From positions 69,034 to 131,903 of the forward strand of contig JAADGJ010000061.1 of the NCBI GenBank assembly GCA_013152435.1: a stretch of 62,870 nt of DNA, given 5' to 3'. The notes beneath the pieces were generated by a model. It did not search any database. It was not told the DNA's origin and was given only the letters and a program-made list of their open reading frames with translations. Source of the DNA: Chloroflexota bacterium (lineage in GTDB: Bacteria > Chloroflexota > Anaerolineae > DUEN01). The position numbers and the translations under genes were made by a program. Shown piece after piece: positions 1-62,870 of this stretch (the first letter of the stretch is position 1; each line of letters starts with the position of its first letter).

Positions 1-58
1 GACAGAAGTCCGTGGGATAGGGCTGATCGGCGCCGCATTTAGGGCATGTGGTGGCCAT
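1..58 (-). CDS. Zinc-ribbon protein, N-terminal fragment
   Basis: The minus strand opens with ATG at 58 and reads MATTCPKCGADQPYPTDFC before running off the window. The CPKCG knuckle followed by another Cys about eleven residues later fits a zinc ribbon. An alternative in-frame ATG lies at 64; a GGAG-like ribosome site is just upstream (about 76-79). Only 19 residues are visible, so the function of the full protein cannot be told. Confidence 0.55.
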   Translation of the reverse strand, partial: MATTCPKCGADQPYPTDFC

Positions 59-350
59 GGTCATCACCTTATCTTCTCCAGACGCAAACCGCCAGCCCGA
101 AGGCCGGCGGTGGCTTGCGGATGCTTCCCGACCGGACGGTTAACACATTCTCTCTCTCCGTTTGTGCTCACGCACCGGCTGTTGATCGCGCTGTGCGCAA
201 CCGTGATGATGTGAAAAAGGATGCGACAAACACCCTCGCGCCCTCAGGTCCTCCCTGGAGGCGCTTGCCCCTCGGAGGTGTCCCTGATTCGCCCCTTGCC
301 GCTCCCGGCGATCTCCGGTGGCCGGAACGCGCGAAGGTGCCTGGAGCCCT
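59..350. other. Gene-free spacer
   Basis: No supported gene. An imperfect GC-rich hairpin lies at about 84-118 (CCGCC...GGCGG core around a CGAA loop), in the leader of the divergent-edge zinc-ribbon gene or downstream of the isomerase gene. Nothing else stands out. Confidence 0.4.
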
Positions 351-902
<552 letters not shown>

Positions 903-1874
903 CTACTGGTCTCCCCGGGATTCCATCTCCTGAATGAACGCCCACGTCTCCTCCATGTCACGCACGCCGCTGGTCGCCCCGATGGCGGTTACGCACATCG
1001 CGCCCACGGCGTTGGCAAAGCGCGCCGTCCGCTCCAGGTCCCAGCCCTGCACGAGCCCTGCGAGGAAGCCCGCTGCGAAGCAATCGCCTGCCCCGGTGGT
1101 GTCCACCGGCTGCACCGGGTAGACGGGCAGTCGAACCGTCTGCTCGCCGTCTGTCACGTAGCAGCCCGCCTCTCCCATCTTCAAGGCCACGATCTGGATG
1201 CCGTAATCCAGGAAGAATCGAGCGACATCGGCCGGGTCCTCGCGATCGGCGATCAAACGCGCCTCTTCAAAGCTGGGCACGAAGTAGTCGATGTGGGGGA
1301 GACACGGCTCGATCAGGCGCAGCCAGCGCCCCGTGGCGTCCCACGCCGTGTCCAGCGAGGTTGCCACCCCGAGCCGATGGGCGGCCTCCAGCACCGCCGC
1401 GGCGTCGGGGCCATCGAATTTGGACATCAGGTTGTGCCCGGCGATGTGCAGGATGCGCCCCTGTTTCACCACGTCCAGGTCGACGTCCGCTTGACGCAGT
1501 TCCGCGTTCGCCCCGAGGTAATGGATGAAGCTGCGTTCCCCGTCGGGGCCGATCATCACCATGGTCGCCGAGGTGTTGGCCACCTGATCTCGCACGACGC
1601 CCGTCGTGTCGATCCCGTGGTCCTGGAGCGTGTGGATGATGTAATCGCCGAATCCGTCCACGCCGACCTTTCCCATGACCGCGGTGCGGATGCCCAGCTT
1701 GGCCAGGGCGATGCCGGTGTTCACCGCGCATCCGCCCGTGTGCAGCTCCATCCGGTCCACCAGGTCCAGTTTGCCGCGCTCCGGCAGACGGCGGACCGGC
1801 CGGGCCAGCACGTCGGCTACCATGATGCCCAGACAGATCACATCAAAGGGTCGCCTCTCCTGTGCCGCTTCCAC
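903..1874 (-). CDS. PfkB-family carbohydrate kinase
   Basis: A 323-residue ribokinase/fructokinase-type kinase that phosphorylates a sugar with ATP in the cytoplasm. Visible: the N-terminal substrate-side GGCAVN motif (47-52), and the C-terminal anion-hole/catalytic motif TTGAGDCFAAGF (259-270) with catalytic Asp264. Start is GTG at 1874, preceded by GGGAGGGG. The next gene on the strand, 9 nt away, encodes D-lyxose isomerase, so D-xylulose or D-fructose is a reasonable substrate, but PfkB sequence alone does not settle this. Confidence 0.85.
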   Translation of the reverse strand: MEAAQERRPFDVICLGIMVADVLARPVRRLPERGKLDLVDRMELHTGGCAVNTGIALAKLGIRTAVMGKVGVDGFGDYIIHTLQDHGIDTTGVVRDQVANTSATMVMIGPDGERSFIHYLGANAELRQADVDLDVVKQGRILHIAGHNLMSKFDGPDAAAVLEAAHRLGVATSLDTAWDATGRWLRLIEPCLPHIDYFVPSFEEARLIADREDPADVARFFLDYGIQIVALKMGEAGCYVTDGEQTVRLPVYPVQPVDTTGAGDCFAAGFLAGLVQGWDLERTARFANAVGAMCVTAIGATSGVRDMEETWAFIQEMESRGDQ

Positions 1875-2289
1875 GATCGTCCCCTCCCGTGTCGTCTGTG
1901 GGCTCCCTTGCTGAAGAGGGCGCGTTGGGAGACACTGGATGATGTGCGGTGGATTTGCCCGACGGCGGAACGGCGCGGGGCAAACGAGGGTTCATCACCA
2001 CCGCCCGACATTTTACCCCAAAACCGTGAATTTGGTAAGGATGGCGGCGCCTGGGGTCAGGGCTTTTTCAAAGTCAGTGATGGAAATCGGGATGGTAGGA
2101 ACACCCCGCGTGTCGCCCGACGCAAGACATTCCCCTGATCATCGACCGAGAGAAAACGGCCCTCATCCCCCAAACCCCCTTCTCCCGAGCCCGGGGAAGG
2201 GGGCTCAACGGTGGGTGGGGTACGTCTGGCCACGTCGTGTGCTGGGGGAAACCGAGAAGATGCGTATACAGACACGACACCTTGCCTCG

Positions 2290-2331
2290 TCCCTGCAGGC
2301 GCACAGAAGCAACGGCACCCAGACACACTCT
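2290..2331 (+). repeat. Right end of dispersed MITE-like repeat (copy F)
   Basis: The stretch ending CAGACACACTCT at 2320-2331, preceded by CACAGAAGCAAC, matches the right terminus of the copies ending at 6629 and 36153. The rest of the element is degenerate or missing here. Confidence 0.5.
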
Positions 2332-2420
2332 TAGCATCTCTCTATGGTAAGAAAAGGCATGTTAAGCACACATACAACGCTTACATGTAATATCCATGGG
2401 TAACCGTCACTTCCCGAGAG

Positions 2421-2450
2421 TTGTCAAAATATCGTAAAGTGCATTATAAT
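2421..2450 (+). promoter_or_regulatory. Sigma-70 type promoter for the 93-residue gene
   Basis: TTGTCA (2421-2426) and a perfect TATAAT (2445-2450) are 18 nt apart in an AT-rich island. Transcription would start near 2457, giving a leader of about 28 nt before the ATG at 2485. Confidence 0.75.
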
Positions 2451-2484
2451 GTTTTAACATCACGAGCAAGCAGGAGGTACACAC

Positions 2485-2766
2485 ATGGTCGAGTTTCGGA
2501 AGCTTGATAAGGAGACAACAGCCGCCCTCTTCGAAAAACCAAAGCGAAGCAAGGTTGCCGAAGAACGGGCAAGGATCCGGGAAGAATACAAGCAATATCT
2601 ATCTCAACTCGAGGTAGGCGAAGGGGGAGAATTGGTACTGGGCGAAAACGAGAAAAAGGTCACGGTCAGGAATCGACTCAATCGTGCGGCGAAAGAGCTC
2701 GGCATCACCCTGGAATACAAGCGCACTCGAGATCCCGTCGTCAGGTTTCGCGTCGTATCGAAGTGA
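2485..2766 (+). CDS. Small charged hypothetical protein (93 aa)
   Basis: I do not recognise this family. The 93-residue product is highly charged (many Lys, Arg, Glu), with a predicted helical N-terminal half rich in Glu/Lys and a basic C-terminal half containing VRNRLNRAAKELGI. This could bind nucleic acid, but that is a guess. AGGAGG sits 8 nt before the ATG, and a strong promoter lies 30-60 nt upstream. It is a lone plus-strand gene with no partner, and no stop or frameshift interrupts it. Confidence 0.7.
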   Translation: MVEFRKLDKETTAALFEKPKRSKVAEERARIREEYKQYLSQLEVGEGGELVLGENEKKVTVRNRLNRAAKELGITLEYKRTRDPVVRFRVVSK

Positions 2767-3345
2767 AGTGAACGACATCCCTATCGGATCATAAGGGCCA
2801 TAAAAGCCCCTTCTCGGCATAGCAATCGAAATGGGGACGACGATCGTCCCGCGACGAACGACGAAATCCCCAGGATTCCGCTCACGCCCTCACGAGGAAG
2901 AGAGGTCCCCGCTCCCCGCCAGGATAGCCGGAGCCAGGTGAGCGCCGCAGGTATCCCATCATGGGGCATACGGCTTCATGCCCACCCCCCTCCAGCGCAC
3001 GTTGACGCTCTCCCGATCATTGGCAGATCCTTTCGCCAGGGAATCGCGTCGCGCCCCGATCTCCATCTCCTGGACGCCCATCCTTTGGCGGGTTCCTCTC
3101 CTCCAGTTGTCTTTGTCCTCTACTCGTGCTATCATGCGCTCGCCTTTCAAAACTCAACCCATTCCATTTTCCATCCACGAGACCGGCGCAGCACATCGAA
3201 GCGCAGGCCGTGGGAAGGGGCTTGCCCTTGCTCCGCCTGCAAGCGGGGAATCCCTCCTGGCGCGTCTCCCTAGAGACCGGGGGACAAGCTTCCCCCACGA
3301 CCATGGCTGCGTGCAACGCCATTACGAGACCAAGGAGTCTGGCAT
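2767..3345. other. Intergenic region upstream of transketolase
   Basis: About 580 bp without a supported gene. It holds a plausible promoter at 3107-3135 and a GC-rich imperfect palindrome at about 3205-3295 (for example GGGGGACAAGCTTCCCCC near 3280-3297) in the transketolase leader. Confidence 0.45.
3107..3135 (+). promoter_or_regulatory. Candidate promoter for tkt
   Basis: TTGTCT (3107-3112) and TATCAT (3130-3135) with 17 nt spacing. If used, the transcript would have an unusually long leader of about 200 nt that includes the GC-rich palindromes upstream of the transketolase start. Confidence 0.45.
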
Positions 3346-5352
3346 ATGCAGAGATGGACACCCGAACTCGAAAACCTGTGCGTGAATACGATCCGTACCC
3401 TGGCCATAGACGCCGTTCAGAAGGCGAATTCCGGCCACCCCGGCATGCCCATGGGAATGGCCGACGCGGCATTCGTCCTGTGGGTCAAATTCCTGCGCCA
3501 CAACCCCAGGAATCCGCAATGGGTGAACCGGGATCGCTTCATCCTCTCGGCCGGGCATGGCTCTATGCTGCTCTATAGCCTGCTCCACCTCACCGGCTAC
3601 GACCTCCCCCTGGAGGAGCTGAAGCGCTTTCGCCAGTGGGAGAGCAAGACGCCCGGCCACCCCGAATACGGCCTGACGCCGGGCGTGGAGACCACCACCG
3701 GGCCACTGGGCCAGGGCTTCGCCAACGGGGTCGGTATGGCGCTGGCCGAGCGACTGCTGGCCACCCGATTCAACCGCCCCGGGTTCGACATCGTCGATCA
3801 CTACACATACGCCATCGTCAGCGACGGCGACCTGATGGAGGGGATCTCCCACGAGGCGGCCGCGCTGGCAGGGCACCTCCGACTGGGCAAGATCATCTAT
3901 CTGTACGACGACAACGGGATCTCCATTGACGGCCCCACCAGCCTGGCGTACAGCGACGACGTGGCCAAGCGGTTCGAGGCCTACCACTGGCACGTGCAGC
4001 GGGTGGATGGACACGATCGTAAGGCGGTCGAGGAGGCGATCCGGGCCGCCCAGGAGGAGACGGAGCGCCCCTCCCTCATCATGTGTCGCACCCACATCGC
4101 CTACGGCAGCCCCAACAAGCAGGACACCGCCGCATCCCACGGCGCCCCCCTTGGCGAGGAGGAGGTCAAGCTGACTAAGCGCAATCTGGGGTGGCCGGAG
4201 GATGCGGAGTTCTACATCCCCGAGGAGGCGCTGGCCGTCTTCCGCCAGGCCGTGGACGAGGGAGCTCAGCGGGAGCAGGCATGGAATGAGCTGTTCGCCC
4301 GCTATAAGGCGGAGCATCCTGATCTGGCCGCCGAGTTTGAGCGCGTGATGGCAGGCGAGCTGCCCGAGGGCTGGGACGCCGACCTGCCCGCTTTCTCCGC
4401 CGGGGATCCGGACATCGCCACCCGGGCGGCCTCTGGAGCGGCCCTCAACGCGCTGGTCCCCGCCATCCCGGAGCTGATCGGTGGCTCCGCCGATCTCACA
4501 CCGTCGAACAACACGCGCGCCAAGGGGATGCAGGAGGTCAAGCCCGGCGACTTCAGCGGCCGCTACATTCACTTCGGCGTGCGAGAGCACGGCATGGGCA
4601 GCCTCCTCAACGGCATCGCGCTTCACGGCGGGCTGATCCCCTACGGCGGCACGTTCATGGTCTTCTCCGACTACATGCGTCCCCCCGTACGCCTGGCGGC
4701 CATGATGGGGATACGCGTGATCTTCATCTTCACCCACGATTCCATCTTCGTCGGCGAGGATGGCCCCACCCACCAGCCCGTGGAGCACTTGGCCGCGCTG
4801 CGCTCCATCCCCAACCTGGTGGTCATCCGCCCGGCCGACGCCAACGAGACGGTGGAGGCGTGGAAGGTCGCGCTGACCCGCAGCGGCCCCACCGCGCTGG
4901 CCCTCACGCGCCAGAAGCTGCCCATCCTGGACCGTTCCCAACTGGCCCCCGCCACCGAGTTGCGCAAGGGCGGCTACACCCTGGTCGACGCGCCCAACGG
5001 CCAGCCGGACGTGATCCTGATCGCTACCGGATCCGAGGTGGCGCTGGCGTTGCAGGCCCGTGATCTGCTGGCCGCCGACGGGATCCAGGCCCGCGTCGTG
5101 AACCTGCCGAGCTGGGAGCTGTTCGAGGAACAGCCACAGAGCTATCGGGATGAGGTGCTTCCGCCGGACATCACCCGACGGGTAGGCGTGGAGGCGGCCG
5201 TGCGTCTGGGATGGGACCGCTACATCGGGCCCGAGGGGATCTTCATCGGACTGGACCGCTTCGGCGCCTCCGCCCCGTACAAGATCCTGGCGGAGAAGCT
5301 CGGGTTCACACCCGAACGCGTGGCCGAGGCCGCTCGATCGCTGATGAGATAG
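3346..5352 (+). CDS. tkt: Transketolase
   Basis: A 668-residue full-length transketolase, the thiamine-diphosphate enzyme that moves two-carbon units from xylulose 5-phosphate to aldoses in the pentose phosphate pathway. Visible: substrate His31 in [18 protein letters not shown] (His71), the TPP/metal motif from SDGDLMEG (159-166) to the Asn of YDDN (190), and the REHGMGS catalytic Glu414. AAGGAG at 3332-3337 is 8 nt before the ATG. The gene stands alone on the plus strand and ends about 115 nt before a strong bidirectional terminator. The nearby D-lyxose isomerase and sugar kinase could supply its substrate. Confidence 0.97.
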
Positions 5353-5466
5353 AAGCTCCTTTCCTGCCTTTGGCCTGCTACGCCCGGTCCCGAAGGTGAT
5401 CCATGTCGGGACCAGGCAGGCAAGAGGCAGAAAGAAAGGGGTCCTCTAGCCCACCTAGGGAATCCA

Positions 5467-5495
5467 AAACCCGGCATCTGGCAGATGCCGGGTTT
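5467..5495. terminator. Bidirectional intrinsic terminator
   Basis: A perfect 13-bp stem (AAACCCGGCATCT with its complement) closes a GGC loop. It lies between the convergent tkt and DUF4380-like genes and has A- and T-rich flanks, so it can serve both. A near-copy is found at 50065-50093. Confidence 0.85.
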
Positions 5496-5525
5496 CTTCG
5501 TCTGCACGAACACACGAAAAGGCGC

Positions 5526-6428
5526 TCACTCCGTCTGAGCCAGGATCGGCGCCAGCGCTGATTCGATGGCCGCCTCGTCCGTCACGTCACACGCCACGTC
5601 CGAGAACAGGTACCATCGCTCGACATGGGTGACCGAAGCTCCCGGCTCCAGCCAGACCAGCGGCCCCAACGTCTCCAGCTCCAGGAAACGCTCGTTGGTG
5701 TAGCACTCCACCGTACAGCCGTTGTCCGGATAGGTCGCCCCGGGCTGATAGTCGAATCGCTTGAGGAAGAGCTGTCCGTCATTCCAATAGGCGCACCAGC
5801 CGTCCGTCGCGCTGATGCCGAACTTCGTCGGGCCCGCCCCGTTCGGATCCTGCCGCAAGGTCACGAACTTGGTGCCCCAGTGCCAGCGAGGGTCGGCCAT
5901 GTCCGTATACGGCCACAACATGATCGTCCGGTTGGGCAGCAACGCCGTGGGATCCGGCGCCTGCGGCTGCGGGACGATCGCCACGCCGTTGAGGGCCATC
6001 ACGCTCAGCGCCCATGGGGCGATCTGGATCGTCCACAGCCCCTCGTTGCGCAACGTATGGGTGACCTCGAACCGCCCGGAGGCCAGGGACACAGTCAGGG
6101 TCTTCTGGATATATGTGGTCTTCTCCAGGGGCGGGATCAGGATCAGGGTATCCCCATCGGCCTTCACGGTCACCGGCTCGTTGTCCGGGTAATAGGAGCG
6201 CGGCATGGCCTCGGGTGCGTGCCAGAAGCGATGCCCGCCGTACAGATGCCACTCATCGCCCCCGGTGAGCCCCATCTCCTCCTCCAGCCCGCCAAAGAGG
6301 TTCGCTCCCCCCACAAAGGCCAACCGCACGATACGAGGGCCTACATCGCTGGTGGCCACCACCTCGATCCGGCCATCGGTCAGCCGATAGCAATTCGGCC
6401 AGCCGGCGTACTCCACGCGTTCGATCAT
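5526..6428 (-). CDS. DUF4380-like / aldose-epimerase-fold protein
   Basis: A 300-residue protein resembling the DUF4380 and galactose-mutarotase-like beta-sandwich group. It begins with RLTDGRIEVVATSDVGPRI, typical of the first strands, and has GGHRFWHAPE (about 65-74) as the conserved His-bearing segment and ECYTNERFLELETLGP late in the protein. No signal peptide, so probably cytoplasmic; a role in handling a sugar or sugar-derived ligand is inferred from the fold only. GAAGGAGG precedes the ATG at 6428. It is transcribed alone towards tkt and shares the terminator at 5467-5495. Confidence 0.65.
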   Translation of the reverse strand: MIERVEYAGWPNCYRLTDGRIEVVATSDVGPRIVRLAFVGGANLFGGLEEEMGLTGGDEWHLYGGHRFWHAPEAMPRSYYPDNEPVTVKADGDTLILIPPLEKTTYIQKTLTVSLASGRFEVTHTLRNEGLWTIQIAPWALSVMALNGVAIVPQPQAPDPTALLPNRTIMLWPYTDMADPRWHWGTKFVTLRQDPNGAGPTKFGISATDGWCAYWNDGQLFLKRFDYQPGATYPDNGCTVECYTNERFLELETLGPLVWLEPGASVTHVERWYLFSDVACDVTDEAAIESALAPILAQTE

Positions 6429-6477
6429 CCTTCGCCTCCTTCGTATCCCGAGCGCATCGCTCCGGGAACCCTATTTT

Positions 6478-6629
6478 TCCGGCCTGTACCTGCCTTTCTC
6501 GGCCCTTTCCGCAGGACTCAGGCCGAGGCCAGGCAGGTCGAGGGCAAAAGAAGGGCTTTTTCCGGAGAGGCTTCGCCCCTCCGGGCCTCCCCCCACAGCA
6601 GAAGCAACAGCATCTTTCAGACACACTCT
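6478..6629 (+). mobile_element. MITE-like repeat copy C
   Basis: Two GC-rich hairpins: one from CCTGCC..TCGGCC pairing with GGCCGAGGCCAGGCAGG, and one CGGAGAGGC / GCCCCTCCG. Then a conserved tail with AGAAGCAACAG and the terminus TTTCAGACACACTCT (6615-6629). It is nearly identical to copy E at about 36004-36153. No coding capacity. The left end is uncertain. Confidence 0.65.
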
Positions 6630-6822
6630 GAGCGACAGGTGTCTGAGGACATCCTCAGCTGCGTGCCCCACTCCAGCTCGCACCTGCCCCTCTCGGCCCT
6701 TCCCGAAGGACCCAGGCCGAGGCCGGGCAGGTCAAAGGCGAGAGATGGGCCTCTTCCGAAGGGGCTTCGCCCCCCCGGGCCTCCCCATGACAGGAGCAAC
6801 AGGATCGCTCAGGCACGCTTTT
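6630..6822 (+). mobile_element. MITE-like repeat copy D
   Basis: It directly follows copy C, with the same hairpin pair (6680-6790), the AGGAGCAACAGG tail and a degenerate right end CTCAGGCACGCTTTT (6808-6822). Its left part (CATCCTCAGCTGCGTGCCC) matches the left part of copy A at 27586. Confidence 0.6.
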
Positions 6823-6980
6823 AGACGAAACGGCCGGCGCGCATGCCGCCCTGCGCATTATAGCAAACGCCCCAGGGCAACTCAAGGCCGGGTCAGCGAA
6901 CTTCCTCTCTCCCGGCCGCCTTCCCTCGATCCTGGGAGCAGGCGGCTCAACCACGAGTTGATTGCGGCGGCGCAGCCGCT

Positions 6981-7009
6981 TTGCCCCCAGCCGAGTTCTC
7001 ACATAGAAT
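6981..7009 (+). promoter_or_regulatory. Candidate promoter for the GT4 gene
   Basis: TTGCCC (6981-6986) and TAGAAT (7004-7009) with 17 nt spacing, 75 nt before the GTG start at 7085. Confidence 0.45.
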
Positions 7010-7084
7010 GGGCGAGGGAATCCACCCCGAGCACACCGGAACCTGGAGCTACCCAGGTCCGTTCCTTTCTGAGGGAGAGCGATC

Positions 7085-8287
7085 GTGCGCGTGACCATGG
7101 TCGGGCCGTTTGGAATGCGCACCCGGGGCACGATGTGGCGCCGCGCCGCACCGATCGCTCGCGCCCTGGCCCGGCGCGACCATCAGGTTACCGTGGTCGT
7201 GCCCCCCTGGGACAGCCCCAGGGACGCGGGCCGGATCTGGGAGGACGACGGCGTGCGCATTGTGAACACGCCCATCGGCCATCCGGCCCGGATCCTGGGC
7301 TGGATGCTGTGGGAGGTGCTCGACGGCCATCCCGACGTGGTGCACATCTTCAAGCCCAAGGCATACGCCGGCTTCGTCCTCCAGCTCCTGTGGCACGCCC
7401 GGCAGCTCGGCCTGTGGCATGGGCGACTGATCCTGGACGCGGACGATTGGGAGGGATCGGGAGGATGGAACGAGCGCCTGGGCTATCCGGCCCCGGCGCG
7501 CTGGCTGTTCGCCTGGCAAGAGCGCTGGGGATTCCGGCACGCCGACGCGCTGACCGTCGCATCGAAGTGGCTGGCGGCTCAAGCCCACGCACTGGGAGCC
7601 CAGCGCGTGGCCCACGTGCCCAACGGCGTGGACCCGGCCATGTATTCGAAGCGGCCGAGCCGCGCGCCCGATGAGCCCACAGCACTCCTGCTCACCCGGT
7701 TCGTGGAGTTCACGCCCGCCCAGCTGGTGGACATCTGGAGTCCCGTGCACGCCCGGCTGCCCACAGCGCGCCTCATCGTGGCCGGGGACACGACCGGGGA
7801 CCCGGGCAGGATCGCCAGGCGCATGATGGCTGCCGCACTGCCCCGGGCGCACGTCCAATGGCGAGGCCTCGTCCCCTTCGCCGATATCCCATCGCTGTGC
7901 GCCCAGGCAGACGTGGCACTCTTCCCGGCCGGGGCCCACCGGATCAATCGGGCCAAATGCCCGGCGCGCCTGGCGGATGTGATGGCCGCCGGGCTGGCCG
8001 TCGTGGCCGCCCGGATCGGGGAACATGAGACATACGTGCGCCACGGGGAGACCGGACTACTCGTCCCGCCGGGGGACGACCAAGCGCTGGCCGATGCCGC
8101 GATCGCCCTCCTGCGGGATCGCCCGCAGGCCCAGCGCATGGGAGAGGCCGGCCGGCGGCGCATGATGACGCGCTTCACGTGGGAACGGCTGGTGGAAACC
8201 GTGGAAGATATCTACAATGGCGCGAAGAGACGCCACCAAGCGAGACCCATTGCCCTGCCTGACGGCGAGGGGATCCAGGAGAGGTAA
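7085..8287 (+). CDS. GT4-type glycosyltransferase
   Basis: A 400-residue GT-B fold glycosyltransferase that probably transfers a nucleotide-activated sugar to a lipid or polysaccharide at the inner face of the membrane. N-terminal MVGPFGMRTRGTMWRRA is the acceptor-side Rossmann start; the C-terminal half has TVASKWLAAQ and PNGVDPAMY at the domain junction and EHETYVRHGETGLLVPPGD, the typical donor-binding segment with its Glu residues. Start is GTG at 7085 after GGGAG; a later ATG (codon 5) is possible. The VanZ-like gene follows about 70 nt downstream. The acceptor is unknown. Confidence 0.85.
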   Translation: MRVTMVGPFGMRTRGTMWRRAAPIARALARRDHQVTVVVPPWDSPRDAGRIWEDDGVRIVNTPIGHPARILGWMLWEVLDGHPDVVHIFKPKAYAGFVLQLLWHARQLGLWHGRLILDADDWEGSGGWNERLGYPAPARWLFAWQERWGFRHADALTVASKWLAAQAHALGAQRVAHVPNGVDPAMYSKRPSRAPDEPTALLLTRFVEFTPAQLVDIWSPVHARLPTARLIVAGDTTGDPGRIARRMMAAALPRAHVQWRGLVPFADIPSLCAQADVALFPAGAHRINRAKCPARLADVMAAGLAVVAARIGEHETYVRHGETGLLVPPGDDQALADAAIALLRDRPQAQRMGEAGRRRMMTRFTWERLVETVEDIYNGAKRRHQARPIALPDGEGIQER

Positions 8288-8357
8288 AGGCGACAGCGTC
8301 CAGCCCTAATCCATCATGAGCACGCCCGATATCCACACACGAGGAGACACGAACGCG

Positions 8358-8837
8358 ATGACGACCTATCCATCCCGCATACGTCGATGGCTATCCAGCA
8401 AGTGGGGGCATTGGCTTCCCCCCATCGCCTGGATGGGAGTGATCTTTCTGCTTTCCTCCAGGCCGGATCTGCCCAACCTGACTCCCGGCCTCCCCGATCT
8501 GCAGAACGTGCTTGCCCACATGACCGAGTACGGCATCCTGGCCTACCTGCTGGCCCGCGCCCTCGACTATGGCCGTTATGTCAACAGAACGCACCTATGG
8601 ACGATCGGGGTCGTCATGCTGTACGCGGCCAGCGACGAATGGCATCAGAAATTCGTGCCCGGCCGCCACGCGGACCCGGTCGACTGGGTTGTGGATGTCA
8701 CGGGAGCGTTGCTGGTTCTGGGTCTGCGCCATTGGTGGATACGTCGGCAAAGGACGACCAATCGACGCCCGGCACCGGCCGAATCAGGATATCCCCAAAC
8801 AACTGAGGCTGCTCGACGACGATCCTCTGACGCTTGA
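8358..8837 (+). CDS. VanZ-like membrane protein
   Basis: A 159-residue protein with about four membrane helices and the VanZ family pattern: HMTEYGILAYLLA, then YAASDEWHQKFVPGR and DWVVDVTGALLVL. VanZ proteins are linked to low-level teicoplanin resistance, but most members have no proven role. Start chosen at ATG 8358 because GAGGAG lies at 8341-8346; an upstream ATG at 8316 has no clear ribosome site. The 3' end overlaps the convergent scpA gene by 140 nt (8698-8837), which is unusual, and the last 30 or so residues are Arg-rich and look non-conserved. Confidence 0.8.
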   Translation: MTTYPSRIRRWLSSKWGHWLPPIAWMGVIFLLSSRPDLPNLTPGLPDLQNVLAHMTEYGILAYLLARALDYGRYVNRTHLWTIGVVMLYAASDEWHQKFVPGRHADPVDWVVDVTGALLVLGLRHWWIRRQRTTNRRPAPAESGYPQTTEAARRRSSDA

Positions 8838-9498
8838 TCAGCTCCAGGACGGCCAACAGCGTCACGGCGACCTCCACGCGATGGGTCGCACGATCCAACA
8901 GATCCCGGAAGCGCACGACGGAGCGCTCCCGCAATAGCCGCCCGGCGAGCATGATCTTGTCGTGGATGGTGATGGTCAACGGCTGGACGACGGGATCGGC
9001 CGGAGCGGGGGGTTTCTCCGCCAACACCTCCTGCATGGCGATCAGGAGGTCTTGCAGGGAGACGTTCCCCAGGTCCAGTCGCCGCTCCACGACGGGGGCC
9101 GAAGCCACCCGCACATACGCCCGCAGGCCCTGTCGCTCCCGATCCCGCAGCTGCTCGGCCACCATCTTGAAGCACTTGTACTCCCGCAGCTGACGCGCCA
9201 GCGCCTCGCCCGGATCCTCCTCTTCCTCCTCATCCTCCGGAACCTCCGGCCTGGGGAGCAAAAAGCGAGACTTGATCAGGATCAATCGCGCTGCGATCAC
9301 GAGGAAATCGGCCAGCACCCCGGCCTCCAGCTCCTCCAGGCGCGAGAGGTAATCCAGGTATTGCTCCGTCACCTGGGCCAGCGAGACAGCCGAGATGTCC
9401 AGCTCCTCCCGCTCGATCAGGTGGAGGAGCAGGTCCAAAGGCCCGTGAAACACGGGCAGCTCGATCTCATAAGACGGCAGGTTCCAGACAGGCGGCAT
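8698..9498 (-). CDS. scpA: Segregation and condensation protein A
   Basis: A 266-residue ScpA kleisin, which bridges SMC heads in chromosome condensation. The start ELPVFHGPLDLLLHLIEREE with LDISAVSLAQVTEQYLDYL is the family signature, DEEEEEDPGEAL is the usual acidic linker after the N-terminal domain, and the winged-helix C-terminus (VVRFRDLL..AVTLLAVLELIKRQ) is present. ATG at 9498 is chosen as the conserved N-terminus; the frame stays open upstream but that part does not look like ScpA. It is 37 nt after the 1063-residue gene. No scpB follows, which is atypical. Confidence 0.92.
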   Translation of the reverse strand: MPPVWNLPSYEIELPVFHGPLDLLLHLIEREELDISAVSLAQVTEQYLDYLSRLEELEAGVLADFLVIAARLILIKSRFLLPRPEVPEDEEEEEDPGEALARQLREYKCFKMVAEQLRDRERQGLRAYVRVASAPVVERRLDLGNVSLQDLLIAMQEVLAEKPPAPADPVVQPLTITIHDKIMLAGRLLRERSVVRFRDLLDRATHRVEVAVTLLAVLELIKRQRIVVEQPQLFGDILIRPVPGVDWSSFADVSTNGADPEPATLP

Positions 9499-9535
9499 GA
9501 TGTCTACGCCCCCGGGCCGAAAGGATGTGGGATCG

Positions 9536-12500
9536 TCATACGTCAAAGGTCCGGAAGCGACGTCCGGAGGCGACCAGTTCATCCAACATGGCCTTGGTCT
9601 CCTCCTCGTTGGCGCCGGCCAACCGCTCGACCTTGCAGCCGGCCAGCCGCAGGCGCTCCTCATCCTGCCAGGAGACGCCCGCCACCCCGCCCACGATGGT
9701 GACGTACTCGGCCTGCATGGCGTCCTCCACCAGGAAGCCGCAGGTCGGCCGGAAGTGCCGGATGTAATTCTGGGCGTTCACCCAGTCCGCCTTCGCCCAG
9801 TAATCCGGGCTGCGCCACCAGAACAACATGTAATGCCCGATGGTCTTCTGCGCGCTCAGCTGCCCGGCCTGCACCGCCTGAATGCGCCGCACCAGCATCT
9901 CCCGCCAGTGCGCCCCGTCCGCCCACTGATCTCCCGGGCAGGCCGTGTTCTGATCCGGCATCTCCTTGTGGCCCCGTACCCACTCCAGCGGAATGTCCAG
10001 CTCCTGCATCAGCCAGGCGATCAGATGCCCGCCCCGCTCGATCTGGGCGGGCGTCGGCGTCACCTCCGTGAAATCCCCGGCGAAGGCCACCCCGACGCTG
10101 TATCGGTTCTGCCCCTTTACGTGCGCCGACACCGTCTCCAACCAGTTGGTCTGCTCGATGGTGCCGTCCGGATTGATGAAGAAGTGATATCCGATGCCCG
10201 GCCAGCCGTTGAGCTCCACGTGCGCCTTGGCCACCTGATAGGCGTTGATGCCGGGCGAGACGGCCGTATGGTGCACGACGATGGCGGTGATCTCCGAGCG
10301 ATCTCGCGTGTCATAGACGTTCTCGGGATCGTCGCTCTTGGGCAGCTCGTCCACGATGACCCGGAAGGCGGGCTTGGGGATCGGCCCCGACGAGATCTCG
10401 TTCAGGCGCCGACGCAGGGCCTCCACCTCGCGCTCCAGCTCCTCAACCCGAGCCTCGGCGCGTTCAGCTCGCTGCTCCGCCTCCGCCAGCGCCTCTCGGA
10501 GCTGGGCCAGCTCCTCTTCCAGTTCTGAAGGGGGCGCAGAGGGGTATCGCAGCTCGCGCACCTTCTGGAGGAGCGTATCCTTCCAGCGCGCCCCGTCCAG
10601 CCATTGATCCCCGGGCGACTGAGTGGAGATCAGCTCGGACAGGCCCACGATCGATGCCTCGGGGAGATGTAGCTCCTGCAAGAGCCAGGCGCTCAGCCAG
10701 GCGGCCGCCTCCAATTGCTTTGACGAGGGCACATCGCCCATGAAGTTCCCGGCGATATAGATGTTCACGCCCTCCACCGACCAGGTCTGCTGCCCGTCCA
10801 CCACCTCGTCCAGCGGCTCCGTCTGCAGGATCCGGCCATCTCCCGTGATCAGGAACTGGCCGGCGAAGCCCGGCAACCCCCGCTGACGGTGCTCGGAGGC
10901 CAGCTGCTCCACCGGGACCGAAGGCGACGTGGCGGTATGATTGAACACCAGGTACCGGATCCGATCCAGCGAGCGCTTCGTGAAGCCGTCCGGATCTCGA
11001 TCGAGCTGATCGACGACGTCGGTGATCTCCGGCCGGGGGACCTGAGCGACCGGTAGCCCCTGCTCCAGCTGATGGCGCAGCCGCTCGATCTCCTGGGTCA
11101 GCTCATCGATGCGTTGCTTCAGCTCCTGGACCTGCTGACGAGCCTGGTATGCCTCGCTGCCGGCCGGCCGCAGCCGAATCTGCCCGTCGACCAGCTCCAG
11201 GATCATGTATTCAAAGTACTGGGTCTCATATCCCGTTTGCTCATCGGTGAACTGCGGGGATACGGGCATCCCCACCACATCCACGCCTTTCTCACGGAGG
11301 AAGGCCAGGAAGGGGCCGCGTACCCACTGCCCCGTCTCCTCGAAGTACTCCTCATCCAGGGGCGTCACCTTCACCTCGACTTTCAGCGGGTCGCTGCCCT
11401 GATCCCGGAACCAGGTCACCCCCTCCTCCACCAGGTCCCACTCCAACGAGAAGGTACCTCGCTGGGGAGGAGCCGCCACCTTCGCCGTCACCTCGACGAT
11501 CTCCCCGGAGGCCACATCCCTGGGCAGCTCGCTGCGGAAATCATGTTCGGGCGGCAGCAGCACCAACTGGCCGTCCGAGTCGAACCAATGGAAGCCGACG
11601 TGCACGGGATTGGCCCCGTCGTGCCGCCAGGTGCGAGATCCCTGATTCTGAAGGCGCAGGTGAACCGTGTAGACCTGCCCCGTCCACATCTCCTCCGGCG
11701 TGTCGTGCGAGAGGAAGGCGACCCGATAGGGCTCCTGCACCGGCGCCTCTCGCCAACGATAGTCGTTGTCCAGCGCCATCAGGAAGTCCTCGATCACCTT
11801 CTGCTTCCCCTCGATCACCCACTGATCCCGGGGCGGCCACCGGTACAACGCCAGCAAACGGATCTGCTGGTGTCCCGGCTGCTGGTTCCACCAGTTGATC
11901 TCCGCGTACGCGTTCCGGACCCACCCGCTGTTCACATCGGCCCACGGCACGTTCTGGTCCGTCTCCGTGATGTACACGGGCAGATGCCGCATCGACGCGG
12001 GGATGGCGTTCATGAAATCGCGGTACGCGTAGAAGTTGTAGTACCGGTTCTCGAACGGCGGCCCCATCCTCGCCTCGCTGTAGATCAGGTTCGGATCGGA
12101 GCCATGGGTGTAGGTATGCAGGGTGATGCCGTCACATTCGTCCGGCCCCAACAGCCGCAGCACATCCTCCAGGTAGACGACCCAGTCGCCGCTCTCGTTG
12201 CCGGGATAGGCGGTCGCGTTGTTCCACGGGGCCGGGCCCGCCACACATACTTGATCCTGCTCATGCCCCGGCACGCGCTTGATCGCCTCCCGGCACAGCC
12301 GGTAGCATCGCACGTAGAGTTGCGGCGTGATGATCTCGCCCGGGTTCACCACCCTCGGCGGGGAGACGCTGTAGTCGATCTGGACCCCCGGCCGCTCCAC
12401 GGCGTGATTGGGCTCGTTGCCGATGATCCAGATGTGCGCGCCGCGCGAGGCCGCCACGAAGTTGGCACATCGCTGCGCGAATGCCTCATACTGGCTGGAA

Positions 12501-12727
12501 TACGGGATCGTGCCGTTGGGCTCATAGCCATGATTCAGCCGGACGATGATCCCCAAATCCTGGTCGGACCACGGCCGATAGTCCCGCCCGGAGTGATTGT
12601 TGGGGTCCGCCCCCAGCTCCTCCGTGAACACGATCCAGCCGGGCTTTCCCTTGGCAAGCATGTACCGCTCGCCACCCTCCTCGTGGATTCCGAAGATATA
12701 AGGCGAATCACGCAAAGGTCGAGGCAT
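9536..12727 (-). CDS. GH-like / NBR1-Ig / tandem amidase multidomain protein
   Basis: 1063 residues, with no signal peptide visible. Order: a GH-A-like TIM barrel with GNEPNHAV (Glu105) and ITETDQ (Glu255) as the likely acid/base and nucleophile; an NBR1-type Ig domain (about 325-440); a coiled coil (about 520-555); an amidase-like domain (about 575-725); a second coiled coil (about 735-785); an amidase_2 domain (about 805-945) with zinc ligands His819, His920 and Cys930 in HHTA and GHKEM..TACPGD; and an unknown 105-residue tail. The first amidase copy has Asn596, Leu696 and Ser704 at the ligand positions, so it cannot bind zinc in the usual way. It may cut or bind peptidoglycan. GGAAG precedes the ATG; scpA follows 37 nt later. 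Confidence 0.8.
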   Translation of the reverse strand: MPRPLRDSPYIFGIHEEGGERYMLAKGKPGWIVFTEELGADPNNHSGRDYRPWSDQDLGIIVRLNHGYEPNGTIPYSSQYEAFAQRCANFVAASRGAHIWIIGNEPNHAVERPGVQIDYSVSPPRVVNPGEIITPQLYVRCYRLCREAIKRVPGHEQDQVCVAGPAPWNNATAYPGNESGDWVVYLEDVLRLLGPDECDGITLHTYTHGSDPNLIYSEARMGPPFENRYYNFYAYRDFMNAIPASMRHLPVYITETDQNVPWADVNSGWVRNAYAEINWWNQQPGHQQIRLLALYRWPPRDQWVIEGKQKVIEDFLMALDNDYRWREAPVQEPYRVAFLSHDTPEEMWTGQVYTVHLRLQNQGSRTWRHDGANPVHVGFHWFDSDGQLVLLPPEHDFRSELPRDVASGEIVEVTAKVAAPPQRGTFSLEWDLVEEGVTWFRDQGSDPLKVEVKVTPLDEEYFEETGQWVRGPFLAFLREKGVDVVGMPVSPQFTDEQTGYETQYFEYMILELVDGQIRLRPAGSEAYQARQQVQELKQRIDELTQEIERLRHQLEQGLPVAQVPRPEITDVVDQLDRDPDGFTKRSLDRIRYLVFNHTATSPSVPVEQLASEHRQRGLPGFAGQFLITGDGRILQTEPLDEVVDGQQTWSVEGVNIYIAGNFMGDVPSSKQLEAAAWLSAWLLQELHLPEASIVGLSELISTQSPGDQWLDGARWKDTLLQKVRELRYPSAPPSELEEELAQLREALAEAEQRAERAEARVEELEREVEALRRRLNEISSGPIPKPAFRVIVDELPKSDDPENVYDTRDRSEITAIVVHHTAVSPGINAYQVAKAHVELNGWPGIGYHFFINPDGTIEQTNWLETVSAHVKGQNRYSVGVAFAGDFTEVTPTPAQIERGGHLIAWLMQELDIPLEWVRGHKEMPDQNTACPGDQWADGAHWREMLVRRIQAVQAGQLSAQKTIGHYMLFWWRSPDYWAKADWVNAQNYIRHFRPTCGFLVEDAMQAEYVTIVGGVAGVSWQDEERLRLAGCKVERLAGANEEETKAMLDELVASGRRFRTFDV

Positions 12728-13010
12728 AGCACGCTTCCTTTGTCAGTAGGAGATGGCAGCTCACCATAACATCCAGGATTATACATTAACCTTTCGCGAC
12801 TGTCCATTGCTTGGTGCCATGACGACGCTCCATGGACAGATGGCCAACGCTCACCACAAGATGCCTTCCCCGAGCAGGTGAAGCGCCCGGCGAGACCGTG
12901 TCCCCCACAGAAGGGGCGTGCCCCCTTCGAACGCGAAGGGGCCGGCAGCGGTTCGCTGCCAGCCCCTATGGATACCTCGGCTATGCCTGATGCGGCTCAG
13001 GTCCCTCCGT
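12728..13010. other. Intergenic region
   Basis: About 280 bp with no supported gene. It is AT-richer next to 12728 (leader of the amidase gene), then GC-rich with stacked palindromes at 12910-12970 that probably end the cytochrome operon. Confidence 0.45.
12938..12965 (-). terminator. Stem-loop downstream of the cytochrome operon
   Basis: GGGC-GGCAGCG / CGCTGCC-GCCC stem with a GTT loop, about 45 nt past the stop of the membrane protein gene. No clear U-tract, so it may be a folded 3' end and not a strict intrinsic terminator. Confidence 0.45.
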
Positions 13011-13910
13011 TCACGCCTCGCCGGGATGGAGCAACGTGAGCAACCCCAGCATTCCCATGTTGGAAAAGAGCAGCGGCGCCAGGAAGGGAGCTCCTCGGAT
13101 GAACCGTTCGGGCACGATGGCGTTCCCCCCCACCAGGTTCGCCTGGATATGCAGCACCGCGCCCACCACGCCGACCACGATGAGCAGCACCATGGCCCCG
13201 ACGTATACCGACAGATCGGCCCGGGTGGGATGATCGATCGCTCCCACGGCCAAGGCCACGACGGTGGCGAACACGCCGGCCGCCGTCGGGACCCACAGCC
13301 ACGGATTCTCAAAGCCGGTGCGGGCGTGATCCAACACACTGCTGATGACCGTCGCCAGCGTGCCCAGGCTCACCCAGAACATGTAAGCCCGGGTCTTGCT
13401 GTACGGCATGCGCAGGCGCCAGCCACGTGGCAGGATGAGCACGCCGCTATCCGGCGGATCCTCCACCCAGGCGGCGCTGATGCCCAAGATCCCCACCAGG
13501 GTGAAGGTCAGCGGGCCCAGGATGGGCGGCCCCCACACGAACAGGCTCAGGAAGACGCGCTGGCCCGGCGGGGCGTTCGGCAGGGCGATGCGCACCAGAT
13601 GGAAGTAAGCGCCCAGGATCCCCACCACGATGCTGGCCAGCAGCGTCAACGTGGCGATCACCGTCGCCTGAGGCCGTCGACGCAGCGCGATGAGCCCAGC
13701 CAGCAGCAGCAGCACGCCGGCGACCGGGCCGAAGATGATGGGGATCCATTCATACGGGCGGATGGTTCCGCTGATCTTGTGCGCCAGATACGTATCGATG
13801 CCCAGGAAGATCTCGTTGATGGCCGCCATCAGCAGCATCCACTGATCGCGGGTGAAGAGCAGCCTCCGGGCACCTCGGAATATCGGGAAGACGGTCGCCA
13901 GATGGTACAT
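13011..13910 (-). CDS. Eight-helix membrane partner of the octaheme cytochrome
   Basis: 299 residues with about eight membrane helices (roughly 23-43, 55-77, 82-106, 118-148, 175-196, 204-226, 233-256 and 274-294). No family name is certain. It has His residues in or near helices (His106 in AYFHLVRI, His254 in AVLHIQANL) that could hold heme b or a quinone site. The start ATG at 13910 lies only 2 nt after the stop of the octaheme cytochrome gene, so the two proteins are very likely made together. A role as membrane anchor or quinone-linked electron partner is inference. Confidence 0.7.
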   Translation of the reverse strand: MYHLATVFPIFRGARRLLFTRDQWMLLMAAINEIFLGIDTYLAHKISGTIRPYEWIPIIFGPVAGVLLLLAGLIALRRRPQATVIATLTLLASIVVGILGAYFHLVRIALPNAPPGQRVFLSLFVWGPPILGPLTFTLVGILGISAAWVEDPPDSGVLILPRGWRLRMPYSKTRAYMFWVSLGTLATVISSVLDHARTGFENPWLWVPTAAGVFATVVALAVGAIDHPTRADLSVYVGAMVLLIVVGVVGAVLHIQANLVGGNAIVPERFIRGAPFLAPLLFSNMGMLGLLTLLHPGEA

Positions 13911-13912
13911 AG

Positions 13913-15190
13913 CTACTGCCCTGCCTCCTGCAGCTTCTCCTCGGCCATCTCGCGCAGCTCGGCCAGATCGTTCAGGATCTCATAGACGCCATGCCACTGC
14001 ACGTAGTCGGGGCCTTGCATCCAGACGCCGAACTTGGCCGTGCGTCCCCAGTGATGCCACAGGTTGAAGTAGGTGAAGTCGATCGGTTCGTCGAACGGCT
14101 CAGCCGTCAGCAGGCCACGCTCCTTGAGGGGTGCCACGATCTCGTTGCTCTCCTCCACCCAGGCGTTCACCGCCTCGGTGGCCCGGTCGGCCGCGTCGAA
14201 GAAGTCCTTGATGAAGTTCTCGTTGTGGCACTCCCGACACACGTTCTGCATGCGTGTCTGGTTATCCTGCCAGCTCGGCCGACGCTTGCTGATGGGGGCG
14301 AACAGGTACCAGGTCAGGCGATCGCCCACGTCATGCGTCGTGCCGCTGGCGCCGAAGCCGCTCATATGACACGTTGCACACGTCGGAGCCGGGAAGTCGC
14401 TCACCGTCAACGTGCCAGGCTCGGCATCCCAGTTCCAGCGGTCCCCACCGGTCATATAGGCGATCCCATGTGGCGACTCCTGGTAGATCTCCCACTGCGG
14501 ATGATCTGGCCCGATGTGGCAGGCGTTGCACGTCTCCGGCTTGCGAGCCTGCTCCAGGCTGAACTCATGCCGCAGGTGGCACTTCTGACACTGGCCCACC
14601 GAGCCGTCGGCGGCCGGCTTGCCGATGTTATGGCAACTCTCACAGGCGAAGCGGGTGATGTCGGGGCCCTCCATGGCGTACAGGGCGTTCCGCATCCGAT
14701 CGGGGTTGAAGCCGCCCTCCGGGACCGACTCATAGACCGAGAGCAGCTCGGGCGTCAAGTCCTCCGTGCCCGCGTAGGCGACATAGGCCGGAAGCCCATG
14801 ACGGCTCTGGTTGAACTGGGCCACCTCCACGGAGTGACAGCGCTCGCAGATGGCCGTGGTGGGGCTGCCCAACACGTAGGTGCCCTCGTGCTCCTCCGCG
14901 CCGGGGTAGTCGGCCTCCACCTCATGGCAATCTCGACAGGTGATCTCGGCGGCGGCCATGGAGCTATAGCCATACTGCTCGATGATGCCTGGCGTCGTCC
15001 GACGGTGGCACGTCACACACTCGTCATCGCTTTCCGCCAGGGCGTTCACACGCTCGGGCTCTACCTGGGTGAGCGAGCCTCCCACGGTGACCGCGATGAG
15101 GGCCACGCCCAGCACGACGATCACCGCCACCAAACCGAGGATCAACACACGCGCAGAACGAAACCAACCGCCTTGTGTGTCTTGTCCCAT
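13913..15190 (-). CDS. Octaheme c-type cytochrome, hydroxylamine-oxidoreductase-like
   Basis: 425 residues with one N-terminal anchor helix (about 12-36) and eight CXXCH heme sites, at Cys58, 85, 115, 183, 201, 221, 271 and 318. The number and spacing resemble the HAO/octaheme reductase group, which oxidises hydroxylamine or hydrazine or reduces nitrite outside the membrane. The C-terminal helical part carries DYVQWHGVYE (Tyr396), to be aligned with the crosslinking Tyr of true [12 protein letters not shown] precedes the ATG. It heads a two-gene operon with an 8-TM protein and has a good promoter at 15369-15397. Substrate and direction are not decided by sequence alone. Confidence 0.85.
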   Translation of the reverse strand: MGQDTQGGWFRSARVLILGLVAVIVVLGVALIAVTVGGSLTQVEPERVNALAESDDECVTCHRRTTPGIIEQYGYSSMAAAEITCRDCHEVEADYPGAEEHEGTYVLGSPTTAICERCHSVEVAQFNQSRHGLPAYVAYAGTEDLTPELLSVYESVPEGGFNPDRMRNALYAMEGPDITRFACESCHNIGKPAADGSVGQCQKCHLRHEFSLEQARKPETCNACHIGPDHPQWEIYQESPHGIAYMTGGDRWNWDAEPGTLTVSDFPAPTCATCHMSGFGASGTTHDVGDRLTWYLFAPISKRRPSWQDNQTRMQNVCRECHNENFIKDFFDAADRATEAVNAWVEESNEIVAPLKERGLLTAEPFDEPIDFTYFNLWHHWGRTAKFGVWMQGPDYVQWHGVYEILNDLAELREMAEEKLQEAGQ

Positions 15191-15582
15191 TCGCCTCCTC
15201 CTGTATATAGGGTTGGATAGATCAAGGTAGATCCGACAGGGTCAAAAGATCGCCTGAGGAAAGAGAACGTGGGCGGATAGCCAAGGAGGATACATCCCCG
15301 TTAACGTCTCGTCATATCCCTCCTTTCGTCGACGTGGTGTGAAATAGCGAACAAGCCGAGGCGCTGCTATTATACTCAAAAACGAGAAATTTGTCTATTT
15401 TTTGAGCCTCAATGCGCAAGCCGCCACCAAAACCATCCAAAGCCGGCCAAATTCCGCTCACACGCTCATTCTATCCTCTTCTCGCCCCGATGCCTACATG
15501 ACTTAAGTCCGGTCCCGCTGGCAAAACCCTGTCCCCTGAGAAGGCCCGGCAAGCCTCCCCCCTCCCGCATCCCTCGGAGGAC
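15191..15582. other. Intergenic region upstream of the cytochrome operon
   Basis: About 390 bp without a supported gene. The centre (15365-15410) is strikingly AT-rich for this window and contains the promoter; the leader to the cytochrome ATG is about 170 nt long, long enough for leader control, though no known riboswitch fold was recognised. Confidence 0.5.
15369..15397 (-). promoter_or_regulatory. Sigma-70 type promoter of the cytochrome operon
   Basis: On the minus strand TAGACA (15397-15392) and a perfect TATAAT (15374-15369) are 17 nt apart, with an A/T-rich upstream tract. The predicted start is near 15362. Confidence 0.75.
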
Positions 15583-15611
15583 CAAAAAAGGCGGGCTTGA
15601 ACGGCCCGCCT
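15583..15611 (-). terminator. Intrinsic terminator of the PfpI gene
   Basis: On the minus strand an 8-bp stem AGGCGGGC / GCCCGCCT closes a 7-nt loop and runs into six T residues (15588-15583), 24 nt after the stop of the DJ-1/PfpI gene. Confidence 0.9.
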
Positions 15612-15634
15612 CTTCCATACATCGCCCGCCCGGA

Positions 15635-16219
15635 CTACTCCGACAGCGCTTTGATGATCTCCTGGCAGAACTCCGGCAGGTCGTCCGGGACCCGGCCGGT
15701 GATCACGTTGCCATCTCGCACGGCCGGGACGTCCACCCACTCCGCCCCGGCGTTGATCGAGTCGTCCCGCACGGCCGCATATCCGGTGGCCCGCCTTCCC
15801 TTCAGGATCCCCGCCGAGATCAGCACCCAGGGCCCATGGCAGATGGCGGCGATGATCTTGCCCTGCTCATGGCACGCACGCACCAGGTTTAACGTGGGCT
15901 CGTGCAGCCGCAACACGTCCGGCGAGTATCCGCCGGGGAAGAGCAGGCAGTCAACCTCGTCAGCACGCACCTCGTCGATCCCTTTGATGATATATCGCCG
16001 CCCTTCCGACATAACCGGGATGGGCACGGTATGGCCGAAGCGACCCGTCACGGGCTTGCAATCGACCTGCGGACGGGGATGCAGACCCTCGTTCACCGGC
16101 ACAACGGCGACCTCTGCCCCTTCCTCACTCAATCGCAGGATGGGGTACAGCAGCTCGATGTCCTCGAACTCGTTGGCCACGATGATGACGACCTTCTTCC
16201 CAGAGAGCTTTCCCGCCAT
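15635..16219 (-). CDS. DJ-1/PfpI family protein
   Basis: 194 residues, a class-I glutamine amidotransferase-like fold. The nucleophile elbow AAICHGPW gives Cys127-His128, and Glu18 in NEFEDIE is the usual partner. LLFPGGYSPD is the typical strand before it. Family members include general stress proteins, reported protein deglycases and the Pyrococcus protease PfpI, so the exact activity is open. Cytoplasmic; no signal peptide. AGGAGG precedes ATG 16219. It lies about 50 nt after the GH4 gene and ends at a clear terminator, so it is the last gene of a two-gene unit. Confidence 0.9.
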   Translation of the reverse strand: MAGKLSGKKVVIIVANEFEDIELLYPILRLSEEGAEVAVVPVNEGLHPRPQVDCKPVTGRFGHTVPIPVMSEGRRYIIKGIDEVRADEVDCLLFPGGYSPDVLRLHEPTLNLVRACHEQGKIIAAICHGPWVLISAGILKGRRATGYAAVRDDSINAGAEWVDVPAVRDGNVITGRVPDDLPEFCQEIIKALSE

Positions 16220-16270
16220 TTGAACCTCCTCTCAGCCTCCGATCTTTCATCTCCGCTCTCCGCCGCCACG

Positions 16271-17605
16271 TTATGGGAACTGCGGCAGCCACTGCGCCTG
16301 CGCCTCGAACATCTCGTCCACCATGGCCCGGATCTGCGGCAGCGTGCACACGGCCGCGGTCAACGGGTCCAACATCACCGCGTGGACGATGGCCTCTCGA
16401 TCGCCGGTCAGGGCCCCCTGCACCGCCAACTCCTGCACGTTGATCATGCAGCGGTTCAGCCCGGCCAGTTGCGAGGGCAGGTCGCCCACGTAGCACGGCC
16501 GGATGCCGTTGCCATCCACCAGACAGGGCACCTCCACGCAGCATCCCTCCGGCAGGTTCGTGATGAGCCCCGTGTTGGGCACGTTGCCGTGGATCACCGT
16601 CGGCCGGTTGGTCACCATGGCCTCGACGATGTACGAGCCGTACTCGTGGGTGCGCTCCGTGGGCAACGGCCGCTCGCCTGCGATCTGCTCCTTCACGTCG
16701 TCCAGGTACGTGGGCAACAGCTCGACGCAGTGGTCGTAGTAGCCGCCCGTACGCCCCCATCGGAACCAGTGATCGGCCTCCGACTTGAAACGCGGCGAGA
16801 GCTCCTCGTCCACCATCCTCTCGCTCTTGCGGAAATAGGGCACGTACTCCGAGGCGTGGCCGCTGGACTCGGTGACGAAGTAACCGAACTGCTGCATCAG
16901 CTCGATGCGCACCGGTTCCTCCCCCTGCCGCTCCGGATCCTCGGCGGCCTTGCGGATCAGCGGATAGGCATCCTCGCCCCGCCACCTGAACTCCAGGATC
17001 CATGCCTGATGATTGATCCCGGCACACTTGTACGTGACCTCCTCGTACGGCGCGCCGATCCAGCGAGCCAACATCTCCGTGGTGCCCTGCACGCTGTGAC
17101 AGAGCCCCACATGAGGCCGGCCACTCCCCTCGGCGAAGGCCCAGCAGTTGATGGACATGGGGTTGGAGTAATTGATGAGCAGCGCATCCGGCCGGCACAG
17201 CTCGTCCATCTCCCGGGCGATGTCCAGCAGGACGGGGATGGTGCGCAGGCCCCGAAAGACGCCGCCCGGCCCCAACGTATCCCCCACACACTGGCCCACG
17301 CCGTACTTCCTGGGGATCTCGATGTCCAGTCTGTACGCGTCCAGCCCTCCCACCTGGATGGTGATGATCACGAAGTCGGCGCCCTGGATGGCCTCCCGGC
17401 GATCCAGCGTGGCCTCCACCCGGGCGGGTAATTTCCGCTCGTCGATCATCCGCTGCACCAGGTCCCGGGCCAGCCCCAACCGCACGGGATCGATGTCCAT
17501 CAGGCTGATGGTGCTGTCCTGCAGCGCGGGGACCAGCAGGATATCGCTGGTCAGATTGCGCGTGAACACGACGCTCCCCGCCCCGATGATTGTGATCTTG
17601 GGCAT
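16271..17605 (-). CDS. GH4 family alpha-galactosidase/alpha-glucosidase
   Basis: 444 residues, an NAD- and Mn-dependent glycosidase of family GH4, which opens glycosidic bonds by oxidation at C3 and elimination. Visible: N-terminal GAGSVVFTRN for NAD, NYSNPMS (145-151), Cys169-His170 in GLCHSVQG, and His199 in AGINHQAW; Cys and His match the metal ligand pattern of the AglA-type branch. The Cys-His version and lack of a phosphate-binding feature point to unphosphorylated alpha-glycosides, but this is inference. Cytoplasmic. AAGGAGGAGG precedes ATG 17605. The DJ-1/PfpI gene follows. Confidence 0.92.
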   Translation of the reverse strand: MPKITIIGAGSVVFTRNLTSDILLVPALQDSTISLMDIDPVRLGLARDLVQRMIDERKLPARVEATLDRREAIQGADFVIITIQVGGLDAYRLDIEIPRKYGVGQCVGDTLGPGGVFRGLRTIPVLLDIAREMDELCRPDALLINYSNPMSINCWAFAEGSGRPHVGLCHSVQGTTEMLARWIGAPYEEVTYKCAGINHQAWILEFRWRGEDAYPLIRKAAEDPERQGEEPVRIELMQQFGYFVTESSGHASEYVPYFRKSERMVDEELSPRFKSEADHWFRWGRTGGYYDHCVELLPTYLDDVKEQIAGERPLPTERTHEYGSYIVEAMVTNRPTVIHGNVPNTGLITNLPEGCCVEVPCLVDGNGIRPCYVGDLPSQLAGLNRCMINVQELAVQGALTGDREAIVHAVMLDPLTAAVCTLPQIRAMVDEMFEAQAQWLPQFP

Positions 17606-17690
17606 ACCAGCCTCCTCCTTCGCCCTTGGCCAGATATGACGACCGACGGATGCCCCCGATCACCGCCGATTCCTATCCACGGCCTCGCGA

Positions 17691-17729
17691 GGACTCCGGG
17701 CCGGAGGGAAAACGCCCGGCCCGGAGTCC
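17691..17729 (-). terminator. Stem-loop after the VWA protein gene
   Basis: A perfect 12-bp inverted repeat GGACTCCGGGCC / GGCCCGGAGTCC with a 15-nt loop, 20 nt past the stop of the 1421-residue gene on the minus strand. There is no U-tract. Confidence 0.55.
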
Positions 17730-17748
17730 CTTATCTCCACACGCGGGA

Positions 17749-20700
17749 CTACATGCCCGCCAGATAGCGGGCGATGTTGATGAACAGATGTCGCCCATCC
17801 TCCGTCATACTCGACGGGCCCGCCTTGAATCCCCACAGCAGGAAGCGACCCGCCTGCTGCACGATGTTGTAGTGCGTCTCGTTCCCGGGCTCCCGGCCGA
17901 TCAGCGTGATGTCCTTAGACGGCCGTGGGATATAGATCCCGATATGGCCCGTCTTCTCGTACACCTCAGCCAAGCGGCCCTTGCCCAGAGGAATGGCATA
18001 AGGGCTATGCCACACCTGATGCGCGGCGTCCACGGCCAGCGTGCGGCGCTCGCCTCCATGCCAGCCGTTGGGGAAGCCGATGGTCAGCTGGGCCTTGCCG
18101 AAGAAGGCGTATCCCCCCTCGCCCACGCCCAACACCGGGATCCTGTACTCCAAAAGCGTATTGACCATGTCCTGGGTTCCCCACTCACGGCCCTCCCCTG
18201 TGTCCGGCCCGATCACGATCAGGCTGTACCTCCTCCACAAGGTCTTGAAGATGGCATCCCCCTGTGGGATCAGGTCGACGACGAAGGCGTCGGACTCCAG
18301 CAGCTGTTTGTACGCTTTGGCCGTGGCCAGGTCCTCCCGCCAGATGTAGGCCGCTCGCGGCCGCACATAGAAGCTCCCCGTGCGATACCGCTCGAAGCGC
18401 TCCCCTTGGTTGTTCACGCCTCGCGCCGCGGCCTTGACCACGTAAGCCCCCGGCTGCTGCGCTTGAGTGAACAGGTTCCCATAAACGCCATCCTTCGGCT
18501 TGCCATCCCCATGCGCGCCGTCATCATACAGCCGCAGCACCTCGATCAGGTCCGCATCCGGCCCCTGTACGAGCGCCGTCACCTCCGCCCCGATGATCGG
18601 CTTGCGGTCGGTCAGGACGACCAGGATCGGGATGGGGACCCCGGTGCTCATCTCGCTCGCCGGCACGCCAAAGGCCAGATGCATCGTCGTCGGCGACCAG
18701 GCGGAGAGCATGAACAGGTAGTTCGACACCTTCTCCTGAGCGGTCAGGGTCACCACCCAAACCCCCGGCTTGGGGCGCCGGATCCGATACTGATCGTGGG
18801 TGGCATCCGTCTGATGGGTCATGTCCGGGTACCCCGGCTTCACCAGATCCCCATCTGGATCTTGAAGTTCCATGGTGACTGGCAGCCGATCGCTGTCCCA
18901 GTTGACGGTGAAGATCGCCTCTGGCACCCCCTTCTCCACCGTCACCTCAAAGGTCTCCCTCCCGATGAGCGTCCCCGTCCGCTCCCACAACCGCTGCTGA
19001 TGCCCGATCTGCTCGGCGATGGACTTGTAGATATCGGCCAAACGGTTGGGAAGCGTGCTGGGTATCTCCGGCACGAGCGGCGCCTCCGGCGACGATGCCA
19101 CCGTTGCGCCTGATGCCGATGAAGGCAAGACGTCCGTCCCCGCCGCGTAGAAGGTGCCGCCCGTCTGCCCGGCGATGGACGAGAGCAACGTCTCGTCCGC
19201 ATCATAACCCAGCGCGACCGTGTGCACCACGACGCGAGAGGGGACGATCACCCCGCTCACCGACGAATCGGACCAGTAAGGCGCCACGTTCTCCATACCG
19301 TCGCTCAGCAGCACCATGGCCCAGTCATGATCGCTCTGCCCCTTGCTGCTGAGCTCGTTGTAGCCAGCCTGCGCCCCCTGCCCCAGGGCGGTCGACCCGC
19401 TGGCCGAGAGGCCATTCACCGCCGTCTTCGCCGCGTTCCACTCCGGATCACCGGTGATCGTGGTCAACGCGTAGTTGACGCCGGCCGAGGAGGCGAAGGA
19501 GGCGACACCGATCATGTCTCCCACATTGGCGTGATCAATGAAGGCACGCGCCGCGTTCTTGGCCGCGTCTATCTTGTCGTAATCATTCATGCTGCCCGAC
19601 CGGTCGATGATCAGCACCTGGTCGGCCCGCAGCTTGGGCAGATAGTAGACCGCCCGGGTCTCCGTGTCGCTCTGCGATCCCTGTAAGGTCACCTTCAGAT
19701 CGTAGTAGTCGGCCGATGACTGCGTCGGCGGGCTCACCACCAGGAAGTGCGTATCCGCGACCCGGTACACAGCCACGACGGTGCCCGTCCGGCCGCCGAT
19801 CTCGACGTCGAAATCACCGGGCGTGTAGGTCACCGGCGAGGCGGGCGGGGTGGCCGTCTTCACCTGGACCAGGATCTTATCCGGGCTATCGTGAGCGCCC
19901 GCGTTGGTGGGACTCGCCTGCGTGGGCTGGAGGATTTCAAACTGCGGGACGCAATCCTGGTGGCTGGCCGCGTTGAAGTTGTCCGTCTCGCCCAGCGCCG
20001 CCTCGTACTTCCCGTTGTAGTTGGTGTCCTCGCAGCCGTCCACGGAGCCGTCGTCGTCGTTGTCAGGGTCCACCTCCTTGCGCAGCCCGTCTCCGTCCAT
20101 GTCGGCGTTGCGCAGGTTGTAGGCGCCGGCATTGGTGAAGATGTACTCCCGAAGGTCCGCCTTGTCCGGCACCCAGTCCCCATCGCTATCGGGCGAGGTA
20201 GGACTCGTGTGGAAGCGATTGCTCTCGTCGAAGTCCACGATGCCGTCACCGTCGGTGTCCGCGGAGAGGGATGCCTCATCGGAGCGGACCGAGGCGCCCG
20301 CCGGCGGCACGTGATACTCGGTGACGTTCCATGTATTCCAGGAGACCCACGACGCCGTCCCCGTCCAGGGGTCGACGCGATGGGCCAGGTTGCCGTTGGT
20401 GTCATATCCGTCCATGACAACGCTATGCGAATCGCCGTTCTCGACGATGAGGATAGGCCGGCCGGCGTCGATCCAGTTCCGGACCTGGTTGAAGCTCGGT
20501 TTGCCGCGACTCGACGTAGGCGCCGTGCCGTTGAGCGCCCAGCCGAAGACGCAATCGCCGGTGCCCCAGGAGCCGGATTCACACGGCCACAGCCCGGTGC
20601 CATGACCCAGATCATCTTCCGGCGCGCCGCCTCCGAAGTGGAAGTAGGAGATGCGATCCTGGCTAAGATGGCCGCCGAAGTAGTCCACGATCATGGAGAT

Positions 20701-22014
20701 GGCGGCACGCGTACAGTACATGTCATCGTGCGGCTCGCCGCGCACTGCGTTGCCGTTCCCGACCGTCCAGTCGCCGTCGTCCTCATGCGCCGAATCCCAG
20801 CGGTGCTGTCCCGTCTCGTCATGCCCATCCAGACAGATCATGCGGGAGTCCTTGTGCTGAAGCTGAGGCGTGACGCCGAGCACGACCTGGTCGGATGGCG
20901 CGGCGGAGGCGACCACGGTGATGAAGGTGACCTGTCCCGTGGCGGACCACCCGCTCTCGCTGCCATCGCTACGCCGGGCCTTGACCCGATAGTAGAAGGT
21001 CCCATCGGGGAGCGGCGTGGTCGGTTTGTACCAGGAGACGCTCACATTCACGGCGAGCTCGGGCGATCCGAAGTTCGGGTCGTCATCCACCTCCAGGCGG
21101 TAGCCGACCGCGTCGGGCACGTTGGACCAGCCGAAGGTGATCTGATGATCGGTGGTGGCGATGCCATCGGGTGGGTTGCGGAAGTAGGGGGCCGGGGCGG
21201 GGTTCTCGTCCCCGGGCGACGTCTGTGAGGGAGCATAGATGACCCAAGCCTCCGGCGAGTGGAGTATCTCGCCGGGGTAGACGCCGATGGAGCCGCCCTG
21301 GGTGAGCACATCGCCGCCGGGGATTTGCTCCGTAGGGCCAGCATAGCCTTCAACAGGCCACAGGCCGGCCTCCAGGGCATCAGCCGCCTCCTCACCCGGA
21401 TCGCCGCCGTAGGCGACGAAGTCGACCAGCGTATCGGGTGTGTGGCTGCTGCCGGTATACAGCGCGACCTGATCGGCGCTATCCTCGAAGATATCGACCA
21501 GGCCAGAAGGTGTGTGTAGCACGGCCTTGCCGTCGCTAAAGTTGTAATCATCTGCGCCGGGGCCGGCGCCATCGAAGTAGATGAGCACGAAGGCCCCCTG
21601 AGGGACCGGCGGGAGAGCGTCGGGGATGGTGTAGCTGTGCCCATCCTGATCGCTGATCTGCCAGCCGCTGATATCCAAAGCGGTGCGGAGAGGGGATCCA
21701 ACGCCCCGGGAGGATCGCACCGATCCAGCGCTGGCGCCACCCGACGCGGCGTTCAGAAACCGTGGGAAGAAGATGTCATAGGACACCCGTGGGCGATACA
21801 GCTCGACCCATTCATGCTGCCCGGACGACGGGTTCGGAGCGACCTCGTTGATGCGGATCAGAGGCACGTCATCCGGTGTCCGCAGCGAAGCGGCTGCTGA
21901 AACTGAGGTGGGGGATACCAGGCTGATAGAGCCCGCACTCGCCACGCTGACCCACAGCAACGCGGCGATGATGGCGAAGATACCGCCTGCCATCCGTAAA
22001 CGTTGGCCACTCAT
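17749..22014 (-). CDS. Secreted lamin-tail / C39-like / TSP3 / VWA protein
   Basis: 1421 residues. Signal peptide ending near ASA27. Then a lamin-tail-type domain (about 50-210, IRINEVAPNPSSGQHEWVELY), a fibronectin-like domain (about 280-375), a C39-like peptidase segment with Cys434 in MYCTRAAISM and His530 in DSHSVVMDGY, Ca-binding TSP3 repeats (about 586-680, DTDGDG, DSDGDW, DMDGDG), and a VWA domain with a full MIDAS start (Asp804 in DRSGSM, then STALG and LLSDGM). The C-terminal 400 residues hold Ig-like parts and a Rossmann-like DUF. Start ATG 22014 has AGGAGG 7 nt upstream. Probably a surface or secreted adhesin/peptidase; no anchor motif seen. It is transcribed alone. Confidence 0.85.
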   Translation of the reverse strand: MSGQRLRMAGGIFAIIAALLWVSVASAGSISLVSPTSVSAAASLRTPDDVPLIRINEVAPNPSSGQHEWVELYRPRVSYDIFFPRFLNAASGGASAGSVRSSRGVGSPLRTALDISGWQISDQDGHSYTIPDALPPVPQGAFVLIYFDGAGPGADDYNFSDGKAVLHTPSGLVDIFEDSADQVALYTGSSHTPDTLVDFVAYGGDPGEEAADALEAGLWPVEGYAGPTEQIPGGDVLTQGGSIGVYPGEILHSPEAWVIYAPSQTSPGDENPAPAPYFRNPPDGIATTDHQITFGWSNVPDAVGYRLEVDDDPNFGSPELAVNVSVSWYKPTTPLPDGTFYYRVKARRSDGSESGWSATGQVTFITVVASAAPSDQVVLGVTPQLQHKDSRMICLDGHDETGQHRWDSAHEDDGDWTVGNGNAVRGEPHDDMYCTRAAISMIVDYFGGHLSQDRISYFHFGGGAPEDDLGHGTGLWPCESGSWGTGDCVFGWALNGTAPTSSRGKPSFNQVRNWIDAGRPILIVENGDSHSVVMDGYDTNGNLAHRVDPWTGTASWVSWNTWNVTEYHVPPAGASVRSDEASLSADTDGDGIVDFDESNRFHTSPTSPDSDGDWVPDKADLREYIFTNAGAYNLRNADMDGDGLRKEVDPDNDDDGSVDGCEDTNYNGKYEAALGETDNFNAASHQDCVPQFEILQPTQASPTNAGAHDSPDKILVQVKTATPPASPVTYTPGDFDVEIGGRTGTVVAVYRVADTHFLVVSPPTQSSADYYDLKVTLQGSQSDTETRAVYYLPKLRADQVLIIDRSGSMNDYDKIDAAKNAARAFIDHANVGDMIGVASFASSAGVNYALTTITGDPEWNAAKTAVNGLSASGSTALGQGAQAGYNELSSKGQSDHDWAMVLLSDGMENVAPYWSDSSVSGVIVPSRVVVHTVALGYDADETLLSSIAGQTGGTFYAAGTDVLPSSASGATVASSPEAPLVPEIPSTLPNRLADIYKSIAEQIGHQQRLWERTGTLIGRETFEVTVEKGVPEAIFTVNWDSDRLPVTMELQDPDGDLVKPGYPDMTHQTDATHDQYRIRRPKPGVWVVTLTAQEKVSNYLFMLSAWSPTTMHLAFGVPASEMSTGVPIPILVVLTDRKPIIGAEVTALVQGPDADLIEVLRLYDDGAHGDGKPKDGVYGNLFTQAQQPGAYVVKAAARGVNNQGERFERYRTGSFYVRPRAAYIWREDLATAKAYKQLLESDAFVVDLIPQGDAIFKTLWRRYSLIVIGPDTGEGREWGTQDMVNTLLEYRIPVLGVGEGGYAFFGKAQLTIGFPNGWHGGERRTLAVDAAHQVWHSPYAIPLGKGRLAEVYEKTGHIGIYIPRPSKDITLIGREPGNETHYNIVQQAGRFLLWGFKAGPSSMTEDGRHLFINIARYLAGM

Positions 22015-22168
22015 CACAAAACCTCCTTAGCGCGCGTTTCATGGACTTACGCTGCCGACACCGACTGAAAGCGCGATGCCAGAGCCGTTACCGGCCGCGT
22101 GGGGTGATTCCAACCGCCACCCGGCCGCACGGGGGAGATCGCAACCACCGCTTTCAGACATGATGTGA

Positions 22169-23200
22169 TCAACTCGCCCAATCTCGTCCGCTGGGATGGA
22201 TCAGCGCTTTCACATCCCGCTTGGCCCGTAGATTGGCGAAGGCCGTCTCCCACTCCTCCAGCGCGTAATGGTTCGTGATCATGGGGTCCAGATCGAAGAC
22301 GCCACGATCCAGCAGATCGATGGCGTGTTCCCAGGTCTCCGAACCATTCCAGCTCCAACTGCCCCGGATATCGAGCTGTCCCAGGCTCACCTGATCCAGA
22401 TTCACCGTGACCTCGCGGCCCCACAGGCTGATGAAGACGACCACCCCCTTGCCGCCGGGGCCCTCGTACGCCTTGCGGGCGCAGTCGATGGCATGCTGGA
22501 CGCCCTTCTCGCTAGCCGAGCACTCCAGCACGAACTCGGCGCCCTTCCCGCCGGTGACCTCCATGACGGTCTTCTCCGGCCCCTCCTCCGAGTAGAGGAT
22601 GTAATCGGCGCCGACCTGCCTGCCGATCTCCAGCCGCTTCTGGTCGCTCTTGAGTCCGATCAGGAACACCCGTCGAGCGCCACATACCTTGGCGTACTGC
22701 ACGGCCATGATGCCCATGGGGCCAGGGCCGACCACCACCACGTCATCGCCCACCTTGACCTGCGCCCGCTCCTGGATCAGGTGATGCGTGGCGACGATGG
22801 GCTCGGCCAGGCAGGCGTGATCCAGCGAGACGTGATCGGGCACCCGATAGATCACGTGCTCCGGCACCTGCATGTACGGCGCATAGGCGCCGTCGATAGT
22901 AACGCCCAGCCACTGGCCCTCGCCACACTCAATATCGGCCACGATCTTGTCACCTTCCTTGACGCGGGTGACCTCCCGGCCCACCTTGTAAGCGATGCCG
23001 GAGAACTCATGTCCCAACGTCACCGGCGCCCGATAGAAGTGGCGATCCTCCTGGATCAACAGGTCGCTGCCGCAGACGCCCGCGGCGTAGACCTTCATGA
23101 GCACGTCCTTGGGGCCGATCTCCGGAACCGGCACCTCGCACAGCTCCACGTGCCCCACACCACTAGCCGTCTTTCGCAGAGCCTTCATCGTCGCTGCCAT
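22169..23200 (-). CDS. Zinc-dependent alcohol/sugar dehydrogenase
   Basis: 343 residues, medium-chain dehydrogenase of the sorbitol / threonine 3-dehydrogenase type. Catalytic zinc: Cys43 (GVCGSD), His64-Glu65 (GHEF). NAD site: VVVGPGPMGIMA (155-166). Oddly, the four-cysteine structural zinc lobe is missing: ADIE at 88-91 goes straight into CGEGQWLGV with only one Cys left. ATG 23200 is chosen over 23218 because AGGTGG lies 5 nt before it. The gene follows a Gfo/Idh gene across a heptanucleotide array, so sugar oxidation or inversion in the same pathway is likely but unproven. Confidence 0.88.
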   Translation of the reverse strand: MAATMKALRKTASGVGHVELCEVPVPEIGPKDVLMKVYAAGVCGSDLLIQEDRHFYRAPVTLGHEFSGIAYKVGREVTRVKEGDKIVADIECGEGQWLGVTIDGAYAPYMQVPEHVIYRVPDHVSLDHACLAEPIVATHHLIQERAQVKVGDDVVVVGPGPMGIMAVQYAKVCGARRVFLIGLKSDQKRLEIGRQVGADYILYSEEGPEKTVMEVTGGKGAEFVLECSASEKGVQHAIDCARKAYEGPGGKGVVVFISLWGREVTVNLDQVSLGQLDIRGSWSWNGSETWEHAIDLLDRGVFDLDPMITNHYALEEWETAFANLRAKRDVKALIHPSGRDWAS

Positions 23201-23237
23201 GGTCACCACCTGACGCACTTGCTACGCAGTATATCTC

Positions 23238-23321
23238 ACGCACTACGCAATACGCATTACGGATCACGTATTACGTGTTGCGTATTGCGTGTTGCGTGTT
23301 ACGTGTTGCGTATTGCGTAAT
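23238..23321 (+). repeat. Heptanucleotide array 1
   Basis: Twelve contiguous 7-bp units (ACGCAAT, ACGCATT, ACGTATT, ACGTGTT, GCGTATT, GCGTGTT and variants) in exact 7-nt phase. It fills the spacer between a Gfo/Idh gene and the Zn-dehydrogenase gene and supplies the Gfo/Idh stop codon (23299-23301) and its last residues, HYAIRNT. Confidence 0.9.
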
Positions 23322-24555
23322 GCTCGTTAATCTCTTCCTGGTACGCCTCCACCTCGCCCGACAGCACATCCTCCAGCGTGACGCGTTGCCCCAGCGTCGC
23401 CGATTCCAGCAGGGCGAAGGCACATGCCAGGTCGCGCAGCCCCTCCTCGCCGCTGGTCTCCGGATCGCGCCCCTCCTCGATGGCCCGCAGCCAGTCGAGC
23501 TGCTGGATGGCGAAGGAATCGGTCAGGCCCAGGGGGAAGAACTGCTCCCGCTCCTCGGGCGTCATCTCCGTCTCGAACCGATCCAGAAGCGACTCGCGCC
23601 GCCCATCATCATAGATCAGCTCGCCGCCCTTGATGCACCCCTCGCTGCCGTAGAAAGCGGGCGTGCCGGGGATCTCCAACGGCTCGCCCCGCATGGCCCA
23701 TGACCAGAGCATCTGGGCCAACGCGCCGGCTTCGAACCCGACCACGGCCAGATAAGTGTCATCCACGTCGGCCTCCACGGCCTCGATCACCTCTCCGGCC
23801 GCGTTCCGGCGGTACCGCACGGGCTCGAAGGTGCGCGTCACGGCGCTGACCCACGCCACCTCGCCAAAGGCGTAGCGGAGGATGTGGAAATGATGCACGC
23901 CGATATCGACTGACCCGCCGCCGCCCGCCTCCAGCTTGCGATGACGCCACGGCGTATCCGCCACGACGCGATCAGGCGACCACAGCCCGCCCAGCGACCC
24001 GATCACGGCCATCTGCGGGCGGCCGATCAACCCCTTCCGCACGGCCCAGCCCACCGCCCGGGTGAACCGCCCTTGGCGGGCGTTCTCGAACACGCCCAAC
24101 GTCAGCCCTCGCTCTCGCGCCATGTCCACTAGAAGCCGACCGGCCCGCACAGAGATGGCCAGCGGCTTCTGGGTCAACAGATGCTTGCCCGCGGCCAGCG
24201 CCGCCTCGCCCACCTGATGATGCATAGACAGCGTGGTGAAATCGTTCACCGCGTCCACCGGCGCCCGCTCGATCATCTCCCGGTAGTCGGTGTAGATTTG
24301 AACATCCACATCGTCCTGGAAGTCGCTCAGGTAGGTGTGCGGCGCCGCCAGGGGATCGCCCGTCTCCGGGGGAAGCACCGGCGGCCGCGGCGGCGGACCC
24401 TCGCCTCGACGGAGGAACATGCGAGCGTCCTCCTCTCGCCGGGCCACCAGCGCCGTGATGCGGAAGTTGTCGATCCCTCGCTCCCGAAGAGCCTTATACC
24501 CCTGCAAATGCGCATTCAGAATACGTCCACATCCCACGATGCCGATGCGGATCAT
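23299..24555 (-). CDS. Gfo/Idh/MocA family oxidoreductase (B)
   Basis: 418 residues, NAD(P)-dependent sugar-type dehydrogenase acting in the cytoplasm. N-terminal Rossmann GIVGCGRILNAH, then LLTQKPLAISV with the family EKP-type Lys (here QKP), and GGGGSVDIGVHHFHILRY with the catalytic-region Asp and His. A Pro-rich insert (about 55-75) is unusual. ATG 24555 is chosen because GGAGG lies 9 nt before it; GTG 24561 is only 3 nt from it. The final residues HYAIRNT and the stop are encoded by the heptanucleotide array. It sits between a second Gfo/Idh gene and a Zn-dehydrogenase. Confidence 0.88.
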   Translation of the reverse strand: MIRIGIVGCGRILNAHLQGYKALRERGIDNFRITALVARREEDARMFLRRGEGPPPRPPVLPPETGDPLAAPHTYLSDFQDDVDVQIYTDYREMIERAPVDAVNDFTTLSMHHQVGEAALAAGKHLLTQKPLAISVRAGRLLVDMARERGLTLGVFENARQGRFTRAVGWAVRKGLIGRPQMAVIGSLGGLWSPDRVVADTPWRHRKLEAGGGGSVDIGVHHFHILRYAFGEVAWVSAVTRTFEPVRYRRNAAGEVIEAVEADVDDTYLAVVGFEAGALAQMLWSWAMRGEPLEIPGTPAFYGSEGCIKGGELIYDDGRRESLLDRFETEMTPEEREQFFPLGLTDSFAIQQLDWLRAIEEGRDPETSGEEGLRDLACAFALLESATLGQRVTLEDVLSGEVEAYQEEINEHYAIRNT

Positions 24556-24575
24556 AGGCACGCTCCTCCCTCATT

Positions 24576-24683
24576 ACGCAATACGGAATACGGAATACGA
24601 GATATTGCGTATTGTGTGGTGCGTATTGCGTGGTGCGTATTGCGTGGTGCGTATTGCGTGTTGCGTGTTGCGTATTGCGTGTT
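24576..24683 (+). repeat. Heptanucleotide array 2
   Basis: Units ACGCAAT, ACGGAAT, ACGGAAT, ACGAGAT, a short break, then eleven in-phase units GCGTATT / GCGTGGT / GCGTGTT (24607-24683). It overlaps the stop of the upstream Gfo/Idh gene and ends about 20 nt before the next Gfo/Idh start. Same repeat type as array 1. Confidence 0.9.
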
Positions 24684-25717
24684 ATGCATATGTTGGCGGT
24701 AGCGGCAGGGATACGACGGACCCGCTGGCCACCGAGATCAGCCCCGCCTCCAGGATCTCCTGAGCATCACGGCCCACCTCGGCGCTACACAGCCCCTCGA
24801 TGGGAGCGCCCTCGATGATGTGGCTGAGGAAGTACGCCGCGCATCTCCTCCGGCGGCTGCGGCACGTCGATCTCGATGCCGTCGTCGTGCTCACGGGTGG
24901 CCAGCAGCACCCGACCGCCGGGCTCCCGCTCCACCACCAGGGTGCCCTCGCTGCCGTAGATCACCGTCACATACGAGGTGAGATGGCCGATCTGCGTCCA
25001 GGACGCCTCGCTGATGGCCAGGGCTCGCGGCCACTGCATGATGATCACGGCGTTATCATCGAGGGTGATGTAATCCTTCTGCAATCGGCCGGCGACGCCG
25101 ACCACCCGGCTGGGCTGCCCCAACAGATGCCGGGCCAGCGCCGCCCCGTAGCAGCAGTAGTCCATGAGCGCGCCGGCGCCGTTGAGATCGACATCATAGA
25201 GCCAATTGTAGAAATACGGCGAGCATCCCAGCTCCTTGGGCCCGGCATGGGCCGCCCGATACTTCACCTCGAACAGCTGGCCGATTTCGCCCGCCTGGGC
25301 CATGCCCATCGCCCGCTGCAGGGCGGGGAACCAGGCAAACGGCCAGTTGACCATCAACAGCGTTCCCGCCGACCGGGCGGCCGCCAGCATGCGGTCGGCC
25401 CCATCGAGATCGGCGGCCATGGGCTTCTCCACCATCGCGTGGAGCCCTCGCCCGGCCGCCATCTCCACGAGCTCAACCGAAGTGGCGTTGTCAGCGTACA
25501 CATACACCGCATCCAGCGCCACCTGATCCAGCATCACCTCGTACGACTCGAACGTCCGCGGACAGCCATACTCCGACTCAGCCTTCTCCCGGAGCGCCGG
25601 CTCGGGATCGGCCGCCGCCACCAGCTCGCCCAGGGGAGAGGCGTTCAGATCCCGCAAGTTCCCCCAGACGTGATCGTGGGTCATCCCCAACACTCCCACC
25701 CGCAATTTCTCAGCCAC
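24682..25717 (-). CDS. Gfo/Idh/MocA family oxidoreductase (A), frameshifted near its end
   Basis: A sugar-type NAD(P) dehydrogenase: GVLGMTHDHVWGNL at the N-terminus, VEKPMAADLDGAD with the family EKP motif, and NGAGALMDYCCYGA as the catalytic-region segment. The intact frame from GTG 25717 (GGAGG 5 nt upstream) stops at 24785 after a short non-homologous tail. Near 24836-24846 the proper frame moves by one base: the other frame continues with AAYFLSHIIEGAPIEGL and a normal family C-terminus to a stop at 24682. So it is one gene with a single slip, from real decay or a sequence error. First gene of the three-dehydrogenase series. Confidence 0.8.
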
Positions 25718-26034
25718 AGTCGCCTCCTTGTTTCGCTAAGAGCGCATCTGAAAATCTACCGGCAAGGTGCCTGAGAGTCTCCCTCAGCCATCAGCTCCAC
25801 AGGGGAAGGTGTGGAAGGGACCTCCCCTCCACGGAAGCTTCACCCTCCCGGCCTGCACCTGCCTTCCTCGGCCTTTCCACAGGGATTTGAGCCGAGGCCG
25901 AGCAAGTCGAAGGCGGGAGAAGAGCTTCTTCCGGAGAGGCTTCCCCCCTCCGGGGCCTCCCCACACACGTTTCCTCAGCATAGACCCCAATATATAGACA
26001 CGCGCCGCCATACCACCACTAGATATTGAACACA
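25718..26034. other. Intergenic region holding repeat copy B
   Basis: About 317 bp without a supported gene, nearly all of it a MITE-like repeat copy (about 25739-25990). The rest is AT-richer sequence next to the GH5 stop. Confidence 0.55.
25739..25990 (+). mobile_element. MITE-like repeat copy B
   Basis: Left terminus AGAGCGCATCTGAAAA (25739-25754) matches copy A. The interior has the shared hairpins (CCTGCC..CTCGGCC with GAGCCGAGGCCGAGCAAG; CCGGAGAGG..CCCTCCGG). The right terminus is degenerate, so the end is approximate. It is longer than copy A by an extra segment at 25790-25850. Confidence 0.6.
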
Positions 26035-27519
26035 CTAAGGATGGGGCGTTCCACTCCATTGCGACGGGCGGATCTCATTATACCCCCAGTATTTGAGGAT
26101 CACATCCATCAGGTCGCTGGAAGGGACGTCGGCGTGGTGGCCGGGGTCGGGGCCATGCCGGAAGTTAAAGGCATCCACCTCCTCCGCCCACGGTCTCCAC
26201 GAAGGATCCCACACCCACAGCGCGTGGTTCAGCCCTCGCCGTTCGAGCAACCCCATCTGATCGTCCATGAAGGTGGCCGCGCCGGGTTCCCAGCGCATGA
26301 TGCCGAACTCATTCACCGCCACCTGGACGCCGTGGGTGTTCGTGAACGTGTCGATCGTCGAGAGCAGGCCATCCAGCCAGTCCCGATCCACCCGCTCGGG
26401 CTCGCCATCCCAATCGGCATCAAACGTCCCCGGATACGTGTTCGTAAGGGGGGGCTCCTGGTGGGTGTAAACGAACGGCTCGTACTGATGCACCGTATAG
26501 ATGGTGCGCCGGTCCCCTGTGGGCTGCAGATAAGGCAGCCACTCGATGGCGCTGTAGCTCATGGCGCCGATCAGGATGGGCGTATCGGGATCCACCTGGC
26601 GGATAGCGGCCACGATGCGGGGGTAGAGCTGATTCCAGTCATACAGCGTCCCCCCATACTTCGCATAAAACTCCTCGGGGTCCCAGATGTTCAGCGCGTC
26701 GTGGATGGCATCGCTGCCCACCTCGTTGGAGTTCGGCTCGACCATCAGGTCATAGCCGACGACGATGGGATTGTCCTTATAACGCTGGGCCGTATAACGC
26801 CACATGGCCACCCAGGCGTCCTGCGCCTCCTGGTCCTGCCACATGGAATCGTTGAGGTAGCTGGCGTCATACCAGGTCCCCACATCCTCCAAACAGCAGA
26901 CGCTGAACTCCGCCCGTCCGGGCCCGGTCCGAAACGAGATGACGGCGAACATGTCCGCCCGGGCGATCATGGAGAGCAGGCGGTCCAGGTTGGCCTGGAC
27001 GCCCGGGTCCACGGTATAAGGCGGCTTCTCGGTGAACAGGCCCGGATGGGAGATATTCACGTAGTTGGCGCCCAGTGCGGCCAGCCGATCGAAATCCGCC
27101 TGGATGTAAGGCGGGCCGACGGGACCCGGCCCCATGAACTCCAGGCCATCCAGCTCCGGATAGACCCGGCGCTGGTAGATGTTCGCACCGCGCAGATGGG
27201 TACCCCCCACCCACAAGCTCCACTTGTCCCACCCCGGCCGGACGGTAGGAGACGGCCCCGGTGTAGGGGTGGGCGCAAGCGTCGGGGACGGCGTGGCGGT
27301 GGGCCGCAGTTCGCCCACGAGAAGCAGAGGAAGGGTGATGCGTCGTCCCCCTGGGGTGGCGGCCGGCCCCTCCCCGGTGGAGTACAGGACCACGGGCGAG
27401 AGCCCCACGCGATCCCGATCGCCGGCGCTTTCGCCGGGCACGGCACATCCCAGGGATAGGCCGATCACCAGGACCAGCGCCAGCCCCAGAAACATCCTCC
27501 AATCACATGATCGGCGCAT
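26035..27519 (-). CDS. GH5-type glycoside hydrolase lipoprotein
   Basis: 494 residues. Lipoprotein signal with lipobox LSLGC (Cys25), then a Thr-Pro linker (about 80-95) next to ITLPLLLVG, then a (beta/alpha)8 hydrolase of clan GH-A. Likely acid/base Glu261 in MVEPNSNE and nucleophile Glu404 in VNEFG, separated by the usual distance. It probably cuts beta-linked glucans or mannans at the cell surface. ATG 27519 is chosen because GGGGGAG precedes it and the lipobox then sits at the normal distance; the frame is open 36 codons further but that part lies in repeat copy A. Placed within a sugar transport/oxidation locus. Confidence 0.85.
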   Translation of the reverse strand: MRRSCDWRMFLGLALVLVIGLSLGCAVPGESAGDRDRVGLSPVVLYSTGEGPAATPGGRRITLPLLLVGELRPTATPSPTLAPTPTPGPSPTVRPGWDKWSLWVGGTHLRGANIYQRRVYPELDGLEFMGPGPVGPPYIQADFDRLAALGANYVNISHPGLFTEKPPYTVDPGVQANLDRLLSMIARADMFAVISFRTGPGRAEFSVCCLEDVGTWYDASYLNDSMWQDQEAQDAWVAMWRYTAQRYKDNPIVVGYDLMVEPNSNEVGSDAIHDALNIWDPEEFYAKYGGTLYDWNQLYPRIVAAIRQVDPDTPILIGAMSYSAIEWLPYLQPTGDRRTIYTVHQYEPFVYTHQEPPLTNTYPGTFDADWDGEPERVDRDWLDGLLSTIDTFTNTHGVQVAVNEFGIMRWEPGAATFMDDQMGLLERRGLNHALWVWDPSWRPWAEEVDAFNFRHGPDPGHHADVPSSDLMDVILKYWGYNEIRPSQWSGTPHP

Positions 27520-27585
27520 CGCTCCCCCGTATGACGTCGCCATCCTCGCCCAATGGGCCACCTGACAGCCACGATCATCGCCTAA

Positions 27586-27747
27586 AGAGCGTATCTGAAA
27601 GCTCACCGGCAATATGCCTGGGACCATCCCTCAACTGCGTGCCCATAGGTCGAAGGCGGGAGAAGGGCTTTTTCCGGAGAGACTTCGCCCCTCCGGGCCT
27701 CCCCATAGCCTCATGGCAGGAGCAACAGGATTCCTTAGACGCGCTCT
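27586..27747 (+). mobile_element. MITE-like repeat copy A, complete with both ends
   Basis: 162 bp with terminal inverted repeats AGAGCGTATCTGAAAG (27586-27601) and, reversed, AGAGCGCGTCTAAGG (27747-27733). The interior carries the family core (GGTCGAAGGCGGGAGAAGGG, the CCGGAGAG..CCTCCGG hairpin, AGGAGCAACAGG). The right end runs into the glycerophosphodiesterase gene and encodes its last three residues and stop. Confidence 0.75.
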
Positions 27748-28658
27748 AAAAGGCGCACCAGGATCTGTGGGTAGTTGGTAATGATGCCGTGTACGCCCGT
27801 GTTGATCAACGCTTTCATCGTCAGCTCGTCATCCACCGTCCAGACGTTGAAGACAACCCCCTGCTCTCGCAACTCCGCCAGCCGTTCATAACTCCAGGCC
27901 GTGACCTTCGGGTTGCAAGCATCCGCCCCCAGCGCCGCCAGATACGCCGGGAGATCGCGAATGGGTTTGCTGGTGATCGCCTGCGTGGGAATACGAGCGT
28001 TCAGCTCCTTGACCATCCTCAGGTAATCGTGCTCGAAGGACGAGATAACGACCTGCCGGCCGTCATCCATGCCCAGCTCCTCGATCAGGGCGACGGCCTT
28101 CTCCACGATCACCCGGCCGAGCTCGTCGGTGGGCTGCCGCTTGAGCTCAACATTCACTCGCCAATCATGCTCGCGGGTAAACTCCAACGCCTGACGCAAG
28201 GTGGGCGCCCGCTCTCCGATGTATGCGTCCATATCGGCCCGGGAGACGTTTCCCGCCTCGATCTGCCCAAAGGGATCCCGTCTGTTGAACCAGGAGCCGC
28301 AGTCCAACCTCTGGATCTCCTCCAGCGTGAACTCCCACACCTGCCAGGGCGAGCGTCCGGGGAAGACCATCTCCGCATTGCAGGTGCGCTTTAACGTATC
28401 ATCGTGCATCAAGATGAGCTCGCCGTCGGCGGTGACGGAGACGTCCAGCTCCCACAGGTCAGCGCCGATTTCCCACGCCTTGCGAGCCGCAGCCAGGGTG
28501 TTCTCCGGAGCCAGGCTGCTCGCACCCCGGTGAGCGATCACCAATGGTGGAGGGATATCCATAGGCTTTTCCTCTCCCGTCACCTGTGATGACGACGAAC
28601 AGGCCGCCAACGCAACGCTTCCCAGCAAGATCATCACGAACCATAACCGATATCTCAC
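27735..28658 (-). CDS. Glycerophosphodiester phosphodiesterase lipoprotein
   Basis: 307 residues, GDPD family: hydrolyses glycerophosphodiesters to glycerol 3-phosphate and an alcohol. Visible: lipobox ALAAC (Cys20), then AHRGASSLAPENTL, ELDVSVTADGELILMHDDTL with the catalytic His and metal-site acids, and VNVELK. GTG 28658 is chosen, 10 nt after AGGAGG; TTG 28664 is an alternative. It follows an ABC sugar-type transporter on the same strand, as ugpQ does with ugp transporters, so the transporter may import glycerol 3-phosphate or its diesters. The last residues (E-R-V-stop) are encoded by the end of repeat copy A. Confidence 0.88.
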   Translation of the reverse strand: MRYRLWFVMILLGSVALAACSSSSQVTGEEKPMDIPPPLVIAHRGASSLAPENTLAAARKAWEIGADLWELDVSVTADGELILMHDDTLKRTCNAEMVFPGRSPWQVWEFTLEEIQRLDCGSWFNRRDPFGQIEAGNVSRADMDAYIGERAPTLRQALEFTREHDWRVNVELKRQPTDELGRVIVEKAVALIEELGMDDGRQVVISSFEHDYLRMVKELNARIPTQAITSKPIRDLPAYLAALGADACNPKVTAWSYERLAELREQGVVFNVWTVDDELTMKALINTGVHGIITNYPQILVRLLERV

Positions 28659-28705
28659 AACCAAGCAACCTCCTGTGCACACGGATAGCAAACGGCATAA
28701 GCACT

Positions 28706-28738
28706 GCGAAGAGGTAAGGACAAGCCTTACCTCTTCGC
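28706..28738 (-). terminator. Perfect 14-bp stem-loop between binding-protein and GDPD genes
   Basis: GCGAAGAGGTAAGG and its exact complement flank a 5-nt loop, about 95 nt after the solute-binding protein stop and 48 nt before the GDPD start. There is no U-tract, so it may limit read-through or protect the upstream 3' end. Confidence 0.65.
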
Positions 28739-28832
28739 ATCAGGAGACCCGCATAGCATCTTACGCCCGATCAGGGCGGGACGACCGTCTCACTCCTCCC
28801 GAGGCCCGCCTCCTCTCGCCTCCATCACGACA

Positions 28833-30149
28833 TTACTTGAATGTCTCCTCGTACTCGACCCGCAACTCCTCCGCGGCCTCCGCCATCACCTGTGGCGCGG
28901 GGATACCGCCCACCAGCAGCTTCTCCACCGCCTGGCGCAAGATCTCCGTGCCCCTAGGCAGTGAGATCACGCTGGCCTGCGGCCGGGCATACTTGAGCTG
29001 TTCCAGAGCCACCTTGCGCTCCGGATACTTCTCAAAGTACTCCACCATGGGCGGATACTCGAGAGTTGCCTGGCTGGTCGGCAGATATCCCGTCTGCTCA
29101 ACCACGTAGTAGTTGCTCTCCGGGCTCACCATGAACTTCATGAACTCCCACGCCGCCTTCTGCTTCGCCGCGTCCTTGGAGATCATGGCGATGACCGAGC
29201 CACCCACCGGGACCATCCGCCGCACCTGCTTCGGGATCATCCCGGCGCCCACCTCGAAGTCCGCCTTCCGCATGAGGCCGGACATGCTGCCGGTGGAGGC
29301 GAAGACCATGCCCACCCGGCGGTTCAAGAAGTCGCCGTGAGAGCCGCCCTCGTCGATGCCCGGCTTCGCTGTCTTGTCCTTGAACACCAGGTCCTGCCAG
29401 AATTGAGCCGCCGCCACCGCCTCGGGCTCCTCCAGCAGGATGTTGAAGTCCTCATCCGACACCTCGCCGCCAAAGGAATAGATGGCCGCCTGGAAGTACC
29501 AGTGAGCCGAGGTACGTCCCATCGTGAAAGAGACGCCCTGGCGGACGATCTGGCCATCTTCCTCCTTGGTCAGGACCTTGCTGAACTCTCGGAACTCGTC
29601 CCAGGTGTCGGGCACCCGATCGGGCAATCCCACTTCCTTGAACATGTCCCGGTTATAGTACAGCAGGGGTGTGCTGCGCATGAGGGGCAACGCGTAGAGC
29701 TTCTCCTGATAGTAGCAGTCCGAGATCAGGCCGGACAGCATGTTGTCGATATCCAAGCCCGTATCCGGATCCGCCACGAAGTCGTCCAGGGGGACTAAGA
29801 CGCCATCCTTGGCGAACAGAACGACGAAGGGCGAGTCCAACAGCACCACATCGGGCACCTCGTTGGCCGCCAGCGCAGCCTGCAACTTCTGCACCAGCTC
29901 ACCGTACGCACCCTGGAACTGAACGTCGACCTCTACCTCGTTCTGCGATTCGTTGAATCGTCGGACCAACTCATCCTGGGCCTCTCCCTTGGCCCCGGTC
30001 AGGCTGCGCCAGTAGACGATCTTCACCGGCCCCTTGGGAGCGGCAGGCGCCTGAGGCGCCGCAGGCATCCCCGCGCAGGCCACCAACATGCTGGCCATCG
30101 CCACGATCACGGTCAACACAATGACCCGGGTGACAGTCCGTCGGTTCAC
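28833..30149 (-). CDS. ABC transporter family 1 solute-binding lipoprotein
   Basis: 438 residues. Lipobox MLVAC (Cys25), followed by VKIVYWRSLTGAKGEAQDELVRRFNESQ, the usual start of sugar and glycerol-phosphate binding proteins (MalE/UgpB type). Captures a sugar or related compound outside the membrane and hands it to the permease pair encoded just upstream. Start is GTG 30149, 5 nt after AGGAGG. Permease genes end 190 nt upstream, GDPD lies downstream, so a Ugp-like substrate (glycerol 3-phosphate or glycerophosphodiesters) is one possibility; an oligosaccharide is the other, given the GH5 and dehydrogenase neighbours. Confidence 0.9.
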   Translation of the reverse strand: MNRRTVTRVIVLTVIVAMASMLVACAGMPAAPQAPAAPKGPVKIVYWRSLTGAKGEAQDELVRRFNESQNEVEVDVQFQGAYGELVQKLQAALAANEVPDVVLLDSPFVVLFAKDGVLVPLDDFVADPDTGLDIDNMLSGLISDCYYQEKLYALPLMRSTPLLYYNRDMFKEVGLPDRVPDTWDEFREFSKVLTKEEDGQIVRQGVSFTMGRTSAHWYFQAAIYSFGGEVSDEDFNILLEEPEAVAAAQFWQDLVFKDKTAKPGIDEGGSHGDFLNRRVGMVFASTGSMSGLMRKADFEVGAGMIPKQVRRMVPVGGSVIAMISKDAAKQKAAWEFMKFMVSPESNYYVVEQTGYLPTSQATLEYPPMVEYFEKYPERKVALEQLKYARPQASVISLPRGTEILRQAVEKLLVGGIPAPQVMAEAAEELRVEYEETFK

Positions 30150-30340
30150 ATCGACCTCCTTGTCATCTCTTCTGGGTATCTACCCGATCACCGAACGCCC
30201 TCGGAGCCGGGCACCTCGTCTGGATCCGGTCATCGCCATCTCGGACAGATGCTACCTGATCCCCACAGAGAACACGCATAGAACCTTTCCCAAGGCACCT
30301 CCTTATCCACCCTCGTTTACATACACCATGGCGCACGACT

Positions 30341-31192
30341 TTATCCTTTGACCGCCCCCACGGCGATCCCCTCGATCAGCTGCTTCTGGGCCAGGAAGAA
30401 CACCAACAGCACGGGGATCAGGACGAACAGGGAGGCCGCCATGAGATGTTCTGGACCGATCTGATATTCGGCGTTCCGCACCATCACCAGGCCGACGGGC
30501 AGCGGGCGCATATTTTGCGTGTTGGTGATGATGAGCGGCCACAGATACTCGTTCCACTTGGCGATGAACAGATAGAGCGCCAGCGTCGCCACCACCGGGC
30601 GGGCCATGGGCAGGGCCACGTAGAATAGCGTGCGCAGATGGCTCGCCCCATCTATCTTCGCCGCGTCGAAGATCTCCGCCGACATAGACAAAAACGCCTG
30701 TCGAAGCAGAAAGGCGCCGAACACGCTGGAGATGTGTGGGACCACGATCCCCGGGTAGGAGTTGATCCATCCCAGATGCTTCAGAGTCACGTAATTCGGG
30801 ACCAGTGCCAGCTGGGCGGGGATCATCATCGCCGCCAGGACGACCATGAAGAGGGCATCCCGGAAGGGGAACTCGATCCGGGCGAATGCATAGGCCGAAA
30901 GGGTGGCGATGAGCACCTCCAATACCACGCCCGATACCGTGATGATGATGCTGTTCAGGTAAAAGCGCCCAAACGGAGCCGCCTGCCACGCGGTGACGAA
31001 ATTATCCCATCGCAACGTCTTCGGCAGCCAGATCGGTGGGAAGATATACACCTCATTCGAGCTCTTCAACGCCGTGGTCACCATCCAGAAGAAAGGCAAC
31101 CCGATGATAATGGACACGGCGATCAGGATCACGTGCGAGGCGACCGCCTTCAGACCTCGATACAGCACGGCAGTGGTATGCGCAGAGAACAT
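30341..31192 (-). CDS. ABC sugar permease (MalG/UgpE type)
   Basis: 283 residues, about six membrane helices. The cytoplasmic EAA loop DAAKIDGASHLRTLFYVALP is complete, marking the ATPase docking site. The N-terminus (IIIGLPFFWMVTTALKSSNEVYIFPP) is typical of the MalG branch. ATG 31192 is chosen because GAGGAG lies 7 nt before it; GTG 31207 upstream is less well served. Follows the MalF-type permease gene by 38 nt; the binding protein gene comes next. Confidence 0.9.
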   Translation of the reverse strand: MFSAHTTAVLYRGLKAVASHVILIAVSIIIGLPFFWMVTTALKSSNEVYIFPPIWLPKTLRWDNFVTAWQAAPFGRFYLNSIIITVSGVVLEVLIATLSAYAFARIEFPFRDALFMVVLAAMMIPAQLALVPNYVTLKHLGWINSYPGIVVPHISSVFGAFLLRQAFLSMSAEIFDAAKIDGASHLRTLFYVALPMARPVVATLALYLFIAKWNEYLWPLIITNTQNMRPLPVGLVMVRNAEYQIGPEHLMAASLFVLIPVLLVFFLAQKQLIEGIAVGAVKG

Positions 31193-31230
31193 GTTGAGGC
31201 TCCTCACGACATCCCCCCTCTCGCCATCCT

Positions 31231-32172
31231 CTAGTAATGGACCCAGCGGCGGGAGAGCCGAACCTGGAACACCGTGATGAGGAGGATCACGATGAAGAAG
31301 ACGACGGCCAACGCCGACGCATATCCCGTCTTAAACCAGCGGAACGCGTTCTGATAGAGGTAGTATACATAGACGTTGGAACTGTTCATGGGACCGCCCC
31401 CCGTCATCACGGCCACGATGTCGAAGGCCTTGAAGGCGCCGATGATCGACGTAACGAGCAGGAAGAAGGTCGTGGGCGAGAGGAGCGGGAAGGTGATGTT
31501 CCAGAACAGTCGCCAGCCGGAAGCCCCGTCCACATGGGCCGCCTCGTAGAGATCTCTGGGGATCCCCTGCAGCCCGGCCAGGAAGATCACCATGTCATAG
31601 CCCATCCCACTCCAAATGGAGACGATGATGATGGCCGGCATCGTCCAGCGGACATCGCTGAGCCAGTGCGGCGACGACAACCCTACCAGGTTCAACGGGA
31701 CCCGCAGCAGCCCGTAAAACGGATCGAAGATCCACGACCAGACCATGGCCACGGCCACGCTGGTGGTAAACGTGGGCGAGAAGATGATCGCCCGATACAC
31801 CGAGCGCCCGGTCAGGCGCTGGTTGAGCAGGAGCGCCAGCCCCAGGGCGAGAGCCAGCTTCACAAAGACCGTTCCACCGGCCAGATAGAGCGTGTTGCGC
31901 GATACCTGCCAGAAGACATCATCTTGAATCATCTTGGCGTAGTTGTTCAGCCCCACAAACTTCTTGGTGGGAGCGATCATGTTCCATTTATGGAGGCTGA
32001 GATAGAAGCTATACACCAAGGGCCAAAAGGTGAAGACGCCAAAGAGGATGAAATTGGGAGCGATGAACGCCAGAAACGTCAGATACTCCCGTCTGCGCCG
32101 TGGGGGCACACCGGATAACCCAGGAATGAGAGCCGCCACTCGATGTGGGAGCAATGCCTGTACAGACCTCAT
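31231..32172 (-). CDS. ABC sugar permease (MalF/UgpA type)
   Basis: 313 residues, six or so membrane helices. FLAFIAPNFILFGVFTFWPLVYSFYLS is the first helix, and YEAAHVDGASGWRLFWNITFP is the full EAA docking loop. ATG 32172 is chosen because AAGGAG lies 9 nt upstream; the frame is open further but runs towards a stem-loop. First gene of the permease-permease-binding protein-GDPD series. No ATPase gene is present, so a shared ATPase elsewhere (MsiK/UgpC type) would be needed. A strong minus-strand stem-loop lies 77 nt upstream. Confidence 0.9.
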   Translation of the reverse strand: MRSVQALLPHRVAALIPGLSGVPPRRRREYLTFLAFIAPNFILFGVFTFWPLVYSFYLSLHKWNMIAPTKKFVGLNNYAKMIQDDVFWQVSRNTLYLAGGTVFVKLALALGLALLLNQRLTGRSVYRAIIFSPTFTTSVAVAMVWSWIFDPFYGLLRVPLNLVGLSSPHWLSDVRWTMPAIIIVSIWSGMGYDMVIFLAGLQGIPRDLYEAAHVDGASGWRLFWNITFPLLSPTTFFLLVTSIIGAFKAFDIVAVMTGGGPMNSSNVYVYYLYQNAFRWFKTGYASALAVVFFIVILLITVFQVRLSRRWVHY

Positions 32173-32248
32173 GCATCCGTTCTCCTTGCCACAGGGGTTC
32201 ATGAATGGCCAAGATCCGCCAAGGAGCTCCATGCCACAATGACACAAA

Positions 32249-32283
32249 GAGGGTAGTCAAAGGCATAGCCTCTGACTACCCTC
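32249..32283 (-). promoter_or_regulatory. Leader stem-loop / possible attenuator of the ABC operon
   Basis: As minus-strand RNA the arms GAGGGTAGUCA and UGACUACCCUC plus the inner GCCU/AGGC form a 16-bp stem with one GU pair and a UAU loop, running into UUUGUGU. It has the shape of an intrinsic terminator but sits 77 nt before the first permease gene, so it could act as an attenuator or shield the operon from upstream transcription. Confidence 0.6.
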
Positions 32284-32494
32284 GCTGTGCTTTACGCAAG
32301 CAACAAGCCTCTTCTCTCCCTATCTCTACAAACCAGACGCTCCCTCTGCCCGGCCGGCTACAATCATTACGATCTCGAGACTTGCCATGTCGATGCGATC
32401 TCATGAGCCGCCCCAACCTCCCCATCCAAGCGAAGACCACAGCAACCGGGAGCAACGTGGGGGTTCCTCAACAGCCGTATCGAGCACCTCTCTC

Positions 32495-32674
32495 AGAGTG
32501 TGTCTGAAAAGTGCGATAGGAACCACCAAGGCACTAAGATCCTAAGATAAAAAGAAGGCAAGAATGCGCTATGGGAAGCTTACGAGTGTAAGAAGAAGCC
32601 TCAATACGCTCCTTTTGATACACCCCTTGGTGCCTTAGTGGCTTCGTGGTGTATTTCTCAGACAGCCCTCAGAG
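32495..32674 (+). mobile_element. MITE-like repeat copy G, with a different interior
   Basis: Left end AGAGTGTGTCTGAAAA (32495-32510) is the exact complement of the right ends of copies C and E; right end TTTCTCAGACAGCCCTCAG (about 32654-32672). The interior differs from the other copies and carries its own inverted pair, ACCAAGGCACTAAG (from about 32522) and CTTGGTGCCTTAGTGG (from about 32626). Confidence 0.6.
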
Positions 32675-32694
32675 GAAGGTTCCCCGAGCAGAGT

Positions 32695-32723
32695 AATAAA
32701 AAGTCCGGTTGCTGACCAACCGG
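32695..32723 (-). terminator. Intrinsic terminator
   Basis: Minus strand: 7-bp stem CCGGTTG / CAACCGG, loop GTCAG, followed by ACTTTTTATT. It lies about 290 nt past the DUF11 protein gene, behind another stem-loop, and would stop transcription before the ABC operon. Confidence 0.8.
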
Positions 32724-32900
32724 GCCACCGAACCATAGAGCCGTACCTGACGCCTATGTCAAGAGTGAGCCCTAGTCAGGGAGAACACATCCCCAACGCT
32801 TCCTTTGTCCACTCCATTCTAGTATGAATTCACACCTCCTGTCAAGGCTTTTCTCCACGGGATATGCCGCGAAACAACCCACGATCCCCATCACAAGCTC

Positions 32901-32940
32901 GAAGGGTGGTGCGGAGGGAGGCCCCTCCACACCACCCTTC
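32901..32940 (-). terminator. Strong stem-loop after the DUF11 protein gene
   Basis: GAAGGGTGGTG / CACCACCCTTC with an inner GGAGG / CCTCC stem, 70 nt past the stop at 33011. No clear U-tract; the true stop may be the terminator at 32695-32723. Confidence 0.6.
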
Positions 32941-33010
32941 CCTCTTCCGCCTGGAACCGGCCCTCTCCCGGCCTGATCCGGCCGGACAGGGCCGGGCGAG
33001 AGCTGATCGC

Positions 33011-35890
33011 CTACGGCAATCTGCGCGCTTCCAGGTCGTCGTACGTCGCCGTCGCTCGGAACAGCATCACCCCAAACCGGCCGTTTCCGTATGTGCTATC
33101 CACCGCCGTCAGTCGCTTCACCCCATCCAGGTAAGCCTCGATCTTGTTACCCCGCACGACGACCTTAACCCGATAGGGATGGTTCCGCTGCACGGACATG
33201 GAGTAGCTGGCCAGGACCTGATACGGCGGACGCTTGCTGATCTTGAACACACCGTCCACGGCATCCAGGATCACATCATAGGAGGACGTGCCATCCGCGG
33301 AGGATCGGAAGGTCAGCCCAACGGCATTGCCGCTGACCAGGTTCACGGTGCCCTCGTAGATAAAGTTGGTCCCCCCCTCCGAGCGCATATTCCAGGCGTT
33401 GCCCGCCCCGTACTGCCCGCGCATCCGTCCCCCCGAGACCGTCCACGTTCCATGGTTCGATTTCCACCCGATCAACGCGCCGCCGCTGAAGTCGTCAGAG
33501 AAGATGAGCGGAAGCGGGTAGTTCTTCAAAATCAATGGGAAGTAGAGCCGATAGCCACCGCCGACGCGAGTGGGCGTCGGTGTGGGGATGGTCGTGGGCG
33601 TCGGCGTCACCTCGGGCGTCAGCACGATGCGCACCGACTCGTGGTCGACATCATAGGCGTGAAGCCCCTGCTGATCGGTCGCCAAGGCCTCCAGAGTGTT
33701 GATGGTGGGATCGCAGCCCGCGCCGGCTTTGGCCTGGAATTCCACCCCAGGCCAAACCTGCAGCCATCCCCCGGGCGGCATCGATGGCCAGAGGGCGGTG
33801 TAATTGCTCCAATCCAGTCGCCCGTCGTCGGTGGGATCATCCGGATGGAAGGGCGATCCCGGCGGCCACCCGGTGGACACAAAGCTCAGGCAGGAAGTGT
33901 CATAGGTATCGATCAGGGACACGGTAGTGAAGGTCGTTGTGCCTGTGTTGGCAAGCACGAAGCTGAACCGGACCGTATCGCCCGGATACGCTACACCGCT
34001 GGTCGGCTGATAGAGGACCTTCTCGATGTCGACGGCCGGCCCCGGCTCCGTCAGGATCCCCACCCGGGCGCAGTGCTGAGATGTCCCATGCTCCGGGCTC
34101 TCCGCATAGCGATACCAGGCCCGGATGCAGTTCAGCGTCGGCTGACCGGGCGAGGTAGGCGCCTTCGCGTGGAAGCTGACGATGAACGTCTCCGTCTGGC
34201 CGGGCATCAGCGGATGGCCGAAGCCCTTGGGCGGTGACGACGTCAGATCCGACCAGTCCAGAACGCCGTCATCGGCCGGATCGTCGGGATCGTAATCGGC
34301 GCCTGTGAAGGAGAGGTAGGCCGTGTCATAAGTATCCCGCAGTCGCAGGCTGGTGATCGGCTCCGTGCCGACATTGGTCAAGCGAATCTCGAAGCGCACA
34401 GTATCGCTGACCACCGCCGTTCCGCTGACCGGCTGGATCAACCTCTTGGAGATCTGCAGATCCACATCCGGGTCCTGGACGCGCACGTAGTCGCACGCAT
34501 TGTCTTTCACCTGCGTCTTTCCCGCCTCCCCGGCGACGAGGACACAATTGTCGCCGACGCCGGGCTGCTTCGCCCGCAGGCGCACGGTGACCGTGAAACT
34601 GTCACCTGGTGCGAGGGCGTGCCCAAAACCGATAGGGGGCGGAGCGGTGAGGTCGGCCCAGTGTAAGATGCCCTGGCCAGGAAGCGCGGCCAGGTGCGTT
34701 GGATGAGGAGTGGCCGATACATAGCTCAGAAAATGGTCATCAAACGTGTCCGTCAGGGTCACCGGGGACAGGGGAGCATTCCCGATGTTCTTGATCTCGA
34801 TCTCGAAGGTCACGAGATCCCCGGTCTGCGCCACGCGATTCGACGGGCTCACAATCTGCTTGCGCACGGCGATCGCCGGCCTGTCGCAAGGCCCCACCAA
34901 GGTGTTCAGGAAGGTTATGTTGTTCGTCAGATCGGGATCTGGGGTCTTGGAGCTTGCCAAAGCCTCATTGCGGATGAATCCGCAGGCATCCTGATCAACC
35001 TGGACGTAGAGATCAATGAGATAGGCGCTGTTCGGCGATATCCAGGTAGGGATATCGCAACGTACCACGTCATGGGGGGGACGACTGGCGATCTGAGTGC
35101 AGATGAGCGGGGGATCGGAGCCTGTAAACTGCACCTCAGATGGCAGGGTGTCGGTGACGACGGGATGATCGATGCTCTCGGAGGAGCTCTTGTTATAGAG
35201 CTTTAGCTCATAGTAAAATTTCGCTCCCGGCGCGATCGGCTCTGATTGTGAGGATGATTTAGTCAGTTCTAGATCGGCCAGTTGAGGGGAAGAGGTGCCG
35301 ATAGGTGTCGGTGTGGGAGTGAACGTGGATACCGGCGTAGGAGTCGGCGTGGCCGTTGACGTCAGCGGGGAGGTAGATGTCGGCGTAGGGGTTGGCGTCT
35401 CGGTAGCTTCACGACGATCCCAGAACTTATTGCCTGTAAGCGTCAGTCCATCGAGTGGTTGGGTATACTGGATCCAGTTGGCATCGATCACGCTGCCGCC
35501 GACCGTGCTCGCCCCCATGGAAGTATACCCTGGTGGATCGGTTTCCACGATGTTGTAGTACTCACACGTCTCACGCACTTCCAGCCCATACCATCCCGTA
35601 GCGCTGGTAACCGTACTCCGCAGGAAAGTGCCCTTCTCCCACGCATTGTTCGAGCAGTACAGGCTCACCGTTACACCCTGAATCGGCGAGCTGAGAGGCG
35701 GCTCCTCGCCCACATTCCCGTCATAGACTCGACCCTCCAGAACGTATTGAGCGGGAGCCACCGGATCCGAACTTGCCGCGGCAGGACTCCTGCCCAAAGC
35801 GAGCCACCCCGTAGCACCCACCAACACGACTCCGAACAGCAACATCAGGAAGCTCAACCGCCTCCGGATGGAACAACATTCTCCCCACAT
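33011..35890 (-). CDS. Secreted SdrB-DUF11-LamG-like surface protein
   Basis: 959 residues. Signal/anchor helix 11-33, SdrB-type module 49-160 (GRVYDGNVGEEPP ... GNKFWDRR), Thr-Pro linker 162-200, four DUF11 repeats (about 204-760; for example DLELTKSSS, AIAVRKQIV, DLQISKRLI, DIEKVLYQP), a second linker, the motif YRLYFPLILKN, and a C-terminal concanavalin/LamG-like or DUF1080-like domain of about 165 residues (SDDFSGGALIGWKSNHGTW). Likely a wall or surface glycan-associated protein. ATG 35890 is chosen because GGAGG lies 8 nt upstream and places the signal at the N-terminus. The SdrB module is a close match to those of the 38.5 and 42.6 kb genes. Confidence 0.88.
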   Translation of the reverse strand: MWGECCSIRRRLSFLMLLFGVVLVGATGWLALGRSPAAASSDPVAPAQYVLEGRVYDGNVGEEPPLSSPIQGVTVSLYCSNNAWEKGTFLRSTVTSATGWYGLEVRETCEYYNIVETDPPGYTSMGASTVGGSVIDANWIQYTQPLDGLTLTGNKFWDRREATETPTPTPTSTSPLTSTATPTPTPVSTFTPTPTPIGTSSPQLADLELTKSSSQSEPIAPGAKFYYELKLYNKSSSESIDHPVVTDTLPSEVQFTGSDPPLICTQIASRPPHDVVRCDIPTWISPNSAYLIDLYVQVDQDACGFIRNEALASSKTPDPDLTNNITFLNTLVGPCDRPAIAVRKQIVSPSNRVAQTGDLVTFEIEIKNIGNAPLSPVTLTDTFDDHFLSYVSATPHPTHLAALPGQGILHWADLTAPPPIGFGHALAPGDSFTVTVRLRAKQPGVGDNCVLVAGEAGKTQVKDNACDYVRVQDPDVDLQISKRLIQPVSGTAVVSDTVRFEIRLTNVGTEPITSLRLRDTYDTAYLSFTGADYDPDDPADDGVLDWSDLTSSPPKGFGHPLMPGQTETFIVSFHAKAPTSPGQPTLNCIRAWYRYAESPEHGTSQHCARVGILTEPGPAVDIEKVLYQPTSGVAYPGDTVRFSFVLANTGTTTFTTVSLIDTYDTSCLSFVSTGWPPGSPFHPDDPTDDGRLDWSNYTALWPSMPPGGWLQVWPGVEFQAKAGAGCDPTINTLEALATDQQGLHAYDVDHESVRIVLTPEVTPTPTTIPTPTPTRVGGGYRLYFPLILKNYPLPLIFSDDFSGGALIGWKSNHGTWTVSGGRMRGQYGAGNAWNMRSEGGTNFIYEGTVNLVSGNAVGLTFRSSADGTSSYDVILDAVDGVFKISKRPPYQVLASYSMSVQRNHPYRVKVVVRGNKIEAYLDGVKRLTAVDSTYGNGRFGVMLFRATATYDDLEARRLP

Positions 35891-36003
35891 AGCTTCCACC
35901 TCCGTAGCACGAGTCCAGATGGAATTCGATGGCTGGCCCCAGGGTCTCCCCACGCGAAAACATACCACAAGGGTGGCTACAGAATGTCTACAGGATGCCC
36001 GGC

Positions 36004-36153
36004 GAGCTCAGAATCTGCCTTTCTCGGCCCTTCCCGAAGAACTCAGGCCGAGGCCAGGCAGGTCGAGGGCAAAAGAAGGGCTTTTTTCCGGAGGGGCTCC
36101 GCCCCTCCGAGCCTCCCCACAGCAGAAGCAACGACATTCTTCAGACACACTCT
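36004..36153 (+). mobile_element. MITE-like repeat copy E
   Basis: Nearly identical to copy C over the hairpin pair (CTCGGCCCTTCC..CTCAGGCCGAGGCC; CCGGAGGGGCTCCGCCCCTCCG) and the tail CAGCAGAAGCAAC, ending in TTCAGACACACTCT (36140-36153). It lies between the DUF11 protein start and the GH123-like gene's stop. Confidence 0.65.
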
Positions 36154-36183
36154 CAGTCCGGCAGTGCAGGATGGTGGTCTCCC

Positions 36184-38301
36184 TCACCCCCCCTCGATGA
36201 TGTCCGCCAGCTCCGCCCGCGCCGCCTCCCACACATCCGGATCGATGGGCCAACTGATATCCGTGCGAACCCATGTGGGATCGCTTGGGTCCGATACCCC
36301 ATACTCCCATAGCACCTTGGGGATCATGCGATCCACGATCTGGCGCGTGCGGACGGGATCCACCTGAGCTGCCAGGGTGAGATAGTCCACGTCTTGGATG
36401 CCGCGGCGCCACAGCTTCAAACGCAAAGAGGCAAAGGGCCCAAAGACGCCATAGCTTTCGGCGGGGAAGCGGGTGTCGGTCCCCGGGTAGAACAGCACCC
36501 CATCGCCGTTGGTATAGTTCCAACCCGCTCTCCCGAGCGAGGAATCATCCCGATCGTAGCAGCCAAAGGTCTGCGCCTGTCGGAAGACGTTGGTCTGGCT
36601 GCGAGGATCACGAGAGCCGTAGCACTGAAAGTTGACGTAGTAGGTGGACTCCCAGTAGAACCAGCGATCGATCCCCTTCTTGTAGTGGCCCCAGGCCAGC
36701 TCGCGCAGCGCCACCCCTTCGTCCTCCGTGGCGAAGGAGCCGGAGGCTGGCCGGCTGCCGTTGTACATGAAAAACCGTTTGCCGGGGGTGGCGCGCAGCG
36801 TCGCCAGGGCCTTGTCCCACTCCGAGGTGATGCCGAAGTCCGCCCCGCTGGCCGGGATATCCAGGCTGGGCACATGGGCTATCGCGTCGGGCAGGGGCAG
36901 GGTGGCCAGCGACATGAGCCGCCGACCGGGGCCGGGGTTCTCATCCATCCACCGGGCCCACCGCTCGGTCTGGGCGTAGTCATCCGATTCGTCAATGAGA
37001 TAGAGGAAGACATCGGTAGGCGTGGCGAACGCCTGCTCCTCGAACCAGACGACCCACGGATCGGTGTTCGCCCACATATCCTCTCGGGTGCCATCCCGCC
37101 ACGCCCATCCCCCGTAGGTGCCGATGGAGTAGACGCCGTTTCCCACCCCGACGCCGGGTCCGTCATATCCCCGGGCGGGCGTGAACAGATCGCCGCTCAG
37201 CCGGTCCGTCCACGCGTCCCCCATCCGGGCGATCTCCGTGTCCCCGCCGTCGATGAGGGAGATCTTGTGACGATGGGCGAGCAGGAAATGTCGATCGGCC
37301 AACCGAAGGGATCGCGTGTAGACCTCCGTGCCAGGATCAGGATAGGCCACCCCCAGGTAACGATCGTTGATGTTCTCGAAGCTGTAGAAGACCATCGTGC
37401 GGGCGGAGGGGAGATCGGGCAGGGTGAAGTCTCGCACGCGCAGACGCACAGGGACACGCCAGGTGGCAACGCCTCCCTCGGCGATGGTGAGCGTGCCGGT
37501 GTACACCCCGGCGGGGGCCGTCTTGGGGATATAGATGTCCCCCCAGATGGCCTGGTTGGTGCCCACCGGGATGGTGAAGGGAGTGTGAAGCTCCAGGGGC
37601 ACGGCGATCTCGGGATAGAACTGATCGTGGCAGGGCCGGTCCTGCCAGGTGCCGGTGCCGATGCCATTCTCATCATAGGGGCGACGACATCGCTTCGGGA
37701 TGTGGCGCTCATCGTAGTCATCATAGGCCAGATCCACGCTCAGGCCCCTAATCTGAAGATAGCGCACGTAGAACAGCTCGATGTTGCGCCCCACATAGTT
37801 GAACAGATCCTCCCGGATGGCCGATCGGGTGGCGATGCGGGCGCCGCCGGGCCCGTCCAACGAGGTCAGGGCCACGGTGACGTCTCTGGCCTCGGCGGTA
37901 GGGGCCTCCAGGATCAGGTTGAACGACACCACCTCGTTGCGAGCGCCGAAGAGGGAGATGGTGCGGCCGTCCCACACGGAGTTGCGCACCGAATCGGGGT
38001 CGTTCGTGGCGCGCAGCTCACCACGCCAGACTTTGTCACCGCCCTCGTTGGCCCAGACGTGGGCGATGTGTCCGGGTGCAACGGGCGTCAAGGCGGGGGT
38101 AGGTGTGGGGCCCGGGGCGGATCCATCGCCTCGCAAGATCCAGGGCAGGTAACGGTGCGTGCCCGTTCCCTGCCCCCCATGGGCGATCACGCCGGGAAGG
38201 CTCCCCCCGACATCGCCTGCCGACCGGGCCATGGCGAGAACGCCAAACGACAGGACCCACACGACGATGAAAGCCCCAATAACGCCGCCCCATCCCCTCA
38301 C
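36184..38301 (-). CDS. Secreted GH123/DUF4091-type protein
   Basis: 705 residues. Membrane/signal helix 7-25, then [10 protein letters not shown], a short Thr-Pro linker, a beta-sandwich part (about 80-290), and a barrel-like DUF4091 catalytic region. Asp437-Glu438 in YLIDESDD is placed like the Asp-Glu pair that GH123 N-acetylgalactosaminidases use for substrate-assisted hydrolysis. [12 protein letters not shown] (about 640-651) is a well-conserved DUF4091 ending. It may act on N-acetylhexosamine glycans outside the cell. Next to giant secreted proteins on the same strand; no close operon partner (240 nt upstream gap). Confidence 0.82.
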
Positions 38302-38500
38302 TCCAACCTCCGGAAACCTTCAGGGATGCACCACACCTAATGCACTACACGAAAAGAGGGGACCTTCCCCGGCCGCCTACTCCAAACACGCCCGGTACAT
38401 GATGGAAAGCCCAAGCGACAGGGCAGATTTTCATATCCGCCCCCTCGAGTCGGGCGGCTATGGCAAGCCGCTTCCTTGTGATATCCATTGCCTGGGCGGA

Positions 38501-38526
38501 TAGAGGCGGCTCATGAATCGCCTCTA
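38501..38526 (-). terminator. Stem-loop after the metzincin protein gene
   Basis: TAGAGGCG / CGCCTCTA with a 10-nt loop, 15 nt past the stop at 38541. The minus strand continues with TCCGCC, no U-run. Confidence 0.6.
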
Positions 38527-38540
38527 CCCGCTTCGCAACG

Positions 38541-41500
38541 CTAACGTCGGAGGAACACCGGCATGTAGGTCGGATACCGCACGGAGACCCGCACGCTGGC
38601 GGTGGCCCGCATGCCGTCCTGATCGACGGCGGTCAGCGTGATGCGGTGCTCGCCCGCCGAGAGCGTAGCCATCACCTCCCCGCCGGTGCCCAGGGCGCCA
38701 TCCCGATCCGATGCCCAGCTCAACGAGGCATCGGTCAGGGGCCCGTCCTCCGGGTCGTACGCGTAGCCCTCAAACATCACCGGCTGCCCCGGGCGCAGGA
38801 AGCCGCCCTCGGATGGCCAGCTGATCTCCACCTGTGGCGGCTTGCGCGCCACGCTGAACGTCCCATCCGAGACATCCTGCGCCGTCAGCAGCCCATCGCT
38901 GGCCACCACGCGCACCATCGCCTGAGCGCTCCCGGCCAACAGCGCCGAATCGAATCTGAAGCGGGTCCCCTCCAGGTCGGTGGCCAGGGTCGTCCAGGTC
39001 TCGCCGCCATCCGCACTGACCTGCACCAGGAAGCGTAACGGATCCCCGTCCTCGTCGCCAGCCTCCCAGACGATCTCTCGCGTGCCGCCCTCCCAGGTCT
39101 CGCCGCCGTTGGGCGAGAGGACGCGCACGTACGGCGGATGCGCGCTTACCTCTCGGGAAGCCAGCACACGATCCTCACACCGCACCTCGACCCGCGCCAG
39201 ATCCGGGTGATCGGGCACCAGCTCGTAGATGGTCTGGTACTCATCCTCGCCCTCGACCGGATCGGTGTCCGCCCTTGGGGTGAAGGGGTACTCGGCCAGC
39301 AGCCGGTTCCCGGCGTCCCACAGCACGATCGCGCAGGAACCTCCCGTCGGCTGCTCGGGGGCGGGCAAGGTCATCCGATAGAGGGGATCCAGCTCCGCCT
39401 GTCCGGTCGTCTTGTTGATCACCCCGCTGACCAGCAGGACCTCCTGCGGCGCGGCCGCCCGGGCCGGGAGCAGCGGGAACTGAGCGATGCGAGCCCGCAA
39501 TCCATTGTAGGTGAAGGTCGAGATCCACTGCGGATCACAGTAAGTCATGACGTCATAGTACGTGTTATAAGGGTAAACCTGCAAGCTCTGAATGTCCATC
39601 CCATATTCGCCGATCATGCCGTGCGCATAGGGATACGGTTTCCCTCCCTTAGCGTCGCAGAACTCGGCGTGATAGCGATTCAGGCAATGCCCCAACTCAT
39701 GCCCGGCCAGCGCCCCCGTCCACTCATCCCCACGAACGCTATTGATCCAGACATTGGCTGGAAACACGACCCCTGCCGCCTCGCTGCTAGGAATGCCATT
39801 CGCCTTACCAACGACATGGGTGCCTTTACAGCTATACTCGTAGTGATAAGGCACCATCCCATAGTACAGCGTGTTGGCTCCCAGCGTGGTCGTAGAAGTA
39901 GTTCGCAGCTTTGCGATCTGATTGTCCAGCTTCGCCCAGCCGCCGCTACCGCACAAGTCAGCAGGTTTCACAGGAAGCGTCAGCGTAACCGGATGTCGCG
40001 CGGTGACCACGTTGGGGACCGGATACGCCCGCCGCAGCCAGCTGCGGATGTTATTCATGGCGTTTGCGTCCGGCATGCGCACGGTCTTCCCCAGCTTGTA
40101 CGTGACGGGCACGAAGACCACGCGCAGCGGCGGCATCTGCAGGAAATTCACGATCCGGGTCTCCTGCAGCTCGCCAATGGCCGAGAAGGATACACCCGGG
40201 GGTGGGAATATACGTATGAGCATCCCGCCCGATCCCGTAGCATACTTCGCGGGGATCACGAAGTTCAGGGAATGGCTGAACACCCTCCGCTGAGGGTTGG
40301 AGCGGACCGTCACGGTGCTCAGGGGGTAGAAGATGCTCCCTCCCGCCCCGTAGGGATAGCGTATCTCGCCGCCCACGTTCGGGATATCCCCCTTGCCATC
40401 GGCCACCCGCAGGTGGACGCGCACGACGGCCGTCTTGCCGGCGATGAGGGGAACCCCAAACCCATTGGCCCACTGGATGGCCTGGGTGATCTCCACGCCG
40501 GTGACCTGCACATGTCGGCTGATGGGGGGCGTCGTGGGCGTCGGGGTCGGTGTGGGCGTCGGCGTGGGCGTCGGTGTGGGCGTCTGGAAGGAGCTGCTCG
40601 TCACCACACGGACCACCAGGAGCGGGGCATGCCCTCCCTCCCGGCTGGAGAAGCCTCGGCCCCACGCGCTCCCCTCCTCCGGGCCGACCACCGCCACACC
40701 GTAGTTCGGCACGCTGCCATCGATCCACCCTTGCACCAACGTCGTGATATCCCAGCTCTTGTACCCGGTGGACTTGTCCACATAATGGGTGGCGGCGGGG
40801 ACGGAGTGATAACTCGGTTGGTTGCTCCACGTGATGTTCGGGTACCAGGGCGGCGCCTCCCGCCACGAGCTCCGCACTCGATGCACCGAGATACACACCT
40901 TCTCCCGGCCTCCTGACTGCTCCAGATACAGGTTCAGCGAGGCCTGGGTCACCACGGCGTCCTTGGGGATATAGGAGAGATCGAAGCGGATGAACGTCCG
41001 GCTGCGAGAGGGATCAGGACCGCTGCTAAATCCCGTGAGCAAGACCGGCGCCTTACCGAAGTTGCCCGTCGGTGCCTGCGCGCTCACGTAGGCGTCGGCG
41101 CTCGCGTCGCGGATGAGCTGCTCCCCGAGCACGGGACGGGCGAAGATGTCGTTCCCTGCCAACTCGCCGGGCGGTGGCTGCTCGAACTGCAGCCAGCCCT
41201 GATTCGTCGCATATCCCCCGCTATCCGACTGGGCGCCGATGACGTGGATATCGTCGCCGCGCACGATCAGGTTGTAGTAGGGCGCATCCTCCTCCGCCGG
41301 GGTGGTGTACGGGATAGTGAACCGACCCAAATCGTCGGTCTCGACCTCGGCCACCAGGATCCCTTCCTCGCACGAGATGTTCGCCTTGAAGAGGCCCACA
41401 GGGACCCGAGGCCAGGGCCGATTTCTCTCGCCGGGCTCGCTGCGATACACGTATCCGACGAAGACCCGCTCGACCGTGTCCTTCAGCTCCACGACGAAGT

Positions 41501-42536
41501 CGTTGTCCGCATAGTCCCCCGGCGGGGGATCCTGAAACCGAATCCATCCCTGATCCGTAGACTGGCCGCCGCTGCCGGAGACCGCCTCCAACACCCGGTA
41601 GCGTGGATCCGCGATCACGATGTGCCAGTACTCGTAGTCCTGCAAGGCGACGGTCCCGCCGCCACCATCGGAGGTCAAGCTGTACGTCCCGTCCTCTCCC
41701 GATCGGGCGCTGGTCAGCAACGTCCCCATCTCCTCCGGGTTAGCGGAGCCATACAATGCCACCAACACGCCCTCGGCCGGTATGGGCTCCGGAAACGACG
41801 GGTCGGTTAGGGTGTTCACGCGGCCCATGAACCGCCATGGAAGCGTCGAGGCGGTCGCGCTCGGCGTGGGGGTAGGCGTATCCGTCGGCAGCGTCGTCCC
41901 GGTGGGTGTGGGGGTGGGCGTGGGAGTTGGGGCGCCGGTCGGCGTGGAGGTGGGAGTGGGGGTAGCCGTCGGGACGGGGGTGGGCGTGGGCGTCCAGGTC
42001 GGGCTCGGCGTCGCCGTCGGCGTATCCGTCGCCGGAGCCAGATCCCAGAACTTGTTGCCCGTCAGCGTCTTGCCATCCAGGGGGAGGTCATATCGGATCC
42101 AGTTCGCGTCTACGACATCTCCGCCGACGCTGGTGGCCCCATTGGAGGTGTAGCCCGGCGGATCCGTCTCAACGATATGGTAGTACTCGCACACGTCGCC
42201 ATCGTACACATCCAGCCTGTATTGCCCCGTGGAGTCAGTGACGGCATCCCGCAGCTTGGTGCCCCACACCATAGCGTCGTTGGAACAGTACAGGCTGACG
42301 GTCACCCCCTCGATGGGGGTGCTGTTTGGGGGCTCCACCCCGGTCTCGCCCTCGTACACCCGGCCGTAGAACGTATAGGCCTGGTCGGGCACGGCGGGGG
42401 CGTGTTGGAATCGGGAAGCTGCCGGGCTTTCCGTGCGCTCCAGCGCCTGCACCCAGTAGGGCAGGAGCACGAAGAGCCCCAACAGCAGGATCACCAAAAG
42501 CCAACCAACCCGGCGGTGCTTTCCGAGACGGCCCAT
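38541..42536 (-). CDS. Secreted SdrB-DNRLRE-metzincin-type protease
   Basis: 1331 residues. Signal/anchor helix about 11-31; SdrB module 54-165; Thr-Pro linker; two more degenerate SdrB-like modules (about 245-470); DNRLRE-type domain (about 472-640, DASADAYVS...RTFIRFDLS); second linker (about 649-671); a protease domain with HELGHCLNRYH (His946, Glu947, His950, His956) and the later Met-turn DVMTYC; Ig-like C-terminal domains and the end YMPVFLRR. HExxHxxxxxH with a Met-turn indicates a metzincin, but the usual Gly is Asn953. ATG 42536 is chosen because AAGGAGG is 8 nt before it. Neighbours carry the same N-terminal module. Confidence 0.88.
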   Translation of the reverse strand: MGRLGKHRRVGWLLVILLLGLFVLLPYWVQALERTESPAASRFQHAPAVPDQAYTFYGRVYEGETGVEPPNSTPIEGVTVSLYCSNDAMVWGTKLRDAVTDSTGQYRLDVYDGDVCEYYHIVETDPPGYTSNGATSVGGDVVDANWIRYDLPLDGKTLTGNKFWDLAPATDTPTATPSPTWTPTPTPVPTATPTPTSTPTGAPTPTPTPTPTGTTLPTDTPTPTPSATASTLPWRFMGRVNTLTDPSFPEPIPAEGVLVALYGSANPEEMGTLLTSARSGEDGTYSLTSDGGGGTVALQDYEYWHIVIADPRYRVLEAVSGSGGQSTDQGWIRFQDPPPGDYADNDFVVELKDTVERVFVGYVYRSEPGERNRPWPRVPVGLFKANISCEEGILVAEVETDDLGRFTIPYTTPAEEDAPYYNLIVRGDDIHVIGAQSDSGGYATNQGWLQFEQPPPGELAGNDIFARPVLGEQLIRDASADAYVSAQAPTGNFGKAPVLLTGFSSGPDPSRSRTFIRFDLSYIPKDAVVTQASLNLYLEQSGGREKVCISVHRVRSSWREAPPWYPNITWSNQPSYHSVPAATHYVDKSTGYKSWDITTLVQGWIDGSVPNYGVAVVGPEEGSAWGRGFSSREGGHAPLLVVRVVTSSSFQTPTPTPTPTPTPTPTPTTPPISRHVQVTGVEITQAIQWANGFGVPLIAGKTAVVRVHLRVADGKGDIPNVGGEIRYPYGAGGSIFYPLSTVTVRSNPQRRVFSHSLNFVIPAKYATGSGGMLIRIFPPPGVSFSAIGELQETRIVNFLQMPPLRVVFVPVTYKLGKTVRMPDANAMNNIRSWLRRAYPVPNVVTARHPVTLTLPVKPADLCGSGGWAKLDNQIAKLRTTSTTTLGANTLYYGMVPYHYEYSCKGTHVVGKANGIPSSEAAGVVFPANVWINSVRGDEWTGALAGHELGHCLNRYHAEFCDAKGGKPYPYAHGMIGEYGMDIQSLQVYPYNTYYDVMTYCDPQWISTFTYNGLRARIAQFPLLPARAAAPQEVLLVSGVINKTTGQAELDPLYRMTLPAPEQPTGGSCAIVLWDAGNRLLAEYPFTPRADTDPVEGEDEYQTIYELVPDHPDLARVEVRCEDRVLASREVSAHPPYVRVLSPNGGETWEGGTREIVWEAGDEDGDPLRFLVQVSADGGETWTTLATDLEGTRFRFDSALLAGSAQAMVRVVASDGLLTAQDVSDGTFSVARKPPQVEISWPSEGGFLRPGQPVMFEGYAYDPEDGPLTDASLSWASDRDGALGTGGEVMATLSAGEHRITLTAVDQDGMRATASVRVSVRYPTYMPVFLRR
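40525..40590 (-). repeat. Thr-Pro coding microsatellite in the metzincin gene
   Basis: Hexamer-based tandem repeat (GGCGTC / GGTGTG units on the plus strand) coding for about 20 alternating Thr-Pro residues between the DNRLRE and protease parts. Purity suggests it can change length by slippage. Confidence 0.75.
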
Positions 42537-42633
42537 GAGCATTTCCTCCTTCGGCTCCCCCGCCAGACATGCACGCGACGGCGATACGGCGCGTACGCCG
42601 CCGCAGATCACGCCCCGTGGAGGACAAGCCACA

Positions 42634-45600
42634 CTAGGATGAACCCCTCAACAGGATGGGAAAGTAGAGACGTCCTCGCGACCGCCCGGTGCCTACCACC
42701 ACGGTCACCGGATCGGCCGTTTGGCTCTCGTACGCGACGGTCCCGATGATCCTGTACGTGCCCTCCGGCAGACCCGACGTGTCCCAGACATCCTCGAAGG
42801 GGATCGTCCCGCCCGGCTCCAGATCGGAGATCTCGTGCCGGAACTCCCGGACGATCTCGTCGGACTCGTTCAGGACCCGGATCACGGCAACGCCGTCGAG
42901 CGCCACCGGCCCCGTGTTGGCGAACGTCATCGAGATCTGGATGGGATCGCCGACGCGGAAGCGCTCCGGCGTGGCCGTAAGGCGGGTGACCGCCCCGGAG
43001 GGAGCGCCCAGCGTGAACGTGCTGGTCCGCCTGTCCAGCGTGCGTCCCTCCGGATCCCGCAGCGTCACTTCCACATAGTAGACGCCCGGCGCCACGCCCT
43101 CGCTGCTCCAGCTCGTGGAGAAGGAGGCGGCCCCGGCCAGGTCCGCCAGCGTGCGCAGGAACAGCGAATCCACCAGCTCATCGCTGCCGTACCGCCGGAT
43201 CACCGCGCCGACGACCACGTCCTGAACCCCCTCGGTCTGATCCAATCGTGTCTCAACGGTCACCGTTTCGCCTGGAGCGTATTCCTGCTTATCGGTCGTC
43301 AACTCCGCCACCGTCGCCGGGGAGACGGTGTAGGCGATGTCGAAGCCGTAGCGGCGATAGAACCGGACATCGGTCGTCAGGGGGTTATACTGGAAGGCGT
43401 ACACGGTGATGTTCAGAGTGCTCGTGCCGTCCGGGTTCTCCATCACCTCCCAGGCGTAGTCCTTCCCGGGGAACCACCCCTCGACGGGGCCCGCATAGGT
43501 CTGCGGCTCGCACTGGCAGACGGTAGGAGTGATGGGCGTCATGGGAACGTTCAGGCCGGTATCCGTCACCAGCCCCGATCTCTCGGCCAGGCCCACGTCC
43601 TGGATCCGGTACCCCCGTGGATAGTCCACGGAGACGGTGTAGAAGGGCACCCGCAACTGGCCCGGCTCCAGCCATAGCTGGCCTCCGGGGATCTCGACAT
43701 CGTCCAGACCCTCCCCGAAGGCATCCCGGTGCACCACGTAGTCGGGGACCTCGACCTCCAGGAACGAAGGTGGCTCCGCCTGCGCCGCCAGGGTGCGCTC
43801 CCCGCGGCTCGCGCTCCCGGCCGGCGAAATAACCCCGAACTTGGGATCGCCGTACAGGTTGTATTCCCACACCCAGAACCACCAGTCGCTCTTCACGTTC
43901 TTCCCGCCGCTGATCCAGGCATCTCGCTCCAGCTTGGTGAACGCTTCCCCCACCGATTCAGAGGCGCGCCAGTCCCGATAGAGCTTCTTAGCCGCCTCTC
44001 GATTCTCATACCCGTACGATTCTTGGGTGGAGCCGATGTAGATGGCCGCCCCGCTGGCCAGGAAGGATTCAGCGATGTTCTTCTCCTCTAGATATCCGGC
44101 GTCGTAGTTCCCCGTCAGACAGGACATGGCCAGGACGAAGGGGGTATGCTTGTTGAAATCGAGCGGGAACACAGAGTACGGATGGTTGGATGGTAGATGG
44201 GAATTGATGCCATCCGACCACTTGTTGATGTTGCCGTGACCGGACCAGAAGATGACGTCCTTGTTCCGTGTGAATCCCGGCAGCGCATCGTGAACCCGCT
44301 TGATCCAGTTCCAGGAGTCGAAGCAGGATACGCCCCCATTCGTCGCATACTGTGGACTGGCCACACACACCTCGTCCCTGTTCCCCCCGAAATTCCCCAC
44401 ATCGCCGGCCGCGATGCCATCGAACTTATGTAATGTACTGGGAATGCTGGGATTGCCCGCGATCCACTTGTTCTGATTCTCGTTCCACTCATAGACCATG
44501 ATGCGACTGGAGACATCAGCCAGGAGGATCTGATCCTTAGCCGGCTGATTCCTTCCATACACGTTGCCGACGGCCAACCCGTCGCCCGGCTCCAGCTTGT
44601 TGCCATACTGGAACCATGACCACTTCCCCTTGTCCCTGCGCCGGACGTAGACCTTGTCCAGGCTGATGTCGGCGGTGATGATCTCCTCCTTGGAATCCCC
44701 CATCACATCGCCGACGGCGAGGCGATCGTATGCGTCGAAGGAGGCGCCGAGCGAATCCACGAGGACGACAACGAAATTGCCGGAGATCAGCTTCCGAATC
44801 TCCCAGGTGTGAATGGCGTCCGCGCTCGCATCCGCGTGAACGATCTGATCCGTCCCCTGCCCCAACACGTCGCCCGCCGCCAGCTCATCTCCGCTCGCGA
44901 AGTAGGCGTTGAACTCGAGGACCAGGGTTCCATCGGCCTTATAGACGGCGATCTTGCCCGTGCTGGCGTCGCCGATGATGATCTGCGCCTTGCTCCCGCC
45001 CGTCACGTTCCCCACCGCCAAGCGGTCGTCCTGGGCGAAGTCCCGCTGGAACGAGCCCGCCGCGGTCCCATTCGCCGTATAGATCGAGATCGTGTTCTGA
45101 TCCATGTCCCCGATCACGATCTCCTCTTTGGCATCTCCCGTCACGTCCCCTATGGCGAAGCCGTCACGGGTCTCGTAGGTCCGGGAGAAGCTCGAGACCC
45201 GGAAATACTCGCCCCAGTGCATCTTCTGTACGGTGGCGTACTTGGGCGCCAGGATCTGCGCCACGTCGTTCACGTCCTTGACGAACGATCCGAACCCGGG
45301 GCCACTGATCAGCAACGCGTGATTCCGGTCGAACGCGTAGTTTGAGTCGTGCGCGTACACGCCGATGCTGGCCTTGATCGGCTTCGCCAGGACCGCGGCG
45401 CTGTCGCCGATGGTCCGGCCCACGATGAGGTCCGGGGCCGGGCTGCCGCCCGTGTCGGCGTAGGGATGATCGCTGTAATCGACCGGCAGCTTGCTCCTGA
45501 ACCCGCTGCCCGACCACGCGGGGACGATCTCCGTCTCGCCGACGATCAGCAGATATCCGCTCATGGGCTGCGAGAACCGGGCGCTCATGCGCTTCGCCCA

Positions 45601-48138
45601 GGCGCCGCCGGGCTTGATCAGGCTCTTGAGGGTGGAGGCGTTGTAGACGTCCAGATATCCCAGCGCGCCCAGCTCGTAGACGGCCAGTTGCGCCATATCG
45701 GAGAGCAGATCATCCACCTCATTCGACAGGTAGTGGGAGAACAGCCGCGCCGGGTTGGTCACCAGCAGATAGTCCGCCGCCCCGGTGGCGTTTCGGTGGG
45801 CGACCGGGATCGCCTCGCCGTTGGTGGTCTGCAGGATTTTCAGGTTGAGCTCCTGGTAGTGCCGGATCCCGCCCGGCCCCTCATACCAGATCCGCACCGA
45901 CTCGCCGATGGAGGGAGTGGGCGGATTGGGGTACATGAGCACCGGGACGACGCCGTAGCTGTACGCCCGTGAAGCCCCCTGGGGAAGGCTCGTATAGTCC
46001 TGGATCGCGCAGTCGGCGCGTTTGTTCGTCGAGCTGTAGCGGGCCTCGTACTTGATCAAGGTGGGGGTGGTGGTCTGACGGGAGATGGGCTGAAACGCCC
46101 GCATGTAGTCCTGGATATAGATGTTCTTCGCCGCCGCCGCCCCGACGTTCTTCACCGTCAGCGTCACGACGAGCCCGTTCCCCAGCCGGGTGGCCTTGTG
46201 TTCTGTGACGACCAGCTTGGGCTGAGGAGGGGGCGGGGGGTTCGACACGACCACGTCCACCGTGTCCACCCCGGTCTTGCCCTCCACATCCCAGACCTTG
46301 ACGCCAACCCGATGGCTGCCGTTCGTCACCGAGGATGGATCCCAACGCCATTGCACGGTGGTGCGCCTCGTCTCACCGGGGATGGATGCCACCTGGACTT
46401 TGGTCCCGTCCACGTACAGGACGGCATCCGCCAGCCTGAGGTCATCCGTCAAAACCGCCGTGACCGTGATCTCGCCCGTCACAGTCGCGCCCTGATGGGG
46501 ATAGGTGATCGTGACCTGGGGCGCCGTCCTATCCGTGATGTTGTCCACCCGGATCACGCGCTCATCGACGGCGGCCTTGCGAGCGAGGTCATACGCGCGC
46601 GCGGTGATCACATGGTCCCCGTTGATGTACTCCCTGCAGTCCAGAGGGAACTCATAGGGCGGGGAGTAGTCCGTGAAGGCCCGTTCCCCATCCAGGTAGA
46701 ACTCCACCCGTTCCACCCCGCGGTCATCGGCGGCCTCGGCGGAGATGACCACACTCCCCCGACAGACGCCGGGATCCTGAAGGCGGACGAAGGGATCGGC
46801 GCCATCCGGCGGCGGCGCGGTCTGGAAGACCCCATCCCGGCTCTCCACCGCGTTCCCGCTGGGATCGGCGGATCGCACCCGGAAATGGTAGGTCGTCGCG
46901 GGGTCCAGCCCCGTCAAGACGACGCGATGCTCCCTGACGAAAGCGCCGTCCCCTTTCTCGAAGGGATACTCCTCGGCCGTCGGGCCGTATCGCACCCTGC
47001 TATCGCTATCCTCGTCGGTCTCCCAGAGGATGACGGCGGAATCCTGGGTGATTTCCTCCACGACGGGGCCGGACACGATCCGCGGGGGGACCGTATCGCA
47101 CTTCCAGCTCTCCTCCCGGGTGTTGTTCGTCTCGTCGCTTTCCCGCACATCCCCGCCGTAGTCCGCCTGGGCCGCGATGTGGTCCTCCGGCGGGGTGCAC
47201 TCCCACGCGATGTCGAAGCATCCCTGCCACCGCTCCCCCGGCTCCAAGTCCAGCTCCGCCGGCTGGCTCGCCCGATGCTCGCCATCGATGAATAGGGCGA
47301 CCTCGTGCCCCTCGACGGCCACCGCGTCGCCGATGTTCCGCACCTGATAGCAGATGGCCCCGTCCTCATGCCACAAGTCGGTCACGATCAGGTCGGGTAG
47401 CTCCGAAGGCCCGACGGTCGGCGTGAAGGTCGGCGTGGGGATCGGAGTATCGGTCGGCTGCGTGCCGGTCGGCGTGACCGTGGGCGTCGCCGTGGAGGTT
47501 GGGGTAGGGGTGGCGGTGGATGTCGCGATGCCAGTGGGCGTCATGGTCGGCGTGGGGGTCCGGGTCGGCGTCCAGGAAGGAGTGGGCGTGGGTGATGAGG
47601 TGGGGGTAGGCGTTACGGTCGGGGTGTCCGTCGCCAGCCGCCGATCCCAGAACTTATCCTCGGTCAGCGTCTTGCCCGTCAGAGGGATCTCATATTCGAT
47701 CCAGTTCTCGGTCCACACCGTCCCGTCGACGCTCCATGCGCCATCAGAGACGTAGCCATCCGGGTCCGTCTCCCGGATGTGGTAGAACTCGAAGTTGCCG
47801 TCGTCGTCGTACACAGTCAGGCTGTATCGACCATCGGCTCCCGTCACCGTGCTGCGGATCAGCGTCCCAGCGTTCGGATATGAGCCGTTCGAACCGTAAA
47901 CGGAGACGACCACCCCCTCCAGGGGGGCGGCGTCCGGCGGTTCGGAGCCCACATCCCCTTCGTACACCCACCCTTGAAAGGTCCAGCTGGTCGTGAGCCT
48001 CTCCCGCGTGGGCACCACGCCGGAGTCGGCCTCGACCGTAGCGCTCATCCCCTCCAAGCCCAAGCCCCCCAACGCCAGGAGGGCACTCAGCGCAACGCCC
48101 GCAAGTACGGCTCTCAGGAGAAGATCCCTCATCCGCAT
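42634..48138 (-). CDS. Secreted SdrB-CARDB-C25 gingipain-like protease with inserted FG-GAP propeller
   Basis: 1834 residues. Signal helix 6-29; SdrB module about 50-165; long Thr-Pro linker 170-245; CARDB about 246-350; fibronectin-like about 352-450; Ig-like modules about 455-660; C25-type region from about 788 (DYLLVTNPARL, then LLIVGETEIVPAW); six FG-GAP repeats about 990-1268 (pattern D-x-LAVGDVxGD); then the catalytic His1301 in FWSGHGNINK and Cys1340 in AMSCLTGNYD; finally CARDB/Ig-like modules and the end RLYFPILLRGSS. His and Cys are those of clan CD, so an active cysteine protease is likely. The propeller is inserted before the catalytic pair. GACGAGG precedes the ATG. Confidence 0.9.
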   Translation of the reverse strand: MRMRDLLLRAVLAGVALSALLALGGLGLEGMSATVEADSGVVPTRERLTTSWTFQGWVYEGDVGSEPPDAAPLEGVVVSVYGSNGSYPNAGTLIRSTVTGADGRYSLTVYDDDGNFEFYHIRETDPDGYVSDGAWSVDGTVWTENWIEYEIPLTGKTLTEDKFWDRRLATDTPTVTPTPTSSPTPTPSWTPTRTPTPTMTPTGIATSTATPTPTSTATPTVTPTGTQPTDTPIPTPTFTPTVGPSELPDLIVTDLWHEDGAICYQVRNIGDAVAVEGHEVALFIDGEHRASQPAELDLEPGERWQGCFDIAWECTPPEDHIAAQADYGGDVRESDETNNTREESWKCDTVPPRIVSGPVVEEITQDSAVILWETDEDSDSRVRYGPTAEEYPFEKGDGAFVREHRVVLTGLDPATTYHFRVRSADPSGNAVESRDGVFQTAPPPDGADPFVRLQDPGVCRGSVVISAEAADDRGVERVEFYLDGERAFTDYSPPYEFPLDCREYINGDHVITARAYDLARKAAVDERVIRVDNITDRTAPQVTITYPHQGATVTGEITVTAVLTDDLRLADAVLYVDGTKVQVASIPGETRRTTVQWRWDPSSVTNGSHRVGVKVWDVEGKTGVDTVDVVVSNPPPPPQPKLVVTEHKATRLGNGLVVTLTVKNVGAAAAKNIYIQDYMRAFQPISRQTTTPTLIKYEARYSSTNKRADCAIQDYTSLPQGASRAYSYGVVPVLMYPNPPTPSIGESVRIWYEGPGGIRHYQELNLKILQTTNGEAIPVAHRNATGAADYLLVTNPARLFSHYLSNEVDDLLSDMAQLAVYELGALGYLDVYNASTLKSLIKPGGAWAKRMSARFSQPMSGYLLIVGETEIVPAWSGSGFRSKLPVDYSDHPYADTGGSPAPDLIVGRTIGDSAAVLAKPIKASIGVYAHDSNYAFDRNHALLISGPGFGSFVKDVNDVAQILAPKYATVQKMHWGEYFRVSSFSRTYETRDGFAIGDVTGDAKEEIVIGDMDQNTISIYTANGTAAGSFQRDFAQDDRLAVGNVTGGSKAQIIIGDASTGKIAVYKADGTLVLEFNAYFASGDELAAGDVLGQGTDQIVHADASADAIHTWEIRKLISGNFVVVLVDSLGASFDAYDRLAVGDVMGDSKEEIITADISLDKVYVRRRDKGKWSWFQYGNKLEPGDGLAVGNVYGRNQPAKDQILLADVSSRIMVYEWNENQNKWIAGNPSIPSTLHKFDGIAAGDVGNFGGNRDEVCVASPQYATNGGVSCFDSWNWIKRVHDALPGFTRNKDVIFWSGHGNINKWSDGINSHLPSNHPYSVFPLDFNKHTPFVLAMSCLTGNYDAGYLEEKNIAESFLASGAAIYIGSTQESYGYENREAAKKLYRDWRASESVGEAFTKLERDAWISGGKNVKSDWWFWVWEYNLYGDPKFGVISPAGSASRGERTLAAQAEPPSFLEVEVPDYVVHRDAFGEGLDDVEIPGGQLWLEPGQLRVPFYTVSVDYPRGYRIQDVGLAERSGLVTDTGLNVPMTPITPTVCQCEPQTYAGPVEGWFPGKDYAWEVMENPDGTSTLNITVYAFQYNPLTTDVRFYRRYGFDIAYTVSPATVAELTTDKQEYAPGETVTVETRLDQTEGVQDVVVGAVIRRYGSDELVDSLFLRTLADLAGAASFSTSWSSEGVAPGVYYVEVTLRDPEGRTLDRRTSTFTLGAPSGAVTRLTATPERFRVGDPIQISMTFANTGPVALDGVAVIRVLNESDEIVREFRHEISDLEPGGTIPFEDVWDTSGLPEGTYRIIGTVAYESQTADPVTVVVGTGRSRGRLYFPILLRGSS
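47410..47632 (-). repeat. Thr-Pro coding repeat in the C25 gene
   Basis: Imperfect tandem hexamers (GGCGTC/GGGGTC type on the plus strand) coding for the Thr-Pro-rich linker of about 75 residues between the SdrB module and CARDB domain. Similar tracts lie at 41860-42035 and 35290-35400. Confidence 0.7.
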
Positions 48139-48254
48139 CCTCGTCCCCCCAATCCCTTATATCGCAGCTTTCATCCCAAACGGTGGCAGACAGGGGACGC
48201 CCCATCCACCGTTCCCATGCAGCGATCACCGTCCCGATCCCGGGGTGGTGCTCT

Positions 48255-48458
48255 TCAGCCCGGCCCGGGCCAATGCGCCTCCCCCGCCTGTCGACGCAGG
48301 AAGTTCAGCAGATCCTCCAACGTGTCAAAGCTCCAGCGCTGGCCGGTCTGGATATGCTCCACCTCGCTACGCCAATCAGAGGGCGAGGCCACGACGTCTA
48401 CATCGGCCTCACGCCAGATCCGAATCAGGAAGGATGCGTACTCAACAGGTGCAGGCAC
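48255..48458 (-). CDS. Small conserved protein, paralogue of the 62.5 kb gene
   Basis: 67 residues from GTG 48458. It has a Leu/Ile-Arg-Ile-Trp-Arg start (ASFLIRIWREA), then WRSEVEHIQTGQRWSFDTLEDLLNFLRRQ. The same pattern (YLLRLWR, WRASVEDPHTGERRGFASLEALFAFLREQ) is in the 78-residue product at 62530-62766, so both are real members of one small family. I cannot give a function. There is no clear partner: the C25 gene is upstream-facing across about 115 bp and an MFS gene lies to the right. Confidence 0.7.
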   Translation of the reverse strand: MPAPVEYASFLIRIWREADVDVVASPSDWRSEVEHIQTGQRWSFDTLEDLLNFLRRQAGEAHWPGPG

Positions 48459-48732
48459 AGCGATACCACCCTATCTTGGTATGGATACGGTGACCGCTTC
48501 CCGGCCATTTCCACCGGAGGAGAGCCGCTGCCGAACAAGGCTCTCACCTCGTTGCCGAAGCATGGGAGTTCCACGGGAATTCGATCATCCCCCAAGGATC
48601 TTACCCTATCGGTGGCTACAAAGTGTCTACAAGCGGGCACCCCATCCCCCGAGGCGTACGAAAGCCCCGACACCTGTCCGTCGGGGCTCGGAGGCAACAG
48701 CCTTACTCAGGGCATGCGAACTTCGCCCGTTT
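48459..48732. other. Spacer between small protein and MFS genes
   Basis: About 270 bp. It has the leader of the small gene, with ATACCACCCTATCTTGGTAT forming a short inverted repeat near 48466-48485, and the terminator at 48661-48688. No supported gene. Confidence 0.45.
48661..48688 (-). terminator. Intrinsic terminator of the first MFS gene
   Basis: Minus strand: 9-bp stem AGCCCCGAC / GTCGGGGCT, 8-nt loop, then TTTCG, 45 nt after the MFS stop. Confidence 0.8.
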
Positions 48733-50013
48733 TCAGGATCTCTCCTCACGCAGGGCGAGTTCCCCGCGCGGCACGCGAAAGTAGGCCCAGAATATGACGG
48801 CGCCCAGGGTGGAGAGCGCCATCCCGACGAGGAAGAGGCCGCGACAGCCGAGCATCGGCACGAGATACCCACCGCCGATCGCGGCCAGTGCGATCCCCAT
48901 TCCTACCGCCAGATTTGTGGCGCCCGACATGGTCGCCCTCCAGTGCCTGGGGACGCTCTCCTGGGTGTATACGGTGAAGGCGGGGCGCCGGACGGCCATC
49001 CACGCCATAACCCCCATGAAGCCCAATCCGGCCCCCAACCAATGCGGGACCAGGGCCAACGGCAGTAAGAAGAGAGCGGAGCCCAGGGTTCCCAAGACCG
49101 TCGTAAAGCCATTGCCCCGCCGCGCTGCGATCAGAGGCATCACCAGCGCAGCGGGCACCCCCATCAGCCGCGCCACGCCCATCAAGGTCCCAATGCGGGC
49201 GGTAGACACGTGCAGCTCGGCGTCTAGATAGACATTGAAGAACGTGCGGGCGATTCCTTCGGCGACGACCTGTAGCATACCCACCAGCACGACCACGCTG
49301 ACCAAGGCGACGGGGAAGGCATCCCTCTCGACGGGATCGGAGCGCTCCCTTCGCAGCCTGACGGGGCGCGTGGGAAGCATGGCCAGGATGCTCGGGATCA
49401 TCAGCACGCCGGCCAGAGCCAGTGCATATCGAAAGGGAGCCGGATCGTCCAGCGATGTGTGCAGGGCCATCGCGAAGAGCCCGGGAGTGATCCCCGCGAT
49501 GACGCTGCCGGAGAAGTTCGCGATAGGCGCCAGCGCCGCGCTCATGGAGAAGACGTGATTACGCTCCACGGGGGTCGTCGCGCTCATCAAAAACGGATTG
49601 GAGTTCACCCAGTATAGCGCCAGGCCCAGGCCAAGGGTCGTCCACGTCGCGATGAGCCACCCGAACTGCCAGGTCGCAGGCACATGCTGGGTGGCGGAGA
49701 ACAGGATGGTTCCGGCCATCGCCACGAACAGGCCGGTCAGCATCATCCGACGGATGTCGAATCGCCCGCCGAGCCACCCGGCCACCGGGGCGAACAGCGC
49801 ATAGGCGAGAGGGGCAACCCCGTTGATCAGGCCGATCGCCTTCGTGCCATAGTTCAGACGCAGCAGGTACAGATTGGCCAGCACGGTCACCATGCCGCCA
49901 TAATTGACGACGGACACCAGCGCGGTGCTGAGCAGATAGAGCCGGGCGTCCCGGCTGAACAAGCTCAACGTATGCACATAGCGTTTGAGCGGGTTCACGC
50001 GTCGCTTCCTCAT
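48733..50013 (-). CDS. Major facilitator superfamily transporter
   Basis: 426 residues with twelve likely membrane helices, halves joined by the basic loop TRPVRLRRERSDPVERD (about 210-226). GWLGGRFDIRRMMLTG is the MFS loop 2-3 signature (G-x-x-x-D-R-x-G-R-R type). Probably an exporter, but substrate is unknown. ATG 50013 is chosen; codons before it cross the SDR terminator region. The SDR gene ends about 90 nt upstream, and a terminator lies between them, so this gene likely has its own promoter. Confidence 0.87.
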   Translation of the reverse strand: MRKRRVNPLKRYVHTLSLFSRDARLYLLSTALVSVVNYGGMVTVLANLYLLRLNYGTKAIGLINGVAPLAYALFAPVAGWLGGRFDIRRMMLTGLFVAMAGTILFSATQHVPATWQFGWLIATWTTLGLGLALYWVNSNPFLMSATTPVERNHVFSMSAALAPIANFSGSVIAGITPGLFAMALHTSLDDPAPFRYALALAGVLMIPSILAMLPTRPVRLRRERSDPVERDAFPVALVSVVVLVGMLQVVAEGIARTFFNVYLDAELHVSTARIGTLMGVARLMGVPAALVMPLIAARRGNGFTTVLGTLGSALFLLPLALVPHWLGAGLGFMGVMAWMAVRRPAFTVYTQESVPRHWRATMSGATNLAVGMGIALAAIGGGYLVPMLGCRGLFLVGMALSTLGAVIFWAYFRVPRGELALREERS

Positions 50014-50064
50014 TCGTGAGTCACTGCACCGCTGCCGCTGTTTCCCCCGAAGGGGATGCATTGG

Positions 50065-50093
50065 AACCCCAGCATCTGGGAGACGCCGGGGTT
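50065..50093 (-). terminator. Terminator hairpin after the SDR gene
   Basis: AACCCC..CATCT / AGACG..GGGGTT with a 3-nt loop. On the minus-strand RNA the two irregular positions become GU pairs, so a 13-bp stem forms, which fits termination of the SDR gene. It is a diverged copy of the hairpin at 5467-5495. Confidence 0.8.
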
Positions 50094-50101
50094 CTTGTTC
50101 C

Positions 50102-50860
50102 TCACCCTATCCCGAACAGATCGATCGACTGGCCCGTCATCTCTCTGGGCGTGTCGCACAGCAGATAAACGACCGCGGCGGCCACGGACTCCGCGCTCAT
50201 CATCGGCGGGAGTTCCCGGCCGGGGAGGAACGTCTCCAGGAACCGACGCTGGCCAGGGGTGTCCACCATGCCGGGGGACACGGCGTTCACCCGTATGCCA
50301 TACGCCTTCGTCTGCAGCGCGGTCGTCTGGGTCAGCGAGATGACGGCGTGCTTCGCCGCCGGATAGGATCCCTCCACGGCCGTGGGCTCCCGGCCCAGCC
50401 GGGAGGCGATGTTCACGATGTCGCCCTGGCCTCGATCGATCATATGAGGGAGGACGGCCTTCATACAAAGGAAGACGCTTTTCAGATTCGACGCGATGAT
50501 GCGATCCCAGGTGGCCTCCTCAGTCTCCCATATGCCCTTCGGCATTCGAAACGGGCCGGGGCGATCATACAGCTCATAGGGGATGCCCCCCGCGCTGTTG
50601 ACCAGGATGTCGATATGCCCGAATTCATTGAGGGTTTGCTCCACGAGCTGCTCGACCTCCTGGGCCACGGTGACGTCGGCCGGGATCACCAGGGCTTTGC
50701 GCCCCAGGCCCCGGATCTCATCAGCTACGGCCTCGATCTCCGATCGCGTGCGGGCGGAGACGACCACGTCGGCACCTTCCCGCGCCAGGGCCAACGCGAT
50801 GGCCCGGCCGATCCCCCGCCCGCCGCCCGTGACGATGGCGATCTTCCCCTCTAAGCGCAT
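50102..50860 (-). CDS. Short-chain dehydrogenase/reductase
   Basis: 252 residues, a classical SDR using NAD(P). TGGGRGIG (11-18) binds the cofactor, NSAGG (88-92) stabilises the fold, and Ser153 with Tyr166-x-x-x-Lys170 is the catalytic set. VNAVSPGMVDTPG is normal for the C-terminal part. ATG 50860 is chosen because GGAGG lies 5 nt before it. Substrate unknown: the family covers 3-oxoacyl, sugar and secondary alcohol substrates. Ends at a terminator hairpin. Confidence 0.92.
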   Translation of the reverse strand: MRLEGKIAIVTGGGRGIGRAIALALAREGADVVVSARTRSEIEAVADEIRGLGRKALVIPADVTVAQEVEQLVEQTLNEFGHIDILVNSAGGIPYELYDRPGPFRMPKGIWETEEATWDRIIASNLKSVFLCMKAVLPHMIDRGQGDIVNIASRLGREPTAVEGSYPAAKHAVISLTQTTALQTKAYGIRVNAVSPGMVDTPGQRRFLETFLPGRELPPMMSAESVAAAVVYLLCDTPREMTGQSIDLFGIG

Positions 50861-50929
50861 CGGTTCCTCCCCAGCCTCATGTGTAAGCTTCAAGGTGTAA
50901 CGCCTCTGCCAAGTCATCGGGTTTGAGCG

Positions 50930-51060
50930 CGTGTTGAATCATTCACCACGAAGGCACAAAGACGTTAAGAACGGTTCGGACCTCTCCCTATCCCCCGGCC
51001 CCTTTCCCTCCCCGCAGCGGAGAGGGAAAGGGGTGCCGCCGGAGACAGCGGGGTAAGGGA
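50930..51060. repeat. GC-rich palindromic intergenic repeat
   Basis: Starts with CACCACGAAGGCACAAAGAC (50945-50964), related to the interior of repeat copy G, followed by a long imperfect palindrome (CCCCTTTCCCTCCCCGCAGC pairing with GCGGAGAGGGAAAGGGG). No coding potential. It lies upstream of the SDR gene and downstream of the frameshifted repeat protein. Confidence 0.55.
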
Positions 51061-51068
51061 GAGATCCA

Positions 51069-51682
51069 TCATTCAATCCGCCATGACGTGCCCAGCATGC
51101 TCACACCGTCCGAGTAGCGGAAGTGGTCATTGGCGAAGAGGAGATCCGCATGGCGCTGGGCGGCTTCCACGCTGGGGAACTCCTCCACGCCGAACAACAC
51201 CCATTGCTCATTGGACCAACCGCAAGCGCACACGATGATTTGCTTGCCTTCCACTTGTTCGAGGATTTGCGCCGCGCGTGCGCTATTGGCATTGCGTTCC
51301 TCCTGAGACAACGTGTACCATGCTTCGGGAAGCCTCATCATCCACACTTTGAACACGGAGTTCTCCATGGTGGAGCGAAGTGTTTGAGACGTGTCGTCCC
51401 GGGGCCATCGCACGCCCAGGATGCTGAAGCCCTCGGTAAAACGGTAGTGATCTTGGAAGAAGAGAATTTCGGCGTGTTTGTAGACAGCGTCGATGTCCGG
51501 GAACTCCTCTACTCCGGCCAGCGCCCATCGCTCGTTCGACCAGAGAGGGTTCAGCGTGACGATGGTCTTGCCGCCTACTCGTTGTAGCGCCTCCTGGCTT
51601 CGGGCGATGTAGCCTCCTGGGACATCCGGTACCAGGCCTCGGTCGGCCGGCACATCCAGAGCTTGTAGATCGGACCCACCAT
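51069..51682 (-). pseudogene. Two-repeat protein of unknown function, frameshifted
   Basis: Two copies of a module of about 100 residues: WM-x-R-x-x-EAWY-x-(L/M)SQEE ... WSNE-x-W-x-L-x-GVEEFP ... FRYSDGVSMLGTSW. Copy 2 (from about 51369) is whole. Copy 1 starts at ATG 51682 (AGGAGG 7 nt upstream; MVGPIYKLWMCRPTEAWY) but changes frame near 51609-51617, where MSQE passes into YIARSQEALQRVGG. A single-base slip explains it. Decayed gene or sequence error. I do not recognise the family; the modules look like small alpha/beta ferredoxin-like domains. It stands between the SDR and VOC genes. Confidence 0.7.
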
Positions 51683-51848
51683 CTTCGCACCTCCTCATGA
51701 TTTTTGGGAGCCTTGCGGTAGGAGCGACACATGTGTCGCCCTTACTCCCTCATAGGCACCTCCCCCGGTGAAATGACGGCTAAGCCACCATCCACGACCA
51801 TTTGGATCACGAGGGTCTCGTCCTCTCGTGCCGACACCCCGTTATCTC

Positions 51849-52409
51849 CTACGCCTTGACTTTGGCCACGTCCCCGGTTATGGCCGAGATACTCCACATG
51901 AAAGCTGTCTGTGGCACGCGGATGCCGTATAACGTGATCTCGATGATCTCCAGAATGACGCCGCAGAACTCACGGGTGTCGAGGTGAGCGAACCGGGCCA
52001 GCCCGCCGCCGGCCGTCTTGAACCGGCCGGACATGAGCGCCTGGATACCCAATCGCTCCATCGTCCTCAGCTTCTCGTCGAAGTCGGAGACGATGAAGCC
52101 CAGGTGGTGCAGCCCATCCCCGTGCTCACGAAGGAACGGCGCGTAGTAGGGGTGATCCTCCCCTTTGGGCTCGATGAGCTCGATCTGCGTCCTGCCAGAG
52201 AAGGCGATGACCAGACGCTCGTCGCAGTCCGTCTCCTCGCCCTTGTACTGGTGTCGCTTCTCGGCATACCTCGGCTCATACCACGTATCCACGTTGAAAA
52301 ACGCGGAGTAGTACGGGAGCGCCCGTTCGATGCTTTCGACCACAAACCCGATTTGCCCGACCTTCGGCATACCCAACGCTTTGATGACGCCCAAATCGAT
52401 AGCGCTCAT
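51849..52409 (-). CDS. VOC (glyoxalase/epimerase) family protein
   Basis: 186 residues with the vicinal oxygen chelate fold: VGQIGFVVESIERALPYYSAFF starts the first half, HHLGFIVSDFDEKLRTMERLG starts the second, and IELIEPKGEDHPYYAPFLREH is close to the methylmalonyl-CoA epimerase / 4-hydroxyphenylpyruvate group. Metal ligands may be the His of HHLGF and later acids (LEIIE). Substrate unknown. ATG 52409 is chosen because GGAGG is 5 nt upstream. It lies only 22 nt after the second MFS gene, so it may be read with the kinase-MFS unit. Confidence 0.85.
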   Translation of the reverse strand: MSAIDLGVIKALGMPKVGQIGFVVESIERALPYYSAFFNVDTWYEPRYAEKRHQYKGEETDCDERLVIAFSGRTQIELIEPKGEDHPYYAPFLREHGDGLHHLGFIVSDFDEKLRTMERLGIQALMSGRFKTAGGGLARFAHLDTREFCGVILEIIEITLYGIRVPQTAFMWSISAITGDVAKVKA

Positions 52410-52431
52410 GTTCACCTCCCCCTGCTTGGGC

Positions 52432-53709
52432 CTAGGGTTCCGGCTTCTCGAGAGAGCCCGGGCCAGAATGACCGGAATGCCGCATCACGAGGGCCATGAT
52501 GCCCGATACCGCGGCGAGCACGACCGCGCCGCCCAATAGCGCCCTCACGCCGAAACGATCCACCGCCAGGCCACCCCATAACATACCGATAGGGAAGCCC
52601 ACATTAAAGACCGTAGACGTGATCGCCTGCAGCCGAGCCTGATGCGCGGCATCGGCCACGGCACGCACCCGGCTCGTGTTCCAAACCGCCTGAACGAAAA
52701 CCACGAAGCCGATCGTCGCCAGCGGCAGGAGCGACGCATACTCGATCGGCAGCAGGGCGAACGCAGCCAAGGCCGCCGACGCGACGAGCCCCAGGATCGC
52801 ATACCGATACGTGGCGTTCCCCCCGTCACGCCGCGCCCCGGCGAAGGCCGCGCCCAGGAAGGCTCCCAACCCGGCCGAGGCCATCAACACCCCGTAATCG
52901 ACCACGGACCCTTCCGCCGCGTGCACAATGGCGGCCGACAGCCCGATGGCGGGGCTGATCGCCGCCAGGATGAGGACCGTGAACAGGAGCGGATGCAGGA
53001 GCCTCGGCTCGCGCATCAGATAGCGGAATCCCTCGGCCAGATCCGATAGCACCCGCCTCATGTCCAGGCCCATAGGAGTTGGATCTGACTGCGATCGCAA
53101 CCCTCGCAGACTCCAGAGGGCGAGGGCGGCCAACAGATAGGTACCCGAGTTCAGCGTGAAGGCGATGGACAATCCCAGGGTGCCGAGCAGGACGCCTCCC
53201 GCACCGCTCACCAACACGGCAACCGCCATCTCCGTCATGGAATTGATCGCCACCGCGGAGCGCACCTCGGGGAGGGGCACGGACTCGGTGAGGACGACCT
53301 TGTAGGAGGGCCGGGAGATGACCCAGATGAAGCTGTTCAGGACCACCCAGGCGTAGATGTGCCACACGGTGACCCGGCCGAGCAGGACCAAGGCGGCGAC
53401 GCCCGCGGTCAGCGCGGCGCCGGCCAGTTGTCCGGCGATGAGCAGCCGACGGCGGTCGAGCGCGTCGGCGATGACGCCGCCGATGGGCATGAGCAGCAGC
53501 GGCAGCGAACCCAGCGCCCGAATCCCGCCCACGGCTAACGCCGAGCTGGTCACCGTTGCCACCAGCCAGGATTGGGCCAGATCCTGCAGGCGATCTCCGG
53601 CGTAGGAGGTGCCCATGCTCAGCCACAGACGGCGGAACATCGCCCGGCGGATGGGGGCCGGCAGGATCGCACCCAGCCGGGCGGCCACCGCCCTAGTCGA
53701 CCCGATCAT
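52432..53709 (-). CDS. MFS exporter (EntS-like branch)
   Basis: 425 residues with about twelve helices; FRRLWLSMGTSYAGDRLQDLAQSWLV and GGVIADALDRRRLLI are typical of the MFS_3 branch of small-molecule exporters (enterobactin exporter type). The start ATG 53709 overlaps the stop of the kinase gene as ATGA, so translation is likely coupled. The upstream frame is open to 53754 but lies inside the kinase gene. It could export a small molecule made or modified by the phosphotransferase and glycosyltransferase neighbours; that is inference. Confidence 0.88.
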   Translation of the reverse strand: MIGSTRAVAARLGAILPAPIRRAMFRRLWLSMGTSYAGDRLQDLAQSWLVATVTSSALAVGGIRALGSLPLLLMPIGGVIADALDRRRLLIAGQLAGAALTAGVAALVLLGRVTVWHIYAWVVLNSFIWVISRPSYKVVLTESVPLPEVRSAVAINSMTEMAVAVLVSGAGGVLLGTLGLSIAFTLNSGTYLLAALALWSLRGLRSQSDPTPMGLDMRRVLSDLAEGFRYLMREPRLLHPLLFTVLILAAISPAIGLSAAIVHAAEGSVVDYGVLMASAGLGAFLGAAFAGARRDGGNATYRYAILGLVASAALAAFALLPIEYASLLPLATIGFVVFVQAVWNTSRVRAVADAAHQARLQAITSTVFNVGFPIGMLWGGLAVDRFGVRALLGGAVVLAAVSGIMALVMRHSGHSGPGSLEKPEP

Positions 53710-54905
53710 CTCTCCTCTCTTGAATCGCCGCCTCCCTTTCGCCACCCCTCCCACGGCCGTTGATCAATCAGCCCTCGCGCCTCGTCCAGCAGGGAAAGGA
53801 AGACACGTCGCTGCTCAGCCCACTGATCCAATAGCACCTCAATCGAGACGGCAAACGTATCCTGAGCATCACCGCGATCCACCTCTCCCAACAACGCCGC
53901 CAGGACTTCCCCAACAGCGCCTAGATGATATCGGAGAACGCCTGCCGCATATCCCAGGCGGGCCAGCCGTGGGTCGCCATGCCAGCCGACATCCCGCAAG
54001 CCTTCGAGATATCCCTCGAAGGCTACCTGATCCAGATCGGACAGCTCCGCCAGATCCACCTCGAAGAAGACCAAGGTCCCGATGATGAGCGGGACCAACT
54101 CCGCGCCCAAAGGCCCACACCCCGTATAGGACCAATCGACGATCACCGTCTGCATCGCTCCATCGGGAGTTTGTCTGGCGAAGAGATTGCGACGAAACGC
54201 GTCGTACTGGCAGACTGTCTGCGGCAGACGGTCCAGGGCTTCCAGAAACACCTCCCGCTCTGCCCAGGTTTGGAAAAGCTGCTCACTGGCATCGCCAGGA
54301 AGCCAGCGGCTCACGAGGGGATGGTCCAGAACATCGCGTAGCTGCTCGATAGCCTGAGCGGAAGACTCTACGTGTTTGCGAATCCCATTCCGGCTCAGCC
54401 AGGGATATGCAGGCATGGGCTCGCCGGTGAGGTAGGCGCCGTTGAACTGGCCCAGATGCCGAGCAACGACGCCGTAGTGCTCTAGCGGCCACTTCCGGCC
54501 GATGTCGTCCTTCACCTCCTCCAGCCATAGCCAGCAAGAGCCGTCGGGCCGCTCCTCCACGCCATAACATCGCGGCGCGGCGATGTTGCCGGGCAGCTCG
54601 TCCAGCCATCCGGAGCGATATGCCTCGATCTCTCGCTTCCAGTAGAACCAATGCGTGGGATCGTCCTGGCCGGAGATGGGATAGAGCGCTTTGAGGATCA
54701 GCGACCAGGGGATGGTCTGGCCATTATCCTGCGCCTGACCCGTGAGGCGATAAACAGCCGTCCCTAAGCCGACGCCGCTGCTCACCCTCTCCTGCTGCCA
54801 GTCGATGACGGTAGCTGTTGGGCTATTCAGGGCCCGTCGCACGATCGGGGTCAGTTTCGGGGCGTCGAGGCCGTCCAGTCGCATATCCGGATTTCGTTGC
54901 TCCAT
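53706..54905 (-). CDS. APH/choline-kinase-like phosphotransferase
   Basis: 399 residues, protein-kinase-like fold. The catalytic loop is CQYDAFRRNLFA (Asp235, Asn240; the usual His before Asp is Gln233) and the metal-binding Asp257 lies in VIVDWSYTG. N-terminal lobe: SSGVGLGTAVYRLTG and WSLILKAL with the ATP Lys. The family phosphorylates aminoglycosides, choline, homoserine and other hydroxy compounds. Substrate unknown. GGAGG precedes the ATG. It overlaps the MFS gene by ATGA, so the kinase and exporter form a unit. Confidence 0.82.
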   Translation of the reverse strand: MEQRNPDMRLDGLDAPKLTPIVRRALNSPTATVIDWQQERVSSGVGLGTAVYRLTGQAQDNGQTIPWSLILKALYPISGQDDPTHWFYWKREIEAYRSGWLDELPGNIAAPRCYGVEERPDGSCWLWLEEVKDDIGRKWPLEHYGVVARHLGQFNGAYLTGEPMPAYPWLSRNGIRKHVESSAQAIEQLRDVLDHPLVSRWLPGDASEQLFQTWAEREVFLEALDRLPQTVCQYDAFRRNLFARQTPDGAMQTVIVDWSYTGCGPLGAELVPLIIGTLVFFEVDLAELSDLDQVAFEGYLEGLRDVGWHGDPRLARLGYAAGVLRYHLGAVGEVLAALLGEVDRGDAQDTFAVSIEVLLDQWAEQRRVFLSLLDEARGLIDQRPWEGWRKGGGDSREER

Positions 54906-54977
54906 AGGTCACCTCCGAAGTCTCGAGGTGACCAGCGCCTTAACGACGCCGATCACCCAGCACGTAGCAAGACCTGA

Positions 54978-55003
54978 CGGGGACAACCCGTAGGCCGTCC
55001 CCG
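54978..55003 (-). terminator. Stem-loop after the DUF362 gene
   Basis: CGGGGAC / GTCCCCG, 7 bp, 12-nt loop, 13 nt past the DUF362 stop on the minus strand. No U-tract; moderate support. Confidence 0.45.
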
Positions 55004-55015
55004 CTCCAGCAACGC

Positions 55016-56452
55016 TTATGCGAGAGATCGTCGGCGCAGGAATCTGGCTACCTTGGATATGGTCCAGTGATAGCTGAAAGCGGGAGCGATTGAGGGATGC
55101 AGGTAGGGATTGACGACTTTCCCCAGTTGGGAGATGTACAGGGCGTTTTCTGCGACGGATACCGGGCATCCTCGCACGCGAATGAACGGTCGGCCTCGGT
55201 GGCGGATCAGGTTGGCGACTACCCCCATCATTTTGCTGACCACATCCCCACTGGTCGCCTCCTGAGGGTTTATCTGCTCTCGTGGGATATATAGAGGAGA
55301 GATTTCGATCTGTTGATCGTGTATCCGCCCACGCCAGCGGGTGCAGTCCCCCACGAACAAGATCGGCTCCCCCGGCCGGGCGTCGATATCGCCCTGATAG
55401 GCACCGATCACGATGTGCATGGGACGAACCGCCCGGTACACATCGGGCTGGAAGGATTCGATGACCTGCATGGCCTCAAAGAGCGAACCCGGGCATCCCC
55501 CCCAACAGTAGTCATACGTGTCCGGGGGCGAGCCGATGTAGACGATGATCCGGCTCTTTTTATCCCGGAAGACCTGGTCCACCCGCTCCAGGGTCAATAG
55601 CAGATTGGCCGCGCGCTTCTTGGCCTCCTCCAGGCTCACGTCACCTGTGATCTCGATGTCCCTCAGATCGATTGGACCATACCCGCGCTCGGCCGTGATG
55701 CGGATGTGGTCCACCTCCCGGGGATCCAGGCCGAGGATATGGGTGCAGACCACATCCACGGCCACGGGATTCACGCCCATCACGATGAGGTGCAGAGGAT
55801 AAGGGGTAGGGGTAAGCATGGTGCGTTCCCCCGCTATGATGCCATCGATGGCGATGAACCCGGGCGATATGACCTCCTGCAGGTCGGCGATCTTGGTGTG
55901 CAGCATGTGGTCATGGTCGATGAGCCGATGGGCGTCATCCTGGATGCCGATGTAATTCTTGAGCGCGAGGGTGACCTTGGTCCATGGATGGGCTTTGAAC
56001 TTGGGCGCGTTCACCAGGAAGTCGCATCGGGCGATCCCCTCGGGGACGAAGATCACGTCCCGCAGGGCGGCGGGATGTTCAAGCCGGACCGGCACCTGTT
56101 TCCCCTCGTCGAAGTAGTCCGCCTTTACGCCGTGTTTGCGGAGCACCCTGGGGTAGCCGGCCATGGCGAATGTGTAGCGGGTAGGGACGGTGATGCCGCT
56201 TCGCTCGCCGACGCACAGCTCGCTGATGCGCTCGCCGCGCTCTCGAAGCGCCGTCAGCAGCCCATCCAGGAATTCCGGCCGGGTGAAGGCATGCGCAAAG
56301 AACCGCCTGTGGGCCATCACCACGTTGGGTTTGACCAGCGTGCGCCCGTATGGCCGGATCCCCAGCTCGTCCATCCCTTCGCCGATGATCCGGGCGATGC
56401 GGGCCGGGTCGTAAGTATCACAGTGACGGAGGATAACTTTAGGGCGACTCAT
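55016..56452 (-). CDS. DUF362-type protein
   Basis: 478 residues. TLVKPNVVMAHRRFFAHAFTRPEF and FLVNAPKFKAHPWTKVTLALKNYIGI are the DUF362 core; CWGGCPGSLFEA adds two Cys that could hold metal. Some DUF362 proteins carry ferredoxin clusters, but a full CxxCxxC set is not seen here, so function is unknown. ATG 56452 is chosen over the long open frame upstream because the conserved start follows it. The UGT-like glycosyltransferase gene ends 59 nt upstream, so the two are probably cotranscribed. Confidence 0.82.
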   Translation of the reverse strand: MSRPKVILRHCDTYDPARIARIIGEGMDELGIRPYGRTLVKPNVVMAHRRFFAHAFTRPEFLDGLLTALRERGERISELCVGERSGITVPTRYTFAMAGYPRVLRKHGVKADYFDEGKQVPVRLEHPAALRDVIFVPEGIARCDFLVNAPKFKAHPWTKVTLALKNYIGIQDDAHRLIDHDHMLHTKIADLQEVISPGFIAIDGIIAGERTMLTPTPYPLHLIVMGVNPVAVDVVCTHILGLDPREVDHIRITAERGYGPIDLRDIEITGDVSLEEAKKRAANLLLTLERVDQVFRDKKSRIIVYIGSPPDTYDYCWGGCPGSLFEAMQVIESFQPDVYRAVRPMHIVIGAYQGDIDARPGEPILFVGDCTRWRGRIHDQQIEISPLYIPREQINPQEATSGDVVSKMMGVVANLIRHRGRPFIRVRGCPVSVAENALYISQLGKVVNPYLHPSIAPAFSYHWTISKVARFLRRRSLA

Positions 56453-56511
56453 GGCAAAGCCCCTCACCTTTTTGCTTCCGTGAGTCGTTTCCACAGCGGC
56501 CCGGATAGACT

Positions 56512-57708
56512 CTACAGCAGTTGGCTGATCAGTTGCGCGGCCCGTCGTGCGCCATTGGTGCGGATGGGCGGCCAGGCGGCCTCCCCGCCGATATTCTCGA
56601 CCACAGCCCACGCCAGGGATTCCGGTGTCATCCTAGAGAAGGACATACGGACGCCGGCCCGGTGTCGAGCCAGCCGGCCAGCCACGTGGACCTGCTGCTC
56701 GAAGTGCTCCTCGACCGGGAAGTAGAGGAACGGCCGACGTAACGCGGTAAGCTCCAGTGTGGTGGTACCGCCACATTGCGTGATAGCCAGATCACAGGCT
56801 GCCAGATGTTCGTACAGCCGGGGGACGTAGCCGCGTACCTCCACGCCATCAGGCACATCCAGCTCCTCCGGTGATAGGCGTGGGCCGCAGACCAGGATCA
56901 TCCGCAAATCCGGAACCTGTCGCTTGATGATTGGATAGGCACGGCCGCATAGCTCCAGCAGGGGTTTGCCCACTCGGGTACCACCGATGGTACAGATGAC
57001 CAGGGACTCGCTCCCATACCCAAGCTCCGTTCGGACCAGGGCCCTGTCGGTGTAGTTCGCCGGATCGAAAGGCAGAACGTACCCTACGAATTTACAGACG
57101 CTGGCGACCTCGCGGCGTCGCGGCAGGAAGGGGCCAAGGCCGCAATCAGGCACGTCTTCAAACTCGCCGACGAAAAGGGCCATCCGCCGTTCATGGGAAT
57201 AGCCTTGCGGCAATTTGGCCCACTCACGATTCCACATGAAGACACCCAACCGCTCCATGGGGCTCCAGGACATAGCGTCGTTGCCGATGAAGTCGTAGAT
57301 CATGACAAAAGCGGCGTCCGTCTTCACCTGCCCGTTGACCACGGCCATGGACACCTCATAGGCCTCATCGGCGATGATCACATCGTAGTCGTCCTTGCTG
57401 ACAACCCGACTGAACGTCGCAACGTTTTTCTCCCATTCTCCCATGGCGGTGGAAAGGTACTTGATGAGGTTCAATCGGAAGCCCTGAGCGGCGTTTTCGG
57501 CGGGAATGTTATCATCGGCATACTCCGCCGCCTCGGGGAGCAGGTTTTCGCCTGCTTCCTGGAGGACTATGCTGGCCGGGTGGGCGGCCAACCAGTCAAT
57601 CACCACATCAGGATTCTGCCGGCGCAATTCATTGGCGATGGCCAGATCTCGCACGACGTGTCCCAACCCCAACGATCCGCTGATGTAGAGGATTTTCTTT
57701 ACTGGCAT
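56512..57708 (-). CDS. UGT/MGT-like glycosyltransferase
   Basis: 398 residues, GT-B fold like GT1 and MurG-type enzymes. N-terminal GSLGLGHVVRDLAIANEL holds the GxGH start; C-terminal QCGGTTTLELTALRRPFLYFP is the (H/Q)CGG-T donor-binding motif, followed by EEHFEQQVHVAGRL. It may add a sugar to a lipid or small molecule, using a nucleotide sugar. ATG 57708 follows GGAGGGGAAGG. It leads a likely unit with DUF362, followed 110 nt later by the kinase-MFS pair, which gives a set resembling modification and export of a natural product. Acceptor unknown. Confidence 0.83.
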   Translation of the reverse strand: MPVKKILYISGSLGLGHVVRDLAIANELRRQNPDVVIDWLAAHPASIVLQEAGENLLPEAAEYADDNIPAENAAQGFRLNLIKYLSTAMGEWEKNVATFSRVVSKDDYDVIIADEAYEVSMAVVNGQVKTDAAFVMIYDFIGNDAMSWSPMERLGVFMWNREWAKLPQGYSHERRMALFVGEFEDVPDCGLGPFLPRRREVASVCKFVGYVLPFDPANYTDRALVRTELGYGSESLVICTIGGTRVGKPLLELCGRAYPIIKRQVPDLRMILVCGPRLSPEELDVPDGVEVRGYVPRLYEHLAACDLAITQCGGTTTLELTALRRPFLYFPVEEHFEQQVHVAGRLARHRAGVRMSFSRMTPESLAWAVVENIGGEAAWPPIRTNGARRAAQLISQLL

Positions 57709-58237
57709 GCCTTCCCCTCCACGCAAGTCAACGCATTCCGAGCAGAGAGCCTGGGAACTGCATGTTCTTGTTTTCTGGCCCTCACCCCGGTGGCTACACC
57801 ACCGAAAGTGAGGGCCTACACGTCAACAGATCTTCGCCAATGGCCACCAGACCTCTTCGGCCCGGTGAACATGTGTGTCGCGGATCACACCCGGCTTTCC
57901 TGGACTCCAGCCACCAATGGCGATGGTGGTACACCGTCTTCCATGTCCCGTCCTGATTGACAACCACAGCCGTGTAACGCCAGATTCCACTCCGTGTCCC
58001 AACACCCGGATGAGCCACTGATCGGTGAGATACATGGTGACCACAATGGCATCTTTCCCGGTAAACCCACGAGCAGTGAACCCATGTCCTCAGCCTACGG
58101 GCCATGGATGAGTGGGCCACTATGGGATGATCACAGGGATAATCAAATGGGACACTTATAGCTTATCACCCACACCTGACTTACCTGGTGTCAGCTATCG
58201 CCTCGCCTCACCACTTCCCGTTAGAGACAGGAGAGCT
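57709..58237. other. Intergenic region with stem-loops
   Basis: About 530 bp without a supported gene. A two-step stem-loop at 57777-57816 (GGCCCTCAC / GTGAGGGCC with inner CGGTGG / CCACCG) lies in the leader of the glycosyltransferase gene. Short overlapping open frames at 57794-58120 look like remnants at best. Confidence 0.45.
57777..57816. promoter_or_regulatory. Leader stem-loop upstream of the UGT-like gene
   Basis: Nine-bp outer stem GGCCCTCAC / GTGAGGGCC and six-bp inner stem CGGTGG / CCACCG with a short loop, about 70 nt before the ATG at 57708. Could affect the leader of the glycosyltransferase transcript. Confidence 0.45.
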
Positions 58238-58265
58238 GGGGGCTGAGAGGAGTCAGCCCCCAGGC
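58238..58265 (-). terminator. Stem-loop after the TP-linker lipoprotein gene
   Basis: Perfect 11-bp stem CTGGGGGCTGA / TCAGCCCCCAG with a 6-nt loop, 31 nt past the stop at 58296. The minus strand continues CTCTCCTGTCTC. Confidence 0.7.
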
Positions 58266-58295
58266 CCCGGGACTACTGTTCGGCTTCGTTCCGTT

Positions 58296-59192
58296 TCATT
58301 GACACCTCTGGAGTCCCGTTTGCGCTCCCTTGGCAACGCTCCAATACCATCCTCTTGGATCCCATGCATATGCACACGAGTATTCCTTTATAACTGTTTC
58401 ATAGGCTATCACTGCCTCCACGCAGTTACCCTGCTTTCTCAGGATCTCACCTCGCATAAACCAAGCCGTACCGACATCATTGAGCGCCCAATACTCTTTC
58501 CAAAACGCATCTACTTCTTCCTCGTTGTCTGGCTTTGGCGTATAGTCACAATTGTCGATTTGCTTTTGAGCCTGTTGTTGCTTTGCCTCATCAGACCATT
58601 GGAGGACGATTTCATCTATACATACAAGCGCTCCTTTATAATCTCCAACGTCATATCGCTTAAACATTTCCACGATTCCCTCAGCAGAGCTACCGACCTC
58701 ACACGACGGAGGCGGTGTAGGAGAGAGCGTCGCAGTAGGTGTCCTAGTCGGCGTTGAAGTTGCTGTTGGTGTATTAGTGGGCGTGGGCGTAGGCGTTGGT
58801 CTCGGTATTATCTCCAATAGGATGGATTGGGTTACCTGTTGTCCATGCTTATCGATCACAGTGACCGTCACCGAGTCAGGACCAGGTTCACTGGGAGCCA
58901 TGTACATCACGGATAACTTATCATCCGGATCAACACTACCACGTCTCGCCTCCCATTTGTATTCCAATGGTGCATCTCCTTTGGCTTCCACCGCGAGAGT
59001 GGTACGACCACCTGCGAAGATTTTAGTGATGGAGGCTATGACTACCACATCCGTACTCTGACCAAGGCTAATTTCGCTTACAGTGAGAGGGGGAGGCGGA
59101 GTAGACTGTGCACATGCCCCAACCAGAGCGATTACGAAACTGAAGAGTGTTCCTAAAGTGGCTAGAGGTGAGATTCGGTGTAATCTAGACAT
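58296..59192 (-). CDS. Lipoprotein with Ig-like domain, TP linker and TPR-like domain
   Basis: 298 residues. Lipobox LVGAC (Cys27), Ig-like domain (about 38-130, YKWEARRGSVDPDD), Thr-Pro linker (about 132-165), and a helical TPR-like C-terminal domain with repeated Cys. I do not recognise a named family. GGAGG precedes the ATG. Base use is AT-richer than in the rest of the window, as in the next gene, which suggests transfer or recent acquisition. The membrane protein gene at 59282 lies upstream on the same strand about 90 nt away. Confidence 0.78.
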   Translation of the reverse strand: MSRLHRISPLATLGTLFSFVIALVGACAQSTPPPPLTVSEISLGQSTDVVVIASITKIFAGGRTTLAVEAKGDAPLEYKWEARRGSVDPDDKLSVMYMAPSEPGPDSVTVTVIDKHGQQVTQSILLEIIPRPTPTPTPTNTPTATSTPTRTPTATLSPTPPPSCEVGSSAEGIVEMFKRYDVGDYKGALVCIDEIVLQWSDEAKQQQAQKQIDNCDYTPKPDNEEEVDAFWKEYWALNDVGTAWFMRGEILRKQGNCVEAVIAYETVIKEYSCAYAWDPRGWYWSVAKGAQTGLQRCQ

Positions 59193-59281
59193 TGTCTCCC
59201 TCCTTAATCGGGTATTTCGAACTGCGCGTTGATGTCTTTTACATGGGTCGAGACCAACGAGACCTTCTTCCTTAGTAGCTG

Positions 59282-59995
59282 TTAGTAGCTGTTCCGGATA
59301 ACTTTAATGTGTAGAGCACCATGTACTTCCCGGGTTTTACACCTGGATTGGACTTTCACAGAGAGAATGTCGATCGTTTGCCAAGATGAGATTTGATAGT
59401 ATCCCTCACACTCTCGCCCAGACAGCCATCCTCCATCTCCTAATGTAGACCAACTGCATATCCATCCATTCGAATTCGCAATAACAGCCCCAACCCTAAC
59501 TTTGTCACTCGCCTTAAGCTCAACTGTACTGCCTGGCTTGTAGATGTGCGAGGTCTTTGAATATTCCACTCGGAATCCCTCAAGAACCGGACTCCGTTCA
59601 ATAACTGTGATGGGAAACACCGGACTCAGTACAATGGCAATGGCACCTACGGAAAGTATGAAGCTTCCCCACAAACTTATTGTGCCCAATCTCCATGGAT
59701 GGAGCGCATCGAATATTGAGACAACTAGGATAAGCAACCGTGTTCGGAAATCCTTTGTCATTGCCTTGTCAATGTCCAATGTGCGCGTGATGACCTCGCA
59801 TAGATAACGCCATGCCAGGTGGCCAGACAGTAGAGCCATCACGGCCAACAATGGAGCTACAATCGTCACGGGACGACAGGGAAAGCTGGACTGGATGCGA
59901 TATCTCCCCAGAATGCCTAACACAGCGAGGATCATGATATTGAAGAGAAGCTGGACATGTAGCGGAGGGCCTGTTGATCTTGAGCAAGGCCGCAT
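59282..59995 (-). CDS. Membrane protein with three helices and exported domain
   Basis: 237 residues. About three membrane segments (16-32, 42-62, 100-128) followed by an exported C-terminal beta-rich domain of about 100 residues with paired Cys (CEGYY, CKTREV). No family recognised. AAGGAGA precedes ATG 59995. It shares the lower GC of the lipoprotein gene downstream, with which it may be transcribed. Confidence 0.68.
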   Translation of the reverse strand: MRPCSRSTGPPLHVQLLFNIMILAVLGILGRYRIQSSFPCRPVTIVAPLLAVMALLSGHLAWRYLCEVITRTLDIDKAMTKDFRTRLLILVVSIFDALHPWRLGTISLWGSFILSVGAIAIVLSPVFPITVIERSPVLEGFRVEYSKTSHIYKPGSTVELKASDKVRVGAVIANSNGWICSWSTLGDGGWLSGRECEGYYQISSWQTIDILSVKVQSRCKTREVHGALHIKVIRNSY

Positions 59996-60079
59996 GTTTG
60001 TGTCTCCTTACATACCAACTGGAGCCGACTTCTCTCAAGGTTAGCGTCTTGTCAAGTGATCAAATTACGCATGGTGCCC

Positions 60080-60994
60080 TCAAGCCTCAGGGTTACTGCC
60101 GCCTTGTCCTGCAGCGGGAATGGCGCCAATCTGTTGCAGCAGCCCCAGCGTATCCCACGACCACCACGTTTCTACGATTTGGCCATCAGCTATGCGGAAG
60201 ATGGCGACCCCAGACCACTTCACCTTTTTCCCCGTTGGCGGGGTGCCCATCAGCTCACCCTGGTGCGTCGCCGTCGCCGTCCAGTGAAGCGCAACCTTAT
60301 CCCCTTCGGCAATCAGGTGATTGGGCGAGGAATGAAGGTCTGGGAAGGCCACTACATAGATCCTGATCGCCTGCTTGCGGCCTTCGCGTCCCGGAAGGGT
60401 TTGCCCCGTGATCGGCTCATGGGTAACCACGTCAGCGTGCATGATCTCGTCCAGCACATCCAGCCTCTGCTGGTTCCAGGCCTCCTCTACATAACGTGTG
60501 ACGATGGCTTTGTTGCTTTCCGGATCACCGGGATCGCCTGTGACCTTCGATGGCTCGCCCCAGGAGAAATCAGTGCGGCCCCTGGCCGGCGCCGCTCCCA
60601 ATTGCTGGAGCAAACCGAAGGCGTCCCAGTACCCCCATTCTTCTACAGCCTTCCCGTTCACAATGTGCGAGAAGACGATCCCCATCCCGGCGATGAGCTT
60701 CCCTGTGGGCGGGATCCCCATGAGTTCACCCTGATGTGTCCCAGAGGACGTCCAGCGGGTCGCCAGCAGGTCGCCTTCGCCAACCTGATCGTCAATGGTG
60801 AAGCGAAGATCCTGGAGGGCGCCGCGGTACAGGTTGAGGAATTGCTTGTACGCCTCGATGCCACGGAAGTCGCCCGCCACGTCGTGCATGACGTAGTCAG
60901 GAGCGATGAGCTCCTCCAGGATGCTCAAGTCGCCTGTGCTCCACATATCCAACAATCCCCGGCGCAAGAGTGCCTTGTTCTGCTCTACAGACAT
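60080..60994 (-). CDS. Two-module SnoaL-like protein
   Basis: 304 residues with two SnoaL/ester-cyclase-like modules (about 1-135 and 165-295). Each ends in a GELMG(I/T)PPTGK segment, then IFRIADGQIVE and LLQQ(L/I)GA. SnoaL-type folds include polyketide cyclases, but most stand-alone members have unknown substrates. No signal peptide. ATG 60994 is chosen because GGAGG lies upstream; the open frame above it is spacer. It is downstream of a gene with three related modules. Confidence 0.8.
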   Translation of the reverse strand: MSVEQNKALLRRGLLDMWSTGDLSILEELIAPDYVMHDVAGDFRGIEAYKQFLNLYRGALQDLRFTIDDQVGEGDLLATRWTSSGTHQGELMGIPPTGKLIAGMGIVFSHIVNGKAVEEWGYWDAFGLLQQLGAAPARGRTDFSWGEPSKVTGDPGDPESNKAIVTRYVEEAWNQQRLDVLDEIMHADVVTHEPITGQTLPGREGRKQAIRIYVVAFPDLHSSPNHLIAEGDKVALHWTATATHQGELMGTPPTGKKVKWSGVAIFRIADGQIVETWWSWDTLGLLQQIGAIPAAGQGGSNPEA

Positions 60995-61027
60995 CTCGTT
61001 CGCCTCCTTCGTGTTCAGACCAACGTT

Positions 61028-62870: not shown

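Follow-up and report, generated by a model that had tools for sequence, protein, structure and literature searches.

Domains of the SdrD_B family (Pfam PF17210) include the B domains of the staphylococcal surface proteins SdrD and SdrG, which lie between adhesin and wall, and in ordinary members of the family a DxNxDG loop carries much of the calcium. The B domains of SdrG are mechanical linkers, and a calcium-dependent strength is known for SdrG and SdrD (PMC6232131). A second described group with a similar fold comprises the prealbumin-like pilin domains of the Cna_B/SpaA type, found in sortase-assembled pilins. Further points of reference are the serralysin- and ADAM-type metzincins, the gingipain-type C25 proteases, and the YLP-box, named as a putative sorting motif in NCBIfam entry NF050076. 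In the window analyzed here (the whole stretch of 62,870 nucleotides from a Chloroflexota genome), three genes encode proteins that share a module resembling the B domains. This module is a distinct, uncatalogued subfamily of the SdrD-B/prealbumin-like beta-sandwich with its own signature. With a probability of roughly 0.6, it is interpreted as an exposed structural or adhesive unit on secreted, surface-retained multidomain proteins.

Locus organization and the shared module

The genome containing the window comprises 4.97 Mb in 149 contigs. Between 33.0 and 48.1 kb, four co-directional minus-strand genes all code for secreted proteins, and the group is flanked by an MFS transporter on one side and by an ABC transporter and its solute-binding protein on the other:

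42634-48138, minus strand: C25 gene (42.6 kb protein)
38541-42632, minus strand: metzincin gene (38.5 kb protein), likely ATG start at 42542
36184-38301, minus strand: GH123-like secreted gene, without the module, between the 33.0 and 38.5 kb genes
33011-35968, minus strand: DUF11 gene (33.0 kb protein), likely ATG start at 35890

In a same-genus record (L051, 1-6112; L-numbers label sequence records), set against 35.9-42.5 kb of the window, the DUF11 and C25 genes are adjacent and the block of metzincin and GH123-like genes is absent, indicating a gain or loss of approximately 6.5 kb.

The original prediction described a module of about 110 residues common to the 33.0, 38.5 and 42.6 kb proteins, with a set of quoted motifs, a Thr-Pro linker behind it and two degenerate copies in the 38.5 kb protein. 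All of these elements were recovered: the modules are about 112 residues long and contain the quoted motifs, a Thr-Pro tract follows each of the three, and the degenerate copies were found at 41 and 29 bits.

47638..47985, minus strand: module of the 42.6 kb protein, without the Cys pair, 92% identical to the L023/L069 module
47392..47637, minus strand: Thr-Pro linker after the 42.6 kb module
42036..42377, minus strand: module of the 38.5 kb protein, Cys-pair type, used for the structure model
approximately 41490..41837, minus strand: degenerate module copy 1 of the 38.5 kb protein (41 bits)
approximately 41136..41468, minus strand: degenerate module copy 2 of the 38.5 kb protein (29 bits; coordinates from residues 394-504)
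35411..35746, minus strand: module of the 33.0 kb protein, Cys-pair type, 78% identical to the same-genus L051 module
35297..35407, minus strand: Thr-Pro linker after the 33.0 kb module

Pairwise protein identities among the three modules were 67, 54 and 56%, with alignment scores of 291-394 over 112-116 residues and more than 50 invariant columns. Against other SdrD_B domains of the same genome the modules scored at most 89, with approximately 25-37% identity where the alignment covered the domain (six controls, taken from the genome's eight best other domains, with the reverse-strand L003 and L005 left out of the score comparison). The likeness among the modules is therefore well above that to other SdrD_B domains, as the original prediction required. 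A search of the genome ranked the three window modules at the top (E 5e-76, 4e-46 and 2e-30), followed by L020 (contig 74), in which the module accompanies a beta-helix payload, and L021 (contig 97), where two modules accompany another metzincin. On the minus strand of L021 (2720-5794 and 5470-7080) the metzincin gene overlaps an open reading frame (ORF) in another frame with IWGTG-type propeller repeats, and the first module is shortened; this is a frameshift or an assembly error.

Fold and sequence signature

The AlphaFold2 model of the 38.5 kb module (pLDDT 97.1) adopted an SdrD-B/prealbumin-like sandwich. Its best PDB match, first of 999 chains, was an SdrD B domain (Z 11.2, 2.3 A, 98 residues, 26% identity), and the closest solved structures were B domains of staphylococcal SdrD and UafA (Z 10-11). 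The module resembles SdrD_B domains in predicted fold, in occurrence on surface proteins and in tandem repetition, but differs in several respects. The three window proteins scored 20.3, 21.9 and 13.8 bits against PF17210, all below the curated cut-off of 29.7 bits, which one relative with two modules (L056) clears at 32.9 bits. The EF-hand-like DxNxDG loop near the N-terminus was found in none of 88 modules, compared with seven of the eight same-genome SdrD_B domains, and with this calcium-bearing loop missing, the comparison with SdrG B domains as mechanical elements may not hold. Furthermore, the module carries its own C-terminal NKFWD signature and often stands at the N-terminal tip of the protein, unlike the SdrD and SdrG B domains.

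In an alignment of 35 module sequences from the window and the named records, the signature reads EYY.I.ETDPxGYxSxGA ... TLTGNKFWD, of which NKFWD and ETDPxGY are conserved in bacterial and archaeal members alike. Cysteines in LYCSN and CEYY were both present in 19 modules and both absent from 68, with only the second present in one; Cys-type modules fall mostly in one clade, so these counts are not independent events. The covarying pair, both cysteines being gained or lost together, fits a putative disulfide. With the Cna_B/SpaA domains the module shares the fold and an E-box-like ETDPxGY, but it does not occur in sortase-assembled pilins. An isopeptide-bonded pilin domain was rejected, as the Glu and Asn108 are conserved but the first strand lacks the conserved Lys for the isopeptide bond.

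A fold matching B domains that serve as mechanical linkers in SdrG (PMC6232131) would also suit a plain spacer, that is, a rigid SdrD-B-like stalk without binding, kept for stability and distance. Consistent with such a role, the module occurs in tandem, and in several proteins it is placed between other beta domains. However, a spacer does not need the position at the N-terminal tip, and the conservation of NKFWD and ETDPxGY in both bacteria and archaea further argues against it; this explanation is considered unlikely.

Distribution and position in proteins

A scan of GTDB species genomes yielded 28 module loci. These were distributed among the bacterial Chloroflexota (Caldilineae, Anaerolineae, Thermoflexia), candidate division KSB1 and WOR-3, and among the archaeal Methanophagales, Methanoregulaceae and Methanosarcinales. 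For the class to which the window belongs, a module match (E 1e-12) was obtained in 57 of 298 genomes; a phylum search gave 3 of 400 genomes (E 1e-10), the sample and the number of scored candidates being different from those of the class search. In one Methanosarcinales record (L078, 1642-2547 and 2469-3737) the module is divided over two frames, a probable frameshift.

Module proteins are nearly always exported, a hydrophobic segment lying upstream of the module in 63 of 70 5'-complete ORFs, consistent with the link to location implied by the original prediction. The first module begins within 50 residues of this segment in 48 of the 63 and further in for the remaining 15. Close to ten modules adjoin the C-terminus and some are found mid-protein; in the paralogues L131-L138 the module lies near the C-terminus and is followed by a Thr-Pro tract and then the tail.

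C-terminal ends

YLP-box-like peptides were recognized in all four proteins of the gene group:

42637..42669, minus strand: YLP-box-like C-terminus LYFPILLRGSS of the 42.6 kb protein (end of the same-genus counterpart: TRLYLPILLKRSR)
38544..38567, minus strand: YLP-box-like C-terminus YMPVFLRR of the 38.5 kb protein
38128-38157, minus strand: YLP-like peptide near the N-terminus of the GH123-like protein
33521..33553, minus strand: YLP-box-like YRLYFPLILKN of the 33.0 kb protein, internal, after the second Thr-Pro tract and before the LamG-like domain

Defined as [YWF][LMF]P plus hydrophobic residues within the last 22 positions, YLP-like tails were present in 23 of 63 module ORFs (those of at least 250 residues with the stop codon inside the data), compared with 0.4 expected from shuffled tails and 21 of 968 other ORFs of the same loci. 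NF050076 gave no match at E 0.1 on the four window proteins, and the motif was assigned by inspection; the window versions YFPLILK, YMPVFLRR and YFPILLR fall below its 15-bit cut-off. The same-genus counterpart of the C25 protein has an LYLPILLK tail. Two matches in the window's genome exceed the cut-off, one of them the module protein L020. The YLP-box is thus found on the tails of many module proteins, yet is an element separate from the module. No paper on Chloroflexota sorting signals or the YLP-box was found in the literature.

YLP-box-like peptides also occur internally or near the N-terminus beside Thr-Pro tracts, both in the window (the peptides at 33521-33553 and 38128-38157) and in L135, L144, L120 and L122; as judged from these sequences, such positions do not fit a strictly C-terminal sorting signal.

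Other module proteins end differently: with a transmembrane segment (the archaeal L075, and L072, where it precedes a further domain), with an LPxTG-like end (L044, L142, L145), or with T9SS-type FlgD/Por_Secre tails (KSB1). The original prediction proposed the module as a surface docking part. In a fuller version of this reading, the N-terminal module itself would anchor varied exported payloads to one partner, for example an S-layer, a polysaccharide or a pilus-like carrier. The strongly conserved motif set that accompanies unrelated payloads, the almost invariable export of its carriers and the placement of the module beside the tail in L131-L138 would agree with this. However, at least four kinds of C-terminal end occur on module proteins, and the module is also found mid-protein or beside the C-terminus. 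The coexistence of four other kinds of end, including the transmembrane segments of archaeal L072 and L075 and the T9SS type of KSB1, would make a second anchor redundant, and among Chloroflexota the module proteins themselves are strongly enriched in YLP-like tails. Since the module stays constant while the ends vary, it is unlikely to be a general anchor; anchoring probably lies outside the module, in the tails, and docking by the module is regarded as improbable. A broader proposal holds that the module is a recognition domain shared by Chloroflexota, KSB1 and methane-cycling archaea for one common extracellular partner, moving as a Thr-Pro-flanked cassette from protein to protein and from one domain of life to another; this is decidedly improbable.

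Payloads

As originally predicted, the DUF11 repeats, the metzincin and the C25 protease of the three module proteins show no mutual resemblance:

44287..45159, minus strand: six GDVxGD...EI..D repeats (FG-GAP-like) of the 42.6 kb protein, preceding the C25 active-site segment
44110..44247, minus strand: C25 active-site segment, with His in WSGHGN and Cys in AMSCLTG
40611..41108, minus strand: CBM96/DNRLRE domain of the 38.5 kb protein
39372..40520, minus strand: metzincin-like catalytic part of the 38.5 kb protein (aligned region)
39669-39701, minus strand: zinc site HELGHCLNRYH of the 38.5 kb protein
39534-39557, minus strand: Met-turn YDVMTYCD of the 38.5 kb protein
33659..35278, minus strand: DUF11/DUF7507 repeats of the 33.0 kb protein (DUF11 9.5e-25; low end approximate)

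The C-terminal domain of the 33.0 kb protein is LamG-like by inspection; in Pfam this end has a weak match to 3keto-disac_hyd (3-keto-disaccharide-hydrolase-like). The metzincin label of the 38.5 kb protein is based upon motifs, and the best PDB matches of the profile are metzincins (ADAM33, E 2e-5; serralysins). HExxHxxxxxH was present in all eight family members reaching the site, the eighth residue being G or N (N in the window protein), and the Met-turn follows D.M.Y; the structure model of this part, built from 3 sequences, had a pLDDT of 39. The protein therefore shares the zinc motif, the Met-turn and a profile match with serralysin- and ADAM-type metzincins, but no Pfam family was above cut-off for the family (window 39372-40520; L054, L071, L119, L120, L129, L143). 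The 42.6 kb protein contains CARDB, fn3, Big_7 and Peptidase_C25 domains (PF01364, 3.7e-21), PF01364 matching in two stretches. It is like gingipain-type C25 proteases by Pfam and unlike them in the six FG-GAP-like repeats before the active-site segment; Pfam gave no match for the repeats themselves, which are possibly a beta-propeller nested inside the protease.

Across relatives, the payloads comprise DUF11/LamG-like, metzincin, C25, beta-helix, PKD/GEVED, CARDB/PASTA, TSP3-like and papain-like types, such that the search for the module with other payloads, suggested by the original prediction, returned it on three protease types and many non-proteases. In a Thermoflexia-type family (L067, L068, L148, L098, L099) the module is attached to a papain-like part with no Thr-Pro linker between them; this part carries PSGCGATAWAM ... 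VNQGWG and is not recognized by Pfam.

A pro-part, the other role named in the original prediction, would keep protease payloads inactive until cleavage in the Thr-Pro linker. The N-terminal placement on three unrelated protease types would agree with this, but the reading was rejected on payload range and is very improbable, given that the same module occurs on many proteins without a recognizable enzyme (beta-helix, DUF11, PKD/GEVED and CARDB/PASTA proteins) and that a single prodomain for metzincin, C25 and papain-like folds is unlikely.

Histories of module and payload

The original prediction further envisaged an ongoing modular delivery system, with payloads swapped by recombination in the Thr-Pro-coding repeats, and proposed a DNA-level alignment of the modules as a check. 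Four-fold degenerate sites were alike at 13/46, 11/39 and 15/35 positions (28, 28 and 43%), and codon usage alone predicts 36, 37 and 40%; synonymous sites are therefore randomized and exchange at the locus was not seen. Same-genus counterparts retain module and payload together, the C25 protein with L069/L023 (92% module identity) and the 33.0 kb protein with L051 (78%). The module tree agrees, pairing the window C25 module with L023 (100/100) and the 33.0 kb module with L051 (99/90). No chimeric module-payload allele was present in the one same-genus genome, and in the L051 protein the signal peptide and the module both resemble their 33.0 kb counterparts, which speaks against a module cross-over at this point. 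The Thr-Pro tracts are 12-base unit repeats that are alike through composition and codon bias; their low complexity, together with the strong divergence of the modules, prevents any breakpoint from being assigned to them.

Over a longer time scale, the module tree required 15 payload changes compared with 33 when shuffled, a grouping by payload far above chance though not perfect. In a payload tree of few sequences, L054 and L071 form a sister pair by their metzincin parts (100/99), and the two proteins share a related N-terminal domain (36% identity). Their modules, however, belong to different clades: a union of the two was rejected (AU p 5e-7), as was the union of L054/L071 with the window's metzincin module (AU p 1.5e-4). 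Either the module was replaced, or a two-module ancestor lost a different copy in each lineage; L040 and L059 carry tandem modules in the order [Cys][no-Cys], and differential loss from such pairs could mimic exchange. In this one tested case, the sequences suggest that module and payload probably parted over deep time.

In favor of ongoing swapping, the module borders on Thr-Pro tracts, which lie at both of its ends in L054 and L071, and these two proteins are otherwise collinear with modules of different lineage. Yet it was the module and not the payload that changed in this pair, the window modules have randomized synonymous sites, module-payload pairs are conserved in relatives, and searches of phages and viral contigs gave no match to the module, and plasmids a single weak one (32%, E 4e-3), leaving the proposal highly unlikely. 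The modular system as originally conceived accordingly holds for one module on many exported payloads and, in one deep-time case, for discordant histories, but not for swapping at the locus.

Proposed role and significance

In the preferred reading of the module as an exposed structural or adhesive unit, the signal peptide would direct the protein through Sec, and the C-terminal YLP-box-like tail would, in Chloroflexota, hold the payload near the envelope; outside this phylum a transmembrane segment, an LPxTG-like end or a T9SS tail may act as the holder. An N-terminal module would then be outermost, forming a rigid head, often parted from the rest by the flexible Thr-Pro linker, that may bind a neighboring polymer or protein. 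The adhesive part of this reading is suggested by the fold together with SdrD/SdrG biology. New combinations would be rare, arising via ordinary domain shuffling and afterwards being inherited together with the payload. With respect to the module part, the three genes of the window would be paralogues of old standing rather than the outcome of a recent exchange.

These results add a cross-domain subfamily to the SdrD-B/prealbumin-like surface domains, one that current libraries miss or score below cut-off. In Chloroflexota that are for the most part uncultured, and about whose surface biology little is known, the module marks a set of stalk proteins and secreted proteases. Furthermore, if the module has a single partner, this small, well-folded protein could be used to fish that partner out.
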